From contig JAITHA010000022.1 in assembly GCA_031280235.1 (NCBI GenBank), forward strand, positions 1 through 64,000: a stretch of 64,000 nt of DNA, in the 5' to 3' direction. Below, in pieces: positions 1-64,000 of the stretch (positions are counted from its first letter, which is position 1; the number at the start of each line of letters is the position of its first letter). The notes under the pieces were generated by a model. That model searched no databases. It was not told the origin of the DNA and was given only the letters and a program-made list of their open reading frames with translations. The position numbers and the translations under genes were made by a program. The DNA comes from Puniceicoccales bacterium. Lineage in GTDB: Bacteria; Verrucomicrobiota; Verrucomicrobiia; Opitutales; UBA953.

Positions 1-299
1 TCGCGGAAGGCCTCGTGGGCGGCTTCGGACGCGTGGATATATTCGGCGTCGGGATCGACCTCGATATGCTTGGCGTGCGCAAGGCGCATTTTTTCGGGAA
101 GACGGATGCCGCGCGCGCGATCTTTTTTATAGGCCTCCAGTTGCTCCGGAGAAAGCTCGGCGGGCGTGACAAGGCGCGATGGTTTGGAGGGCGCGTCTCC
201 CTTGGCGGCCCTCAGGTGCGCGGGGGTTGCGGCGAAACAAAATGCGAGCGCGGCGAGGAATGCCGCGCGACAGGCGCGGATGATTTTTTTTGGATTCAT
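1..299 (-). CDS. N-terminal fragment of a secreted protein, possibly a GH29-type glycosidase
   Basis: The reading frame starts with ATG at 299 on the minus strand and runs off the window, so about 99 codons are visible. The first 31 residues look like a signal peptide: a basic start (MNPKKIIRACR), then a hydrophobic run (FLAALAFCFAA) and an Ala-rich cleavage region. The mature start is charged and Pro/Lys rich, and the last visible residues read EYIHASEAAHEAFR. In secreted GH29 alpha-L-fucosidases of this phylum a similar stretch precedes the catalytic barrel, so a GH29 enzyme is my best guess, but the catalytic part is outside the window. A complete GH29-like gene lies at 59322-60962. Export is well supported; the function is weakly supported. 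Confidence 0.6.
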   Translation of the reverse strand, partial: MNPKKIIRACRAAFLAALAFCFAATPAHLRAAKGDAPSKPSRLVTPAELSPEQLEAYKKDRARGIRLPEKMRLAHAKHIEVDPDAEYIHASEAAHEAFR

Positions 300-692
300 G
301 AGAGCCCGGAAAGACTGTGGCTTGGGGAAAATGTTCCCGCCTCTCCCGCTTTGTTCCGGGCGCCACTTGTGGGAGGATATGCGAAATTTATGCGTGAAAA
401 ATTCTCATCCATCGCAGATTATTTCCGACCAAACCAAAACACTTCATGAGTAATTCTGACGCCATCGGGGGAGTGTGTCGTTTTGTCTGTAAATTGGTTC
501 TGAGCATCTGAGGCAGGTGTCTCGATCGGGCCGGGCTGACGAACAGCCCGGGACCCAATGTCCAGTCCCTCTCCATTTGGGAGAGACGGGGGCCAAAACA
601 TCGAGGGTGAGAAATCTTGATAAGATGCTCGGAACAGGGTTGGCTTGAATGGGCTTAACAAAACAAGTTCAAGGTTATTTTGTAAAAATACT
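300..692. other. Intergenic stretch without a recognisable gene
   Basis: I see no supportable gene here. A short perfect hairpin lies at 531-551 (8-bp arms around ACGAA). It has no following T run on either strand, so it is not a convincing intrinsic terminator. The promoter of the secreted protein on the minus strand should lie just right of 299, but no clear -35/-10 pair stands out. Confidence 0.5.
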
Positions 693-866
693 CAGGCCGG
701 GTTGATATCTTGGCCGCTTGGGGTTCTGAGGGTGAAGGGCGTGCTGTAGATGGGGGATTGTGATGTGGGTTGGCTACCATCGGTGGTGTAGTGGATGGTG
801 GCATTTGGTGATTTCGCTGTGGATGCTCACGGTGATTTGCCCGGCGAAGTTTTCGCCATGATTCGG
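693..866 (-). pseudogene. Frameshifted remnant of a chitobiase/Fn3-like C-terminal domain
   Basis: Read on the minus strand from 866, one frame gives PNHGENFAGQITVSIHSEIT. The next frame continues with NATIHYTTDGSQPTSQSP and then IYSTPFTL, ending at a TGA at 695-693. Joined, this matches the usual pattern of the CHB_HEX_C-type domain (P-x-GG-x-F, then VTVSI, then ATI-x-YTTDGS-x-PT). Such domains sit at the C-terminus of secreted glycosidases and sulfatases. The join needs removal of one base in the TTT run at 804-806, so this is a single-base frameshift. No catalytic domain is visible upstream, only noncoding-looking sequence and then fabV. I read it as the decayed tail of a secreted carbohydrate-active enzyme. 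Confidence 0.6.
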
Positions 867-1044
867 TGTGAGGTGTTTCTCTGAAGAAAAGTGCAACATG
901 GAGAGAGGGTTCTCTTTTGTTCGTGAGTGTCCCTTGTTTCCTCTCAAATTTGTCAACGTGAAAGACATTTTTGGAACGTCGCGTGCGCGCGTGTGGCATT
1001 TTAAGATTGAAATGCGGGGTACCTTTCTTATCCCCGCCTCTAAC

Positions 1045-2241
1045 ATGGCCATAAAGCAAGTCGTCCAGCCCAGAATCCGAGGTTTTATCTGTGTCTCTGC
1101 CCATCCCGTTGGGTGCGCGGAGAACGTGCGTAGGCAAATCGCCTACGTCAAAGAGCAGGTACCGCTTAAGGGGGGATGCAAAAGTGTTCTTATTATTGGC
1201 GCATCAACAGGGTATGGACTTTCTTCGCGCATCGTCGCGGCGTATGGGGCGGGGGCGGCTACGCTCGGGGTTTCCTATGAGAAGGGGGCCGAAAATGGGC
1301 GGACGGCCTCTGCGGGTTGGTATAACACGGCGGCTTTTGAGGCGGCGGCGCGCAACGATGGCCTTTGGGCAAAGACAATCAACGGTGATGCGTTTTCGAC
1401 AGAAATCAAGGCGGCTACGGTGGCTTTGATTAAGAAGGAGATGCCGAAGATTGATCTCGTGATCTATTCGCTCGCTTCGCCCCGGCGCGTAGACCCCAAG
1501 ACGGGGCAAGCCTATCGCTCGGTGCTCAAGCCCATTGGGCAGAGCTTTACCTCAAGGACGCTTGATACGGACAGGAATGTCATTTCGGAGATCACACTTT
1601 CCCCGGCGAGCGAGGAAGACATTGAGAGCACAGTAAAGGTGATGGGGGGCGAGGATTGGGAGCTTTGGATGGAGGCGCTGGAAGAGGCTGGCGTGCTTGC
1701 CGAAGGGTGCACCAGCGTGGCCTATTCCTACATCGGGCCCGAGGTGACGTGGCCCGTCTACAAGAACGGCACGATAGGCCGGGCGAAGGAAGATTTGGAG
1801 CACACGGCCAAGCGCTTGGATGCGCTATTGAAGATTCATCGTGGGCGGGCTTTCGTCTCGGTGAACAAGGCTGTTGTCACGCAGTCCAGCTCGGCCATCC
1901 CGGTTGTTCCTCTTTACATTGCGCTTCTTTTTAAGGCCATGAAGGCGCGTGGGTTGCATGAGGGTTGCATCCAGCAGGCATGGCGGCTTTTCGCGACGCA
2001 GATGTACAACGACAACATTCTCAAATTTGATGAGGGCAGGCGGGTGCGCCTTGATGACAGGGAAATGCGCGAGGAGGTGCAGAGCGAGGTGTTTGCCATC
2101 TGGCCCGATGTGAACACGGAGAACCTGAATGAGCTGACGGACTATGCGGGCTACCAGACGGACTTTTTAAACCTCTTTGGTTTCAACTTCCCCGGGGTGG
2201 ATTATGATGCCGAGGTGGACATTGAGGTGCCGCTGCTCTGA
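1045..2241 (+). CDS. fabV: Enoyl-ACP reductase FabV (trans-2-enoyl reductase family)
   Basis: FabV reduces the trans-2-enoyl thioester in the last step of each fatty-acid elongation cycle, using NADH, in the cytoplasm. The protein is 398 residues, the normal length. The N-terminus VQPRIRGFICVSAHPVGC is the FabV hallmark. The nucleotide-binding loop GASTGYG is at residues 52-58, and the catalytic Tyr-x8-Lys of the family is Y239...K248 within VYKNGTIGRAK. The frame is open for 59 codons upstream, but that stretch has no family similarity, so the ATG at 1045 is chosen. FabV is intrinsically poorly sensitive to triclosan in other species. The gene stands alone and converges with recN. Confidence 0.96.
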   Translation: MAIKQVVQPRIRGFICVSAHPVGCAENVRRQIAYVKEQVPLKGGCKSVLIIGASTGYGLSSRIVAAYGAGAATLGVSYEKGAENGRTASAGWYNTAAFEAAARNDGLWAKTINGDAFSTEIKAATVALIKKEMPKIDLVIYSLASPRRVDPKTGQAYRSVLKPIGQSFTSRTLDTDRNVISEITLSPASEEDIESTVKVMGGEDWELWMEALEEAGVLAEGCTSVAYSYIGPEVTWPVYKNGTIGRAKEDLEHTAKRLDALLKIHRGRAFVSVNKAVVTQSSSAIPVVPLYIALLFKAMKARGLHEGCIQQAWRLFATQMYNDNILKFDEGRRVRLDDREMREEVQSEVFAIWPDVNTENLNELTDYAGYQTDFLNLFGFNFPGVDYDAEVDIEVPLL

Positions 2242-2270
2242 GGGTCGGACTGACGCGCGTTTGCTGCGTC

Positions 2271-3950
2271 TTATGCCTTCGCTTGGCGGGAGAGCAGTTC
2301 GCGCGCGTGCGTGAGGGCAGAGGTGCTTTGACGGTCGCCGATCATTCGGGCCAGTTCTTCCTCGCGTGCACCGGGGATGTCGTGGATGTCGTGGATGCTC
2401 ACTGTGGTGGCGTCTTCTGTCTGGCTTTTGCGCACCTCTAGGTGCCGGTGGCCTTGGGCGGCAACTTGCGGCAGGTGGGTTACGCAAAACACTTGGTGGC
2501 GGTCAGCCAGCAAGGCTAGCTCACGCCCGACTTGCGCGCCTATTTCACCGCCGACGTTGGCGTCCACTTCGTCAAAGACGAGAACGGGAGTGTGATCCAC
2601 GCTGGCGAGCACGGTTTTTAGGGCGAGCATCACGCGGGCCATTTCGCCACTTGAGGCGATTTTGTTGAGGGGCAGGGCGTCTTGTCCGGCGTTGGGCAGG
2701 AAGAGGAATTGGCAGGCGCTGTCGCCTGAGTCGTCCAGTTGTGGGGTGGTGGTGACTTGGATGCGCAGGTCGGCTTTTTTGAAACCGAGTTTGGATAGCA
2801 TTCGTGAAGCGGCAGTGGCGAGGGTGGTGGCGGCCTCTCTGCGTGTCTGCCGCAAGGCGGCTGCGAGCTCGCGCAGGTCGGTTTCGGCCTTGGCGGCCTT
2901 GGCGCAGGCTTTTTCCAAGGCGCCTGTGATATCGCTTTGCAGAGCCAATTTGTTGGTGAGGGCGTCGCGTTTCGCACGCACAGTTTCAGGAGCTGGGCCA
3001 TATTTACGGCGCAACTCAAGCCACTGGTTCATGCGCGAGGAGATGTTTTCGAGCGCTTGGGGATCGTCGTTTCCGGCGTCGCCACCGAGGTGGGAAAAGT
3101 CGGCCTGAATGTCGGCCAGCTCGATGGCCAGGGCGCTCAAGCGTTTTTCCAAGTCGTCGGCGGCTTCGTCGAGTGAAGCGATTTCCCGTGCGGTTCTCAG
3201 TGCGGCGGGAAATTTCCCGGCGAGGCCTTCATCGCCGAGTTGTGCATCCATTTGTGTGAAGAGTTCCCGGAGTTCCCGGGTCGAGGTGATTCTCTTGAAA
3301 TCGCGCTCGAGGGTGGCGATGCCCTCCGTGGAGAGGTCGAGAGCACCCATGCGTTCGAGCTGGGATTGGACGAAGTTGATTTCATCTTCCGACATTTTTT
3401 CCTGGGAACGGATGGCCTCGATATTGCGCAGCATGGCGCGCCAGGCGGCATAGTTTTCGTGGTAATGGGCGAGGGCACTGGTGTGGGCGGGGCCGGCAAA
3501 GAGGTCGAGCAGTTCGAGCTGGTGACGTTCGTGAAAGAGTTTCTGGGGTTCGCCTGGCCCGTGAAAATCGATCCAGATTTCGCCGAGGTTTTCCAGCTGC
3601 GCGAGGGTAGCGGCGTTGCCGTTGATGTGGATGCGCCCGGGCTTGGTGGTGGAGACGCTGCGGCGCAGGATGAGCTGGCCTTCCTCGCAAGTAGGCAGGC
3701 CGAGGCTGGTCAGCAGGGCGTCCACGCTCGTCGTGTTGGCAAGGTGCAGAATCGCCTCGACCTCGCAGGCGTCGCTGCCCTTGCGGACGATGGTCTTGGG
3801 GGCGCGGTTGCCTGCGAGCAGGCTGAGGGCGCCGAGGAGGATACTCTTTCCGGCGCCTGTTTCGCCAGTTACGACGGTGAAACCTGCCCCGAGTTCGAGC
3901 GTGGCGGCGTCCATCAGGGCGAGATTTTTTATCCGCAAGGAGCAGAGCAT
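2271..3950 (-). CDS. recN: DNA repair protein RecN
   Basis: RecN is an SMC-like ATPase that helps hold and repair double-strand breaks. The 559-residue product starts MLCSLRIKNLALMD. It has a Walker A loop GETGAGKS at residues 29-36, a long central charged region with coiled-coil character (about 155-375), the ABC-type signature SSGEMARVMLALK, and a Walker B segment VLVFDEVDANVGG near the C-terminus. The frame extends upstream past the pgpA junction, but the extension has no family similarity. The start at 3950 places the conserved N-terminus at residue 1. It lies 37 bp downstream of pgpA on the same strand and may be co-transcribed with it. Confidence 0.95.
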   Translation of the reverse strand: MLCSLRIKNLALMDAATLELGAGFTVVTGETGAGKSILLGALSLLAGNRAPKTIVRKGSDACEVEAILHLANTTSVDALLTSLGLPTCEEGQLILRRSVSTTKPGRIHINGNAATLAQLENLGEIWIDFHGPGEPQKLFHERHQLELLDLFAGPAHTSALAHYHENYAAWRAMLRNIEAIRSQEKMSEDEINFVQSQLERMGALDLSTEGIATLERDFKRITSTRELRELFTQMDAQLGDEGLAGKFPAALRTAREIASLDEAADDLEKRLSALAIELADIQADFSHLGGDAGNDDPQALENISSRMNQWLELRRKYGPAPETVRAKRDALTNKLALQSDITGALEKACAKAAKAETDLRELAAALRQTRREAATTLATAASRMLSKLGFKKADLRIQVTTTPQLDDSGDSACQFLFLPNAGQDALPLNKIASSGEMARVMLALKTVLASVDHTPVLVFDEVDANVGGEIGAQVGRELALLADRHQVFCVTHLPQVAAQGHRHLEVRKSQTEDATTVSIHDIHDIPGAREEELARMIGDRQSTSALTHARELLSRQAKA

Positions 3951-3987
3951 GGGGCGTAGAAAAGAGGCTGTGCGACAGTGCGACAAC

Positions 3988-4524
3988 TCAGAATACCAGC
4001 GCCCAGAGAAAGTGGAGAATGTGCAGCAAGGCGCAGGCCGCAGTAGCGGCAGCAAGATCATCGACGACGATACCTATGCCACCGGGCAGGTACTGCAGGC
4101 GGCGTATGCCGAAGGGCTTGGTGATGTCAAAAAGGCGGAAAAGCGCGAAACCGACGAAGACCCAGAGCCAGATCCACTGGGTGCCGGCTGCCCTGAAGGT
4201 GCTTGTTTCTGCGCCGATGTAGACGATGGGTATGGCGACAAACTCATCGAGGATAATCTCGCCGGGATCTTTTTTCCCGAGGTGTTTTTCGGCGATTGTG
4301 CAGAGCACGATGGCGACAAGGGCTAGGGTGGCGAGGATCCCGGCAAAGACCATCCAGTGGCTGGCGTTGTTGAAGCGCGCCAGCACGACAGAGTACAGGA
4401 GAAGGCCCGCGCCGCTGCCCCAGGTGCCGGGGGCAGACATGCGGGTACCGAGAGGGCCCAGAGTGGTGACGGTGGTACAGGCGCGGCCGATGGGGCCGTG
4501 TATGATTGTCCGGGAGAGCGACAT
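3988..4524 (-). CDS. pgpA: Phosphatidylglycerophosphatase A
   Basis: PgpA removes the phosphate from phosphatidylglycerophosphate to give phosphatidylglycerol at the inner membrane. The 178-residue protein has several hydrophobic segments. It shows the family motifs: APGTWGSGAG at 31-40, DPGEIILDEF at 86-95, FRLFDITKPFGIRR at 129-142, and LPGGIGIVVDDL at 146-157. These supply the acidic metal-binding residues. Length and motif order are normal. It lies upstream of recN with a 37-bp gap. The start has no Shine-Dalgarno sequence, like most genes here. Confidence 0.92.
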   Translation of the reverse strand: MSLSRTIIHGPIGRACTTVTTLGPLGTRMSAPGTWGSGAGLLLYSVVLARFNNASHWMVFAGILATLALVAIVLCTIAEKHLGKKDPGEIILDEFVAIPIVYIGAETSTFRAAGTQWIWLWVFVGFALFRLFDITKPFGIRRLQYLPGGIGIVVDDLAAATAACALLHILHFLWALVF

Positions 4525-4668
4525 GTGTATTGGGAAACGGCTTGTGTGCCCGGTGGCTCAGCGACGCGAACAAAAAAAGAGCAGAGTGAAAGATCGCCCC
4601 GCTCAAAGAGTTTATCCTCTGCGTGGAGGAAAATTTTGCAGCTGCTGCGTTGTTCCGGCTGGCGGGTG

Positions 4669-4830
4669 TCAGCGATTGGAGGTGCCCATGCCACCGAAGC
4701 TCGACATGCTTGCTTCCCAAGACTGCGGGGCGTTGGCTGGCATGTTAGCCGAGCCGGGGCGCCGACTTTCGCAACCGCCCAGAAGGACGGTTGCGATGGC
4801 GATGAGCGCTGCGCAGGAGAGGGCTTTCAT
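4669..4830 (-). CDS. Small lipoprotein of 53 residues
   Basis: A short frame from ATG at 4830 to TGA at 4671-4669 encodes a 53-residue protein. It has a textbook lipoprotein signal: MKALS, a hydrophobic run (AALIAIATVL), and the lipobox L-G-G-C with Cys at residue 20. The mature part is only about 34 residues, rich in Ser, Pro, Met and Gly, and has no recognisable domain. It starts 28 bp after the stop of the coiled-coil membrane protein (4859-5896) on the same strand, so the two are probably co-expressed. Function is unknown; attachment to a membrane leaflet is inferred from the lipobox alone. Confidence 0.7.
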   Translation of the reverse strand: MKALSCAALIAIATVLLGGCESRRPGSANMPANAPQSWEASMSSFGGMGTSNR

Positions 4831-4858
4831 CCGAGTGTCCCTGTATTGCCCGATGGGC

Positions 4859-5896
4859 TTAGGGAAGCGGTTCGAGGGTCAACGGCGCGGCAGGCGCTGC
4901 CGCTGGCGCGGCGGCGGCTTCGGGGCGCGTGCCTTCAACGACGACGGGCACTGGAGCGCTGGGTTGGGCGGTGGAAACAGACGGTGTACGGACGAGGTTC
5001 ACGACGAGGTCTTTCACAAGCTGCCTGCGCTTGGAACCTGGGAGAATGCTGAGGACAGTGTAGGCCGAGCGGATTTCGGCGACGCGGAGTTTTCCGACGA
5101 CGTTGCCGTCGGCCATCTCCAAGTCATAGGTTTGCCCCGGCTGCAGGTTACTGTTGTCAAGGCCAGCGGAGACCGTGATGACGCCCCACCTGAGGTCCAC
5201 TGCGATGATCCTGGTGGGGATACGGGGCGCGGCTTCTTTGACGGCGGGGATGTCGGACTTGACGGCTTCAATGCCGGGCACGACCGGGTGCGGTGGCTTG
5301 AAGCCAGTCTGGCCTTCGGCCCATCTCCAGAGACGCGTGTAGTCGCTCACCGAGCGCTGGTATTTGTCTTCGGCGGCCTCGCGGCGTTTGATTTCCATCT
5401 CGTGCACTTCTTTGGGGAACATGGTCTGGATCTCCTCATTCTTTTGGGTGATCGTCCTCTGGGCTTCCTCAAGGGCGGCCTGCAGCTCGTTGGCTTTGCT
5501 GTTGGCCTGCTGGAGGGAGGCTGTCAGTTCGTTGCGGCGGCGGATCAAGTCGGCTTTTTCGGATTCGAGGTTCGCTATCACGCCATCCTTTTCTTGGATG
5601 GTTTTGTTGCGTTGGTCGACAGTCTCTCTTTCTTGGGCCAGCTCTCGCGTTAGCTTTTCGATTTCAGCGCGCTTGGCGGTGAGGAGGGCCTTGATTTTTG
5701 CCTGTACCCCCATGCGTTTCACGAAGGTCTTGTCGGCCTTAAAGTCGTCTTTGAGTTCGAGGTCACTGGTGTACCATTCGGTATTCACCATAGCGACCTT
5801 GATGTTCTGTTCATTGATGTAGTAAAAGGCAGCGCCCGAGGCTATTGCGCCGAGGATGGCCACGATACGGATGATGAGTGAGAGTGTCTTGCTCAT
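4859..5896 (-). CDS. Membrane-anchored coiled-coil protein, function unknown
   Basis: This 345-residue protein is not one I recognise. Residues 8-28 form a single N-terminal hydrophobic segment after MSKTLSL, without an obvious cleavage site, so it is probably an inner-membrane anchor. Residues about 62-175 are rich in Glu, Lys, Arg and Gln with heptad-like spacing and should form a long coiled coil. A compact region (about 225-305) may fold as a small beta domain. The C-terminus is an Ala/Pro-rich tail ending LTLEPLP. It is followed 28 bp downstream by a small lipoprotein. A structural envelope role is conceivable but unproven. Confidence 0.75.
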   Translation of the reverse strand: MSKTLSLIIRIVAILGAIASGAAFYYINEQNIKVAMVNTEWYTSDLELKDDFKADKTFVKRMGVQAKIKALLTAKRAEIEKLTRELAQERETVDQRNKTIQEKDGVIANLESEKADLIRRRNELTASLQQANSKANELQAALEEAQRTITQKNEEIQTMFPKEVHEMEIKRREAAEDKYQRSVSDYTRLWRWAEGQTGFKPPHPVVPGIEAVKSDIPAVKEAAPRIPTRIIAVDLRWGVITVSAGLDNSNLQPGQTYDLEMADGNVVGKLRVAEIRSAYTVLSILPGSKRRQLVKDLVVNLVRTPSVSTAQPSAPVPVVVEGTRPEAAAAPAAAPAAPLTLEPLP

Positions 5897-5920
5897 GGGG
5901 ATGAGGATAAGCGGTGTTGG

Positions 5921-7513
5921 TTAGTGGTAGGTGTAGGTTGTGAGGTGGAAAAAGCGTGCTGACTGTCTTGTGACGCATCTTGCAGGATTGGCTGCCAGAT
6001 GTTCCGCCAGCTTAAAGATAAATTCGGTTTGCGGTTCAAGACCTAATTTTTGAGAAATTTCCTCTGCTGTGAAGGCCTGTCCGGGTTTGCTTTTGAGCAG
6101 TTCGATAATGCGGCCTTGGAGTTGGAGAAAGCTCGCAGCGGCTTTTTTCCCGGCTTCCACGCCGGGTTGGTGGTAGGCGTTGATGCCGACGAAGCTGGCA
6201 TAGAAGCCAACGGCGCGCTCAAACAGCGCGATGAGCAGGCCGAGTGAGCGGGCACTGACCTTGCTTATCGTGAGCGTGATGCTGGGGCGATTTTGCTCGG
6301 AGAGCGCCTCGCGCGTGCCCAGCAGGAAGGCCTCCAGATAATCTCCGCTGGTGACGCCTGGTTCCACCTCCAGCGCTTCGCCGGGGGAGCCCTCCTCGCG
6401 ATCGCGGAGCACTTCAATGAAGGTGGCGAAAAAGTTTGGCACACCGTCACGCAATTGTTGGACGTAGGCGTGTTGGTCCGTCGAGCCTTTGTTGCCGTAA
6501 ACGGAAATGCCTTGGTTGACGGTCCTGCCTGCCAGATCCTCACTTTTACCGAGGGATTCCATGATGAGCTGTTGCAGGTAGCGAGCGAAGAGCAGGAGAC
6601 GGTCTTTGTAGGGCAGGATGACCATGTCTTTGGAGCCGCGCCCATCGGTGAGGAAGTACCATGCCGCGGCGAGAAGGGCGGCTGGGTTTTGGCGCGTGTT
6701 TTTGGTGCGTGTGAGCTTGTCCATCGCGGCAGCGCCCGCGAGCAGCTCGCGGATGGGCAGTCCTTGCAGCGCGGCGGGGAGGAGGCCCACGGCGGCCAAT
6801 TCGCTGGTGCGCCCGCCCACCCAGTCCCACATTGGGAAGCGTGCGAGGAATTTTTTCCCTACGGCCTGTTTGTCGAGCTGGCTGCCAGCCCCGGTGACGG
6901 CCACGGCGTGCGCCCCAAAGTCAAGCCCGGCGGCTGTGTAGCGAGCTTCCGTCTCTAACATGCCGTTGCGCGGCTCGGGGGTGCTGCCCGACTTGGAGGT
7001 GACGATGGCGAGCGTGCGCCCGAGCTGGCCCACAAGCTGGGCAAAGGTGTAGTCGTAGCCATCCGGATCTGTGTTGTCCAGAAAGTGCACGGCGAGCTTG
7101 TCTCGCCCAGGCTGTGAGAGGGCTTGGGCGACGAGTTGTGGCCCGAGGGCCGAGCCGCCGATGCCGATGCACAACAGGTTTTGGAATGTGCCATCGCGAC
7201 CTTTTATCGTGCCGTTGTGGATTTTTTCTGAGAACAGCTCGATTGCCTCCAGTGTCTGGCGGATTTCGGCGGTGATGCCTGCCTCGGGTGCCAGCCCTGG
7301 GGTACGCAGCCAATAGTGACCCACTCGACGTTTTTCGTCGGGGTTGGCTATGGCGCCTTTTTCGAGGGCATCCATATCCGCGTAGGCGGCTTGGAATTTG
7401 GTCTCAAACTGTTCGAGAAAACCGTCGGGGAAGGAGACGCGGCTGAGGTCGAGCGCGAAGCCTTCTTCCTCAAAAGGGAGATAGTGTTGCTTGAATTGTT
7501 GCCAAGAGGACAT
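5921..7513 (-). CDS. pgi: Glucose-6-phosphate isomerase
   Basis: Pgi interconverts glucose-6-phosphate and fructose-6-phosphate in glycolysis and gluconeogenesis. The 530-residue protein contains the sugar-isomerase core: [14 protein letters not shown], then [11 protein letters not shown], then [14 protein letters not shown]. It also has the family signature with the catalytic histidine region in [15 protein letters not shown]. The last 80 residues (from about [20 protein letters not shown]) look like a small winged-helix-type extension, as in some other GPI proteins. The in-frame extension upstream of [11 protein letters not shown] is compositionally unlike protein, so the ATG at 7513 is used. 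It is a single gene with no obvious operon partner. Confidence 0.95.
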
Positions 7514-7589
7514 GGGGCGCGCAGCAAAATGGATTTTGCCACGGGGGGAAGGGAATAAAAGCGGGCGGCAGCAGGCGCGCCGTTGCCGC

Positions 7590-8579
7590 CTACAGGTTGA
7601 TGGCTCCCGGCTTGGGGGCGGCATTCGCCAGGAGCCAGATGGCATCGCTTGTCGGGTAGTTCACAGAGAGATTGAATTTCCGGTCTGTACCATCGAGTTT
7701 TGCGGCGGCGTGCAGTTGGGAGAGTTTTTCCTCAAGGGCTTTTTCCGAGGCGTTCCTACTCTCGCTGGGCGCCATCCGGAAGAGTCCGAGCAGTGCTTGA
7801 AACCTTGCTTTGGCGCGCTGCGCGTCCAGCGCGAGCGGGTAGGTCGCCGCAAAGCGGAAGGCGACGTTGTGTCCGTTGTCGCTCAGCACGATTTGCACCT
7901 CGTCTGGCGGGAGGAGTGTTTCCATGTTGTCTGGCTTGGCGCTTGGGAAGAGAGCCTTGTCGAGGTACACGTAGAGGAATGGGACACCTGCCTTTTCGGC
8001 AAATGTGGTGGGCGTCTCCGCGGCCTTGTATGACGGAGTCTTGCCGTCCAACGCCTCCACAGCTGCGCTGGCAGAGTCCTCGTCTGCCAGCAAGAGCGTC
8101 CTGTTGTTTATCGCGGCGAAAAGGATTTTTCTCTTCTTTCCGAAGGGGACTAACTCGGGCAGCGAGCCGACGTCGATGAAGGCGTATTTGCCAATGGTCT
8201 TGGACTTGGCTCCCTTTCGCAAGGCGGTGGCGACGACTTTTGCCGGGGAAAAGTTGCCGCGCAGGATGAAGATGCCTTGGGGGGAGCTGCCGGCGGGGCT
8301 TCCTGGAATGAGGCCGCAGGTGATGCCGGACACGTCTTGTGTGAGATCGAAGCCAAGGATCTCTTGCCAGTCTCTGGCGTTCCGGCCAGAGGTGCCCAGA
8401 AAATACTGCCCAAGCGTCACGGCAAACGGCGAGCGCCCACCAGTGTCGAAGTCCATGTGAATCACCCCGCGCGTCGTGATAGGGAGCCCTGTGGTGTCCA
8501 TTGGCGCACTCGTGGCGCGGATGGCTGCCAAGAAGAGCAGGACGACAAGGGTGTGGAGTAGTTTTTTAATCAGAAACAT
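7590..8579 (-). CDS. Secreted protein of unknown function
   Basis: The 329-residue product starts [11 protein letters not shown] and has a clear signal peptide: a basic start, the hydrophobic run VVLLFLAAI, and a likely cleavage after TSA near residue 25. The mature protein is predicted to be soluble and mixed alpha/beta. I see no cofactor motif and do not recognise the family. It lies 67 bp downstream of hpnC on the same strand and could be co-transcribed with it. The start at 8579 is preferred because it gives a complete signal peptide, whereas the longer frame overlaps hpnC. Confidence 0.75.
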
Positions 8580-8646
8580 CGTGGGAATAGCTTGTGGGCG
8601 GTGTGATTTCAGTGAGCGCGACGAAGAGACGCCGCGGCGAGGCTGT

Positions 8647-9540
8647 TTAGGCACCTGCACCGTGCAAGGGGAAAAGCGCACGCAACAAGAGGCGGCCCTT
8701 GTCCAGCGCCCGAATGCGTGGGCGGCTTCGGAGAGTGTCGAAACTTTGCGCGCGGATTTTTTGCAAAATGCCAGTGCCGCCCAGCCAGGTCGCACGAATT
8801 TCCAGCCGGAGTGGCCAGCGGAGGGTCTCGGCGAGCGGGCGCCCGCTGTCAAACAGTGCCTGGGCGCGCTCCACGTTTTCGCGGATGCACTCGCGCAGGG
8901 CGGGCGTGGCTTGCCGGGTGTCAAAGGTCTCCAAGGACACACCGTGGCGTGCGAGGTCGTCCAGTGGCAGGTAGAGGCGTTTATCCTTTTGCCAGTCCAC
9001 GGCCACGTCCTGCCAGAAGTTGGCCAGCTGCAGAGCCGAGCAAATGGCATCGGACATGGCAAAGCGCTGCTCATCCCCGTAGCCATGCAGCAGCAGGACG
9101 ATCCGCCCGACGGGGTTTGCGCTGCGGCGGCAATAGTCCAGCAGCTCAGCGAAGCTGGCGTAGCGGCGCTTGGTCACGTCTTGTGCGAAGGCGTTGGAGA
9201 GGTCTAGGCACAGCGCAGGGGGGATGGTGAAGCGGCGCAGTGTGTCGCCGAGGGCGAGGAAGATCCAGGCGCTCTCCGGGTCGGGCTTTTCCCCAGCGTA
9301 TGCGCTCAGGCATTGTTCGTCCATGCGGCGCAGCGCGTTGAGGCGGGCCTTCGTCGAGGCGGCGTCCTCGCTCGCGATGCCGTAGCCCTCATCGGCGATG
9401 TCGTCGGCTGTGCGCGCAAAGGCGTATATCGCGGCGACGTGTGGGCGCAGGTGGCGCGGGAGGAGGCGTGCCACGGGAAAGTTTTCGTAATGCTCTCTGG
9501 CGAGTCTCTCGCAGCGGGCATAGGATTCGGCAAGAGTCAT
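8647..9540 (-). CDS. hpnC: Squalene/hydroxysqualene synthase HpnC
   Basis: HpnC belongs to the squalene/phytoene synthase family. In hopanoid-making bacteria it converts presqualene diphosphate to hydroxysqualene. The 297-residue protein has the first Asp-rich motif RTADDIADEG (Asp46, 47, 50), the conserved RRSANPVGRIVL (138-149), and the second Asp motif NFWQDVAVDWQKD (Asp178, 182, 186). The AIYAFARTADD context is typical of HpnC rather than HpnD. The usual partners hpnD and hpnE are not in this window. The final product (squalene, hopanoid or a carotenoid such as diaponeurosporene) therefore cannot be decided here. Confidence 0.88.
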   Translation of the reverse strand: MTLAESYARCERLAREHYENFPVARLLPRHLRPHVAAIYAFARTADDIADEGYGIASEDAASTKARLNALRRMDEQCLSAYAGEKPDPESAWIFLALGDTLRRFTIPPALCLDLSNAFAQDVTKRRYASFAELLDYCRRSANPVGRIVLLLHGYGDEQRFAMSDAICSALQLANFWQDVAVDWQKDKRLYLPLDDLARHGVSLETFDTRQATPALRECIRENVERAQALFDSGRPLAETLRWPLRLEIRATWLGGTGILQKIRAQSFDTLRSRPRIRALDKGRLLLRALFPLHGAGA

Positions 9541-9720
9541 GGGTCAATGCTGGGTGGCCGCCCGGCGATACACCGGGGAGGCGTGCATAGCAGAGCCAGT
9601 TTTCCCACGGCGGGTCAAGATGCCTCATTGGTCTGCGCGTGGGGCAGCGCTTGCCGAAAACATGTCTGCAGCCCAAAAAATGGCTTTTCTTCCATCAGGC
9701 CTTTTTCATTGAGTGCTGCC

Positions 9721-10485
9721 ATGCCCGATAGCTCACGCAGCATGGATGATCTCTATATACTCGCCCAGCGGGTGGCGGAAGGCGCAGGCAGGGTGCTCCT
9801 TGCTGGCGCTGATAGGACCGTCAATTGCTTGGGCGCGCATGACGTCAAGATCCAGGCAGACGTGGATTGTGAGCAAATTATCCGCGACGGGCTTGCACCA
9901 TCCGCCTTGCCAGTTATCGGCGAAGAGCTGGGTGGAGACAGCACTTTGCCTGAGCAAGACGACGTCCTTTACTGGGTCGTGGATCCGCTTGACGGCACAT
10001 ACAACTACTTGCGCAACCAACCCGCCACTTGCGTGAGCATCGCGCTCATGCGCGGGAGTGTGCCTCTCTGTGGCGTTGTGCACGACTTTTGCGGGCACCG
10101 CGTTTACGCCGGGGCAGAGGGGCATGGTGTTTCCATCAACGGCATCAAGGCGCACCCAGTTTGGGCCAAGAACCTCGCCGAGGCCTGTCTCATGACGGGC
10201 TTTCCTGCAGGGATGGACAAATCGCCGGATGCCTTGTGCCGCTTCATGGAGGACGTGCTGCGCTTCAAGAAAATCCGCATGATTGGGAGTGCTGCCCTCG
10301 CCGTCGCCTACGTGGGTGTCGGCCTGGCAGATGTCTATCAGGAGGCGGGGACCAACCTATGGGATGTGGCGGCGGGGCTGGCTATCCTCCGCGCAGCGGG
10401 AGGTTTCTACAAGTTGGAGCCCTCCGGAAAACGCCCCCTGAACTACAACTTGCGGGCGGTAGGTCGCCGCGAATGGCTGGCGTGA
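9721..10485 (+). CDS. Inositol monophosphatase family phosphatase
   Basis: The 254-residue protein has the metal- and phosphate-binding motifs of the IMPase/FBPase/CysQ superfamily: IGEEL (E68/E69), VVDPLDGTYNY (Asp88 and Asp91), and near the C-terminus the NLWDVAAGLAIL motif. Members remove phosphate from inositol phosphate, 3'-phosphoadenosine phosphate or related small substrates with Mg2+. The exact substrate cannot be read from these motifs. The ATG at 9721 is used; another ATG at 9742 would also keep the whole domain. It is followed 49 bp later by the KefB-like antiporter on the same strand. Confidence 0.85.
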   Translation: MPDSSRSMDDLYILAQRVAEGAGRVLLAGADRTVNCLGAHDVKIQADVDCEQIIRDGLAPSALPVIGEELGGDSTLPEQDDVLYWVVDPLDGTYNYLRNQPATCVSIALMRGSVPLCGVVHDFCGHRVYAGAEGHGVSINGIKAHPVWAKNLAEACLMTGFPAGMDKSPDALCRFMEDVLRFKKIRMIGSAALAVAYVGVGLADVYQEAGTNLWDVAAGLAILRAAGGFYKLEPSGKRPLNYNLRAVGRREWLA

Positions 10486-10534
10486 GGCAAGCCGCATCGC
10501 GAAACACTTTTTCACGTCCCCTGCTTTGCCTGAT

Positions 10535-12913
10535 ATGACCGTTTCTCTCGTCCAAGATATTGCTGTTGTCCTGCTCGCTGCCGGGGCGGCAGGCTTCCTT
10601 TGTCGTCGCATCGGCCTGTCGACGATTGTCGGCTATCTCGTGGCGGGTATCATCATCGGGCCGAACACGCCGTTCAAAATGGTCTCTAGCGAGGTGCGCA
10701 TCGACGAGCTCGCACAGGTCGGCTTGGTCTTTGTGATGTTTGCCATAGGCTTGCAGTTGAGCCTCACGAAGCTGGCGCGCATGGGCGCGGGCACCATTTT
10801 TGCCACAGGTCTCGGAGCGCTCTTCATGTTCATGTTTACCCTGCTTCTGGGGCATGCCATGGGCTGGGATTATCGGCAGAGCCTTTTTGCCTCGGGGATG
10901 CTCATGGTGTCCAGCTCAGCCGTCATCTCAAAGGTTATCCAAGAGCTACACCTCACGCACGACAAGACGGCCCAAACGGCACTTACGGTGACGGTGATGG
11001 AGGACATCGTGGCCGTCGTGATGTTGACGATTCTCGCGACAGTGGGGAACTCGGAAACTTTAGACGAAGTGCCGGGCACGGGCAATGGGATCAGTGGCTT
11101 GGGCCTCACTTTCACCAACATCAGTGCCTACGTGGTCTTGATCCTCGCGCTCTGCCTGCTTTTCGTGCCGCGCCTCTTGCGCCGACTCGACATGTCGGGC
11201 GACCCGGAGTTGCGCACTGTGAGCATCGCCGGGCTCTTGCTTCTGCTCGCCGTGTGCGCCTCGCAGGCGGGTTTTTCCACCGCTCTGGGGGCTTTTCTTT
11301 TCGGGGCCATCATCGCCGAGTTGCCCCAGAAGGAGATCGTGGAAAAATCCTTTGAGAGCGTGCGCAGCATCTTCAGCAGCCTGTTCTTTGTCTCCATTGG
11401 CATGTTGGCCCGTCCGTTAGATTTGTTGGATCCATCGGCCCTCAAGGCCCTTGCCAGCTTGGTTTGCTTTGCCATGTTCGTGCGCCCTCTGGCGTGCGGC
11501 TTTGCCCTTGTGCTGGTGGGCGTCTCGCCGCGCGAGGCCAAGCGTGGCGGCCTGTTGCTGACACCCCTCGGCGAGTTCACCTTCATCATCGCTCAGTCGG
11601 CCATCGCGGCGAGCATCTTCCCGGACTATTTTTACCCGGTTGCCATCGCCCTTTCTATCCTCACCGTGCTGGCCACGCCTATTGTGAATCGATACTCAGA
11701 CCACATCGTGGTGCTGGCGGAGAAGTTGGAGCCCAAGCTGCTCTCCAAGGCCTTGGTGGCCTACCACGAGTGGTTCCTTCAGGTGCGCAACAAGCCACCC
11801 AAGCGCCCGGTGTGGCGCTTGACGCGCCCGCGTTTTCTCCAGGTCGGCGGTGAGATGCTCCTCGTCACAGGCATTTTCGTCTTCTCCGAGCCCGTGCTTG
11901 GGCTTTTCGTCCGCCTCGTCAATTCGGTGAACGCGAAGATGGGCGGGAACTTTACGGCATGGCTGGCAGATGGGTTGACTTTGCCCTTCATCTTTTGGGC
12001 CATGTCCGGGGTTATCGTGCTCATGTTCCTTGTCTCTATTTGGCGTAATGTGGACGCCGTGATCATGATGCTCGTGATCAATTTTGAGCGCCCCTTGCCG
12101 CGTAGCCTGCTCACGCAAGGCTTTCGCGGCGCGGCCATCGTCGTTCTGCTTTTCTGGCTTTACTCCATCTTGCCCAGCATCAGCTGGGCTCTCTTTTCCT
12201 TTTGGGCCAGTGCGGGTATCATCCTCGCCATCATGGCTGTGGTATTGCTGTTATCGCGCAGGCTCATCTACTGGCACAGCGCGTGGCGGGCATCCATTGA
12301 GGCCGTCCTCTCCTCAGGAAAAGCTTCGGAGGCAGAGGCGCGCGAAGAGGCACGGCGTGCTATGAACCTTGGCCTCGGCAATTGGGATCTCCATTTGCAG
12401 GATTGCGTCGTTCCCTTGGGAACGGCTTGTGCCGGCGCGGCATTGAGCGAGCTAGCCATTCCCACGCGCTTTGGGAGTGTCGTCATTGAGGTCGAACGTA
12501 ATGGCCACAGCATTCTCGATCCGGGCCCGGAGACGCGCCTCTACCCGGGAGACAAAGTCCTCCTCCTTGGCAAAGAGGCCGAGATTGGGCAGACGCGTGC
12601 CTTTTTGGAGGCCAAGGGCGTCGCCGACGAGGGTGCGGACCGCGTAGCCGCACGCGCCGTCTTGGAGACTTGTGTTGTGCAGGCCGGGCCACGCACAGAC
12701 AAGAGCCTTGCCGAGCTCGGGATCGCGCGTAACACGGGCGTACGCATAGTGGGCATCCAGCGTGATGGCGCGCGCATCATCAACCCAACGGGGCGCGAAA
12801 TCTTGCGCGATGGCGATGGCCTGCTTTTCGTGGGCACTTTGGAGCAAACGCGTCAATTTACCAGGTGGCTCGCGGAAGATATCCCGGGCACAGACACTTT
12901 AGCGGACGCTTGA
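10535..12913 (+). CDS. CPA2-family (KefB-like) cation/proton antiporter with tandem TrkA-C domains
   Basis: The 792-residue membrane protein begins with a Na+/H+-exchanger-type domain (about residues 5-385, roughly a dozen hydrophobic segments, including IGLSTIVGYLVAGIIIGP). A second block of hydrophobic segments follows (about 430-590). The soluble C-terminus holds two TrkA-C-like modules, about 620-700 (VVIEVERNGHSILDPGPETRLYPGDKVLLLG) and 705-780 (NTGVRIVGIQRDGARIINP). An NAD-binding TrkA-N domain between exchanger and TrkA-C is not evident. That differs from E. coli KefB/KefC and suggests gating by another ligand. A TTG nine bases upstream is an alternative start; the ATG at 10535 is preferred. 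The transported ion, probably K+ or Na+, is inferred from family. Confidence 0.87.
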   Translation: MTVSLVQDIAVVLLAAGAAGFLCRRIGLSTIVGYLVAGIIIGPNTPFKMVSSEVRIDELAQVGLVFVMFAIGLQLSLTKLARMGAGTIFATGLGALFMFMFTLLLGHAMGWDYRQSLFASGMLMVSSSAVISKVIQELHLTHDKTAQTALTVTVMEDIVAVVMLTILATVGNSETLDEVPGTGNGISGLGLTFTNISAYVVLILALCLLFVPRLLRRLDMSGDPELRTVSIAGLLLLLAVCASQAGFSTALGAFLFGAIIAELPQKEIVEKSFESVRSIFSSLFFVSIGMLARPLDLLDPSALKALASLVCFAMFVRPLACGFALVLVGVSPREAKRGGLLLTPLGEFTFIIAQSAIAASIFPDYFYPVAIALSILTVLATPIVNRYSDHIVVLAEKLEPKLLSKALVAYHEWFLQVRNKPPKRPVWRLTRPRFLQVGGEMLLVTGIFVFSEPVLGLFVRLVNSVNAKMGGNFTAWLADGLTLPFIFWAMSGVIVLMFLVSIWRNVDAVIMMLVINFERPLPRSLLTQGFRGAAIVVLLFWLYSILPSISWALFSFWASAGIILAIMAVVLLLSRRLIYWHSAWRASIEAVLSSGKASEAEAREEARRAMNLGLGNWDLHLQDCVVPLGTACAGAALSELAIPTRFGSVVIEVERNGHSILDPGPETRLYPGDKVLLLGKEAEIGQTRAFLEAKGVADEGADRVAARAVLETCVVQAGPRTDKSLAELGIARNTGVRIVGIQRDGARIINPTGREILRDGDGLLFVGTLEQTRQFTRWLAEDIPGTDTLADA

Positions 12914-13057
12914 GCATGTCGCTCCGCGATCCCGCCTCGTCGCGCAGCCCGTTTACTCTTGCCTCAACAACGCACCTTCCTTTCCTCGCCCGACCTCCTT
13001 TCGCTCGCGTAGAGCAAGGCGTCGTACCGACCAAAACAACGCAACAACCATTCATCC

Positions 13058-14362
13058 GTGTCCATTAACATCAAAGAAATCAGCCCCACTCGCAAGGCTG
13101 TGACGCTCATTTTCCCAGCCGCCACCATCGCCACATTAGAGGGGGATGTCATCAAAGAAATCAGCAAAGAGGCGCGCTTGCCAGGCTTTCGCCCTGGGCG
13201 CGCCCCGGTGCAAGTCATCCGGCGCCAATTCGCCGATACGATCGCCAACGAAACCAAACAGCGCCTCGTGGGAGCCGCCGTGCAGCGAATCAGAGACGAG
13301 ACAAAACTCAAACTCATCGACATCATCAGCACCGACGGCCTCGATGAATTGACGTTCGGGGGAGACTTCTCCTTGCACCTCGTGATCGACCACCAGCCAG
13401 AGTTCGAATTGCCCGAGTACAAGGGTCTTGAGTTGCCCCTCGCTCCCGTCGAGGTTTCTGAGGCAGATGTTGACAGAGTCCTTGCCGACTTCCGCGCCCA
13501 CTACGCGCGCTATGAAGTCGTCGAACGCCCCGCTGAGAAAGGGGACTTTGTGAAGCTCTCCTACGAGGGCACGATTGACGGCGCACCTGTCAAGGACGTC
13601 GCCCCGGCAGCCTACCTCTACGGGACCCAAGCAGCGACCTGGGAAGAGGCAGGCGGCAGCGAAGACACGCGCCACATCCCGGCCATAGTCCAAGGCATCC
13701 TCGGCAAAAAACCGGGAGACAAAGACACCTTCCTCCACGTTTTCCCGGACGATTTTGGTGTCGAAGCCTTGCGTGGGAAAACTGCCACCTATGCTGTCGA
13801 GATTTTCGAGGTAAGGGCCAAGATCCTCCCAGAGTTGGACGAGGAGTTTTACAAGCGAGTTGAAGCAAAAGACCTTGACGACCTGCGCTCCCAGCTCCGT
13901 GAACGCGTCCTCGCCACCAAGCAAAATCAGGCCAAGGCAGCCCAGCGCGATGTGGCTGTTGAGAAGCTCCTTGCCCTCGTGGATTTCCCCGTGCCAGAGG
14001 TAACGATCGAGGCCGAGCTCCAGACCCTTTTCATGGATTACGCCGCCAAGCAGTTGCGCAACGACGTCTCCGTCGAAGGGATAAAGGAAGGGCGACAAGC
14101 CTTCTGTGCTGACGCACGCCCTGAGGCCGAAAGACAGGGGAAACTTCGTTTCATCCTCAGGGAAATCATCCTCAGGGAAAAAATCTCCGTTGCCGTCGAA
14201 GACTTGGTGAAACACGTCGAGAGAGAGGCCGCCCTCATTGGCAAGCCTCCCGAGCAACACATTAAGGAAGTCCTCAAGGACAAGGCCTACCTCGCCCAAA
14301 TGCGCGCTGTCATCGCTGAGAACAAAGCTCTCGACCTCGTCATCCAAAACGCAAAGGCATGA
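13058..14362 (+). CDS. tig: Trigger factor, ribosome-associated chaperone and prolyl isomerase
   Basis: Trigger factor binds the ribosome exit tunnel and shields nascent chains. The 434-residue protein has the N-terminal ribosome-binding loop GFRPGRAP at residues 43-50 (consensus GFRxGxxP). A central FKBP-like domain (about 150-240) starts EKGDFVKLSYEGTIDG, and a long helical C-terminal substrate-binding region follows. The start codon is GTG at 13058; no ATG fits the conserved N-terminus. Its stop overlaps the gltX start by 4 bp (ATGA), so the two are translationally coupled. The 144 bp upstream contain no other gene. Confidence 0.94.
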   Translation: MSINIKEISPTRKAVTLIFPAATIATLEGDVIKEISKEARLPGFRPGRAPVQVIRRQFADTIANETKQRLVGAAVQRIRDETKLKLIDIISTDGLDELTFGGDFSLHLVIDHQPEFELPEYKGLELPLAPVEVSEADVDRVLADFRAHYARYEVVERPAEKGDFVKLSYEGTIDGAPVKDVAPAAYLYGTQAATWEEAGGSEDTRHIPAIVQGILGKKPGDKDTFLHVFPDDFGVEALRGKTATYAVEIFEVRAKILPELDEEFYKRVEAKDLDDLRSQLRERVLATKQNQAKAAQRDVAVEKLLALVDFPVPEVTIEAELQTLFMDYAAKQLRNDVSVEGIKEGRQAFCADARPEAERQGKLRFILREIILREKISVAVEDLVKHVEREAALIGKPPEQHIKEVLKDKAYLAQMRAVIAENKALDLVIQNAKA

Positions 14363-15759
14363 GCAACCTTGGCCCGGTCCGTACACGCTTCGCACCCAGC
14401 CCGACAGGCTTCTTTCACATCGGCGGTGCGCGCACAGCCCTCTTCAACTGGCTCTACTCACGCCACACAGGGGGTAAATTCATCCTTCGTATTGAGGACA
14501 CAGATAAGGCACGCAATAGCGAGGAATTCCTCCGCGTCATCTACGACAGCCTCAAATGGCTCGGCATAGACTGGGATGAAGGCCCAGGCATGGGGGGGGG
14601 CCACGGCCCATACCGCCAAAGCGAGCGCAACGACGTTTACCGCCTCTATCTCGAAAAACTCCGCACTACAGGCAGAACCTACGAGAAGGACGGTGCCATC
14701 TGGTTCCGCCTCAATGGCGAACGCCACACCGTCCACGAGAAATACAAGGAAGACGACGGCACCGAGCACGACCGTATCGTTGAGCGCGTCAAAGCCGCCC
14801 CGGTACTCATACACGACCTCATCCGTGGAGACGTCTCCCGCGCCGAAGACAGGGACTTTGTCCTCGTGCGCGCCAATGGCGAGCCAGGCTTCCACCTCGT
14901 CAACGTGGTTGACGACATCGCGATGCGCATCACGCACGTCATTCGAGGCGAAGATCACCTCTCCAACACCTCCAAGCACATTGAGCTCTACAACGCACTC
15001 GGCGAACCTCCTCCCGTGTTCGCCCACATCCCCCTCATTTTGAAAGCCGACGGCAAAGGTAAAATGTCCAAGCGAGATCGCGGCGCACTCATCGAAGAAT
15101 ATCAGGCACGCCACTTCTTGCCCGAGGCTGTACGCAATTTCCTCTGTCTCCTCGGTTGGACACCCGGCGACGGACGCGAAATCTTGCCCATCGCCGACGT
15201 CATCACCCAGTTCGAGCTGCACGACGTGCACCAAGCCAATGCGCGCTTCGACGAACGTAAAATGGCCTTCTTCAACCAGCAATACTTGCGCGCTATGCCA
15301 GCACCAGCGTTTGCCCAAAAAGCCCTCTCCGCCCTGCATCAGGCAGGACTCGTCGACGCAAACGCCAGCACAGACGATGCCCACATCCAAAGCATCCTCA
15401 TCTTGCTGCAGGAAAAACTCCCAAGCCTAGAAAACATCGCTGACATGAGTACCTATTTTTTTACCGAGGAATATCCCTACTCACCCAACGTTCGGGAAAC
15501 CCTCACCAAAAAAGGCGACCCCGTCGCACGTGTACGCCAGCTTCTCCCCGCATTCACCCAGCTGGCCAGCATGGACGACGCCACTGCGATAGACGCCGCT
15601 ATCACCACCACTGCCACCGCATTCGCTGCCAAACCAAGCGAATATTTTGCCCCCCTACGCTACGCCATCAGCGGCCTCGGCAGCGGCCCCCACCTTCACG
15701 ACATCCTTCGCATCCTCGGCAAAGAACGAACCCTCATCCGCATGGACCGCTTCCAATAG
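14359..15759 (+). CDS. gltX: Glutamyl-tRNA synthetase
   Basis: GltX charges tRNA-Glu. The 466-residue class I synthetase has the HIGH-type motif FAPSPTGFFHIGGART (HIGG at 20-23) and the KMSKR loop at residues 235-239. Length and layout are normal for a discriminating or non-discriminating GluRS; which of the two cannot be told by eye. A run of nine G residues (14592-14600) encodes part of the GMGGGHGPYRQSER segment near residue 78. The gene overlaps tig by 4 bp. Transcription probably ends at the hairpin at 15875-15917. Confidence 0.96.
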   Translation: MSNLGPVRTRFAPSPTGFFHIGGARTALFNWLYSRHTGGKFILRIEDTDKARNSEEFLRVIYDSLKWLGIDWDEGPGMGGGHGPYRQSERNDVYRLYLEKLRTTGRTYEKDGAIWFRLNGERHTVHEKYKEDDGTEHDRIVERVKAAPVLIHDLIRGDVSRAEDRDFVLVRANGEPGFHLVNVVDDIAMRITHVIRGEDHLSNTSKHIELYNALGEPPPVFAHIPLILKADGKGKMSKRDRGALIEEYQARHFLPEAVRNFLCLLGWTPGDGREILPIADVITQFELHDVHQANARFDERKMAFFNQQYLRAMPAPAFAQKALSALHQAGLVDANASTDDAHIQSILILLQEKLPSLENIADMSTYFFTEEYPYSPNVRETLTKKGDPVARVRQLLPAFTQLASMDDATAIDAAITTTATAFAAKPSEYFAPLRYAISGLGSGPHLHDILRILGKERTLIRMDRFQ

Positions 15760-15760
15760 G

Positions 15761-15825
15761 CATGTTGTGGTATAAACGCTCGTCTCAATAACTCAAAAAA
15801 CACACCGAATTCCCGGCTCAAAATG
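15761..15825 (+). repeat. Dispersed 65-bp repeat, copy A
   Basis: This stretch begins one base after the gltX stop and matches 37373-37437 at 57 of 65 positions by hand alignment, without gaps. A 28-bp core (15777-15804) is identical in both copies and includes the motif GTCTCAATA. Both copies lie downstream of a plus-strand gene in the same orientation. The repeat has no reading frame of note. Its nature (REP-like, MITE fragment or 3' UTR element) is open. Confidence 0.8.
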
Positions 15826-15874
15826 GTTGCCATTTCAACCCCTATTGTGCCCATCTTTCCCGATTCAAACACGC

Positions 15875-15917
15875 AAAAACCCCCGCAACCATCGCGGTTA
15901 CGGGGGTTTGTTTTTTT
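15875..15917. terminator. Bidirectional intrinsic terminator between gltX and tRNA-Pro
   Basis: The arms AAACCCCCG and CGGGGGTTT (about 15877-15885 and 15901-15909) enclose a loop with a further AACC/GGTT pairing. On the plus strand the hairpin is followed by GTTTTTTT (end of gltX). On the minus strand it is followed by TTTTTGCG (end of tRNA-Pro). Both directions therefore have a G+C-rich stem plus a T run, as expected for a shared Rho-independent terminator. Confidence 0.88.
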
Positions 15918-15919
15918 AA

Positions 15920-15997
15920 TGGTCGGGCTGAGTGGATTCGAACCACCGACCCCTTGCACCCCATGCAAGTGCGCTAGCCAGACTGCGCTACAGCCCG
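15920..15997 (-). tRNA. tRNA-Pro (anticodon GGG)
   Basis: Read on the minus strand the 78-nt sequence folds as a full cloverleaf. The acceptor is CGGGCTG/CAGCCCG, the D arm starts GCGC, and the anticodon stem CTTGC/GCAAG carries loop ATGGGGT, giving anticodon GGG for proline CCC (and CCU by wobble). The T arm has loop TTCGAAT. The discriminator A and CCA are encoded. It is transcribed toward gltX and ends at the shared hairpin. Confidence 0.96.
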
Positions 15998-16420
15998 AAA
16001 AGAAAGTCGTATGGCATGGACGGGAAGGCGGGGAGTCAATGATTTTTTGGTTCCTCGCCATTTTGAGTGGGGAGGTTGGTGGCAGGAGAAGGTCAGTTTC
16101 GCGGCGTGGAAGGAGAGCTTCGAGATTGGATTGGCACTCATGCGAAAGCCACGGGTGGCTTGTTTCACAGCTTCAAACGCGCTGTTTAGTCCTTTTCATT
16201 AGGTATCCTGAGCACGGCACAGCCTGCTATATCCCACAGTTCGGGTTAAAAAAGCTTTTTTGCAGTCATAGAAAATTCATTCATAAATTTTCCCCGACCC
16301 AGAGCAACTTCCGCAGGCTATCCACTCAAAACTGCGAGGAACCGATTTCGATTTTTTGCAGCGCCTTCAGGTGTTTTTTGTCGCCCAAGCCTTCAGCTCA
16401 GCCACCCTGCCGCCCTCTCC
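15998..16420. other. Intergenic region upstream of tRNA-Pro and sufE
   Basis: No gene can be supported. The open frames here have no recognisable domain and cross the tRNA. A possible minus-strand tRNA promoter is TTGACT at 16039-16034 with TGCCAT at 16016-16011, 17 bp apart; the -10 match is weak. A short A/T palindrome AAAAAAGCTTTTTT lies near 16248-16261. Confidence 0.45.
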
Positions 16421-16846
16421 ATGACTCTCTCTGAGAAACGCCAGTCCTTGCTCGACGAGTTGGCTCCCTTTGACGACCCGCACGAGCGTTTCCGATACAT
16501 CATAGACCGTGCCAAGACGGCCCCCTCGCTGGAGGAACGGTATAAGGTGCCGGAGCTGCTCATCAGGGGATGCACGTCCAACTTGTGGGTGTTGCCACGC
16601 TATGAAAGCGGGGCCTGTTTTTTTCAGGCAGACGCCGATTCCATCATTTCCAAAGGCATCGCTACCCTCGTGTGTGAGTTCTACAGCGGGGCCACGCCTG
16701 GCGAAGTGTTGGGCACGGAGGCAGATTTTCTTGGCACCGTTGGTATCACGCAGCACCTCTCGCCAAACCGCCGCAACGGCCTCTCCAACCTTGTTGTCCG
16801 GATACGCGCTTTTGCCGGGCACTGCGCCGCGCCTGCTGTGCAGTAA
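16421..16846 (+). CDS. sufE: SufE family sulfur acceptor for Fe-S cluster assembly
   Basis: SufE accepts persulfide sulfur from the cysteine desulfurase SufS and passes it to the Fe-S scaffold. The 141-residue protein has the family layout. An N-terminal helical segment with FRYIIDRAK is followed by the active-site loop [13 protein letters not shown], with the acceptor Cys at residue 51, and then the conserved [14 protein letters not shown] helix near the C-terminus. No suf or isc genes are nearby. It is followed 15 bp later by coaB on the same strand. The function is assigned from family similarity. Confidence 0.9.
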
Positions 16847-16861
16847 AGCGCCCTCTTTGCC

Positions 16862-17515
16862 ATGCCAGTCCGCTGCCTCATCACTGCCGGGCCGACCCGC
16901 GAGTTTTTTGACCCCGTGCGTTTTGTTTCCAATCCGTCTTCCGGGAAAATGGGCTACGCCCTGGCTGCTGCAGCGGCGACCTTGGGCTGTGAGGTTGAGC
17001 TGGTGAGCGGCCCCGTCGCCTTGCCGGCACCTCCTGGGGTGCGTCTCTACCGGGTGATCACCGGGGCGGAAATGCTCGAGTGCGTAGGCACGCTTTTTGA
17101 TACGTGCGACGTGTTGGTGAAGGCGGCTGCCGTGTGTGATTTTCGCCCGTGCGCTTACTCGGCACAAAAGGTGAAGAAAGAAGCCGTGCCGTGCAGCGTC
17201 GAGTTTGAGCCGGTGCCAGACATTTTGAAGATGATGGCTGCGCGCAGGCGCCCTGATCAGGTGCTTGTAGGCTTCGCAGCGGAGACGGTGAATGTCGAAG
17301 CCTACGCACGCCGCAAGTTGCAGGAAAAACGCTTGGACTGGATCGTGGCCAATCGCGTGGGCCGCGAAGGCGGGGCGGATTTACCCAACGCTTTTGAGGC
17401 TGACACGAACACCGTGTTGTTACTCAGCGCCCAAGGTCTTCGTGAAGAATACGGGCCCGCACCCAAGCCGGACGTAGCCCGCTGGCTTCTGCAAACAATG
17501 AAAATCCCCGGGTAG
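16862..17515 (+). CDS. coaB: Phosphopantothenoylcysteine synthetase (stand-alone CoaB)
   Basis: CoaB joins cysteine to 4'-phosphopantothenate with a nucleotide triphosphate in coenzyme A synthesis. Most bacteria fuse it to the decarboxylase as CoaBC; this 217-residue protein is the CoaB half only. Motifs are [20 protein letters not shown] with SSGKMG (residues 7-31), [10 protein letters not shown] (87-96) and the substrate-binding Lys region KVKKE (103-107). The start is ATG at 16862, 15 bp after sufE. A separate decarboxylase (coaC) must be elsewhere in the genome. It converges with ribF, 14 bp apart. Confidence 0.9.
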
Positions 17516-17529
17516 GGTGGCGCCCGTTC

Positions 17530-18462
17530 CTACCTCCTGGCGGCCTCCCGGATGTCTTGGGCGATTTGCGAACGCAGGGCCTCGATGGTGGGGAATTGTT
17601 TTTCGGGGCGGATAAAGCGGAGCCATTCCACGTGCAATTGGCAGCTTTCCACAAAGCCTTCGTTGATGACGTTTGTGCTGTCTGCCAGCAGGTGTGTTTC
17701 CAGGAGTGGGCACGCCACATCGGGGGTCTCGATGGTTGGGCGCAGGCCGTAGTTGGCGATGCCGGGAAACCAGCGGCTGCCCACACGCGCTTGCACGACA
17801 TAGACGCCGTGGCGTGGCGCGAGCTCCGGCTCCCAGACGAGGTTGAGCGTCGGCACGCCGATGGTGCGCCCGAGCGCGCGCCCCGGGCGCACGGTGCCTT
17901 GTGCTTCGTAGTGGTAGCCCAGCAGGGTTGCCGCCTCCTGCATGTCGCCGTTGGCGATGAGCTGGCGGATGCGTGTGCTGCTGATGCGTGTGCCTCCGGC
18001 CTCGACGCCTGGCGTGGCGACGACGGATATGCCCAATGCCGAGGCGAGCTCGCGGAGTTGCCGCACATCGCTGGCACGTGCACGCCCGAAGCGAAAATCG
18101 AAGCCGACGTGGATGCTCGCCAGCGCGGGCACTTCGTTTTGCAAGAGCTCCAGAAAGGCGGGTGCGTCGAGGCTGGCAAATTCTGGCGTGAATGGCCGGG
18201 CAAACACGCGCTCCACGCCCAGCGCGCGCAGGCGGCTTTCCTTGGCGGGTGCGTCGAGAATTTGTGGGATGGGGTTTTCCGGGTGAAACACGTGGCTCGG
18301 GTGCGGGGCGAATGTGTACACGGCCACTTGCCCGTCTGTTTCGCGTGCCGCCCGTAGCGCGCTGGCGATGATGGCCCGGTGCCCGAGGTGTACTCCGTCG
18401 AACATGCCGATGGCCAGGTGCGTGGGCCTTGGGTGGGTCTGCATGGGTGGGGGGTGGATCAT
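17530..18462 (-). CDS. ribF: Bifunctional riboflavin kinase / FMN adenylyltransferase
   Basis: RibF phosphorylates riboflavin to FMN and adenylates FMN to FAD. The 310-residue protein has the N-terminal nucleotidyltransferase motif [11 protein letters not shown] (19-29) with its HxGH-type signature and the ISSTRIR motif (about residue 160). The C-terminal flavokinase domain begins [11 protein letters not shown]. The ATG at 18462 overlaps the truB TGA (ATGA), so the two are coupled. An internal ATG at 18444 would drop only six residues. The truB-ribF pairing is common in bacteria. Confidence 0.93.
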
Positions 18463-19187
18463 AGCGCGTGGCTCGGCACAGCCTGCCAGACGGGCACGAG
18501 GCGTGCGCGGATGTCTTGCAGGGGCATTTTCTCCAGATCGGCCAGCGTCACGGCTTGGGAGATGTCGAGCTGGCCGGAGGCCGTGCGCCGCAGGGCCACG
18601 AGATGCGCGCCCACGCCCAGCGCCTGCCCGACGTCGTTGGCCAGCGTGCGCACGTAGGTGCCTTTGCTGCACGAGACGCGGAAGCTGGCATCGGGGGCGG
18701 TATAGTTGAGCAGAGAGAATTTGCCGACGTGGATGAAGCGTGGCTCGCGTGGCACTTCATCGCCCCTGCGCGCCAGCTTATAGAGCGGTACGCCTTGCAC
18801 CTTCTTGGCGGAGAACATGGGAGGGGTCTGGTATTGGTCACCTTCCATCTTTTGCATGGCGGCGGCGATTTCCCCGGCGCCGAGACTTTCGGGCAGTGCC
18901 ACGGTTGCCATGATTTCGCCGTCAGAGTCCTGAGTATTCGTCACCTGCCCCAGGCGCATAGTACCTTCGTATTCCTTGTCGCGGCTCATCAGGTATTGGG
19001 AGGCCTTGGTGGCTTTGCCGACGAGGAGGACGAGGACTCCCGTGGCCAGTGGATCGAGGGTACCGGCGTGCCCTATGCGTTTCGTGTGCAGGATGCGGCG
19101 CGCGCAGGCGACGACATCGTGCGAGGTGAAGCCCGTAGGCTTGTCCACGATGAGGATGCCGTCGAGTTCTGGGTGGCTGGAAATCAT
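18459..19187 (-). CDS. truB: tRNA pseudouridine(55) synthase TruB
   Basis: TruB makes pseudouridine 55 in the T loop of tRNAs. The 242-residue protein has the N-terminal [17 protein letters not shown] and the catalytic motif [14 protein letters not shown] with the nucleophile Asp45, then the [13 protein letters not shown] segment. The frame stays open far upstream, but that part is antisense to cca, so the ATG at 19187 is used. It overlaps ribF by 4 bp. The C-terminus is short, without a clear PUA domain, as in many bacterial TruB proteins. Confidence 0.94.
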
Positions 19188-19255
19188 GTGCGGTGAGAAA
19201 ACAGGTTTTCCACGGGGTGAAAGCGGAAAAAACGGGGCGCCTGCCCTGCCCGTGT

Positions 19256-20671
19256 TTATACCTGTGGTGGCGGTGTGCCGTGGCCACGTGCCATGGCGGC
19301 TTGGAGCCAGACGAGCCCGTCTGCCTCGTTGGCAAAGGCGCCATCGAGCTGCGCTTCGAATGCTGCGTCGAGCAGCAGGCGAAAGGCCGGCCCGGGTGTC
19401 ATGCCGAGGTTGAGGAGGTGTCGCCCGTAGAGGATGGGTTTGGGTGCAGAGTCCTTGAGTGCGAGCGCCTTGGCGCGTTCCAGCAGCCATAGGCCTGAGG
19501 CTGCGTCGCAGGGCAGCGGCGGCCTGCCGCCGCGATCCGCCGCATCCACGCGTACGAGCCTGTCTATTCGCCCGACGCGTTGTGCCAGGCGCCTCACGGC
19601 GGCATCGCTTGCTTGTGCGCGCCAGAGCTCGCCCGGGCGCATGTGGAGCTCCACCAGTGGCAATACCGATTCGATGAGTTCTTTGTGGCGCGTCATGCGT
19701 TCCAGAAAGGTTTGTGCCAGGGGCACGCCTGCTGATTCGTGGCCGTAGGCGTGCAGGCGCCCGTCTTCTTCGGTTCGTGTGGTCACGGCTTTGCCGAGGT
19801 CGTGGCAGAGCACGGCCAGGCCCACGACGAGGTCTTCCCAGACGTCTCCTGTGCGTTGCCGGGCAAAGGCGTCGAGGCAGTGCAGGGTGTGCGTCCATAC
19901 ATCGCCCTCGGGGTGCCACTGGGGGTCTTGGGGCACGCCGATGAGGGCCGCCAGCTCCGGGAAGTAGCGCACCCAGCCGCAGTCCCGCAGGAAGCGCAGA
20001 CCGAGCGATGGGGAGGCGCCTTTGCGGATTAATTTTGCCCATTCTTCGAAAATGCGTTCGGCGGGCAGGCCTTCGGGGGTGATTTGCCGACACAGGGCGA
20101 TGGTCTCTGGCGCGGGCTCCAGCAGAAAGCGCGCCGCGAATTGCATCGCCCGCAGCACGCGCAGCGGGTCTTCGGCAAAGGCGGGCGAGGTGTGGCGCAA
20201 CACGCGCCCGGCCAGGTCGCGCCTCCCGCCGTGCGGGTCCAGCAGCTCGCCGGTACATGGGTCCCAGTAGATGGCGTTTATTGTGAAGTCTCGCCGTGCC
20301 GCCGCCTCGGCGAGTGGCATTCGCGGGTCGCCCCACACGTCGAAGCCGCGATGCCCGAGCCCGGCTTTTGTTTCGCGCCTCGGCAGGCTCACGTCGATGT
20401 CGTGCCCGCGTATCTTGAATACGCCGAAGGATTGCCCTACCGAGATCACTTGAAAGTGCTGGCGCAGGGCGCCCACCAGGCGTTCCGCTTCCAAGTCGTA
20501 GACTTCGATGTCGATGTCCTTGGGCTGCGTCCCCAACAGTGCGTCGCGCACGCACCCGCCTACGAGAAGGGGGCGCCCGCCTGCTTGCGAGATTACGGCG
20601 ACGAGCTCCGCCACAGTGGTCAGCTCCCCGTCAAATTTTACAAGCTCTGGCAGTTGTTCGGCATGTGTCAT
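19256..20671 (-). CDS. cca: CCA tRNA nucleotidyltransferase with HD domain
   Basis: This class II nucleotidyltransferase adds or repairs the 3' CCA of tRNAs. The 471-residue protein has [13 protein letters not shown] (35-47) and the catalytic acidic pair in KDIDIEVY (Asp52, Asp54). It continues with [13 protein letters not shown], the RNA-binding segment [16 protein letters not shown], and a C-terminal HD phosphohydrolase domain (LCHDLGKAV near residue 290). The HD domain gives the E. coli-type layout. Since the tRNAs here encode CCA, its likely role is repair. The start is ATG at 20671. It lies 68 bp upstream of truB. Confidence 0.92.
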
Positions 20672-20789
20672 GGGCACGCAGAAAGGCTGCCGTTGTTGTA
20701 GCGGGCAATCGTTAAAAAAACGCCCGGATTGGGTCTCGCCGTGCACCCTTTGGGAACAAATCCGGCGTGTGTCTGTTCTCGGGTCGGGT

Positions 20790-21671
20790 ATGAGAGTCTT
20801 CACATCTTTGTTGCTCCTCGGCGTGCTGGCTCTGGGCCATGTGCCCCCTGCCCGCACGGCGCCTATTCCTGAGGCTTCCCGTCAGGGTGGTTTCGCCATC
20901 GGCATCCAGGCCTATTCTTTTCGTCAATACTCAGCCCTTGAGGCCATTGAGCGCGCGGCGAAGACGGGTGCCAAGGTTATCGAGTTTTACGATGGGCAGC
21001 GCCTCGCGCCTGGGGAAAAGGCCGTCTTTGGCCACCATTCCAGCCTGGCAGACATTGCTCGCGTCAAAGAGGCCCTTGCCAAGCACGGCATTCGGGCGGT
21101 CAACTATGGCGTCGTCCCCATCTCCAAGAAGGAAGCCGACGCGCGCAAGGTTTTCGAATTCGCCAAGGCGATGGAGCTGTATGCCATTACCACAGAGTCC
21201 GACGGCTCCATCGACCTCATCGAAAAACTTGTCAAGGAATACGATATCCGCGTCGGTTTCCACAACCACCCTCGCCAAGGGCGCAACAAAAACTACAAGG
21301 TTTGGGAGCCCCAGTACATCCTCTCCCTTGTGAAAGACTGCGACCCGCGCATCGGTGCGGCAGCAGACGTCGGCCACTGGACGACGGATAAGCTCGATGT
21401 TGTGGCGAGCCTCAAGTTGCTTGAGGGGCGCTTGGTCAGCCTCCACATCAAGGACCGTGAGGTGGCGGGGCGCCCGGTCAAAAACGTGCCTGTGGGTTCG
21501 GGCGTCATCGCCATCGATGCCGTGCTAGACGAGTTGCAGCGCCAAGGCTTTGTGGGGAATCTCTCCATCGAGTATGAGGACAAGTGGGAAAACAATGTGC
21601 CTGAAATTACCCAGAGCGTGGCTTTCTTGCGCGGGCATCGCGCACGAAAAGAGGCTCGGGCGGGCCGGTAA
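20790..21671 (+). CDS. Secreted sugar phosphate isomerase/epimerase-type TIM-barrel protein
   Basis: The 293-residue product has an N-terminal signal peptide (MRVFTSLLLLGVLALG with Ala-rich cleavage near residue 22). A xylose-isomerase-like TIM barrel (AP endonuclease 2 superfamily) follows. Family features include IGIQAYSFR at the barrel start, VGFHNHP, the metal-site segment AAADVGHW, VSLHIKD and NLSIEYED. Such exported proteins are abundant in Verrucomicrobiota and Planctomycetota and act on unknown sugars in the periplasm, often alongside Gfo/Idh/MocA proteins (one lies at 35848-37182). The exact substrate is unknown. Confidence 0.85.
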   Translation: MRVFTSLLLLGVLALGHVPPARTAPIPEASRQGGFAIGIQAYSFRQYSALEAIERAAKTGAKVIEFYDGQRLAPGEKAVFGHHSSLADIARVKEALAKHGIRAVNYGVVPISKKEADARKVFEFAKAMELYAITTESDGSIDLIEKLVKEYDIRVGFHNHPRQGRNKNYKVWEPQYILSLVKDCDPRIGAAADVGHWTTDKLDVVASLKLLEGRLVSLHIKDREVAGRPVKNVPVGSGVIAIDAVLDELQRQGFVGNLSIEYEDKWENNVPEITQSVAFLRGHRARKEARAGR

Positions 21672-21838
21672 AAGAGGCCTGAGCGTTACTTTTCTTTTGC
21701 TGAAAAACCCCCTCCCGAGGCTTTGTGGGAAAGCACTTCCCACTTGCAAAACGCCGCTGCGTATTTGACCTTGCCGCCTTGCCTCAGGCGTCGGTACGCC
21801 TCGACTTTTCACACGCCACACACTCTCTTCTTTTCCCG

Positions 21839-24800
21839 ATGAAAAAACTTACCCTTCTGCCCATCAAGCCACGTGCAGCGGCGGCCACTTTCTGCGAGCC
21901 CGCCCGCCGCCCGCGTTTTGCCCGTGGCCTCCTCTTTGCCGCTGCCTCAGCCGTGATGCTGCCGGTGGCTCTTGAGGCAACGGTCAAGGATGATTTTCTC
22001 TCCACGCAGCAGCGCATCATCAGTGTTAACTGGCTGGCGGAAAACAATAGCGACGGGCAAATTTCAAACGACAGAACGGCAGGAGTTCTCCCCGTTCGGG
22101 GTGTCAATTGGAATCAGTATAGCACGGCCTTGACGGGAAGCGGCCTCAAGGACCAATCCGGGAGTGCCACTTCTGTCGGTATTACTTGGTCGGGGCGAAA
22201 TGGGCTGGGTCTAAATGGGCGTTATCGGAGTGATGGCTCTCAGAACACGGGTAATGGCCAGCTAACAAAGGGGTACATCGACGATGGTGGTTCCGGCTAC
22301 CCGGTGATTACTTTCTCCGACCTTCCTGGCTTTTTGAGTTCGGCGACGACCCTTGATGTTTACGTCATCGTTGCCGGGGATAGTGGGGGTGGAACGAAGA
22401 ATTTTGCTCCCGTGAAGATTAATGGTACTTACTACACCAGTACCGCAGCGGGTTCGACCGTGACGGGGGACTCAGCATGGAGTGCCCAAAAATATGCAGA
22501 TGGGAACTTGGCGGAAGGTGTGAGTGGGAGTTACCTCCATGCCACCCTGAACACATCCGCCATTGTTGGCGGGAGTCTTCAAATCCTCGCAGACAAAAAC
22601 CCAAGCTCGTCAAGGCGCAACATTGCGGGTGTGCAGTTGGCTTGCGAGGTTTTAGATCCGAGCACGCTTGCTGATTTTTACCACTGGATGGGTGGTGCCT
22701 CGGGGACTTGGGATGCCGTGGCGACCAACTGGAAGTTGGATGGTGCAGGTGCTGACCTCGTGTGGAATCCGGCGGGCACCGCCAATGGCCTTGTCGCTGT
22801 TTTCACGAGTGACGCGAATGTCTCTCTGACTGGCACTTTGGCGGCGAAGGGGCTTTGGGTGCAAGGAGGAGATGTCGTCTTGGGCGGGGCGGGCACCTTG
22901 GCCATGGAAGGGAGCAGGCTCATCGCCGTGGATGCTGGCTCGCTGACCTTGAGTGGCACAGTTACGGGCAATCTCACCGTCAAGATAGCCGCCAATGCGC
23001 AGGTCAACATCACCAATTCTTCCACCTTGGGTATTGCGAATTTCAGCAATCTCGGCATGCTCAACATTACACGGGATGCCGGCAACCCTTACGCGTTTGG
23101 AGGCATTAGTGGTGCAGGGGTGCTCTCCCTTGGCAGCGTGAGTACAGTGGTGAACGCGTCCCAGGCGCTTACGCTCGCTGGGCTCACGGGCACGGGGAAA
23201 CTCAGTAGCACGTCCAACAACCTGACTATTGGGCAGGGCAATGCAAATAGCTCTTTCAGTGGCGTCATTGACGGTAATTCCCTGGTGCTTTACAAGGTTG
23301 GCACAGGCAAGCTTGAGTTAGCTGGCACGGCCAACACCCATATCCAGACACGCATCAGCGCTGGCACCGTGAGCTTCAGCAAGGCGGATGCCCTTGGGAA
23401 GAACATCCATGCGCTCACGGCAGATTTCCAGATAGAAAACAACCCAGCCAATGCCCTGTACATGAGGGTTGGCAGCACTTTGGAGTTCATGGGGACGGAT
23501 AGGGCGGAATTCATCGGCAGGATCAATATTGAAAGTCCTGTTGCTGGCACAGTAACGTTCAATGTCGTTAACCCGGATGCAGCCCTGACTGTTCACAATA
23601 TTTTTATTGGATACAACGCAAACTGGGACAGAATGCTGACGAAGACGGGGCCCGGCACCTTGATTTTGGGTGCCTCGGTTTCGGCAGGAGAAGACCACAA
23701 TAACTGGGCGGCATTTGAGATTACAGAGGGGGTGTTAGAGTTTGCCAAAGCAAAGAATGCAGCGACGAACATTCTGCACGCCCGAGGAGGCACAGTACAT
23801 TTTACGGGTGCTTCCACGGGGCAGATAAACCCCTCCGCGACCAACAAGGTGGTTGTGTACGCTCCGGCTGCGACGCTCAGCTTGGATGGCTCCGACCAGT
23901 CTGCACCACCAACCACCGTCGAGGCAGGCACTTTCACCAACACCAGCCCGCGGACGGGGTTGCCCGCTTCTGCGCTTGGTTCCTACAGGACGCAGGAAGC
24001 AAATGGGCGTGTAGGTTTTGATTTCAGAAAAACCACAGCCGGGGTCATGACGATTGAGGGTGTAACGGTCGGCACAGGGGGTGCTGACGTCACCGGTGGC
24101 AGGATAGTTGCTTTTTCTTTTGAGGCTGGGGTGATCAATTTCAAGGACGATGGGCTGGCCCAAGGTCGCCTGTATTCCTCTGCCCCGCTCAAGATTCTTA
24201 GCGCAAATGCTTGGTTTGGTGGTACAGGCCAGCTTGATGCCTACATCGATTTAACGAATACCTACCCAGTCAACATCGGTGGCTCGCTAGATGCCAAGCC
24301 TGGCACGATCGCGTTCATGCGCGACGACACAAGCTATATCGGAACTATCAACATCGCCGGGGGCCATGCCTTCCAGTGGGGTATAGGGGGCGCGGTGGGT
24401 TCTACGCCAAGCGCCAACATCGTCATCGCAGACGCTGGCATTCTGGCCTTCAACCGGAGCAACAATCTCACTTTCGACCAACCTCTCAGTAAAGATGCTC
24501 CCGGCGCCAACGCGTGGATAGAGCAGCGCGGGGGGGGGGCTGTGACACTCGATGGGGACTACGGAGCATTCAGCGCGCGCGTGGTGATGGGCACCCTCAT
24601 CAATAGCCGCTCCATTGGGCATACGGTTGTTGACGAAGGTATTTTTGAAAACCGTGGTCAGGCAGGTGCCCTGACGGTGACTGGCGGCCAAGCCTTCAAT
24701 CATGCAGGCATCTCGGGCAATGTTTCCGTGACCGATGGTGTATTCACCAACCATGCAAACGTTTCGGGTGACGTTACCGTGGCTGGTGGCAAAGTTCTCA

Positions 24801-27800
24801 ACGAGTCGAGGATTTTTGGCACCACCACTGTGGATGGCGGCAGAGTGCTCAACCAGGGTGCAGCCGATAGGGTGTTCATCAATGCGGGTGGTGTCTTCCG
24901 TCTCGAAAACGGCAGCACTGGGACGATGGGTATCAACAGCGGCGGCGTCCTCGAATTAGCCTCAGGGTCGATGGGCAGCATTGGTTTCGACACGGATAGC
25001 GCTATCGCCTTTGACCTGAGCGCGGGCGTGGTGCCCTCCGCCGTCAACGTCTCCTTCCTCGGAGACGCCGTTGCGGATTTTTCGCTCATGCTGGACAGGT
25101 TGACGAGCGGCGCGCGTATCCCGCTGTTCGACTATGCTGGCTCGCTCAACAACCCATCCCGCCTCAGCATCAACAACGCCTCGTACTACCGCCCCACGCT
25201 TACGCTGGACTTCAGCGAACCGCACAAGATCTACCTCAACGTCGCGGCAGGCAGCGTCAGCGAAAACCTTGTGTGGAACGGGGCAGGCGCGGCGGACGCG
25301 TGGAACCTCACTGCACAAAACTGGCAGCTCGCAGGCACCACGACGCCCGACTCGTTTCACTACGGGGACCACGTGTTGTTCGATGATACGGCCTCTGCTA
25401 AGGCAGTGATCCTTGAAGCGGGCAAGTATCTCGCCCAGAATGTGACCGTGCGCAATAGCGTGGGTAACGACTATAGTCTGGAGGGCCCAGGCGAAATCGT
25501 TGGCCTGACCTCGCTCACCAAGGAAGGCTCTGGGAAATTGAGTGTGAGCAATGCCAACTCCTATCGTGGAGGTACTTTCATCTTGAGCGGTGAGCTGTGG
25601 ATGGAGAATCTCGCCGCACTTGGCACGGGAGACATCTACCTCGGCGGCGGCGGCGCGCTCGTCGTCACACCGTTGGGTTTTCGCCAGAACGTCATCGTGC
25701 TCGACGGGGAAACGGGCGGCCTGCGCCTGCAAGTTGACGAGCGCTACCCGGTGCCATTTTACGGCAAGGGCACCCTTAATCTGCTCGGCGATGGAAACGC
25801 GGCGAGCACGCGCTATTTCACCGCACTCAACAATGCCTTTGAAGGCACCATCGTCGTCGGACGCGGCAACTTCGTATTCGCGGGCAACGCCGCAAACTGG
25901 GGCAAGGCCGACATCTCTGCCAATGACACCACCGCAGGGGGCGGCACCTACCTGCGCTTTACGGGCATCGGGACGACGAAAGTCCATGGCTTGGTGAACA
26001 TCGCCAATGCTAACATCGTCCTCAGCGGGGCGACAGTCGTGGACATCGTGGGTGAGCCAGGTGTGGGTGGCAGGCTGTCTCTCCAGAGCGGCTCCAGCGA
26101 TGATGTGCGGGTCGAGGCTCCGGTGGTCGTCGGCGGCAACACTGCGGGCCTGACCTCCTCTTCCGGAAAGCTCATTATTGATACCAACGGGCGAAATGTC
26201 GTTTTCAACACCGCACGCTTGGTGGATTCTGCCAATGGCGCGTTGACTGTGATCAAAGAGGGAGCAGGCAGAGTGTCAGGTGTTTCCATGGACTACACGG
26301 GCGGTCTTATCGTGAACGGAGGGGAATATGTGCTCAGTATCGGCGGTTGGCGGAACGTGGCGGGCAACGACGTCACCATCAACAACGGTGCTGTTTTCAC
26401 AATGGAAGGTGCGTCTGATATTGGGGTCGGCACTGATGGTGTACCCTCGGGTACGGTACTTCGCACCCGATGGAACATCAACGAAGGCGGTTTACTTTAT
26501 GTTGGTGGAACGACTGCCCGCGCGGGCATAAGCTACGGGCACGTGACGCTCAGGGGTGGGCAGCTTGTGCTGGACGTGAGAAACTCCTCTCAGGGGACGA
26601 ATGATTGGAATAACACGTTTACTCAGGATGTGGTGGTCGATGGCGACGTGACGTCCCTCGTTACCTACTGGTCGCAAGGCCCCAACACGGCCTGGGATGT
26701 TTTTAACCTTTGCCAGAATAACGGTGGCACTAGTGGTCGAAATGGTACGACGACCTTTGATGTGAAGCGTGACGCTCTTGATGGCTCTCCGGGTCTCATC
26801 GTGGAAACGCGGCTTAATCGAAACACGTCGGGGGCCGGCAATCTGCGGAAGATCGGCCCGGGCACAATGGTACTCACCAACTCCTTGAACAGCTACGGCA
26901 ACACAAGCATCGATGAGGGGACGTTGCAGGTGGGCTATGCCGGGCAAACAACGGTGAAGAATAACCAAGGGCTGGTGGAGACGCACTCCCACAACAGCTC
27001 CAGCGGGAGCCTCGGTGCATCTGGCACAACTGTCACCATCGCGAGCGGGGCCAACCTGATCATAGACCTCTCGGCGGGCAGTTTCGGGCAGACGTTTTCC
27101 GGCGCGGGAAATTTGGAGAAGCGGGCGTCCTCGTACTCCGGCGGGGATGTGACGCTCAGCAATGCGTCGGCCCTCACGGGGAACATCGCAGTGCGCAGAG
27201 GTGGGCTGTTGCTCACCGCAGCAAGCCCGATGACTCTGAGCGGCAACATTGAGGTAGAGAACGGCGCGTGGCTGAAAATCACTGGCAACACGAACCTCTC
27301 CAAGGCGAACAGCACCTCCTACGCCGGGCACACGCTGGGCGCGCTCTTTTCGGGATCAGGTGGCCATGACGTCGACTCCAAGCTTATCGTCTCCAACGGG
27401 CACACCCTGCGCGTGGGCGGCGTGAGCACCGTCGAGGAACTGTCCGTTGCCGGGTTGGAGCTGAACGGCGCAAAGCTGCAGTTCTACTACGGCGAAGGAG
27501 ATGGCGCGGGGACGGACGTGATAAATGTCGGTGGAGCGCTCACTTTGACCGACGTCAATGTCATCGCCTTGGGCGACGGCGTGAACCCGACCGCCTGGGT
27601 GAATGGCGAGGTTACGCTCATCAAGACGACGGGCACCGTGACGCTCGCCGACATCGAAAATCATCTGCAGTTGGACATCACGGGGATCACGAACCCCGAA
27701 ATGAGCGTCCTGACTTTGAAGCCGGATCTCTCGGGCAAGAATGTCATGCTCCAGGTGGCCGTGGCCACGGACGTGTTGACATGGAGTGACACGGCGGATG

Positions 27801-30800
27801 GGCGGTGGGCTGTGAGCGACGGCTATCGCTGGCTATCACAAAACACCGGCGTGAATGTTGAGTATGTGCAGAACGACGGGACAATCGCCGTGCGTTTCGA
27901 CGACATGAACAGTATTTCGCGCAACGTGGTGATGACTCAATCACTCGCGCCGTTCTCCGTCACTTTCGCTGGCGTGGACACCTACACGCTCACCAATGGC
28001 ACTGGCGGCAAGCTGGAGGGCCTTGCCGCGTTAAACAAGACGGGCAATGGCCTCCTCATCCTCAGGAGCGAGGACGGCTCGCTCAACGAATTTTCGCGCA
28101 ACGTCACGGTCAGCGGTGGCGTGCTTGAGCTCACAGGCGACTATAAGCTCATGGGTGACGAGGGTGTTTTCAACAGCTCCAATGTGTTGCAAAATGTCGC
28201 TGCCGCCGCCAGCCTCATGGGCGCGAGTTCAGCGAAATATCCCTTTGCCATAAGCAATGGGGCGACGCTGCGCTTCAACGGCAACGTCGGCAATGCCACC
28301 AGCAGCAACCGCACCTTCCGTGTGGGCACGGGCGGGGGCATACTCGAAATCGCCTCGACGGGAGCGGACACGCGCGTCTGGTTTCAGGGCACCGCGAACC
28401 GTGAGCTCGCGCACAGCGGTGTGGGTGCCCGCTCATTGACGCTCGCTGGCGCAGGCGGGCAGGATGGCTTTACTGTGGACGCCACTGGGCGTGCCACAGC
28501 CATTTCCGGTACGACGGCGGGCGGCATCATGGCCCTTGCGATGGGAGATGGCGGCAGCACCGCGCCTCTCACCATCGAGAAAACGGGTACAGGCGTGTGG
28601 CACCTCACCGGGAACAATACTTTCACCGGGGGCGTCGTTTTGCACGAAGGCCTGCTGGCAGTGTCTGCGGGGAGCGCGCTCGGTGCTACAACTGCGCCGC
28701 TCGTTTTCAACGGCGGCAGCCTCGTCAACGCTGTGCACAGCGCAGATGGCTCGACGTTGCTCGACGGCGTGGCGGACAACTTTACCATTGCTCACCCGGT
28801 TTCTGCGGAGGGTGGCGGCGGATTTCTCGTGCTCGACGGAGGTGTTGGGAAAAACAGTCTCACTTTGAGCGGCACGATCAGTGGCACGGGTACCTTCGGT
28901 AAGAGCGGTGCGGGGATACTCCACCTCACTGCCAACAGCAATGCGTTCACCGGGGGTGTGCACATCCACGACGGGCAAGTCGTAGCGCGCCACCAATATG
29001 CACTGGGTCGGAGCCTCGTTACCGTGGAGCCAAGCAGCAGCGGAGGCGCGGGCCTAGTGTTGGGAGCCGCCAATGTGGTCGTGGGCGTGCTCGCTGGCAG
29101 CGGCATCGTGGAGACCGGCATCACCACCCAGTCCCAGCTCACCTTTGATGCGCCTGTCAACGTGACAGCGGATTTTCAAGGTACCTTGCGCGATGGCACG
29201 GGCCCGCTCCGTCTCGTCAAATTAGGCTTTGGCACGCAGCGTCTCTCCGGGGCCAACACTTACAGCGGCGGTACCCAAGTAGGCGTGCTTACGGGCACGG
29301 TGACGCAAGATGGCGGCACGCTCCGTCTGGGCCATCTCGATGCGCTGGGGGACAGCGCGGCCAGCACCAGCATCATCAGCGGCGTGCTCGACATCGCCGG
29401 GCTGGATTTCTCGGCCACCCAGAGAGAGGTCTCTCTCGACGGTACCAGCGCGAGCATCGCGGACAGCTGCGGTAGCTACACGCAGGGCTCGGGCACCTCT
29501 GTTTTCCCGCACTTGCAGCTCAATACAGACGGCATTGCCCGGGGCGATGGCACGACAGCCTTCTCTGCCGTGAACGGACAACACCAGCTCAGCCTCATGG
29601 CCCTCGCAGGCGCCGTGAACGCGCCAGTCTTTACCGTCACAGAAACCAGCACGCTCGACGTCGGCAGTTTCTTCGTGAGGGCAGGGGCGACCTTGTGCAT
29701 TGAGGGCACGGAGCGCATCAACGCGTCCGTGGGCCTGCGCTTCGACGGTGGCACGCTCCTACTCGGCGCCGGGGTGATGCAGACTGTTTCCGACGTCAGC
29801 AGCACGGGCTCGCTGGGTGTCGTGCGTGGCTACGGCACATTGCTTCTCAATGGCAGCGCGCCTGGCTTGCCCGTGAAGGAATTTGGTGTCGAACTCCAAG
29901 AGGTGGCGAACCTCACGCTCAACAGCGGCTCCCTGCAGCTTACGCTGCCTGCCTCGACGAGCGGCGTTATTTCCGCTGCTAATTATAGCACCCTGCTGAT
30001 TCCTGTGGCGGTGGATCCGCTACAGGATGTTTTTGGCCAGGCCCGCCTCGCGCTGGACAACGGGACAGTGCAGTTCACCGCTGGTGGCGATGTGCGGCAT
30101 GATTTGATTTTCCGGGGCGCTGAAGGCCATTTACGGGCCACCGGCACTGCGGATCTTTCCATTGAGGGCTCGCTTTTTTACGGCGCGTCCGTCGCCAGCT
30201 ATAACTTCTATCTCGAAGGCGAGAGTCAAGCGGTCAACACATTGTCCGTCTCGCTCTTTGACCCCGTCTGGTCTGTCGGTTCGCTGTCGCTCACCAAATC
30301 CGGGCAAGGTGTCTGGGTGCTTGGCGGCGCGGGTGTGACGAATATCTACACGGGCGTGACGACTGTCTTGCAGGGCACGTTGCGCCTCGGCTCGGATGAT
30401 GCCGTGCCAGCCACCTCCACCGTCTCCCTCGGCAGTGCGGGCACGGCGGGTGTGCTCGATCTCGCTGGGCACAATCTTCGTCTGACCCACCTTGGCGCGA
30501 GCGCGCGTGCGGGCAACGCCCTTGTCAACTCAGACGGTGTTTCTCCCGTTCCCGTTTTCACTTGGGTCGTGAATGAGGCCCAGTCCTTCACGGGCGACCT
30601 TGGGCAGGGCACGGGCAGGCAGTTCGATTTTGTGAAAACGGGTAGCGCTGTCCTATCCCTGCACGGCAGTTCCAATTACCGGGGCGACACCTACGTGCGC
30701 GAAGGACTCTTGGAGCTTACCACCGAGGCCTCGCGCCCCAAGGGCCAGCTTCTCTCCGTCTCGCCGGGCGCGCAAGTTGACGTACGTCAGGTTGTGAGAG

Positions 30801-33800
30801 GCCTCCATCTCGCGCCGGGCCAGACTCTTGCTGCGGGCTCAGGGGACACGACAAGCACTTGGGATTTGCTCGGGGACTGCGTTCTCGAAGGCGGAGGTAT
30901 CGTGGTCGGGGACGCCTCCAGCCTCGCTGCCTTGGAGAGCTCCCACGTCTTGCGCATCAATGGCGTGCTCGCCATCACCCAGGACTCCCACATTGGCTTT
31001 GCGCTTGATACCGCGCCCGGTGGTTCGAGTTCTGTCATCAAGGCAAACATTCTCCAGGTGGACGCCGCTGTCAGGCTGGATTTGACCCTTGCCGGACCTT
31101 TCCTTTTGCCGGGTACCTACACGCTCATTGAGTATTCGGGCTTCTCTGGGGACTTCACGAATTTCCACTACGAGGCGAGCGCTGTAGATCCGCGCTACAC
31201 TTTTTCGATATTGGACAACTCTGCTGTGTCGCGCCTCCAGCTGGTTGTGGACTCCGTCACGGCGGGCGTGGGTGTGCGTGTTTGGGACGGTTCTGCTGGG
31301 AATACTTGGAATACGGCGGACGCGTATTTCCTGCAAGGCGGCGTACCCGTTGCCTACGAAAACGGTGCCGCCGTCATCTTCAACGACTCTGCCTCAGCCT
31401 TTAATATTTCCGTGCAGGACGCCGTCATCGGCGGGGTCACATTCAACAGTAGCCAAGACTACACGGTCGGTGGCGCGCCCATCTCGGGCGAGGGCTACAT
31501 TGAAAAACGCGGCACGGGCAGCCTCACCCTCACGAGTGAGAACAGCTATCGCGGCGAATTGGATCCCAATACGAGTGAGCGCAAGGCTGCCACCGTCCTT
31601 GCCCAAGGCACGCTTATCCTCGGCCACGACAAGGCGTTGGGCCCGGACGCGCTCCTCATCACCGGCGGCATACTCACCACCGATGGCGTGCCCTTGCGTG
31701 CTTTGGCAAACGAGGTCGTCTTCGCCTCCAGTGCTGTGGGCACTCTCGCCACGGATGTTTCGAGCACTCTTTCGCTCAGTGGCATCCTGCGCACGCAGGG
31801 TTCGGGTGTGGCCGTTCTCCAGAAAACGGGCGACGGTACTCTGCAATTGGGTGGCGATGCATCGGGTTTCCACGGCAACCTTAACGTCTCTGCGGGGCGC
31901 ATCCTGTTGCGCAATTCCATCGACCTCTCGGGTGCGCTGCTCCAGCTCGACGCGGGTGCAACGCTTGAGCTCTCGGGCTCTGTGGGTGCTCTCACCTCGC
32001 GCCTCGGCGCCCTTGTGGGTGAGCAGAGCTCCATCGTCCGTTCCTCTCTCGCGGGCACGGCCACGCTTGAAGTGGGCGCATTGGGTCAGGACTCGACTTT
32101 CTCCGGCACTTTCGAAAGTTCAGCGAACACCCTCTCCATTGTCAAGACGGGTAATGGCGTCCTCATCCTTTCCGGGGATAACTCGGGCCTTGCCGGGACG
32201 GTTACTGTCTCCCAAGGCACACTTCAGGTCGGCGATGGCCGTGACGGGTCGATGCTGGCGGGCAGCATCGACATCGCGTCAGGTGCGCGCTTTGTCTTGA
32301 ACATCGCCGATAATGTGAGCCTCGCCCAGCTCGTCTCCAGCCAGGGCGTTTTTGAAAAACGCACGGAGAACGAGTTGGAAATTCTCAGCCCGAACGATTT
32401 GCTCAATGGTACTTTTCTCATCAGCGAGGGCTTGGTGGTGGTGGATGCGGCCGGGACGTTAGGCCATGCGGCCATTGAGAACAACGCGCGCCTTGATATG
32501 CGCCGTGACGACAGTTACGCGTTCGACAACAACATTTCTGGCGCGGGTGTGCTTTCGAAAAATGGGCGCGGTATCGCGACCTATTTTGGCTCACACACGG
32601 GCACGGGGCAAACGATTCTCGCTGCGGGTTCCTTGCAATTCGGCGATACGGCACGTGTCTTTAACCAGCAGCACCTCGCGTCCGTCGCGACAGAGGCGGG
32701 CACGACACTTCGCTTCGCTCCCGCTACTGGTGGGATGCTCAAGGTTGGGAGTGTCACAGGGCAGGGTTATCTTGAAAAAGTTGGCGGTGGCGTGGCCCAG
32801 CTTATTGGCCTCGTGCAACTGCATAATGCGGCCAATCACGTGGACATTGAAGTGCGCGAGGGCACGCTGAGCTTCGGCGATGGCGACGGGCGCACGGGGC
32901 GGCCCGCTTTGACTGTGGAGAGCACAATCAACGTTCTTGGCGCAGGGACGCTCATGGTGGCTCGCAGCGGTATCACGACCTTGAGGCAAACGCTGTCCAG
33001 CGTGGGCCTCATTGAAGCGCGCGGCGATAACAACGGCAATGCGCATCTCGTCCTCGCAAGCCCGGATAACCAGATCTCTGGCACAATGAATGTCCGCCGT
33101 AGCGCCATTGTACAGGTGGGTGACGTGGCTGCTCCGGGAAGCCTCAACGGCGCTGCTGGCACTTTGCCGATCGCCGTGACTCTCGACCAATATGCAGTGC
33201 TGCGCTTCACCAACCCGGTCTCCGGCGAGACGGGCTCTTCTCTCCAGCTGTCCAGTACAGAGTTGGGCAACGGCACTCTCGAGTACAACGGTGGCGGCAC
33301 TTTGTTGTTCAACAGCCAGGTTACTGGCGCAGGCAATGAGTTTACGGGAACGCTGCGCTCGGCGTTTGGCACTCTTGTCGTGGATCTCGACACCTTGCCA
33401 CGCACCCTCACGCTTGATGCTGTAGGTTCCGGAAACCTCTTTCTCGGCGCAAGCCAGGACACGGTGTTGAATGTGAACCTCGGAGACGGAAACGGCGTGG
33501 TGACGCTCGGCGTGAAGGACGCTGCGGCACCGCTCAAGTATGAGCTCGCCGGGGAGCGCTCTTTCAACGGCACGCTTGCTGTCGGCGCTCACGCCACCCT
33601 GCATCTGGTGGACGGCTTTGCTGCGGCGAACGACTCGCAGGCCTGGGCTTCGCCGGGCCTCACTGCCAAAACTTTTCTTGTCAACAGTGGCGCTTCGTTG
33701 ACGGGTAGCGGCACGATCAAAGGCAACCTGCTCAACGCTCTTGGTGCAGTCTTCCACCCGGGAGATGATGGCCTCGGGCGTGTTAATGTCTCAGGCAATT

Positions 33801-35263
33801 TTTACAATGATGGCGCTCTCGTTGTGGCCTTGCTTGGCGCGGACTCTTACTCGACGGTGCATTATACTGGCAGCGCCGTGTTGGGTAGCACGAGCTCACT
33901 CAACATCAAAGTGACGCGGCAGACCTTTGACTTACTTTCCGCCGGGCAGGACCTCCATTTCCTGCGGGACGAGGATCTCAACGATGGCTTGCAAACCGTG
34001 TTGGGCAATTTCTCCCAGGAGAACATCTCCCTCCTTATCACCGATGAGTACGGCAGCGTGCTGGAGACGCGCACCGGCTCCTGCCTCTCCTATAACGCGG
34101 GAGACGGGGGCCTCCACCTGATGTTTGCCAACAGCCTCAGCAGCATCCCGGGAGTGCATTTGCACAAGGGCCTCAAAGACTACGAGCGCTACGTCAACGA
34201 CCTCCTGCAAGGGCGTTTCCCTGTGCCCGCAGGAGACTCGAACCCAGTCACCATCGTCAGCGGCTTGCTCGGGGCGGATAATGTGAACCGTGCTTTTAAT
34301 GCGGCATCCCCGGCAGGCTTGGCTAGCATGGCAGCAATGCCGATTGCCATGGCGCACGACACGTCGGACACGTTGAGCGAACACTTGGAGGCAATGCGCT
34401 TCTCACGCCCGATGACCGCAAACCACGAAACGCCCCAGCCCTACATCGCGGGCACGGGCAGCTTTGTCCGCAACGGCAGCGGCAGCGAAAACCCGGCCTT
34501 CAACCACCAGACCTACGGAGCCATCGTCGGCCTCGACCAGTTTCTTGGTTCCCAGTGGCTTGCGGGCCTCGCTGTGGGTTATTCGCACGGCAACGCGGAC
34601 ATGGCCTACCAGGCCGGGCGTGTTGCTCAGGACAGTATGCGTGCCGCCATCTACTCCACCTACATGCTCGCCGATCGTTGGTATGTCGAGGCCTCCCTCT
34701 CCGGTGGTTATAGCCACTACAGCGTGAAACAGCAGGCGCTGTCGTTTGGGACAGCCAAGGCCAGCCCGGACGGCTTCGACTTCGGCGGCTCCATCTCCAC
34801 CGGAGCCATCTTCTCGCTGAACAATCGTGTCCACTTCACGCCACACGTGGGGTTGGAGTACGTCTATGCCTCTGTGGAATCGTTCTCGGAAAAAGGAAAT
34901 GCCGCCGACTTGTGCGTCGAGGGCTTCCATCAGGACTCACTCCAGGCAAGAGTCGGCTTCGGCGTAAGTTGGCTCGTGCCCACGATGGCAGATTTCACGC
35001 TGCGCCTCGCCTTCGACTTCTCGCTCTCGCACGAATTGCTCGACCCGGATGTGCAGCTCCAAGCGCGCTTCCGCTCCGACACCACAGGCAACAGCTTCCG
35101 TAGCGAATTGCCCTCAGTGGCAGAGACCATGCTGAAACTTGGGCCAACTATTGATGTGGGCCTCACACAAAACATTTCCCTCTCGCTGAGCTACCGCCTC
35201 GGGTATGACCTCGAAAAACAACAAGCGCACCATGTGAACGCTGGCTTCCGCGTTCGTTTCTAA
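21839..35263 (+). CDS. Giant autotransporter adhesin with beta-strand repeats (4474 residues)
   Basis: This 13.4-kb gene encodes a surface or secreted type V protein. The start at 21839 gives an extended signal region: about 27 basic residues, a hydrophobic core LLFAAASAVMLPVAL, and cleavage near residue 47. The passenger (about 50-4180) is a Gly/Thr/Ser/Asn-rich beta-helix. It has at least a dozen copies of the autotransporter-associated beta-strand repeat, patterned as GxGxLxLxGxNxYxGxTxVxxGxLxLG; examples are NSYRGGTFILSGELW and NTYSGGTQVG. Residues about 4190-4474 form the autotransporter barrel, starting PYIAGTGSFVRNG and ending in aromatic NAGFRVRF. An in-frame G10 tract lies at residues 898-901. 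Adhesion is inferred; the ligand is unknown. Compare the second copy at 46641-52922. Confidence 0.93.
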   Translation: MKKLTLLPIKPRAAAATFCEPARRPRFARGLLFAAASAVMLPVALEATVKDDFLSTQQRIISVNWLAENNSDGQISNDRTAGVLPVRGVNWNQYSTALTGSGLKDQSGSATSVGITWSGRNGLGLNGRYRSDGSQNTGNGQLTKGYIDDGGSGYPVITFSDLPGFLSSATTLDVYVIVAGDSGGGTKNFAPVKINGTYYTSTAAGSTVTGDSAWSAQKYADGNLAEGVSGSYLHATLNTSAIVGGSLQILADKNPSSSRRNIAGVQLACEVLDPSTLADFYHWMGGASGTWDAVATNWKLDGAGADLVWNPAGTANGLVAVFTSDANVSLTGTLAAKGLWVQGGDVVLGGAGTLAMEGSRLIAVDAGSLTLSGTVTGNLTVKIAANAQVNITNSSTLGIANFSNLGMLNITRDAGNPYAFGGISGAGVLSLGSVSTVVNASQALTLAGLTGTGKLSSTSNNLTIGQGNANSSFSGVIDGNSLVLYKVGTGKLELAGTANTHIQTRISAGTVSFSKADALGKNIHALTADFQIENNPANALYMRVGSTLEFMGTDRAEFIGRINIESPVAGTVTFNVVNPDAALTVHNIFIGYNANWDRMLTKTGPGTLILGASVSAGEDHNNWAAFEITEGVLEFAKAKNAATNILHARGGTVHFTGASTGQINPSATNKVVVYAPAATLSLDGSDQSAPPTTVEAGTFTNTSPRTGLPASALGSYRTQEANGRVGFDFRKTTAGVMTIEGVTVGTGGADVTGGRIVAFSFEAGVINFKDDGLAQGRLYSSAPLKILSANAWFGGTGQLDAYIDLTNTYPVNIGGSLDAKPGTIAFMRDDTSYIGTINIAGGHAFQWGIGGAVGSTPSANIVIADAGILAFNRSNNLTFDQPLSKDAPGANAWIEQRGGGAVTLDGDYGAFSARVVMGTLINSRSIGHTVVDEGIFENRGQAGALTVTGGQAFNHAGISGNVSVTDGVFTNHANVSGDVTVAGGKVLNESRIFGTTTVDGGRVLNQGAADRVFINAGGVFRLENGSTGTMGINSGGVLELASGSMGSIGFDTDSAIAFDLSAGVVPSAVNVSFLGDAVADFSLMLDRLTSGARIPLFDYAGSLNNPSRLSINNASYYRPTLTLDFSEPHKIYLNVAAGSVSENLVWNGAGAADAWNLTAQNWQLAGTTTPDSFHYGDHVLFDDTASAKAVILEAGKYLAQNVTVRNSVGNDYSLEGPGEIVGLTSLTKEGSGKLSVSNANSYRGGTFILSGELWMENLAALGTGDIYLGGGGALVVTPLGFRQNVIVLDGETGGLRLQVDERYPVPFYGKGTLNLLGDGNAASTRYFTALNNAFEGTIVVGRGNFVFAGNAANWGKADISANDTTAGGGTYLRFTGIGTTKVHGLVNIANANIVLSGATVVDIVGEPGVGGRLSLQSGSSDDVRVEAPVVVGGNTAGLTSSSGKLIIDTNGRNVVFNTARLVDSANGALTVIKEGAGRVSGVSMDYTGGLIVNGGEYVLSIGGWRNVAGNDVTINNGAVFTMEGASDIGVGTDGVPSGTVLRTRWNINEGGLLYVGGTTARAGISYGHVTLRGGQLVLDVRNSSQGTNDWNNTFTQDVVVDGDVTSLVTYWSQGPNTAWDVFNLCQNNGGTSGRNGTTTFDVKRDALDGSPGLIVETRLNRNTSGAGNLRKIGPGTMVLTNSLNSYGNTSIDEGTLQVGYAGQTTVKNNQGLVETHSHNSSSGSLGASGTTVTIASGANLIIDLSAGSFGQTFSGAGNLEKRASSYSGGDVTLSNASALTGNIAVRRGGLLLTAASPMTLSGNIEVENGAWLKITGNTNLSKANSTSYAGHTLGALFSGSGGHDVDSKLIVSNGHTLRVGGVSTVEELSVAGLELNGAKLQFYYGEGDGAGTDVINVGGALTLTDVNVIALGDGVNPTAWVNGEVTLIKTTGTVTLADIENHLQLDITGITNPEMSVLTLKPDLSGKNVMLQVAVATDVLTWSDTADGRWAVSDGYRWLSQNTGVNVEYVQNDGTIAVRFDDMNSISRNVVMTQSLAPFSVTFAGVDTYTLTNGTGGKLEGLAALNKTGNGLLILRSEDGSLNEFSRNVTVSGGVLELTGDYKLMGDEGVFNSSNVLQNVAAAASLMGASSAKYPFAISNGATLRFNGNVGNATSSNRTFRVGTGGGILEIASTGADTRVWFQGTANRELAHSGVGARSLTLAGAGGQDGFTVDATGRATAISGTTAGGIMALAMGDGGSTAPLTIEKTGTGVWHLTGNNTFTGGVVLHEGLLAVSAGSALGATTAPLVFNGGSLVNAVHSADGSTLLDGVADNFTIAHPVSAEGGGGFLVLDGGVGKNSLTLSGTISGTGTFGKSGAGILHLTANSNAFTGGVHIHDGQVVARHQYALGRSLVTVEPSSSGGAGLVLGAANVVVGVLAGSGIVETGITTQSQLTFDAPVNVTADFQGTLRDGTGPLRLVKLGFGTQRLSGANTYSGGTQVGVLTGTVTQDGGTLRLGHLDALGDSAASTSIISGVLDIAGLDFSATQREVSLDGTSASIADSCGSYTQGSGTSVFPHLQLNTDGIARGDGTTAFSAVNGQHQLSLMALAGAVNAPVFTVTETSTLDVGSFFVRAGATLCIEGTERINASVGLRFDGGTLLLGAGVMQTVSDVSSTGSLGVVRGYGTLLLNGSAPGLPVKEFGVELQEVANLTLNSGSLQLTLPASTSGVISAANYSTLLIPVAVDPLQDVFGQARLALDNGTVQFTAGGDVRHDLIFRGAEGHLRATGTADLSIEGSLFYGASVASYNFYLEGESQAVNTLSVSLFDPVWSVGSLSLTKSGQGVWVLGGAGVTNIYTGVTTVLQGTLRLGSDDAVPATSTVSLGSAGTAGVLDLAGHNLRLTHLGASARAGNALVNSDGVSPVPVFTWVVNEAQSFTGDLGQGTGRQFDFVKTGSAVLSLHGSSNYRGDTYVREGLLELTTEASRPKGQLLSVSPGAQVDVRQVVRGLHLAPGQTLAAGSGDTTSTWDLLGDCVLEGGGIVVGDASSLAALESSHVLRINGVLAITQDSHIGFALDTAPGGSSSVIKANILQVDAAVRLDLTLAGPFLLPGTYTLIEYSGFSGDFTNFHYEASAVDPRYTFSILDNSAVSRLQLVVDSVTAGVGVRVWDGSAGNTWNTADAYFLQGGVPVAYENGAAVIFNDSASAFNISVQDAVIGGVTFNSSQDYTVGGAPISGEGYIEKRGTGSLTLTSENSYRGELDPNTSERKAATVLAQGTLILGHDKALGPDALLITGGILTTDGVPLRALANEVVFASSAVGTLATDVSSTLSLSGILRTQGSGVAVLQKTGDGTLQLGGDASGFHGNLNVSAGRILLRNSIDLSGALLQLDAGATLELSGSVGALTSRLGALVGEQSSIVRSSLAGTATLEVGALGQDSTFSGTFESSANTLSIVKTGNGVLILSGDNSGLAGTVTVSQGTLQVGDGRDGSMLAGSIDIASGARFVLNIADNVSLAQLVSSQGVFEKRTENELEILSPNDLLNGTFLISEGLVVVDAAGTLGHAAIENNARLDMRRDDSYAFDNNISGAGVLSKNGRGIATYFGSHTGTGQTILAAGSLQFGDTARVFNQQHLASVATEAGTTLRFAPATGGMLKVGSVTGQGYLEKVGGGVAQLIGLVQLHNAANHVDIEVREGTLSFGDGDGRTGRPALTVESTINVLGAGTLMVARSGITTLRQTLSSVGLIEARGDNNGNAHLVLASPDNQISGTMNVRRSAIVQVGDVAAPGSLNGAAGTLPIAVTLDQYAVLRFTNPVSGETGSSLQLSSTELGNGTLEYNGGGTLLFNSQVTGAGNEFTGTLRSAFGTLVVDLDTLPRTLTLDAVGSGNLFLGASQDTVLNVNLGDGNGVVTLGVKDAAAPLKYELAGERSFNGTLAVGAHATLHLVDGFAAANDSQAWASPGLTAKTFLVNSGASLTGSGTIKGNLLNALGAVFHPGDDGLGRVNVSGNFYNDGALVVALLGADSYSTVHYTGSAVLGSTSSLNIKVTRQTFDLLSAGQDLHFLRDEDLNDGLQTVLGNFSQENISLLITDEYGSVLETRTGSCLSYNAGDGGLHLMFANSLSSIPGVHLHKGLKDYERYVNDLLQGRFPVPAGDSNPVTIVSGLLGADNVNRAFNAASPAGLASMAAMPIAMAHDTSDTLSEHLEAMRFSRPMTANHETPQPYIAGTGSFVRNGSGSENPAFNHQTYGAIVGLDQFLGSQWLAGLAVGYSHGNADMAYQAGRVAQDSMRAAIYSTYMLADRWYVEASLSGGYSHYSVKQQALSFGTAKASPDGFDFGGSISTGAIFSLNNRVHFTPHVGLEYVYASVESFSEKGNAADLCVEGFHQDSLQARVGFGVSWLVPTMADFTLRLAFDFSLSHELLDPDVQLQARFRSDTTGNSFRSELPSVAETMLKLGPTIDVGLTQNISLSLSYRLGYDLEKQQAHHVNAGFRVRF
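24530..24539 (+). repeat. G10 homopolymer inside the giant autotransporter
   Basis: Ten G residues in a row encode Gly-Gly-Gly and the first base of Ala (residues 898-901). Slippage by one base would stop translation before the barrel, so this is a candidate contingency locus. Nothing in the sequence proves that switching occurs. Confidence 0.9.
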
Positions 35264-35281
35264 CAGCAAAAAACGCAAAGC

Positions 35282-35734
35282 ATGAGAAAAATAGGCATTC
35301 TAAACGGACCTAACCTTGGTCGCCTCGGGCGCCGGGAACCCAGTGTCTATGGCAAGCAAAGCCTTGAGGAACTCGAAAGAGCTCTGCGAGCGGATGCGCA
35401 AACCCTCGGTGTCTATATCGAGTCTTTCCAATCGAACCACGAAGGCAAGCTGATCGACCAGATCGAACGTTGGACAGACGCTGGCTTCTATGGAATGATT
35501 ATCAACCCGGGTGGGTTGACACACACGAGCATCGTTCTCCGCGATGCTATTTGCGCCAGCGGGCTCACCGTTGTAGAAGTGCACATCTCCAACATCTACC
35601 GGCGCGAAGATTTTCGCCAAAAATCCCTCAGTGCGGGTGTGTGCGTCGGAGTGGTCTCAGGCCTAGGCATGGACGGTTACCACGCCGCCCTCTACCACCT
35701 TGGTACACGCTCTTCCTCCCGCCATCATCACTGA
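35282..35734 (+). CDS. aroQ: Type II 3-dehydroquinate dehydratase
   Basis: AroQ dehydrates 3-dehydroquinate to 3-dehydroshikimate in the shikimate pathway. The 150-residue protein has the type II signature ILNGPNLGRLGRREPSVYG with catalytic Arg18 and Tyr23. It also has QSNHEGKLID (50-59), NPGGLTHTSIVLRDA (75-89), and VEVHISN with the catalytic His101. The tail after about residue 140 (GTRSSSRHHH) is an unusual His-rich ending. The gene starts 18 bp after the giant autotransporter stop, so it may share its transcript. No other aro genes are nearby. Confidence 0.93.
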   Translation: MRKIGILNGPNLGRLGRREPSVYGKQSLEELERALRADAQTLGVYIESFQSNHEGKLIDQIERWTDAGFYGMIINPGGLTHTSIVLRDAICASGLTVVEVHISNIYRREDFRQKSLSAGVCVGVVSGLGMDGYHAALYHLGTRSSSRHHH

Positions 35735-35797
35735 CAGGGAAAACCCCGTCGGCACACGCAATCGGCCAAACGGAACAAGCAGGCACTTCTCCTGTCA

Positions 35798-35811
35798 CCC
35801 CCCCCGGGGGG
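35798..35811. repeat. C8-G6 tract between aroQ and the Gfo/Idh gene
   Basis: Eight C residues are followed by six G residues, giving a perfect 12-bp palindrome (C6G6) in the 113-bp gap. It lies about 40 bp before the next start codon. No function is evident. Confidence 0.8.
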
Positions 35812-35847
35812 AACTTCTCACAGACCAACAACTTTTTCCTGACAACT

Positions 35848-37182
35848 ATGAAAAAACCAATCTTGTCGCGTCGCGACTTCGTGAAAAAAGCGAGCCTCGC
35901 TTCGGGGCTCCTCATTCTGCCCAGCGGCTTCCTGCGCGGGCAAACTGCGCCCAGCAGCAAGGTGAACGTCGCAGGCATTGGCGTCGCCGGGATGGGCGCG
36001 GGCGATATCCAAGGCATTAATGGCACAAAGGGAGCGAATATCATCGGTCTCTGTGACGTAGATAGCCAAAGGCTGAAAAACGCGCAAGGCCGTTATCCCG
36101 GAGCAGCGATTTTCGCAGACTACCGAGAGATGCTCGACAAACTTGGTGACAAGATAGACGCTGTCTCCGTTTCCACGCCCGACCACACCCACTTCACTGC
36201 CGCCTACGAAGCCATCCAGCGAGGCAAGCACGTCTATGTGCAAAAACCACTCTGCCACACCGTTGACCAAGTGCGCCGCCTGACGGCCCTCGCCGTCGAG
36301 AAAAAAGTTGTCACTCAGATGGGCAACCAAGGCAGCTCGAGCGCCCATCTTCGCACGGCGAAAGAGTGGTACGACCTCGGCCTGCTCGGCGACGTTTCTC
36401 TCGTGGACGCTTGGTCGGATCGCCCCAAAGGCGGCGGTTGGCCCCAAGGCATGAAGAAGTTTCCCCCGACCAAAGCCCCCCCCAGCACTTTGGATTGGAA
36501 ACTCTGGCTCGGTCCCGTTGCCGACCGTCAATACAGCCCGGAGCTACACCCCTTCAAATGGCGTGGCTACTACGACTACGGATGCGGTGCCCTCGGCGAC
36601 ATGGCCATCCACCTCATGTATGATGCCTATTTTGTCCTCGATCTCACCGCCCCCACCAAGATCGAAGTGGATGTTCCTGACAAAAGCGAAATCGCTTTCC
36701 CAACTGCCAGTACCGTCACCTTCCACTTCCCGGCCAACGACAAGCGAGGCCCGGTAAAGTTCGTCTGGCGGGATGGCGGACGCAAACCCGATGTGCCTGG
36801 CACCGCCATAGGCGGAAATGGTAGCTTGTTGCACGGCAAGAATTTTGTCCTTTCCCTCAGTGGTTGGGGCCAAATCTTTCAACCATTAGTGTCAAACGAC
36901 GAACGCGCACGCCTCGTTCTTGAAGGCAACAAAATCAAAGGAAAGTATCCGCGTTTCGCCCCCCACTACAAAAGCTGGATAGACAGCATCCGCAAGGGCA
37001 CTGCAGTCGCCTCCGACTTCCGTACTGCCGGTCCCTTCGCCGAAATCATTCTGCTCGGCGTAATCGCACAGCGCGTTGGTCGCACCCTCAACTGGGATTC
37101 CAAGGCAGGCTTGTTCATCAACGACCCAGAGGCCAATCGCCTCCTCAAGGCCGCACAACCCACCGCAGGCTTCCTCGCCTAA
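35848..37182 (+). CDS. Tat-exported Gfo/Idh/MocA family oxidoreductase
   Basis: The 444-residue protein carries a twin-arginine signal peptide (SRRDFVKKASLASGLLIL near the start). An NAD(P)-binding Rossmann fold follows (VAGIGVAGMGAGDIQGI, then LCDVD and VSTPDHTH), with the family Lys motif as VQKPLCHT. The C-terminal half is the alpha/beta substrate domain (GYYDYGCGALGDMAIHLMYD). Tat export implies folding with the cofactor in the cytoplasm. Members act on sugars or polyols; the substrate is unknown. It starts 113 bp after aroQ and ends with a strong terminator. Confidence 0.9.
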   Translation: MKKPILSRRDFVKKASLASGLLILPSGFLRGQTAPSSKVNVAGIGVAGMGAGDIQGINGTKGANIIGLCDVDSQRLKNAQGRYPGAAIFADYREMLDKLGDKIDAVSVSTPDHTHFTAAYEAIQRGKHVYVQKPLCHTVDQVRRLTALAVEKKVVTQMGNQGSSSAHLRTAKEWYDLGLLGDVSLVDAWSDRPKGGGWPQGMKKFPPTKAPPSTLDWKLWLGPVADRQYSPELHPFKWRGYYDYGCGALGDMAIHLMYDAYFVLDLTAPTKIEVDVPDKSEIAFPTASTVTFHFPANDKRGPVKFVWRDGGRKPDVPGTAIGGNGSLLHGKNFVLSLSGWGQIFQPLVSNDERARLVLEGNKIKGKYPRFAPHYKSWIDSIRKGTAVASDFRTAGPFAEIILLGVIAQRVGRTLNWDSKAGLFINDPEANRLLKAAQPTAGFLA

Positions 37183-37235
37183 TCTTACCTGCGCAGGCAT
37201 TAGACAGCGAGGCAACCAAGCAGCAAGCAACGGAC

Positions 37236-37263
37236 AAGGAGCCCCCTACGGGCTCCTTTTTTT
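37236..37263 (+). terminator. Intrinsic terminator of the Gfo/Idh gene
   Basis: A 9-bp perfect stem (AAGGAGCCC with GGGCTCCTT) around a CCTAC loop is followed immediately by a T run (TTTTTTT). It lies 54 bp after the stop codon at 37182 and is a textbook Rho-independent terminator. Confidence 0.92.
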
Positions 37264-37372
37264 GACTATGCGCGGAGAGACTAGACTTGTTGTGATATTA
37301 GAGCAGTCTCTTATTCCACAACTGCCCTATTGATGCCGCTGAAGACGCCCAAGAGGGTGAAGGTTGGATAGT
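37264..37372. other. Spacer after the terminator
   Basis: No gene or motif is recognised between the terminator and the dispersed repeat. Confidence 0.4.
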
Positions 37373-37437
37373 CATGTTGAGATATAAGCGCTCGTCTCAA
37401 TAACTCAAAAAACACATCAAATTTCTGTCTCAAAATG
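37373..37437 (+). repeat. Dispersed 65-bp repeat, copy B
   Basis: This matches copy A behind gltX (15761-15825) at 57 of 65 positions without gaps. It lies 190 bp after the Gfo/Idh stop, downstream of a plus-strand gene as for copy A. Its GTCTCAATA motif (37394-37402) recurs inverted at 37495-37503 and again forward at 37537-37545, inside the inverted repeat that follows. Confidence 0.8.
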
Positions 37438-37480
37438 ATAGTTTTTGACAACTTTCGGGCCTCTTATTGGCACTTGCGCA

Positions 37481-37559
37481 CAGTGAAAAATCTTTATTGA
37501 GACTGGAATAATATCCCAACACGTCTATTATTTTCAGTCTCAATAGGAATTTTTCACCG
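37481..37559. repeat. 25-bp imperfect inverted repeat with 29-bp loop
   Basis: The left arm (37481-37505) and right arm (37535-37559) pair at 21 of 25 positions. Each arm contains GTGAAAAAT and ATTGAGACTG or their complements. The structure sits between the plus-strand Gfo/Idh gene and the minus-strand permease. It could be a bidirectional transcription barrier or the end of a small mobile element. There is no clean T run. Confidence 0.75.
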
Positions 37560-37637
37560 TCTGTAAGAGAGAAGAGGACGATCGGATAAATCTGATGGAT
37601 CGGCCTGATCTGGCGGTGTTGGATCTTTCCCTTGGGT

Positions 37638-38621
37638 TTATTTTTTTTGGAGGAGCCAGAGGAAGAACGGGCCGCCGATGATGGCGGTGACGATACCGAT
37701 GCGGAGGTTGCTGGCGAAGTGACTAGCGATGTCACAGGCGAGCATGAAGGTGGCGCCTGCGAGGAGGGAGAGCGGGATGAGGAGGCGGTGTTCGGCGCCT
37801 GCGAGGAGGCGTAGGATGTGTGGGACGATGAGGCCGACAAAGCCTACTGTGCCGACGACTGCGGTTGCGAGGGCGGTGAGGATGGTGGAGAGGATGAGGA
37901 GATGCCGTTGGAGGCGTTTTACGTCCACGCCGAGGCTTTGTGCTTCGGCTGTTCCGAGGCTCAGCAGGTCCATCGGTCGCCCGAGTGGGCAAAGGAGGAT
38001 GGCTGCGAGGAGGATGGGAGTGGCGACGACGACGTGTTCCCATGTGCGGTTTTCCAGGCCGCCGAGGAGCCAGAAGATGATTTGTGCGTTGCGTTCGTGG
38101 GAGAGGATGGAGTCAGAGAGGATGTAGCTTGTCACGGCGCCGAGCATGGCGTTGAGGGCGACTCCGGAGAGGAGGAGGCGCTCGGTGCTTGTGCCGTGTC
38201 GTGCGAGCGTCATGACGAGGAGGGTGGAGGCGAAGGCGCCTGCGATGGCGGCGGCGGGGAGCAGGAAGAGGGATTGGGTGGTGAGGCCGAGGGCGATGAT
38301 GCAGACGGCTCCAGTGGTGGCGCCGGCGCTGACACCGATCAGGCCTGGGCTGGCGAGGCTGTTGCGAAAGAAGGCTTGCATGATGAGACCGCTGGAGGCA
38401 AGGGCGGCGCCGCTGAGAAGGGTGACGATGAGGCGTGGGATGCGCATTCCCCAGAGGATGTTGATGGCGAGGGTAGCGTCGTTCCCTGTGTTGTTGTGCA
38501 GGAGGCCGTCCCAGAGTTGGCTTGGGGTGAGGTGGATATCTCCGGTGGCCAGCGAAATTATGGCGAGGGTGACGAGGAGGAGGGCGGTGCCTGGGAGGAG
38601 AGTTTTGGCGTGGGTGTGCAT
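37638..38621 (-). CDS. FecCD/BtuC-type ABC transporter permease, orphan
   Basis: The 327-residue inner-membrane protein has about ten hydrophobic segments and FecCD family hallmarks: RIPRLIVTLLSGAALASSGLIMQAFFRNSLASPGLIG, then GVALNAMLGAV, then TAVVGTVGFVGLIVPHILRLLAGAEHR. It forms the channel for iron-siderophore, haem or cobalamin uptake with an ATPase and a periplasmic binding protein. Neither partner is adjacent in this window. The gene on the right is unrelated and the left side is noncoding. The substrate cannot be assigned. A run of 11 C residues (coding strand) lies about 85 bp upstream of its start. Confidence 0.88.
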   Translation of the reverse strand: MHTHAKTLLPGTALLLVTLAIISLATGDIHLTPSQLWDGLLHNNTGNDATLAINILWGMRIPRLIVTLLSGAALASSGLIMQAFFRNSLASPGLIGVSAGATTGAVCIIALGLTTQSLFLLPAAAIAGAFASTLLVMTLARHGTSTERLLLSGVALNAMLGAVTSYILSDSILSHERNAQIIFWLLGGLENRTWEHVVVATPILLAAILLCPLGRPMDLLSLGTAEAQSLGVDVKRLQRHLLILSTILTALATAVVGTVGFVGLIVPHILRLLAGAEHRLLIPLSLLAGATFMLACDIASHFASNLRIGIVTAIIGGPFFLWLLQKK

Positions 38622-38706
38622 AGTACGGTGGTGGGGTGGCCGCCGTTAGCTTCGAGAGAGGGTGGGGTGCCCTTGTCGCCCTCGCTGAGCCTGCGTGCCA
38701 CGCTTA

Positions 38707-38717
38707 GGGGGGGGGGG
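38707..38717 (+). repeat. G11 homopolymer upstream of the FecCD permease
   Basis: Eleven G residues (C11 on the permease coding strand) lie in the 120-bp gap between the permease start (38621) and the stop of the upstream hypothetical gene (38742). Length variation here could change promoter spacing. Confidence 0.85.
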
Positions 38718-38741
38718 AGGAGCTGCAGGGGTGAAGGGTGG

Positions 38742-39563
38742 TCAGGAGAGGAACTTTTTGTTCTGGTCGTCGGAGGGGTCTTTTTTGTCCTGATTTTCTT
38801 CGCCGAGTGTTTTGCGCCCGTACTCGTCCACACCGCGGAAGAGGTTGTGGAAAAATGCGGTGAGGGTGACGCTGAGGCTTAGGAGGTCGCTGTTGCTGAG
38901 TTCGAGGGTATCGCCAGCGCGGAAGGCGCGGCGGGTGTCGACGATGCGGACTTCGGGTTGCTGGTTTTCGGTGCCGCGTGGTGGGTGGTTGATTGTCTGG
39001 ACGGTTTTGAATTCGAAGACGAGTTCGCCGTCCTCGTTTACGTCTTCCGGGGTGATGCTGCCGTTGCGTGCCATGAGGACTCGCAGCCCGACGGCGATTG
39101 CGATGATGGCGTCTTCGGTCTCGCACATGATGTCGAAGTCTTTTTCGAAGCGTTCGAATTTTTCATTCAGTGGGGCGCGTGTGAACGCGTCCATTGCTTC
39201 GGAGACTGCTTTGTTGGCGGTGTCGGCGCCGACCTTTGCGGTTTCCTGATTGCGGATGAGCTGGCAGAGCAGGTAGCAGTTGTCCATGCATGCCGAGGCC
39301 ATGTTGAGGAGGTCGTTGAGGGTCTGGCGGAAGAGGAGGCCGCGTGCGTAGGCTTGTACTTGGGCGAAGTCTTGGTGCATTTGGGGCACGGGCATGAGCT
39401 TTACTTGGCGGGCGAAGGTTTCGTATTGCTCTGTTTTGACCTGCTGGGCGGCTGCCATGTTGTAGGCGAGGAGGTCGAATTGGCGCTGCAGGGCGCTGAG
39501 GAAATTCTGGCTGATGGACTTCAGGCTGATGACTTGTTCCTGTGGGTCTTGGTCGGTGGACAT
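38742..39563 (-). CDS. Hypothetical protein, 273 residues
   Basis: I do not recognise this protein. It begins MSTDQDPQEQVISLKS, has no signal peptide or membrane segment, and is mostly helical in appearance. The middle has a Cys/Asn-rich helix (MASACMDNCYLLCQL), and the C-terminal tail is very polar (residues about 250-273, rich in Asp, Lys and Gln). It sits between the orphan permease and the repeat-rich membrane protein, all on the minus strand, with about 120-bp gaps, so a shared operon is uncertain. Confidence 0.75.
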   Translation of the reverse strand: MSTDQDPQEQVISLKSISQNFLSALQRQFDLLAYNMAAAQQVKTEQYETFARQVKLMPVPQMHQDFAQVQAYARGLLFRQTLNDLLNMASACMDNCYLLCQLIRNQETAKVGADTANKAVSEAMDAFTRAPLNEKFERFEKDFDIMCETEDAIIAIAVGLRVLMARNGSITPEDVNEDGELVFEFKTVQTINHPPRGTENQQPEVRIVDTRRAFRAGDTLELSNSDLLSLSVTLTAFFHNLFRGVDEYGRKTLGEENQDKKDPSDDQNKKFLS

Positions 39564-39686
39564 GTTATTTGGTTTGTTTTTGGGAAAAGGTGTTCGTGCA
39601 GCAAATGCGCATTATCCGTTGGGGAAAGGCTAAAATGTTTCTGTGGGTGAAAATACGCAGTTGAGTGTGGGCTTGGGGCTTTGGGG

Positions 39687-41546
39687 CTATTTGTGCCAGC
39701 CTTTTTCTTCTTCTGTCTGAGGGAGGTTGCGGGTGAGTAGCATGGTTTTGATGTCGGCGAGGAGTCGTTCGCGGTTTGGGGTGAAGATGAAGCGGTCGCT
39801 GGCGAGGCGATCGATGGCTTCGTTGAGGATGTAGCGTGGTGGGCGGCGGGCATCGAGGAATTGTGTGAGGTGTTCTCCGAGCGTGCTGGCACTCTCGGTT
39901 TTGAGGTCCATTTTGACGAGTTCGAGGAGGATGCTTTGGTTTTGCTTATTGTTTTCGTAGGCGATGCGAAGGATGTCTTTGGCTTCGTTGGGGCGGTTGA
40001 GTTTGAGAAGGCGGCGGGCGGTGGCGACGACCATGGGCATGGGCATGGGGAGGACATCCTTTTCCATGATGCGCCTGAAGGCGACCTTGCCGAGTTCGTC
40101 TTTGCCGCAGGAGAAGTCGGTGATCATGCGGAGGATGTTGAAGCTTGTCCGGAGTTCTTCGTTATTCTTATACCAAGTGGGGTTGAAGTGCAGGATGTTG
40201 CTGATCTGGTCGAGGGCGGCGGAGGTATTGCCTTTGGAGAGGTTCGTTTCGATGAGGAGTAGTTGGAAGCGGGCCAAATTGGGGAAGCGGTTTTCGTAGG
40301 CGAGTGTGCTGATGCGGTCTTGCAGGGCGACGTCGCCAGCGTCAGCTGAATAGCTCCCGAGGACAAGCATGGCGCGCTCATTGGAGGCGAACTTGGAGAT
40401 GATGGTGTTGATGAGGGCCTCGCGTCTGGGTTGGTCGGTTTCGCTGGTGAGGAGGGAGAGCTGGTAAATGTACGCCTTGTAGTCCGTTGGCTGCGAGGCT
40501 GCAATGGCTTTCAGGGTTTCGAGGGCGTCTTCTTTTTTGCCCTGTTCCCAGAAGAATCTGGCGAGTTGGTAGAGGAGGTGATCCCGCCCTTCTGTGCCGG
40601 CGCGGATGTAGGTGAGGAGTTTGTTAATGGCGCGTTCTTGCTGGCCGTTTTCCCAGATGATCTGGATGTGGAGGATGAAGCCCTGTACCGTGCCCAGAAG
40701 TTGGTTCTTTTCGAGTACAGTGTTGGCTTTTTCTAGTTCGCCGCGCTGGAAAAGCGCTTGGGCGTAGGCTGTGGCGAGGCCGATACGGAGCTCGGTGTTG
40801 AGGCCAGACTCTGGCAGGTAGCGCTCGGCAAGAGCGATGACGCGTTTGTCTTGATCGTATTTGAAACAGAGTTGAACGTAGCGGGCGAGATTTTTGGGGG
40901 CACTTTCCTTGTTTTGCATGATGTAGGGGATGGTGCGGTCGAGGGCGACGAAGGCGCTGTCTATGCGGAAGAGTATTTCTGCAAACACGTAGGCGGCCTC
41001 AAATTGTGCTTCGATGTTGGACGGGGCTAGGTCGGCGCCTTGCAGGATGGTGTAGATGTTTTTATTCCCGCTGCTGGCGAGCATGTTGCCGAGTTTCTCG
41101 CGTTGGCCAAGGCGCACATTTATGATATATTGGTCGAGTTCTTGGGGGAGGAAGGAGAAGCTTGTGAAGGGGATGCGGTTGGGGATGGCGTAGATGAACA
41201 TGTCTGGAAGGCTGGTTTCCTTGCATTTGAGATAATAGCGGTGCATCCAGTAGAGGTAGCCGACGGTGCCGAGGTAGGCAGTCGCGAGGACGATGGCTCC
41301 GAGGGGTAGGAGCAGTTTCCAACGTGGGCGCAAGACCCACTCCCCGCCTCTATTTTTTATATAATGTGCCAGCCCCCAGAAGGCTTTTTGTCGGATTTTT
41401 TGAGAGGCTTTCTTTTTCTTTCGTCGCTTGTCCTTTTTCTTAGGGCGCGTGAGTACGCCACTGGCCTTGGCAGCGTCATCTTTTCTTTTTTTGATCTTGT
41501 TTGAGCCCTCGAAATCTTGGGGCACTTGCGTACTTACCTCACTCAT
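39687..41546 (-). CDS. Membrane-anchored TPR-like repeat protein
   Basis: The 619-residue protein starts at ATG 41546 with a cytoplasmic Lys-rich segment (RPKKKDKRRKKKKASQK at about 34-50). A single membrane span follows at about 78-100. The remainder (about 105-619) is helical with TPR-like hairpins, for example ELEKANTVLEKN, ARFFWEQGKKEDALETLKAI and NRPNEAKDILRIAYEN, and should lie in the periplasm. The in-frame extension upstream of 41546 looks noncoding. TPR proteins scaffold other proteins; the partner is unknown. It is divergent from pstC with a 217-bp gap. Confidence 0.8.
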   Translation of the reverse strand: MSEVSTQVPQDFEGSNKIKKRKDDAAKASGVLTRPKKKDKRRKKKKASQKIRQKAFWGLAHYIKNRGGEWVLRPRWKLLLPLGAIVLATAYLGTVGYLYWMHRYYLKCKETSLPDMFIYAIPNRIPFTSFSFLPQELDQYIINVRLGQREKLGNMLASSGNKNIYTILQGADLAPSNIEAQFEAAYVFAEILFRIDSAFVALDRTIPYIMQNKESAPKNLARYVQLCFKYDQDKRVIALAERYLPESGLNTELRIGLATAYAQALFQRGELEKANTVLEKNQLLGTVQGFILHIQIIWENGQQERAINKLLTYIRAGTEGRDHLLYQLARFFWEQGKKEDALETLKAIAASQPTDYKAYIYQLSLLTSETDQPRREALINTIISKFASNERAMLVLGSYSADAGDVALQDRISTLAYENRFPNLARFQLLLIETNLSKGNTSAALDQISNILHFNPTWYKNNEELRTSFNILRMITDFSCGKDELGKVAFRRIMEKDVLPMPMPMVVATARRLLKLNRPNEAKDILRIAYENNKQNQSILLELVKMDLKTESASTLGEHLTQFLDARRPPRYILNEAIDRLASDRFIFTPNRERLLADIKTMLLTRNLPQTEEEKGWHK

Positions 41547-41722
41547 GGACAGGTGGTTTACGGGGAGGCAAGAGGGGCGCAAGCGTGTTTTCGCAGAAAA
41601 ACTTGCGCAAGAGGGTTCCGGTGAATTTCGGTGCAGGAGCGTTGTTTTTTCCCTGCTCTCGTGGAGGCTTCTGGGGAAATTGTTTGCATGATCGTAACAT
41701 TCCCTCAATGAAAACGACGTTT

Positions 41723-41740
41723 TGTCCGGATAAAGTCCGG
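41723..41740 (+). promoter_or_regulatory. Candidate Pho-box-like direct repeat upstream of pstC
   Basis: TGTCCGG and AGTCCGG are separated by 4 bp (ATAA), giving the 11-bp period typical of PhoB sites. The repeat ends 23 bp before the pstC ATG. A weak -10-like TGATAT (41751-41756) lies 10 bp downstream. If that is used, the transcript would be nearly leaderless. The assignment rests only on spacing and position. Confidence 0.4.
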
Positions 41741-41763
41741 CTGTAGTAACTGATATCACTGAC

Positions 41764-43389
41764 ATGCCACCAGACGACGCGAGAGGATCAGCAACCGGAA
41801 CCAACCCTACACTTGTCATCGGCAGAGCCCGGCGGCGCTTTTTGGGGCTCACACTCGACAACGTTATCCAGGGCTTTTTTGGAGGAAATGCCCTTGCTGC
41901 CATTATCGTCCTCGGCCTCATCGTGATTTTCCTTTTTCGCGAGGGCGGGGAGTTCTTCGGGCAAAACCAGCACAACCTTGAGGTTTACCGCAAAGCGGGT
42001 CTTGAGTACGTGGACTACATGCGTCGGCAGGAGGGTGGGCATGCTGTGTTGAATCGGCAGTTGCTGGAGATCCGTCGCGAGGCTTTTGCCTCCTTCATCT
42101 CGGGCAAGGCGGGGCAGGGTACGCTCTCGCCGGAGGCAGCGAATGCGCGCCTAGCCGAGTTCGACCACTTTTCCGAGAAATTTTCCGACGCCGTTATGCC
42201 CTTGCGCACGCATGTTTCGGAACTGGGTGAGCTGGCGGTTGAGACGAAGACGCGTTTCGCCGTCAGCGAGGACAGGAAAACCCAGCGCGCCCAGCTATTG
42301 GCTGTCGGGAAGGGGGGGGAGGCAGCAAAGGTGCTCATTGAGGAAGTGGACTATCGCGCCGCCCTCGCGCCCATTCTCGCCATGTGGGGTGACTACCAGA
42401 GGATCAACCGCGAGCTGGCGCGCCAGCTTGAGACATTGGTGGTCGAGATGCCACTTGCGCCCATTCCCAGCCTTGTGTCGCAGATGGCAGAGTTCAAGCG
42501 TGGTGTACAGGGCTATGTTGCCACTTTCCCAGATGTTGAGCGGGAGCTGCAGGCGTGGAATCACTCTGCGCCGATAGGTTGGCACGAGAGTTTCACGTCG
42601 TTTATCTTTGGCTACGAGTGGCTCACGGCCAGCTTTTGGCAAGATTGGTATGGCATTTTGCCCCTTCTCGCAGGCTCGGTGCTCGTCTCGCTCATCGCGC
42701 TTTTCATCTCCGTCCCCTTCGCCATTGCTGCGGCGGTATATGTCAACCAGATCGCCCGGCGGAGCGAGCAGCGTCTCATCAAGCCAGCCATTGAGTTCAT
42801 CTCGGCCATACCGTCCGTTGTGCTTGGTTTTTTTGGCATCGTTGTGCTGGGGCACTACGTCCGCAGCCTCTCGCAAGAGCCATGGCTGAGCTGGGTGCCG
42901 GGCTTCCCGGTGATTGAGCGCCTCAACGCGTTGACGGCCGGTTGTCTGCTCGCGCTCATTTCCATCCCGGCCATTTTCACCCTTGCTGAGGATGCGCTCA
43001 ACAACGTGCCGTCGGCTTTGCGTGAGGCGTCGTTTGCGCTGGGTGCCAGTCGCATTCAGACGATGTTGCGCGTGATCATGCCGGCGGCTGTGTCCGGTAT
43101 CATTTCCGCCATCCTGCTTGGGTTCGGGCGCGTCATTGGGGAGACGATGGTCGTGCTCCTTTGTGCGGGAAATCGTATTGCCATCCCGGATTTCATGTCG
43201 GGCCCGAGTGTCGTCACGCAGCCCGTGCATACGATGACGGGCATTATCGCCCAAGAGATGGGAGAGGTCAGCCCGGGTAGCATCCATTACCGGGCGCTCT
43301 TCATCGTTGGCGTCGTCCTTTTCTTCCTGTCCCTTTTCATCAACTACGTCGCCCAGAGGATTGTCCTCAAATATCGGCGTGCTCTCTGA
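41764..43389 (+). CDS. pstC: Phosphate ABC transporter permease PstC with large periplasmic insertion
   Basis: PstC and PstA form the inner-membrane channel of high-affinity phosphate uptake. The 541-residue protein is far longer than the usual 300-320. After TM1 (about 42-58) comes a hydrophilic, helical insertion of about 230 residues (60-290). The normal permease core follows (WYGILPLLAGSVLVSLIALF onward), with the conserved IPSVVLGFFGIVV and the coupling loop NNVPSALREASFALGAS. A G8 tract lies at 42312-42319. The ATG at 41764 has no Shine-Dalgarno sequence. pstA follows 8 bp later; pstS, pstB and phoU are absent here. Confidence 0.9.
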   Translation: MPPDDARGSATGTNPTLVIGRARRRFLGLTLDNVIQGFFGGNALAAIIVLGLIVIFLFREGGEFFGQNQHNLEVYRKAGLEYVDYMRRQEGGHAVLNRQLLEIRREAFASFISGKAGQGTLSPEAANARLAEFDHFSEKFSDAVMPLRTHVSELGELAVETKTRFAVSEDRKTQRAQLLAVGKGGEAAKVLIEEVDYRAALAPILAMWGDYQRINRELARQLETLVVEMPLAPIPSLVSQMAEFKRGVQGYVATFPDVERELQAWNHSAPIGWHESFTSFIFGYEWLTASFWQDWYGILPLLAGSVLVSLIALFISVPFAIAAAVYVNQIARRSEQRLIKPAIEFISAIPSVVLGFFGIVVLGHYVRSLSQEPWLSWVPGFPVIERLNALTAGCLLALISIPAIFTLAEDALNNVPSALREASFALGASRIQTMLRVIMPAAVSGIISAILLGFGRVIGETMVVLLCAGNRIAIPDFMSGPSVVTQPVHTMTGIIAQEMGEVSPGSIHYRALFIVGVVLFFLSLFINYVAQRIVLKYRRAL

Positions 43390-43397
43390 TCCATTTC

Positions 43398-44477
43398 ATG
43401 CAAACGCCCAACCTGACCATGTCGCCTGAAAGCCCGGACAACCCGTTTCGTGCGCGCCCGAGTCGTGCGAAGTATTACGAGTCCGCCATCCTTGGCCTCA
43501 TGCGTGTGGCCACGTACGTCATCCTGCTTTGCGGGGCGGCTATTATTGGCACGATCGTCGTCAAGGGTGCGGCCACGCTTTTTCAGTCCTCGTTCCCGTT
43601 CGTCAACGTCACCTTCCTCTCCGAGGCTCCCGAGACGCTGCACATTTTTGAATATGAGGGGCGAAAGATGGAGCTGGGAGACCGCGCCTACCGCGATTTT
43701 CTGCGGAGCGAGGCTGCGCGGGGCAGTACGGCCAAGCCGGTTGGCGAGCAGTCCATTGTCTATTCTGCCGGGGGGATTTTTCCGAATATCGTTGGCACCA
43801 TCCTGCTCGTTGTCGGCTCGATGGCGATAGCCCTCGTGCTCGGAGTTTCCAGCGCGATCTACCTTAACGAGTATGCGCAGCAGGGGCGCTGGGTGAATTT
43901 CATCCGCCTCGCGGTGCTGAACCTTGCTGGGGTGCCGTCCATCGTTTTTGGTCTTTTTGGCTTTGGGATGTTTGTGATTTTTCTGGGTTGGAAGACCTCG
44001 CTCATGGCGGGCTGGTTCACGCTCGCCTTTATGGTGCTCCCGGTGGTTATCACGGCAAGCGAGGAGGCACTGAAGGCTGTGCCGCGCAGCTTCCGCGAGG
44101 GCTCGCTTGCGCTAGGTGCGACCAAGTGGCAGACGATCCGCAAGGCCGTTTTGCCTTTCGCCCTTCCGGGGATTCTTACCTCCTCCATCCTTGGCATTGC
44201 GCGTGTTGCTGGTGAGACAGCGCCCATCATGTTCACGGCAGCCTACGTCATCCGTGACAGGCTTCCTTGGGACGTGGAGCGTGTGGCAGATTTCTTTTTT
44301 CAAGGTGTGATGGCGCTGCCGTACCACATCTACGTCGTCAGTACCAAGATTCCCCAAAACGAGCATACCGAGCGCATTCAGTATGGCACGGCGCTTGTTT
44401 TCTTGCTCATCGTGGCCGCCATCGCCACGAGTTCGATACTCTTGCGCAATCGCCTTCGCCGGGCGAATAAGTGGTAG
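43398..44477 (+). CDS. pstA: Phosphate ABC transporter permease PstA
   Basis: This is the second channel subunit of the Pst system, 359 residues against a usual 280-300. TM1 is at about 36-57. The loop to TM2 is expanded by roughly 40-50 residues (about 65-125, rich in Glu and Arg). The remaining core is standard: GGIFPNIVGTILLVVGS, LAGVPSIVFGLFGFG, and the coupling loop KAVPRSFREGSLALGATKWQTIRKAVLP. It starts 8 bp after pstC and is surely co-transcribed. It is followed by tRNA-Lys, so the ATPase PstB must be encoded elsewhere. Confidence 0.92.
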   Translation: MQTPNLTMSPESPDNPFRARPSRAKYYESAILGLMRVATYVILLCGAAIIGTIVVKGAATLFQSSFPFVNVTFLSEAPETLHIFEYEGRKMELGDRAYRDFLRSEAARGSTAKPVGEQSIVYSAGGIFPNIVGTILLVVGSMAIALVLGVSSAIYLNEYAQQGRWVNFIRLAVLNLAGVPSIVFGLFGFGMFVIFLGWKTSLMAGWFTLAFMVLPVVITASEEALKAVPRSFREGSLALGATKWQTIRKAVLPFALPGILTSSILGIARVAGETAPIMFTAAYVIRDRLPWDVERVADFFFQGVMALPYHIYVVSTKIPQNEHTERIQYGTALVFLLIVAAIATSSILLRNRLRRANKW

Positions 44478-44590
44478 CGGCAGTGGGGCTGGCGTGTGCG
44501 TTGCGTCGCCCTTGTGTCATCCTTGTATTGGCCTGCGAAAGACAGCTTGCTTTTTGGGTGGGAGGGTGCATGGTGTGCTCCAACTTTTAT

Positions 44591-44666
<76 letters not shown>

Positions 44667-44754
44667 TTTTTTGCTGTTTTTGGTCTTTTGAGGGGAGGGT
44701 CTTATCTTGAGCAGGCTTGCAGTTGAGGTTTCTTTTGGAAAGCTCACGCGCTTC

Positions 44755-45723
44755 ATGAAAATCCACCGTGTCCTCCGTGTTTCCCTTTTTCCTCTCGCCG
44801 TGTTGGCGTCCTGCCTCGTTGTCTTGCCTGCGCTGCGGGCGGCTCCTGCGGCGGCTGCGGGTGGAGAGAGTGCACGGGAGGGTGAGGCAGCAATTCGCCA
44901 TCGGTTGCTCATGCTCGACGAATCGCGCTCGCAGTTGATTTACGTGGACGAGTTTGAGCCCGGGAAAAACTGGGCGGTCAAGATTGAGGGCGGCCCGGCG
45001 TGGGGCGTTCAGTTGCTGGACGGTGCGCGCGCGCTTGTGGCCATCCCGAAAAAGGGTGGTTTTAGGGAGTACGATTTGAAGACGCACCAGAGTGTACGGG
45101 AGAAGTTTGATGCGAAGCGCTATTCCGGGGCTGTCGGCGCATTGCGTTTGCCGGACGGGCGGACGGTGCTTGGCTGCGAGGGAAAGTCTGTTCGTATTTT
45201 TCTCTTTGACGCGAAGGATACCGAGGTCGCCGCGTGGAATTTCCCCAAGGTGAAATCGCTTCGCCAGATTCGGCAGACGCCACGTGGCACGCTCCTTTTT
45301 GGATCCAATACCGACCGTGTGTTTGAAATTTCGATGGAGGGGGAAATCCTGCGAGAGCTGCAAGTCCCCGGGGCGAAGTACAATTACCAAGTTGCAGAGT
45401 TGCCCAATGGCAACTTGCTGGCGGCGGCGGGCTATGGCGGGTTTCTTGCCGAGCTGGATCAGGGCGGCAAGATCGTCCGTCGTTGGGGTGGCCGCCCTGA
45501 GCCAGAGGGCTTGCGCTATATTTTTATGAGCCAGTTTCAGGTGCTTGAGAATGGCAACATCCTTGTGGCGACTTGGACCGGGCATGGGCATCGGGACAGC
45601 GACAAAGGGCAGCAGTTGGTCGAGTTCACGCCAGACGGGCAGGTCGTTTGGAAATGGCATGACCGGAAGCTGGCTGGCTCGATCCACAGTGTCGTTGTGC
45701 TGGACAACTTGGCGCAGCCATAA
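44755..45723 (+). CDS. Secreted beta-propeller-like protein
   Basis: The 322-residue product begins MKIHRVLRVSLFPLAVLASC. It has a signal peptide with cleavage likely near the AAPAA region; the L-A-S-C at 17-20 also resembles a lipobox, so either anchoring or release is possible. The body contains repeated blade-like units of the PQQ/arylsulfotransferase propeller type, e.g. VKIEGGPAWGVQLLDGA, VAELPNGNLLAAAGYGG and EFTPDGQVVWKWHD. No catalytic residue can be assigned. It is followed 11 bp later by the CPBP protease gene, suggesting an operon. Confidence 0.8.
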   Translation: MKIHRVLRVSLFPLAVLASCLVVLPALRAAPAAAAGGESAREGEAAIRHRLLMLDESRSQLIYVDEFEPGKNWAVKIEGGPAWGVQLLDGARALVAIPKKGGFREYDLKTHQSVREKFDAKRYSGAVGALRLPDGRTVLGCEGKSVRIFLFDAKDTEVAAWNFPKVKSLRQIRQTPRGTLLFGSNTDRVFEISMEGEILRELQVPGAKYNYQVAELPNGNLLAAAGYGGFLAELDQGGKIVRRWGGRPEPEGLRYIFMSQFQVLENGNILVATWTGHGHRDSDKGQQLVEFTPDGQVVWKWHDRKLAGSIHSVVVLDNLAQP

Positions 45724-45734
45724 CGCGTTTTACC

Positions 45735-46562
45735 ATGCCGCCGCATTGGGTGACAGTTCTGCTGGGGGGGGTGTCTGTGCTTGGTTGCGCCGTGCTGTAT
45801 TTGCAGTGGCGAGATTGGCGCAGTGTGGAGGGGCCGCGCACCGGCTCGCCACTACCCGATGTCGGGCCTGAGCGTTTTTCCCCGCTCTGCGTCCTTGTCG
45901 CGTTCGCGCATTTCATCCTACCGTTAGTCTTCGTCGCGCTATGGGCAGGTTTGGGCTTTGAGCTCAGCAGTCATCTGGTATTTGTGGTGTCGATATTCAT
46001 CAACGGGATCATCTTGTGCCTCGTGCTGGGCTTGTGGCCGCCGTTGCGCGGCTTTATCGTCGGGGCGCGGTCGTGCGGGTTAGTCTGGCATCCGCTGGCC
46101 TGTCTTTGGGGCACATTTGCCTTGGCGGGTATGGCGGGCGTTATTGTGAACGCGGGGTTGTGGCTCCTGAAGGCGGTGTCCGGGAGAGATTTTTCCATAG
46201 TGCCACAGGATATGCTTGGGGAAATTGCCCAGAATCGTGAGGATATCTTTTCCCTCGCCTTGGTGTGTACTTCGGTTGTCATTGCAGCCCCGCTTGCCGA
46301 GGAGGTTTTTTTCAGAGGTGTACTTTATCCGCGTTTCAAGCGTGGTTTGGGGGTGTGGCGCGCATCGTCATTGACGGGGCTGCTCTTTGGCCTCGTGCAT
46401 TTTAATGTGGGGGCTTTCCTGCCGCTCGCGTTCATGGGCGCCTACTTCTGCCTCGTTTACGAGAAGACGGGCAGCTTGTATGCACCAATCGTGGCACATG
46501 GTTTGTTCAATCTACAGTCATTCCTTGTCGTGGTGCTTTTCCCCAAAATGGTAAACATGTGA
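45735..46562 (+). CDS. CPBP (Abi/Rce1-like) intramembrane metalloprotease
   Basis: The 275-residue protein has about eight hydrophobic segments. It shows the three CPBP motifs: the metal-binding EExxxR as LAEEVFFRGVLYP (E189, E190, R194), FGLVHFN, and APIVAHGLFN. In bacteria such proteins have been tied to bacteriocin immunity, processing of membrane proteins and polysaccharide synthesis; the target here is unknown. A G8 run (45764-45771) lies in codons 10-13, close to the start. It is 11 bp after the propeller-like gene and 78 bp before the second autotransporter. Confidence 0.87.
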   Translation: MPPHWVTVLLGGVSVLGCAVLYLQWRDWRSVEGPRTGSPLPDVGPERFSPLCVLVAFAHFILPLVFVALWAGLGFELSSHLVFVVSIFINGIILCLVLGLWPPLRGFIVGARSCGLVWHPLACLWGTFALAGMAGVIVNAGLWLLKAVSGRDFSIVPQDMLGEIAQNREDIFSLALVCTSVVIAAPLAEEVFFRGVLYPRFKRGLGVWRASSLTGLLFGLVHFNVGAFLPLAFMGAYFCLVYEKTGSLYAPIVAHGLFNLQSFLVVVLFPKMVNM

Positions 46563-46640
46563 AGAAGTCTGCGATTTCCACTTGTACTGGAGGGGATTTT
46601 TCTTACCCGCTGCAGGGACAACGTTGAACATCTTATCTTT

Positions 46641-49600
46641 ATGAAAATGGCCTCTCTTTTCCCTCTTTCTCCGAGCCGCAAGGCCGCGCAGGGCAACGCC
46701 AAGCGCGGGTTGGGCAAGATTGCGTTGCTGGCTGCTGCGTTGGCTGTCGCCCCTGCCGGGCTTGATGCTGTCGAATACACGTGGTACCCCACAGGCGTTT
46801 ATGAAGGGACGTGGGATATCTCGGGGAAGAATTGGACGGTAGCCTCTCCGTATGAGGAGCTCTGGGGCCCGGCCTCCCAAGGCCTAAACAGAGCCAATTT
46901 TGTCGGGATACCTAATGCGCTGTCTGTTTTTCGAGTGAATATCAGCTCTGCGGTGCGGCAAGCGGGAATCAGTATTTGGGGTGGGAATTGGCATTTTAGC
47001 GGAACCTTGAATGGCGAAAGCCCGATAGATATCAACAATGATGCCTCCCTCCGGTTTACCTCCGCGTCTGCCCTTGGTTCGGGTAGCATCGTTTTCGGGT
47101 ATGCCGGCAGAAATGCCCTCTCCTTCATAGGGACGAATAGTACGATCACCCTCTCGAATCCCCTCAATGTTCTCCAAGTGGACACCATGAGTTGGCCGGA
47201 ACTCTCCGTGCCCGATGCGGACTCAACCTTGGTGTACACGGGCGGCATCGTCACCGACGTATGGGCAATTCCGATGTACAAGACGGGGCTTGGTACTCTC
47301 GTCCTAGCGTCAACGCTTCCGGAGGAAGAAGGGACGATAGATTTCCACGTGCAGCGCGGTACCTTGGAGCTGGCGGCCAATTCCGGGTTGCCCATCGGTG
47401 GCGGCATGCTCAGCGTCGAGCGAGGGGCGCTGGCGCGTTTGGCATCTGAGAGCAGCAATTTGTTGAGCGATACCACGGGCGATGTCATTTTGTCGGAGGG
47501 CACTCTTGATCTGAATGGCCATGCGGAAACGGTTCCGCTACTGCATGTGCGCCGTTACTCGGAGGACGCGGATTATCCTCCCTCTGCCATCATCAATGGG
47601 GCGACCAATCCTGGTGTCCTCACGGTGCTGGGCCGTGGCGGTTTTGTCGGGCGGTTCACTGATGGGTTCCTGGAGCTCGGGGCTGGGGCGACGGTGCACT
47701 TGCTCGGAAACTCCGAGAACACAAAGGTCAGTTTTGAGGGGAGCCGAGGGAATGAGCTTTATTTCTCCGGCGGTACCTTGCAGATGGGCAGCGGGCTGAT
47801 CTTTGAGCAGGCATTCAACGACCTGCAGATGTATGCCGAGACAGGCGCTTTCAAGAATGAGACCAGCAGTCCCCTTCCGGTATATAGGCTTTACCTTCTG
47901 GGCAGAAATGAGACGGACATTTTCTCCGTCCATGGCGGACTTGTGGCGGAGGAGACGGTACTTCAGGGGGCGGGTTGCTTGCAGTTGGAAGCGGGAACGA
48001 CTTTTTCCACAGCACGCTTGGAAGGGGATGGCGCGATACGGAATTACTCCGGCAACACGGTTCAGATTTCCACTCTCGAAAAAGGGATGACGGAAGGCGC
48101 AATGCGCCTTGAAGCAGGGAAATTCGTCGTCACAACAACTTCTCGGGTAACCCTTGGCTCGCTTGAGTTGGCCCACGGAGTTGAGTTCGAGACTCCGAAT
48201 GGTGCGAGCTTCCGGCCTGCGGTGTTTGGAGGAGAGGTTCCCCCGGTGGTTGGCTTGGTGTCCGTTGGGGCGGGGAACAGGTTTCTGGCCACCGCGCAGG
48301 ATATTTCTTTTCGAAGCAATGCCTTGTTTGGTTTCGACTTTGACGATGCCGAGCAGCACTTCTCCGAGGCCATGCTTACCATTGAGGCAGAGCGTCTTCT
48401 CGTCGGAGATTCGGGTGCCGGGATTGGCTCAAGCACGGTGGACATCCGTAACGTGAGCAAGCTGCCCAGCGGCATTTATTCCCTGATAGACGTCTCGTCT
48501 GTCAACACGGTTGCTCCGGTGGTCACCACGGGCCAGCTTTTGCTCGATGGGCGTACCTACGTTCAGGTTCCACGCGGCACCTCGGGCGGGCGGTGGCTGG
48601 AGCTGCGCACCAATGACGGCCGCAAGCTTGAGCTCGTCGTCATGGACGCCACGACCAACACCAGCGTCATCTGGACAGACGCGGCGAATTCGCAGCTCTG
48701 GAAAAACGACGACGGCAACGGGGATGGGTGTAATTGGTACGCCAATGTCAACATCGGCCTCGTCTCCATCCCGGTGAATACTTACACGGACGGCGACAGC
48801 GTCTCTTTCTCCGCCCCTGCTCAAAATGAGCGCATTCACGTCACCGGGCTTGAGGTGAACGACGCGGCAGGCCTCATCTCCACGCTCCCCATCCAACCCG
48901 CCGATATGACCGTGGCCACGGGTGGGCCAGACGCAGGGTATGTTTTTGCTGGGGAAAAAATCATCGCGACGGGGGAGCTGACCAAGACGGGCTTGGGTCT
49001 CGTTTCTTTTGAGGAGGATATCAGCGCGCGCATCTTCCGCTTACAACACGGTGAGGCGAAGATTTACACCAACGGCAGCTTTGAAGACGGTGTGGAGGTA
49101 GACAATAACGCCGTGTTGCGCATCGGCTCAGGCGTGCCAGGCGCTTTGGCTGGGCTCTCGGCCAACGTCTCCCTCAACACTGCGAATAGCAAGCTGGTCT
49201 TCCATCTTGTTGGCAGCGGCGTGAACCAGCTCGTTAGCGAATACGCAGGCACGCTCTCAGGCATTGGCACTTTCCAGAAAGAGGGCGAACGTAGTGTCAT
49301 TATCCTGTCCGGAGCGAGTGATTTTAATGGCGACGTGCGTGTCTCCGAAGGCGGGGTGCGTCTTGTGAATGCGTTGACGGGCAGTTTTTCGTTGCACGTC
49401 GAAGATGGGGGTACCTTCGTCCTTGCCGACGCCGCCTCGGCAGATACTTCGGGCTCGGTCAACATCGAGGGCAACGGTGTGCTCACCATCGGTCATGCCA
49501 ACATCGTCAATGCTGCAGAGGTTCATTTCGGCGCAGGTAGCGTGCTCAACATTGGAGCCAACCTCGCCATTACTTCCACGGGCACCGTTTCCTTTGATGG

Positions 49601-52600
49601 CCCAGGTGCCAACCCAAGTGTCATCAACATTACCTCCTACGACGGTGTGGGCGAAAAAGTCATCATCCGGGCAGCCAGCATTGTCGCTCCGAATGGCTTC
49701 TCTGCTACGGCAAACGGCATGGTCATCCCGCAGGTTATTGCTTCCACGGACAGTTACATCACGGCGAGCCTGAGCGTTGTAGGTGCCGGGGATCTCGTGC
49801 TTAGGAGCTTCCTTGCGTGGAATAACACCCAGCCGGGTACCTTTCATGGCACTTTCAACATCAGCGAGGACCAGATCTTCACCATCAGCCAATTGACCCA
49901 GCCAAATGGCTTGCGCGACAATGCGGCAGCCGCTGGCGGCCTCGGCCTCGGTGGTTGGGACGGCACAACCCTCACCAAGCGAGGTTTGGGCGAGCTCGTC
50001 CTCGCCTCGCCGAATTCCTACACGGGCGATACCATTGTCGAGGCAGGCACGCTCACGATTCGCGATGCTCTCGCCACGGGAAATAATAGCGGGAAAGGCA
50101 TCATCGTCGAAGAGGGCGCGACCCTGAAAATCTCAACCATAGCGACGCTGATGTATAACAAGCCCATCGTCGGTGCAGGGCGCCTCGTCAAGGACGGCAA
50201 TTACAATGCTACGCTCACCTCAGCCAGCACCTACACAGGCGAGACACTCGTGAGTGCAGGCACGCTCACCATCACGGGCGCGCTTGGCGCAGCCGGGGAC
50301 ACGGCAAACTACGGCGGCGCGATAAAGCTCGATGGCGGTTCCCTCATCCTCAACCAGACGCGAGATCAGGTTTTAAGTGGGGTGATATCGGGCAATGGCG
50401 TGCTTACTAAGCGCAACACCAACACCCTCGCTCTTGGTGGCGCGCATTCCCACACACGCACTATTCTCGAGCGGGGGAATCTGCAAATTGGCTACAACTC
50501 TTCCGCGCCCGCCATCCTCTCCCTCTCTGGCGCCGTGGTGCTCCACCCGGATGCGCGCCTGCTCTTCGACTTGTTTGACTCGAATGTGAGCGATCTCCTT
50601 TCCGTCGGTTCCTTCTCCGTGCTGGGCGCTGGAAAGATCGAGTTCGATTTCAACGACAAGCTTGTTGGTGCATATACGCTCCTCCAGAGTGACAGTAGCC
50701 TTGAGGAGATCTTCTCCAACCCGAACGACCTCATTTTGACCAAGGTCGCAGGCATCGTGTTCGCAGATGACACCTTCACCACCAACTATTTGCTCAGCGA
50801 AGACAAGAAGAGCCTCATTTTCACCCTAGCGCTCAACTCAGACGACGGAGTGGATCCTGGGCCCGGGCCAGGGCCAGACCCCGAGCCATGGTCTCCGCCA
50901 TCAACCATCCACGACGTCACATGGGGCGGGCGCCTTTCTGGCAGGTGGAACACCACGGATGCCAACTGGAAATCCATCGATGGCTCGGAGTTGTGCTTTA
51001 TCCAAGGTGATTATGTGTCCCTCGGTGCTCCGGCCTCCCTTGTTGAGACGGTGATCAGCGTCGAGGCCGGGCAGGGCACGGCAAACGAAGTGCACGTCGC
51101 TGGCATGTCCGTCAGTGGTGCGGGGAATATCCGGGTGGTTGGTGGGGGCATTCACGGCTATGCTTCCAGCAATGGGGCCGGGGCATTTGTCAAAGATGGC
51201 AACGGGGTCTTCGCTTTCCAAAGCAACACGCTGCACTTCGAAGGCGGCGCACGCGTCAATGCCGGGACGCTCATCCTTGATGGTTCCTCGTTGGAAGGCG
51301 GCATCATTGTGGCGGCCAATTCTACGCTCTCGCTTGGGCAAAACGGGACGGGGAGCCGGGGGGCGGTCACTGGGCGCGTCGAGAACAACGGCGTCATCAC
51401 CGGCTCGGGTATCCTCACGGGGCAGGTGGTCAACAATGGCCTGCTCAAGCCGTCTGGCATGACGAACAAAATCGAAGTCGAAGGCTCACTCGACAATTCA
51501 AAAGGTGTTATCCACATTCAGGTCGCGGGCCTTGATCCGGGCTCGCATGGCCTCATCAGCTACAACGGGGCCCAGCCTCTCGCCCTCGGCGGTACGGTGC
51601 GTTTCGAGGTAAATCCGCAGTTCATCAAGGCGAATCGCAACGAAAACACCGGGCGTATTGAGCTCCCCGCGTTTCTTGAAAAAGTGGGCGAGGGCGATGC
51701 CTCTGCCGGAGCCAGCTTGGCCGTCGTCTTTACAGACATCTCCATCTACGACATCCAGCGCCACGGCAGCACAGTCAGCTTTAGTCAAGACATCGCAAAA
51801 ATCGGGAACTTCAACGGTGGTACCAAGGGCTTTATTCGGGAGCTGAACCGCCTCTATCTTGAAAACGATGCGCTCGTCATGAGCCTCTTGGATACGCACG
51901 GGCAGGCTGCTACTGACGAGGCGCGTGCTGCCGCCGTCACCGCCATCACCAAGGCCTCCCCGCTCTCCTTTGCTGCCTTGAGCGCCCTCACTGTCAACAG
52001 TGTCTCCGGCAGCCTTGCCTCTTTGCACGGGCGCCTCGAAAGCCGTCGCTATGAACGGGGCGCAGGTGGCTTCGAGACCTACTTCACCGCCAGCGGGAAC
52101 TTCATCCGCAACGACACGAGTGTATCCAGCCCAGTGTTTGACTCTAATGCCTACGGCATCAGTGCCGGCTTTGACACCAACGCCAGCAAGCACCTCTTCC
52201 TCGGCCTCAACCTCGGTGGCAACATCGGGCGCGCCAACATGCATGCCAGCGGCGGAAACATCCAACAGCAGGAATTTCGTGTCACTGCGTATGCCTCGGG
52301 AATGCTTAGCGATTCCATCTATGTGGACGCAGCTCTTTTCGGCGGATTCGCCAGCTATGACACCAAGCGCTATACCGTGCTCGGCGAACACAAGGGCGAG
52401 ACGGATGGCATTCATGCAGGCGCGGCGGTTTACATGGGCGGCGCGTTGCCGTTGACGCGCACTTCCTCCCTGAACCTCACCCCGTACGTCGGGCTCGAGT
52501 ATGTCCACGTCGCCACAGACCGCTTTACTGAGCATGGTACAGACGGGCTCTCCCCGGGTGTGGGCGCTGCGTACGTCGTTGATTCTTTCGCTCAAGATTC

Positions 52601-52922
52601 GCTTCGAGCAAAAATCGGCACCGCCCTCACTTGGGTTGGTGCCAAGGGTGGCTCTTTCGACACGCGCCTCTCGCTCAACTTCGCCTACGCGCGCGAGTTG
52701 CTCGATACAGACGTGGGAATCGGTGCACGTTTTGCTCGCGCCACTCACGGCAATTCTTTCAAGGTGGATGCACGTGCCACTCCGGCAGACGTCTTGCAAA
52801 TCGGCCCCTCAGCGGAGTTTGCTCGGGGTGACGCTTCCATCTCGTTCGGCTACAACTTCGAGACGTCTTTTGATGGCGAGACAGCTCACCAGCTCAATGC
52901 CACTTTCCGCCTACGGTTCTGA
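46641..52922 (+). CDS. Large autotransporter adhesin with beta-strand repeats (2093 residues)
   Basis: This is a second type V surface protein, related in design to the one at 21839-35263. The N-terminus has a long basic stretch ([23 protein letters not shown], split here as motif only) before the hydrophobic core [15 protein letters not shown] and cleavage near residue 44. The passenger (about 45-1780) is Gly/Ser/Asn rich. It has at least four autotransporter beta-strand repeats, e.g. [16 protein letters not shown] and [16 protein letters not shown], and a Pro/Gly/Asp-rich hinge [16 protein letters not shown] near residue 1405. The barrel (about 1790-2093) ends LNATFRLRF. It has no long homopolymer. 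Adhesion is inferred from family. Confidence 0.92.
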
Positions 52923-52995
52923 AAATCCGTTGAAAACAGCGTCTGCTTGTGCAAACGAGGCTGGCCTTAAAAGCGCGGGTGTGCACCGTGAGCCC

Positions 52996-53337
52996 ATGTT
53001 TGAGATTACCGGAACCATAAAAAAGATCTTTGAGGAGCAGACATTTGGCAGCAACTTCAACAAGCGTGAGTTTGTCCTGACCGTTGATGCCGAGCGTTTT
53101 CCGCAAGATATTAAGTTCGAGTGCGTGAAAGACAAAGTTGGTCTCATCGCCGCCTTTAAACCCGGTGACAGAGCCAAGGTTTTCTTCGACCTCCGGGGGC
53201 GCGAGTGGAAGGAGAATTATTACGTGAACCTCGTCGCATGGAAGATAGAGCGCACTGACGGCTCATCCGCAGTTGCCCCGGGCGACGAGGATGTCCAATC
53301 CGTTAGCGACCCTGGTCCTGAGGATATACCGTTCTGA
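52996..53337 (+). CDS. DUF3127 domain protein (OB-fold-like)
   Basis: The 113-residue protein starts [18 protein letters not shown], continues with [11 protein letters not shown] and ends in an acidic Pro tail (PGPEDIPF). The central [16 protein letters not shown] is typical of DUF3127, a small family with an OB-fold-like pattern. It ends with the acidic tip style of single-strand-DNA-binding proteins (DIPF). A nucleic-acid role is plausible but unproven. The ATG at 52996 fits the family N-terminus; the longer frame overlaps the autotransporter. It converges with guaA, 20 bp apart. Confidence 0.85.
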
Positions 53338-53357
53338 CAGCCCAAGCCCCCGTGCGC

Positions 53358-54908
53358 TCATTCCCACTCAATCGTGGCTGGGGGCTTGGAGGAAATATCG
53401 TACACGACGCGGTTGACGCCCTTGACCTCGTTGATGATTCGCGTGGAGGCTCGCTGCAACAGCTCGTGCGGCAGATGTGCCCAGTTCGCCGTCATGGCAT
53501 CGGTACTGTTGACGGCCCTCAGGCCCACCAAGTGGTCGTAGGTGCGTTCGTCACCCATGACGCCGACAGTCTTTACCGGGATGAAAACGGCAAAAGCTTG
53601 CCATGTCTTGTCATACCAGCCCGAGTTGCGCAGCTCTTCAATGAAGATGGCATCGGCAGCGCGCAGAATATCGCAGTATTCTTTCTTCACTTCGCCGAGT
53701 ACGCGCACGCCTAAGCCAGGCCCGGGGAAGGGGTGGCGCCAGAGCATTTCCGCAGGCAGGCCAAGCTCCAGGCCCAAGGCGCGTACCTCATCCTTGAAAA
53801 GTTCACGAATGGGCTCGACGAGCCTGAGTTTCATTTTTTGTGGCAAGCCGCCGACGTTGTGGTGGCTCTTGATGGTGGCGGCAGGGTTACCGTCTATCGC
53901 GATGGACTCGATGACGTCTGGGTAAATCGTCCCTTGGGCAAGAAACTCGACACGGCTTTTACGCACGATTTTACCAAATTCCTCCTCAAAAACTTTGATG
54001 AATTCGTGCCCGATTATTTTGCGTTTCTTCTCCGGCGAAGTCACCCCCTTGAGTTTCTTGAGAAAACGTGCAGCACCATCCACAACGACGAGGTTCATCT
54101 TGAAGTGGTTGCGAAACATTTTCACAACCTGTTCGCGTTCATTAAGGCGCAGCAGCCCGTGATCGACAAAGACGCATGTGAGTTGCCTGCCTACAGCCTT
54201 GTGGAGCAGGGCGGCTACAACGGAGGAGTCTACCCCGCCGCTGAGGGCGAGCATAATGTGCCCTTCGCCGACTTGCTTGCGCACTGCCGCGATAGCGTCG
54301 TTGGCGAAGTTGGCCATTTTCCAATCCGCCTTGGTGCGGCAGATTTTGAAGAGGAAGTTCTTGAGGATTTTTTCGCCGTTTTTCGTGTGTTTTACCTCGG
54401 GGTGAAACTGCAGCCCGTAGAGTCGTTTTTGCACGTCCTCGATGACGGCGCAGTCAGAGTTTTCTGTACTTGCGACGATGTTCATGCCTTTGGGAAGGCG
54501 CGTGACCTTGTCGCCGTGGGAATTCCAGACGGTGAAAGTTTTTTCCCGGATGCCCTCAAGCAACTGTGAAGCGCTGTCCTTGCGTGTGAGGGTGCCGTTG
54601 CCGTATTCGCGGTGTGAGCCCCGGACGACGGCCCCGCCGTTCATCTCGGCGATGAGGTGCAGCCCGTAGCAGATGCCGAGCACGGGGAGCCCGAGCTTAA
54701 AAATGGCCGCGTCCGGGCGGGGGGAGCTTGGAGCTTTCACGCTGGCTGGCCCTCCGGAAAGAATGATGCCTACCGCGCCCTCAGCTTTCAACTTCTCGGC
54801 ACTTGTCGTGTACGGGAAAATGCGAGAATGAACGTGGCATTCGCGGATGCGCCTAGCGATGACCTGTGAATATTGGGAACCGAAGTCGAGAACAGCAATG
54901 ATGGCCAT
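53358..54908 (-). CDS. guaA: GMP synthase (glutamine-hydrolysing)
   Basis: GuaA aminates XMP to GMP with glutamine and ATP. The 516-residue protein has the class I amidotransferase domain (GICYGLHL with nucleophile Cys80; FHPEV with His169 and Glu171). The ATP pyrophosphatase loop SGGVDSS is at 223-229, and the C-terminal dimerisation domain includes RHPFPGPGLGVRVLGE and ends PPATIEWE. Length and order are standard. A 10-bp inverted repeat spans its last codons and the gap to the DUF3127 gene (53342-53351 with 53380-53389) but lacks a T run. It is divergent from the mutase gene. Confidence 0.97.
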   Translation of the reverse strand: MAIIAVLDFGSQYSQVIARRIRECHVHSRIFPYTTSAEKLKAEGAVGIILSGGPASVKAPSSPRPDAAIFKLGLPVLGICYGLHLIAEMNGGAVVRGSHREYGNGTLTRKDSASQLLEGIREKTFTVWNSHGDKVTRLPKGMNIVASTENSDCAVIEDVQKRLYGLQFHPEVKHTKNGEKILKNFLFKICRTKADWKMANFANDAIAAVRKQVGEGHIMLALSGGVDSSVVAALLHKAVGRQLTCVFVDHGLLRLNEREQVVKMFRNHFKMNLVVVDGAARFLKKLKGVTSPEKKRKIIGHEFIKVFEEEFGKIVRKSRVEFLAQGTIYPDVIESIAIDGNPAATIKSHHNVGGLPQKMKLRLVEPIRELFKDEVRALGLELGLPAEMLWRHPFPGPGLGVRVLGEVKKEYCDILRAADAIFIEELRNSGWYDKTWQAFAVFIPVKTVGVMGDERTYDHLVGLRAVNSTDAMTANWAHLPHELLQRASTRIINEVKGVNRVVYDISSKPPATIEWE

Positions 54909-55072
54909 GTAAGGTTACTCTGTAGAGGGATGGAATTGAGGGCCACAGGACAGCGGCTCCGCGCGCAGAAAGCAAGGTTTATGGCATGGCTGTGGCGCAG
55001 GGGCTCATTGTTTTCTTGTCGCATCGCAGAAACGGATGTTTCCTCCAGCTAAATTTTTTTTCTAAAAGAAAC

Positions 55073-56992
55073 ATGCCGAGCACAGACATTGCCAACGTGG
55101 AAAAACTTGCGAGCGAGTTTTCCGCAAATACCCACTCCGAGTGGAAAACCGCCGCCGAGGCTCTACTCAAAGGTGCGCCCTTCGACAAGATCATGCTCAC
55201 GCCCACGCCTGAGAGGATCACGCTTCAACCCATCTACGAGCCTGAGCTCCTTGGCGCTCTTCCGGCTGTGGCGACGCTCCCCGGCCAGGATGGTTTTCTG
55301 CGTGGGACGCGCACTGCGGGCTACCTCGCTGCACCGTGGGACATCGCTCAGGAAATCTCCGTTTCCGACCCCGCCGCTTTCAATGCTGCGCTGCTGCGTG
55401 ACCTCGGCGCCGGGCAAAACGCCGTGAGCCTCTCTCTCGACGGGCCGGGCTCCTTGCTCCTCGACGATGCCACTGCCGCCCGCACCGCTTTCAAGGACGT
55501 GTTGCCTGGCGCGCTCTCATGGCACTTCCACGCAGGCACGCGCACGCCAGCTGTCGCCGCGCTTTTTATCGACTGGCTTGCAGAACAAAAGGCGAACGCT
55601 GCCACCGTGCGAGGCAGCCTCAACTACGACCCGGCTGGCGTCCTTGCAGCCACGGGCGTGCTCGACATCGCGCTCGACAAAGCTTGTGACAACGTTGCCG
55701 CACTGGCCAAGTTGGCCGCCGCCAAGCTCCCGGGCTTCACGGCTATCGGCGTCGTCACTCGGGCCTACCACAATGCAGGCGCCAGCGCTGCGGAAGAGCT
55801 CGGCACAGCCATCGCCACGGGCCTCGCCTACCTGCGCGTTCTCGGTGAACGCGGTTTCCACATTGATGCCGCCGCTGCGCAGATAGCCTTTCACTTTTCC
55901 ATCGGCGGAAATTTCTTCGTCGAGTTGGCCAAGCTGCGCGCTGCCCGCACTCTCTGGGCACGCATCGTCGCCGAGCTCGGTGGCTCGCCCGCCGCGCAAG
56001 CCATGCACCAGCACGCACGCACAGGCCTTCTTAACAAGACGCGGCACGACCCCTATGTGAACATCTTGCGCACCACAACGGAGGCTCTCGGTTCTGTCAT
56101 TGCCGGTGTGGACAGCCTTACTGTGGGTACCTTTGACGAGTGCGTGCGCCTCCCCAACGAATTCTCGCGCCGCGTTGCCCGCAACACCCACGTCATCCTT
56201 CAGGAAGAATGCGAGCTGACCTCTGTCATCGATCCCTCCGGCGGCTCCTGGTACATTGAGCAACTCACGGACGACATTGCACGCAAGGCCTGGGAGTTCT
56301 TCCAGAAAATCGAAGCGCAAGGCGGCGTCTTTGCCGCAATAAAATCCGGCCTCATCCAGGAAAGCATTGCCGCCACGCGCAAGGAGCGTGAGAAACTCCT
56401 CGGACAGCGCCGCCTCTCCCTCGTCGGGACCAACCAGTACCCCAACATTCAGGAAGAACCTTTGTCAGAAACCGGCCTCCCGCCTCCCGTAGCCTCCTTT
56501 GCCCCAGCCGTGGAAACCGCCCCCGCGTTACCCACGGCGCGCCTCGCCACACGTTACGAAGCCTTGCGCGCAGCTGCCACGGCCTACAAAACACAGCACG
56601 GGCATGGCCCCCGGATCCACCTTGCCAACATTGGCCCTCTGCGTCGCCATAAAGCACGCGCCGACTTTACCCGGGGCTTCTTTGAAACGGGCGGTTTCGA
56701 AATCGCAGGCTCCGAAGGCGCGACCGACCCCGCTGTCATCGCCAAGGGCGCCTGCGACTCCGGCGCACAGCTCGTGGTCATTTGCGGGCACGACGAAGAC
56801 TATATCACCCAAGTCCCCGCCATCGCCCAAGCCCTCAAGGCCCAAGCCCCGCACCTCACCCTCATACTTGCCGGCAACCCAGGCGACAACGAGGCCGCCT
56901 ACAAAGCCGCTGGGCTTGACGCCTACATCTTTGTCAAGTCTGACAATTACGAGACGAACCGCCAATTCCTCGCCAAGCTCGGCGCGCTGTGA
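55073..56992 (+). CDS. mutA: Methylmalonyl-CoA mutase small (non-catalytic) subunit
   Basis: The 639-residue protein has the mutase TIM-barrel domain (about 1-430, e.g. RTAGYLAAPWDIAQEI, HFSIGGNFFVELAKLRAAR, LQEECELTSVIDPSGGSWYIE). The C-terminal cobalamin-binding-like domain (about 500-639) contains ANIGPLRRHKARADF and GATDPA. That domain lacks the DxHxxG motif that coordinates cobalamin in the catalytic subunit, the mark of MutA. The catalytic MutB partner is not adjacent: the next genes are nfeD and floA. The system interconverts succinyl-CoA and methylmalonyl-CoA. The ATG at 55073 is used because the longer frame has no family match. Confidence 0.88.
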   Translation: MPSTDIANVEKLASEFSANTHSEWKTAAEALLKGAPFDKIMLTPTPERITLQPIYEPELLGALPAVATLPGQDGFLRGTRTAGYLAAPWDIAQEISVSDPAAFNAALLRDLGAGQNAVSLSLDGPGSLLLDDATAARTAFKDVLPGALSWHFHAGTRTPAVAALFIDWLAEQKANAATVRGSLNYDPAGVLAATGVLDIALDKACDNVAALAKLAAAKLPGFTAIGVVTRAYHNAGASAAEELGTAIATGLAYLRVLGERGFHIDAAAAQIAFHFSIGGNFFVELAKLRAARTLWARIVAELGGSPAAQAMHQHARTGLLNKTRHDPYVNILRTTTEALGSVIAGVDSLTVGTFDECVRLPNEFSRRVARNTHVILQEECELTSVIDPSGGSWYIEQLTDDIARKAWEFFQKIEAQGGVFAAIKSGLIQESIAATRKEREKLLGQRRLSLVGTNQYPNIQEEPLSETGLPPPVASFAPAVETAPALPTARLATRYEALRAAATAYKTQHGHGPRIHLANIGPLRRHKARADFTRGFFETGGFEIAGSEGATDPAVIAKGACDSGAQLVVICGHDEDYITQVPAIAQALKAQAPHLTLILAGNPGDNEAAYKAAGLDAYIFVKSDNYETNRQFLAKLGAL

Positions 56993-57009
56993 CCTGCGTG
57001 CCCTGAGGA

Positions 57010-57600
57010 GTGCGCAGAGCCTTGAGTTGGAGCTTGCCGTCCTTTAGGGCAGCAGCAGTTTCGGGCGGTATGTTGCCACTCGCCCAAGTTGCTCAGGCTG
57101 CGCCTTCGGACTTGCCCTTTGGGGTCGTTGGGGTTGTCGCCTTGATGGCCGGTGGCCTCGTGTTGTTGGGTCTTGAGATTGTTTTGCCAGGGGCGATTTG
57201 TGGCATCATCGGCAGCCTCCTCCTCCTTTGTGGTGTCGTCTCCGCTTTCATCATCGGCGGCATGGTAGGCGGGGTTATCGCCCTTGGGGTCGCGCTTGCG
57301 GGCATCTTCCTCGTTTTTTGGTTTTACTTGAACGTGCTCCCTGAAACGCGAATCGGCAGGAAAATATTCCTTGATAGCACCGTTTCCGGAGCAGGCGCCA
57401 GTGCCCCGGGAGATGAGAGCCTTGTCGGTCGCGAGGGCATCACGCAGACGGTTTTTGTCCCGAGTGGCCTTGTGCTTGTGGACGGGCAGTACTACGAGGC
57501 CGTCTCGCAAAGCGGCTTCCTCGGTAGCGGCGAACACGTCGTGGTGCTTGGGCGCGAAACGCTGCGCCTCGTCGTCGGGAAGTCGCGCGCCAAGGATTGA
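57010..57600 (+). CDS. NfeD family membrane protein
   Basis: This is a short NfeD protein of up to 196 residues. There are three or four hydrophobic segments (about 35-105: [53 protein letters not shown]). The C-terminal OB-fold domain (about 135-190) reads [16 protein letters not shown] and then YYEAVSQSG. NfeD proteins accompany flotillin-like SPFH proteins, and floA follows 76 bp later. The start is uncertain. A GTG at 57010 lies 17 bp after the mutase, a TTG at 57022 follows GAGGAG, and an ATG at 57070 would give 176 residues. Confidence 0.87.
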
Positions 57601-57676
57601 CGACGCCTTGCAGAGAGCTTTGCCTATCGTGCGAATCTCTCTGCACAACATCAACAACACCACTCTACACAATACC

Positions 57677-58726
57677 ATGCACAGCCTCTCCCAACACTCC
57701 CACATCCTCAAGGCGGACTTCAGCGTCGGCTACGTCGGCCTTGTCGCGGCGGTCATCGTCGCCATTGCCGTCGCCATCATCGTCATCAACTTTTTAAATC
57801 TCTGGATCCGTGCGCTCTTTGCCAACGCCCGTGTGAGCCTCTGGCAGCTCTTTGGGATGAAGATGCGCCATGTGCCCGCCACGCTCATCGTGGACGCGCG
57901 CATCACCGCGATCAAAGCCGGCCTGCAAATCGGTACCGATGCTCTTGAGGCGCACTACCTCGCTGGCGGTAATATCGTCCACACCGTGCAGGCCCTCATC
58001 GCTGCCGACAAGGCGGGCATTCCTCTCGAGTGGAAAAAAGCCTGTGCGATCGACCTCTCCACACGGGGTACCAACAAGTCCGTTCTCGAAGCAGTGCTCA
58101 CCTCCGTCAACCCGAAGGTGATTGATTGCCCCAACCCAAAGAGCGGGCGCGTCACGATAGACGCCGTCGCCAAGGACGGCATTCAGGTCAAGGTCAAGGC
58201 GCGCGTTACAGTGCGCACTTCCCTTGAGCGCTTCATCGGCGGTGCCCAAGAAGAGACCATCATCGCCCGCGTCGGCGAGGGAATCGTCACCACTATCGGT
58301 TCTTCAGACAGCTATAAAATCGTCCTCGAAAACCCGGATCGCATCTCAAAGACCGTCCTCGAACGAGGCCTTGATGTCGGCACAGCATTTGACATCATCT
58401 CCATTGACATCGCCGACGTGGACGTGGGCGAAAACGTTGGTGCCCAGTTGCAAGCTGCGCAGGCTGAAGCCAACAAAAACATGGCTCAGGCACAGGCTGA
58501 AATCCGCCGCGCCGCCGCTGTCGCCGTCGAACAGGAGATGAAGGCCAAGGTTGAGGAAATGCGCGCCTTGGTGGTCGAGTCCGAATCCAAGGTGCCCCTC
58601 GCCCTCGCTGAAGCGCTGCGTACGGGCAAGATGGGCTTCATGGATTTCTACAGACTTGAAAACCTCAAGTCCGACACACAAATGCGCCACGCCATCGGCT
58701 TGGGCGATGAGCCAGCCAAGCAATAA
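57677..58726 (+). CDS. floA: Flotillin-like protein FloA
   Basis: FloA scaffolds ordered membrane microdomains. The 349-residue SPFH protein has one N-terminal membrane segment (about 20-45, [20 protein letters not shown]). The family stretch [23 protein letters not shown] and the SPFH domain (about 60-260) follow. An Ala/Glu-rich helix ([21 protein letters not shown], counted as a motif at about 275-310) and the end motif [19 protein letters not shown] complete it. It is the conserved partner of NfeD upstream. A small membrane protein follows 23 bp downstream. The start at 57677 is the only one matching the family N-terminus. Confidence 0.93.
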
Positions 58727-58749
58727 CCACGCCTTGCGGCACCGCCTCA

Positions 58750-59292
58750 ATGGATAGCTTCATTTCTTCTGTGCCCGACATCATTGAGCAGCTCTATGAG
58801 GAATTGTTGAAAGTAATAGTGCCTCTCGTTCTCATGGGCCTCACAGCGGTCGTTGGCTTCGGAGTCGATTTTCGGAGAAAAAAGAAAGAGGAGGAGGCAG
58901 CGGAGGCTCTGGCGGGCTCGCCTCCATCCGCATGGCGTGAGGCTCTGCGGCGACCTGAGCCTGACCCCGCCATAGCTCCCCACCTCACCCCAGCGATTCC
59001 CGGGAAAATCTTCGTTGACCAGACAGAGCGTGACAAGGTGCTCGAAACGATTCAGCGCACAAAACAAGCGATGAGCGTGGCCTCCTCGGTGCCGCTCTTG
59101 AGTCCTCCACCACCCCTTCCCGCCGCCCCTACTCATCCGACGAAAATTGCCCCAAACCTTCGCAGCATTTTGCGCAACAGGAATGCGCTACGCACGGCAT
59201 TTCTCGCTCACGAATTTTTTTCTCCCCCCTTGTCTTTACGAAGGTTCGCCGAGCCTCGGCAGACTCAACCCAGTATGGAGAAAAATGCCTGA
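58750..59292 (+). CDS. Small membrane protein following floA, function unknown
   Basis: The 180-residue protein is not recognised. Residues about 19-38 (LLKVIVPLVLMGLTAVVGFG) form one membrane span, followed by a highly charged stretch (RRKKKEEEAAEA) and a long Pro/Ala/Arg-rich, probably disordered tail. It begins 23 bp after floA and is likely in the nfeD-floA unit. A cytoplasmic C-terminal tail is inferred from the basic flank after the span. The second half has low-complexity character, so the true end is less certain than the start. Confidence 0.6.
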   Translation: MDSFISSVPDIIEQLYEELLKVIVPLVLMGLTAVVGFGVDFRRKKKEEEAAEALAGSPPSAWREALRRPEPDPAIAPHLTPAIPGKIFVDQTERDKVLETIQRTKQAMSVASSVPLLSPPPPLPAAPTHPTKIAPNLRSILRNRNALRTAFLAHEFFSPPLSLRRFAEPRQTQPSMEKNA

Positions 59293-59321
59293 CCCCAACC
59301 CAACCACCGAAAAAAGAAAAC

Positions 59322-60962
59322 ATGATGAAAACCATCCTCACATTACTTGTGTGCCTCACAGCGTTTACCGCAGTGACGGCGAACGCCCAACGCAAAGAGG
59401 AAGACGACAACCGCATCGGTGCCAATTTGAACCATCCGGAACGCGAAGCTTGGTTGCGCAATCTCGGGTTTGGGCTATTTATTCATTGGGCGCACGACAG
59501 CCAGCTCGGCATCGTCATCAGTCACTCGCTTGCTGGGGCTTCTGACGATTACAGCAGACGCTATTTTAACGACCTTCCCAAGACATTCAATCCGCGCAAA
59601 TTCGACCCGGCGGAATGGGCGCGTCTCGCCAAGGTAATGGGGGTGAAATATGTCGTCTTCACAACAAAACACCATGCGGGCTTTTGCATGTGGGACACCA
59701 AGACCACCGACTTCAACATCATGAACACGCCGTATAAAAAAGATATTCTGCGGGAGTTAGTCGATGCTTTGCGAGCAGAGGGCTTGGCCATCGGATTTTA
59801 TTATTCACCAGAGGATTTCAAGTTTCTTTATGACAATGGAATAAGTGTCAACCGAGGCAATTTGCGCCTCAGTAAAGAGTTCATGAGGAAGTATGAGGAT
59901 TTTATCACAAAACAGTGCGATGAATTATTCACGCAGTATGGCCCCATCGATATTCTCTTCATTGATGGCGAACCCAAAGATCCCGCTAAATACACGGGTT
60001 GGAAGCACCAGCCTAAATTGATCGTGACACGTGGTGCCATCAACACTCCAGAGCAATATGTCCCGGGCTCCGGGGCCAACGCGCTCTGGGAATCCAACAT
60101 CACTATGGGCACTCAATGGCAGTATAAACCGACCAATGACACGCTCAAGACAGGGACGAAACTCATTGAGCTTCTGATAGAAATACGCGCCAAGGGCGGC
60201 AATTTCCTGCTCAACATAGGCCCGCACCCCGATGGTTATATTCCCAGCGAGCAGGAGGAACGCATGCGAGAAATAGCGGCGTGGATGTTCATCAACCAGG
60301 AGAGCATTTACAATGTTCGCCCGTGGGTGATCACGAATGAAGGCAAACTCTGGTTTTCACGCTCGGTGGACGAAAAAACAGTTTATGTTTACATCACAGG
60401 CGAGCCGTCTTGGAAAAGAGGCGACCGTAAACAGTTTCTCCTAAAATCCGTTCACGCAACCAACGATACACGGATAAGCATCCTTGGGCAAAATGACAAA
60501 GTTGTCGAATATAGCAACGTTGTCCCCAAGTCGAAATTTAAACAAACGCCCAACGGGCTGGAAGTTTCTGTTGTCCGGGCACAGCGTATTTACAACGACT
60601 ACAAGTGGCCGAATCCCATTGTTATCAAGCTTGAAAATGTGAAGCCTGCCCTTGTTCCGCCAAAGATTATAACTGGGACGGCCAAGGTTTCGGGAAACAC
60701 AATCCGACTCTCTGCGCGTTTGGATAATCTTGGCCGGGCAGATGAGGTGAAAGTAGGTTTCTTATATCGCCCCTACGCTGGCTTTGCAGAAAATACGACT
60801 GTGGGCGAATGGAAACAGACAGATCTGATTTCTCGTTCCCAAAAAGGAAAATACGAAGTGGAGCTCTCCAAGTTGGGCGAAGGTGAATACGAATATCGCG
60901 CCGTCGTTATCCAAAAGAATGTGAGCACGAACGGCGACACGCGGCGTTTCACTGTAAACTAA
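59322..60962 (+). CDS. Secreted GH29 alpha-L-fucosidase-like enzyme
   Basis: The 546-residue protein has a signal peptide (MMKTILTLLVCLTAF, cleavage near ANA at 20-22) and a GH29 catalytic barrel. Landmarks are LGFGLFIHWAHDSQ (His55, Trp56), VFTTKHHAGFCMWDTK (111-127), and ILFIDGEP with the likely nucleophile Asp215 inside the YGPIDILFIDGE strand. A beta domain follows (about 350-546). The acid/base residue cannot be placed by eye. It should remove fucose from glycans in the periplasm or outside. Codon choice looks somewhat more A/T rich than in its neighbours, hinting at transfer. It converges with the aas-like gene. Confidence 0.86.
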   Translation: MMKTILTLLVCLTAFTAVTANAQRKEEDDNRIGANLNHPEREAWLRNLGFGLFIHWAHDSQLGIVISHSLAGASDDYSRRYFNDLPKTFNPRKFDPAEWARLAKVMGVKYVVFTTKHHAGFCMWDTKTTDFNIMNTPYKKDILRELVDALRAEGLAIGFYYSPEDFKFLYDNGISVNRGNLRLSKEFMRKYEDFITKQCDELFTQYGPIDILFIDGEPKDPAKYTGWKHQPKLIVTRGAINTPEQYVPGSGANALWESNITMGTQWQYKPTNDTLKTGTKLIELLIEIRAKGGNFLLNIGPHPDGYIPSEQEERMREIAAWMFINQESIYNVRPWVITNEGKLWFSRSVDEKTVYVYITGEPSWKRGDRKQFLLKSVHATNDTRISILGQNDKVVEYSNVVPKSKFKQTPNGLEVSVVRAQRIYNDYKWPNPIVIKLENVKPALVPPKIITGTAKVSGNTIRLSARLDNLGRADEVKVGFLYRPYAGFAENTTVGEWKQTDLISRSQKGKYEVELSKLGEGEYEYRAVVIQKNVSTNGDTRRFTVN

Positions 60963-61018
60963 TCATCGACATTGCCCCATGGCCTCCCGGATTTATGCGG
61001 AGTAGGGGGCCAGCTTGT

Positions 61019-63394
61019 TCATTCCCCTTCGGCGAGTTGGCGCATTCGTTGCAGATCCAATTTACCAGTGGCTAGGACGGGAATGGCGTTTACCTTTTTC
61101 ACGATGCGCGGAATCCAGAGATTGGGCAAGCCCTCGCGCATTAAGGCTTGGCGAAGTGTTTCCAGGGCGATATCAAAGGTTGTCAACAGCACGAGGCACT
61201 CGCCTTTGGTCGTATCAGAGCGGGCACTTATGGCGATGCGCTGTGCCTCATCGTCGCCAAAGCGCAGGTTGAGCGCGCTGCGTATGGCGTCCTCCACTGT
61301 GCCGTGCGGCACCATTTCGCCCCCCATCTTGGAAAAGCGTGCCTGTCGCCCTTCAATGAAGAGGAATTCTTCATCATCCATGCGGGCGATGTCCTTGGTG
61401 CAGTACCAGTTTCCCGTCGCGAATGCCTCGCGCGTCAACTCTGCGTTGCCGAGGTATCCCTTGAAGACGTTTACGCCTTTGAGCCAGAGCACGCCGCCTT
61501 CCTGAGGAGTCGTCGGTGCGCCAGTGAGGGGGCTTGTGAAGCGGGCGGCGATGCCGGGGAGAAGGCGGCCAATGGAGCCACGCCTATTACCGGGGAAGAC
61601 TCCGTCGCGCACATTCGCATCCTGTACATTGCGCATGGCGATACCGACTGCAGGCGATGTCTCGGTGATGCCGTAGCCTTCGAGGTAGATGCCGCGAAAG
61701 CGAGTCTCCCACTCGTTGGCAAAACCGGGCGGTGCTTTTTCAGCCCCAGTGATGGCACATTCAATGGAGGCCATGTCCTCCGGCGTGGCTTTCTTCATGT
61801 ACCCGCGCAGGAACGTGGGCGTGCTCATGACGATGCTCACGTGCTCCTCGCGGATGGCCACGATGTTGCGCGTGATTTCAAGCGGCGAGGGAGTATTTAC
61901 GACGCGCACCTTATTCAAAAGCGGGAACCAGAGAGTGATGGTGAAGCCGAAACTGTGGAAGATGGGCAGATTTCCTAGGAGAATAGAGTGTTTGGAAAAG
62001 AGGCGCGTCTCGGCAAACTGCTGGCAATTGCCGAGGATGTTGGCGTGGGAGAGCGGCACACCCTTGGGTTGGCCAGAGCTGCCGCTGGTACAGAGCACCA
62101 CCGCCTCCGCGTCGCCCCCACGCGCAGGGACACGCCACAGCCAGCACAACAGGCGTGCTGGCAAAAGGGCACAGGCCAGACGGTTCTGCGACAGGAAACC
62201 ACGCGGCACCGCGCGCAGCAAAGCACCGATATCCACGATGTTTTCCATGATATCCCAGGGGAAATCAGGTGCACGCTCGGAGATCTTTTCGCGCAAGGCC
62301 TGCGATGTGATGAAAGTCTCCAGCCCAGTGAGCGCGATGCAGGCCTCAAGCTGCGCACGCCTAAGCGAAAAGTTCAGGTTGACGGGCACCAAGCCGTGCA
62401 TCACGCACGCGATGTTGGCGACGGCAGCGGCAGCGCCCGGTGGCAGCAAAATGCCGATCCGCCGTCCCTCCCGCTTCGTGCCTGGCAAATTGCGCGCACA
62501 CCAACGCGCTAGCCCCAGCAATTCCGCCCCAGTGTACTCCCGCCTCAGGTCGCCGCCACGGTCAACTATGCACACTCGCCCGGGGCAATGCGCAAGAGCG
62601 CCCACAACTTTGCGCCCAAGATGGCCACGCTCAAACGCCACCCGGCTTGCGTACTGGTCGGCCAGGAGTGACATTACCGCGTCGCGTAACCCATCCACAG
62701 CGGTAGCCGGCAACGGTTGCCCAAAAGCCAGTGAGACCTCTGGCAAAGCCCGCCTCGGCAAGCCCGCACAAGCCACACCCGAATAAAAACTGAACGACGA
62801 TCCCCAAAGCCCGTCCAGCGCAGCAGGCACAACAGGTACATGTGCTCGCCGAGCCATGAGCGCCGCCCCTCCCTGAAAAGAACCAACCGCACCCGTCCGT
62901 GAAATCTGTCCCTCAGGGAAAATCCCAACACACTCGCCTGTCTCAAGCAGCTCCGAAACCCTGCGGACCGCATCGCGCGCCCTCTCCGGCGAAACAGGGA
63001 TACACTGAAAAAGCCGGTTCACGACACGCATCAACGGAGACTGAAAACCATCCCACACAAGAAAACGTACTCGCCGCCGACACACCGCACACACAATCAC
63101 CGGATCAATAAACGCAATATGGTTTACTGCGATAAGCACCCCGCCACGCATTGGCACATGCTCAAGCCCTTTTACCTCAAAACGATAACGCAAACGCAAC
63201 ACAGTACAGGCAGCCGTCTGCAGCGCGACGTACCACCAAGGCAGGGCAGGGTCAGAACTCCGCTTTCGGCAGACGACCACCGCAGCAAAAAGCAACACCG
63301 CAAACCCACAAAAAATACCCGTACCCCAGACGAGCGCACACACAATCTGCGGAATTTTCAAAAACGCCAAAACAGGGGGAGGAAAAGTAGTCAT
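61019..63394 (-). CDS. aas: Aas-like acyltransferase / acyl-ACP synthetase fusion
   Basis: The 791-residue protein starts with one or two membrane segments (about 10-45). The PlsC-type acyltransferase domain follows, with the NHxxxxD motif as NHIAFID (91-97) and FPEGQIS. The second half is an AMP-forming synthetase with CTSGSSGQPKGVPLSH near residue 434 and the GYGITETSP adenylate motif. It ends with TGKLDLQRMRQ. This matches Aas, which re-acylates lysophospholipids using fatty acids it first activates onto ACP. The ATG at 63394 is used; the longer frame adds 20 residues without family likeness. The substrate preference is inferred. Confidence 0.88.
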   Translation of the reverse strand: MTTFPPPVLAFLKIPQIVCALVWGTGIFCGFAVLLFAAVVVCRKRSSDPALPWWYVALQTAACTVLRLRYRFEVKGLEHVPMRGGVLIAVNHIAFIDPVIVCAVCRRRVRFLVWDGFQSPLMRVVNRLFQCIPVSPERARDAVRRVSELLETGECVGIFPEGQISRTGAVGSFQGGAALMARRAHVPVVPAALDGLWGSSFSFYSGVACAGLPRRALPEVSLAFGQPLPATAVDGLRDAVMSLLADQYASRVAFERGHLGRKVVGALAHCPGRVCIVDRGGDLRREYTGAELLGLARWCARNLPGTKREGRRIGILLPPGAAAAVANIACVMHGLVPVNLNFSLRRAQLEACIALTGLETFITSQALREKISERAPDFPWDIMENIVDIGALLRAVPRGFLSQNRLACALLPARLLCWLWRVPARGGDAEAVVLCTSGSSGQPKGVPLSHANILGNCQQFAETRLFSKHSILLGNLPIFHSFGFTITLWFPLLNKVRVVNTPSPLEITRNIVAIREEHVSIVMSTPTFLRGYMKKATPEDMASIECAITGAEKAPPGFANEWETRFRGIYLEGYGITETSPAVGIAMRNVQDANVRDGVFPGNRRGSIGRLLPGIAARFTSPLTGAPTTPQEGGVLWLKGVNVFKGYLGNAELTREAFATGNWYCTKDIARMDDEEFLFIEGRQARFSKMGGEMVPHGTVEDAIRSALNLRFGDDEAQRIAISARSDTTKGECLVLLTTFDIALETLRQALMREGLPNLWIPRIVKKVNAIPVLATGKLDLQRMRQLAEGE

Positions 63395-63727
63395 GCTGAT
63401 GTAAACTTCAAAAAGTTTGAGGGGAGACAGAAAAAAGGTACCCACACTCTGCATACCTCAGATTTTCATGCAAGCCCAGAAATATAAAAATCCCACGGCT
63501 AACGCCTGTTGGGAAAAAGAGCGCGCTTCTTGTGGTGCTTTGAAGGGGCTCAGGAATGTCCATGGGATGAAAATCCAATGTTTTGAATTGTTTAAATAAC
63601 AGAGCCGTGAAGCGACGTCACCTACAGGCGAATGGGGGCTGCGTACCTCTGGTAGGGCGCTCGGTGAGCGCGCCGCGTCGGTTGGTAAGCCGATGGACGC
63701 CCTCACTTTGGAAAGCCCCAAAGGGGC
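63395..63727. other. Intergenic region with short hairpins before the transposase remnant
   Basis: No gene is supported. From about 63640 to 63727 there are at least three short self-complementary elements: around GGCGCTC/GAGCG, CGGTT/AAGCCG, and GCCCC-AAA-GGGGC at about 63714-63727. They lead directly into the 30-bp palindrome. The aas promoter should also lie here but is not clear. Confidence 0.45.
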
Positions 63728-63757
63728 GATGAAACTGGCAACGTTGCCAGTTTCATC
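63728..63757. repeat. Perfect 30-bp palindrome at the transposase breakpoint
   Basis: GATGAAACTGGCAAC and its exact reverse complement abut with no loop. The right half encodes conserved transposase sequence. The left half extends 5 bp beyond the first transposase codon, over the stop and its flank. It is described further in the findings. Confidence 0.9.
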
Positions 63758-64000
63758 TTCAGCAAAACGCGCAAAACTTCGCCACTAAACACGAAGAACG
63801 ATGTGTGCTTGCCGAAGAAATCCGCCACGTTTTTGACTCGCCCGATCTTCCCCGCGCCCAAGATCAACTCACCCGCTTGAGCAAGCAATATGAAAAAAGC
63901 CACCCCGCCTACAGTTCGTGGTTGTCGAAGAACATCCCCGAAGGCCTGAGTGTCTTTGCCTTTGAAGAAACGCACCGCAAAAAACTACGCACGAGCGATA
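63733..64000 (+). pseudogene. 5'-truncated IS256-family transposase (continues past window)
   Basis: From 63733 the frame reads NWQRCQFHLQQNAQNFAT, then HEERCVLAEEIRHVF, then SSWLSKNIPEGLSVFAFEE, and runs out of the window at HRKKLRTSD. This is the second half of the catalytic region of IS256/Mutator transposases, where WQRCQFHLQQNAQ and the HRxxLRTxN-type ending are highly conserved. The frame is preceded immediately by TGA (63730-63732), and the roughly 230 residues that should come first are missing. It is therefore a remnant rather than an active copy, unless the coding part is split elsewhere. Confidence 0.85.

Follow-up and report, generated by a model that had tools for sequence, protein, structure and literature searches.

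A 158-bp MITE family in an uncultured Puniceicoccales genome, probably mobilised by an IS5-family transposase

The noncoding repeat at 15761-15825 and 37373-37437 of the window (the whole 64,000-nucleotide stretch of DNA analysed) is the left part of a longer dispersed sequence with a 158-bp consensus. We consider it highly probable that this is a non-autonomous element of the MITE type, 158 bp long and probably moved in trans by an IS5-family transposase. The MITE reading, which an earlier note on this DNA had offered beside a REP-like one, is borne out by inverted repeats at both ends, target-site duplications of 3 bp, empty sites and an insertion sequence (IS) that is a candidate partner.

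Extent and distribution of the repeat family

The two window sequences have the same orientation and share 57 of 65 positions, the longest uninterrupted match being 28 bases, as the earlier note described. A 28-mer pair within 64 kb has a chance expectation of ~3e-8. The 65-bp unit given in that note is a real repeat but was drawn too short. Alignment of the copies with their flanks extends the shared unit by ~90 bp, with starts at 15758 and 37370 and a complete length of 158 bp (157 in copy 2). The consensus opens with AGACATGTTGTGATATAAGCGCTCGTCTCAATA and closes with an imperfect reverse complement of its start, the general form being AGAC(A/G)TGTTGTGATAT...ATATCACAACA(C/G)GTCT. The terminal inverted repeats are imperfect, with 15 of 16 bases matching in the outer part; an unconserved spacer then leads to an inner inverted box, GTCTCAATA, that matches at 9/9 positions. 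Two copies carry a GGGAAAT variant at the right end. The element is non-coding, with no room for a transposase gene in 158 bp, and its G+C content is 37% versus 59% for the window.

The same genome (G000) is available as a 1.76-Mb draft in 100 contigs, 83% complete. The BLASTN search that the earlier note had proposed, run with 105 bp around copy 1 as the query, gave 18 matches there. In 56 relatives, eight of them of the same genus, blastn gave no match. With a profile search, 22 contigs gave 27 clear places, and there were two weak ones besides (about 27-30 places), counts that rest on search matches in a draft assembly; 18 of the places are complete or close to complete, and the remainder are fragments. 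The small dispersed family that had been suggested from two copies therefore exists. Since the copies are 6-17% diverged from the consensus and several are broken, most insertions appear to be old. An origin by chance or by local duplication inside the window was conceivable while only two copies were visible, and it would have been left standing had no further copies turned up. The 18 blastn matches and the 27-29 profile places exclude that outcome, and with unrelated flanks on 22 contigs the probability of such an origin is negligible.

In the eight congeneric genomes, profile searches gave nothing convincing, a lone match in the congener G003 (17.6 bits, E 0.007) being taken as chance. The core had no match among 84,980 species genomes, viral contigs and plasmids, in exact-pattern scans that miss diverged copies and in collections from which near records may be absent. 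Among the genomes searched, the MITE is restricted to its own genome.

Target sites and the insertions in the window

Flanking target-site duplications, which the earlier note had proposed to look for, are 3 bp long. When the element is read as AGAC...GTCT, the three flanking bases are alike on both sides in 9/17 complete copies, the trinucleotides being AAT, ATT and once CTT; perfect duplications are absent from the other eight. Random re-pairing of the flanks of these 17 copies, with the boundary chosen after inspection of the flanks, gave a mean of 4.06 and reached nine or more in 0.15% of trials (P=0.0015). No excess over re-pairing was seen among the 17 copies for lengths of 1, 2, 4 or 5. 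The insertion target is an ANT trinucleotide, often cANTg; the target duplication of ISL2-type elements is 2-3 bp, ANT. A TA duplication of the mariner/IS630 type was the first reading and was dropped, because a 3-bp ANT duplication fits better, including the copy C27a, whose CTT/CTT flanks are compatible with a length of 3 and not with TA.

An empty site is available for one insertion. The MITE copy on C94 lies inside another mobile repeat, preceded by GAACAAT and followed by AATTTCTTGG, and the unoccupied paralogues, three in the same genome and one in the congener G002, read GAACAACTTCTTGG. At this one site, the empty and occupied versions differ by a single substitution.

Copy 1 consists of the left ~68 bp of the MITE (AGGCATGTTGTGGTATAA...CTCAAAATG, 15758-15825, plus strand; profile match 15754-15852, model positions 5-101), with the right ~90 bp missing. 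Its left target trinucleotide, AAT, occupies 15755-15757 on the plus strand, a boundary taken from the family alignment and the target-duplication statistics. The sequence of the gltX end reads ...CGC TTC CAA TAG, and the stop codon TAG (15757-15759, plus strand) takes its T from the target and its AG from the element. GltX of seven congeners runs two to about a dozen residues past the Phe, with varied tails, and the window protein has only Gln after it. From these congener tails we conclude that the insertion supplied the gltX stop codon and probably trimmed a dispensable GltX tail.

Copy 2 (37370-37526, plus strand) is complete by alignment and profile, with both terminal inverted repeats; the outer parts lie at 37370-37385 (plus strand) and 37511-37526 (minus strand). 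The inner box lies at 37394-37402 (plus strand) and its partner, TATTGAGAC, further right. Directly adjoining is an inverted fragment of a second MITE (37527-37578, minus-strand profile match, model positions 98-153), probably an older copy into which copy 2 jumped. A 46-bp mini-element at 37283-37328 (AGACTTGTTGTGATATTAGAG + CAGTCTCTTATTCCACAACTGCCCT), 41 bp upstream of copy 2, joins a MITE-type end to an IS right end and stands between ACT and ATT (37280-37331 with these flanks, plus strand). Both copies had been placed just downstream of a plus-strand gene. The description is accurate for copy 1, whose sequence overlaps the gltX stop, but only loose for copy 2, which lies ~190 bp downstream of the Gfo/Idh stop, on the far side of the terminator-like hairpin of that gene at 37236-37258. 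It is noted that copy 2 and the inverted fragment form a long hairpin (37460-37577) with weak, sub-threshold matches to plant miRNA families, taken as chance.

Other features of the window should be mentioned. A second dispersed repeat at 16037-16343, also found on C94, C95, C60, C66 and C65 and on G002:C80, starts GGTTCCTCGCT.TTTTGAGTGG...GTTGAATAGGGTTGGGGAGGATTTATGAATAG and leads into an ORF, MTTEKLFEQLLGLADEW. It resembles the left end of a further IS, and from its ends our guess would be ISL3; a Pfam scan of the 49-aa start of its gene found nothing. Its short start motif has at least 38 matches in G003. An open frame of 4512 aa spans 21725-35263; it contains nine passenger-associated-transport repeats (PF12951) and is apparently a giant autotransporter.

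The candidate partner and alternative movers

A search with the end pattern returned six single-ended matches with the variant end (T)AGACGTGTTGGGAAAT or one near it, followed by a common sequence that leads, in the better preserved cases, to a transposase start. Elements with the end AGACGTGTTGGGAAAT encode or abut HTH_Tnp_4/DDE_Tnp_4. PF13359 (DDE_Tnp_4) scores over its cut-off on the C-terminal halves, PF13613 (HTH_Tnp_4) reaches 26.7 bits, just under its cut-off of 27, and NF033581 (IS5) matches weakly, below its cut-off. The predicted partner transposase is of the IS5-type DDE class.

The full IS, 994 bp, was found in G002 (Puniceicoccales MAG Pc512_bin99) at 1428-2421 of L096 (G002:C124). 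Its reading frame is split in two near a run of nine A (A9), which could reflect a programmed frameshift or mutation and decay. No intact copy was found in the MITE-bearing assembly, which yielded fragments or deletion derivatives only: a 338-bp derivative with ATT on both sides (C30), a ~520-bp derivative (C22), and pieces on C84, C89 and C96. These last pieces stop at contig ends, so that a full copy, though unseen, is plausible in this genome. Identity to the G002 copy is 85-97% for most IS pieces in G000, against only 69% for GltX of these two genomes; this suggests horizontal transfer of the IS. On the minus strand of L015 (C21), at ~1625-1690, a nearly perfect palindrome of ~50 bp consists of two IS right ends (AGAGCAGCTGTGAAATAAG...CTTATTTCACAACTGCTCT), a minimal derivative.

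The MITE left end agrees with the IS left end at 15/19 bases and with the IS right end at 14/19, and the right end of the C94 MITE agrees with the IS left end at 16/19. The GGGAAAT variant at the right end of two MITE copies is a further sign of shared ends. At C94:27353, a hybrid of ~200 bp has a left half from the MITE and a right end from the IS, and a composite of ~708 bp on C65 is made up of one MITE end, part of the other repeat and the C-terminal portion of the IS. No exact duplication flanks any of the mixed elements. The MITE and the IS have unrelated interiors, and the MITE is therefore not derived from the IS by a simple internal deletion. In G002, the IS is present and the MITE is absent.

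Based on the shared ends, the ANT flanks and the MITE/IS hybrid, the MITE is likely mobilised in trans by the IS5-family element. We propose that the DDE transposase of this IS would bind the MITE ends and move the MITE by cut-and-paste, and that insertion at ANT would duplicate the trinucleotide. Local effects would be incidental, copy 1 being the case in which insertion gives gltX its stop codon. A bolder version, which we regard as unlikely, is that MITE and IS ends are interchangeable in one system, that the mixed-end units (the C94:27353 hybrid, the C65 composite and the 46-bp mini-element) moved as units, and that new MITEs arise by end-swapping and not by internal deletion.

A different transposase, for example a resident IS630-type enzyme, could potentially move the MITE, its likeness to IS5-type ends then being convergence. 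IS630-type (DDE_3) genes are present, one MITE copy abuts such a transposase fragment on C1, and TA flanks a GAC...GTC core in most copies, as in IS630/mariner elements; the unrelated MITE interior would also be compatible with another mover. However, around the DDE_3 genes no MITE-like end was found except the MITE itself, the duplication is a 3-bp ANT and not TA, with CTT/CTT at C27a and a re-pairing result that favours length 3, and it is with the IS5-type element that the MITE has in common its ends, its ANT flanks and at least one hybrid. IS630 was rejected as the partner, having no matching ends and fitting the duplications and ends less well, and movement by another enzyme of this kind seems quite improbable.

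Alternatively, the repeat might act at the RNA level, as a REP/BIME-like or other element retained at the 3' ends of genes to stabilise or terminate their transcripts. In favour of this, a stem could be folded from the inverted ends, each of the two window copies follows a plus-strand gene, and a same-strand ORF is upstream in 9 of the 12 copies scored, by a rough, approximate count. Against this, the covariation term is only -0.16 kcal/mol, a double change is kept in just 3/34 pairs, no Rfam family matches at threshold, copy 2 contains no terminator-like site, and some copies lie inside or against mobile elements. The covariation analysis, Rfam scan and terminator search thus gave no evidence for an RNA function, and the RNA element was rejected as very improbable. 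The REP-like alternative of the earlier note fares no better, as the 158-bp unit is not a 20-40-bp GTAG or CGTC hairpin and the sole match in the genome to a Y1 (RAYT/IS200-type) transposase, Y1_Tnp, has no MITE end beside it.

Relation to known systems

Pairs of a MITE and a resident partner IS are well known (RUP/IS630-Spn1, PMC2229807; review PMC10969869), and a limited search of the literature on MITEs and insertion sequences gave no evident report of a MITE family in Verrucomicrobia/Puniceicoccales. The present work adds such a family and its candidate mover from uncultured Puniceicoccales, together with a clear case of an essential tRNA-synthetase gene whose stop codon is supplied by an insertion at its 3' end. 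The main use will be in annotation and in recognising mobile DNA in these genomes.

REP/RAYT systems, reported from Opitutus terrae of the same phylum (PMC3733652), are likewise dispersed extragenic repeats in Verrucomicrobiota. They consist of 20-40-bp hairpins with GTAG or CGTC tags, the GTAG ones linked to RAYT transposases, whereas the MITE described here has neither such a hairpin unit nor an associated RAYT. The candidate partner resembles the ISL2-like group of the IS5 family, e.g. ISCaa2/3/6 of Amoebophilus (PMC3196728), in its size of ~0.9-1.0 kb, its ~20-bp imperfect ends and the sometimes two ORFs; members of that group encode a transposase and the MITE does not. The Correia elements (CREE/NEMIS) of Neisseria are also MITEs of ~155 bp with inverted ends and a mostly intergenic location (PMC2229807, PMC10969869), but they differ in their ends, their TA termini and their more than 100 copies, and promoter, IHF and RNase III effects are known for them. 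RUP of Streptococcus pneumoniae is a non-autonomous repeat proposed to be moved in trans by IS630-Spn1 (PMC2229807). Both RUP and the present MITE are repeats on the 100-bp scale, with inverted ends that match a resident IS and insertions into other IS elements. The partner of RUP is an IS630 with TA targets, whereas the candidate partner here is of the IS5 type with 3-bp ANT duplications, and the sequences are unrelated. The MITE is thus a new family of a well-known kind of element, ordinary but cleanly resolved.
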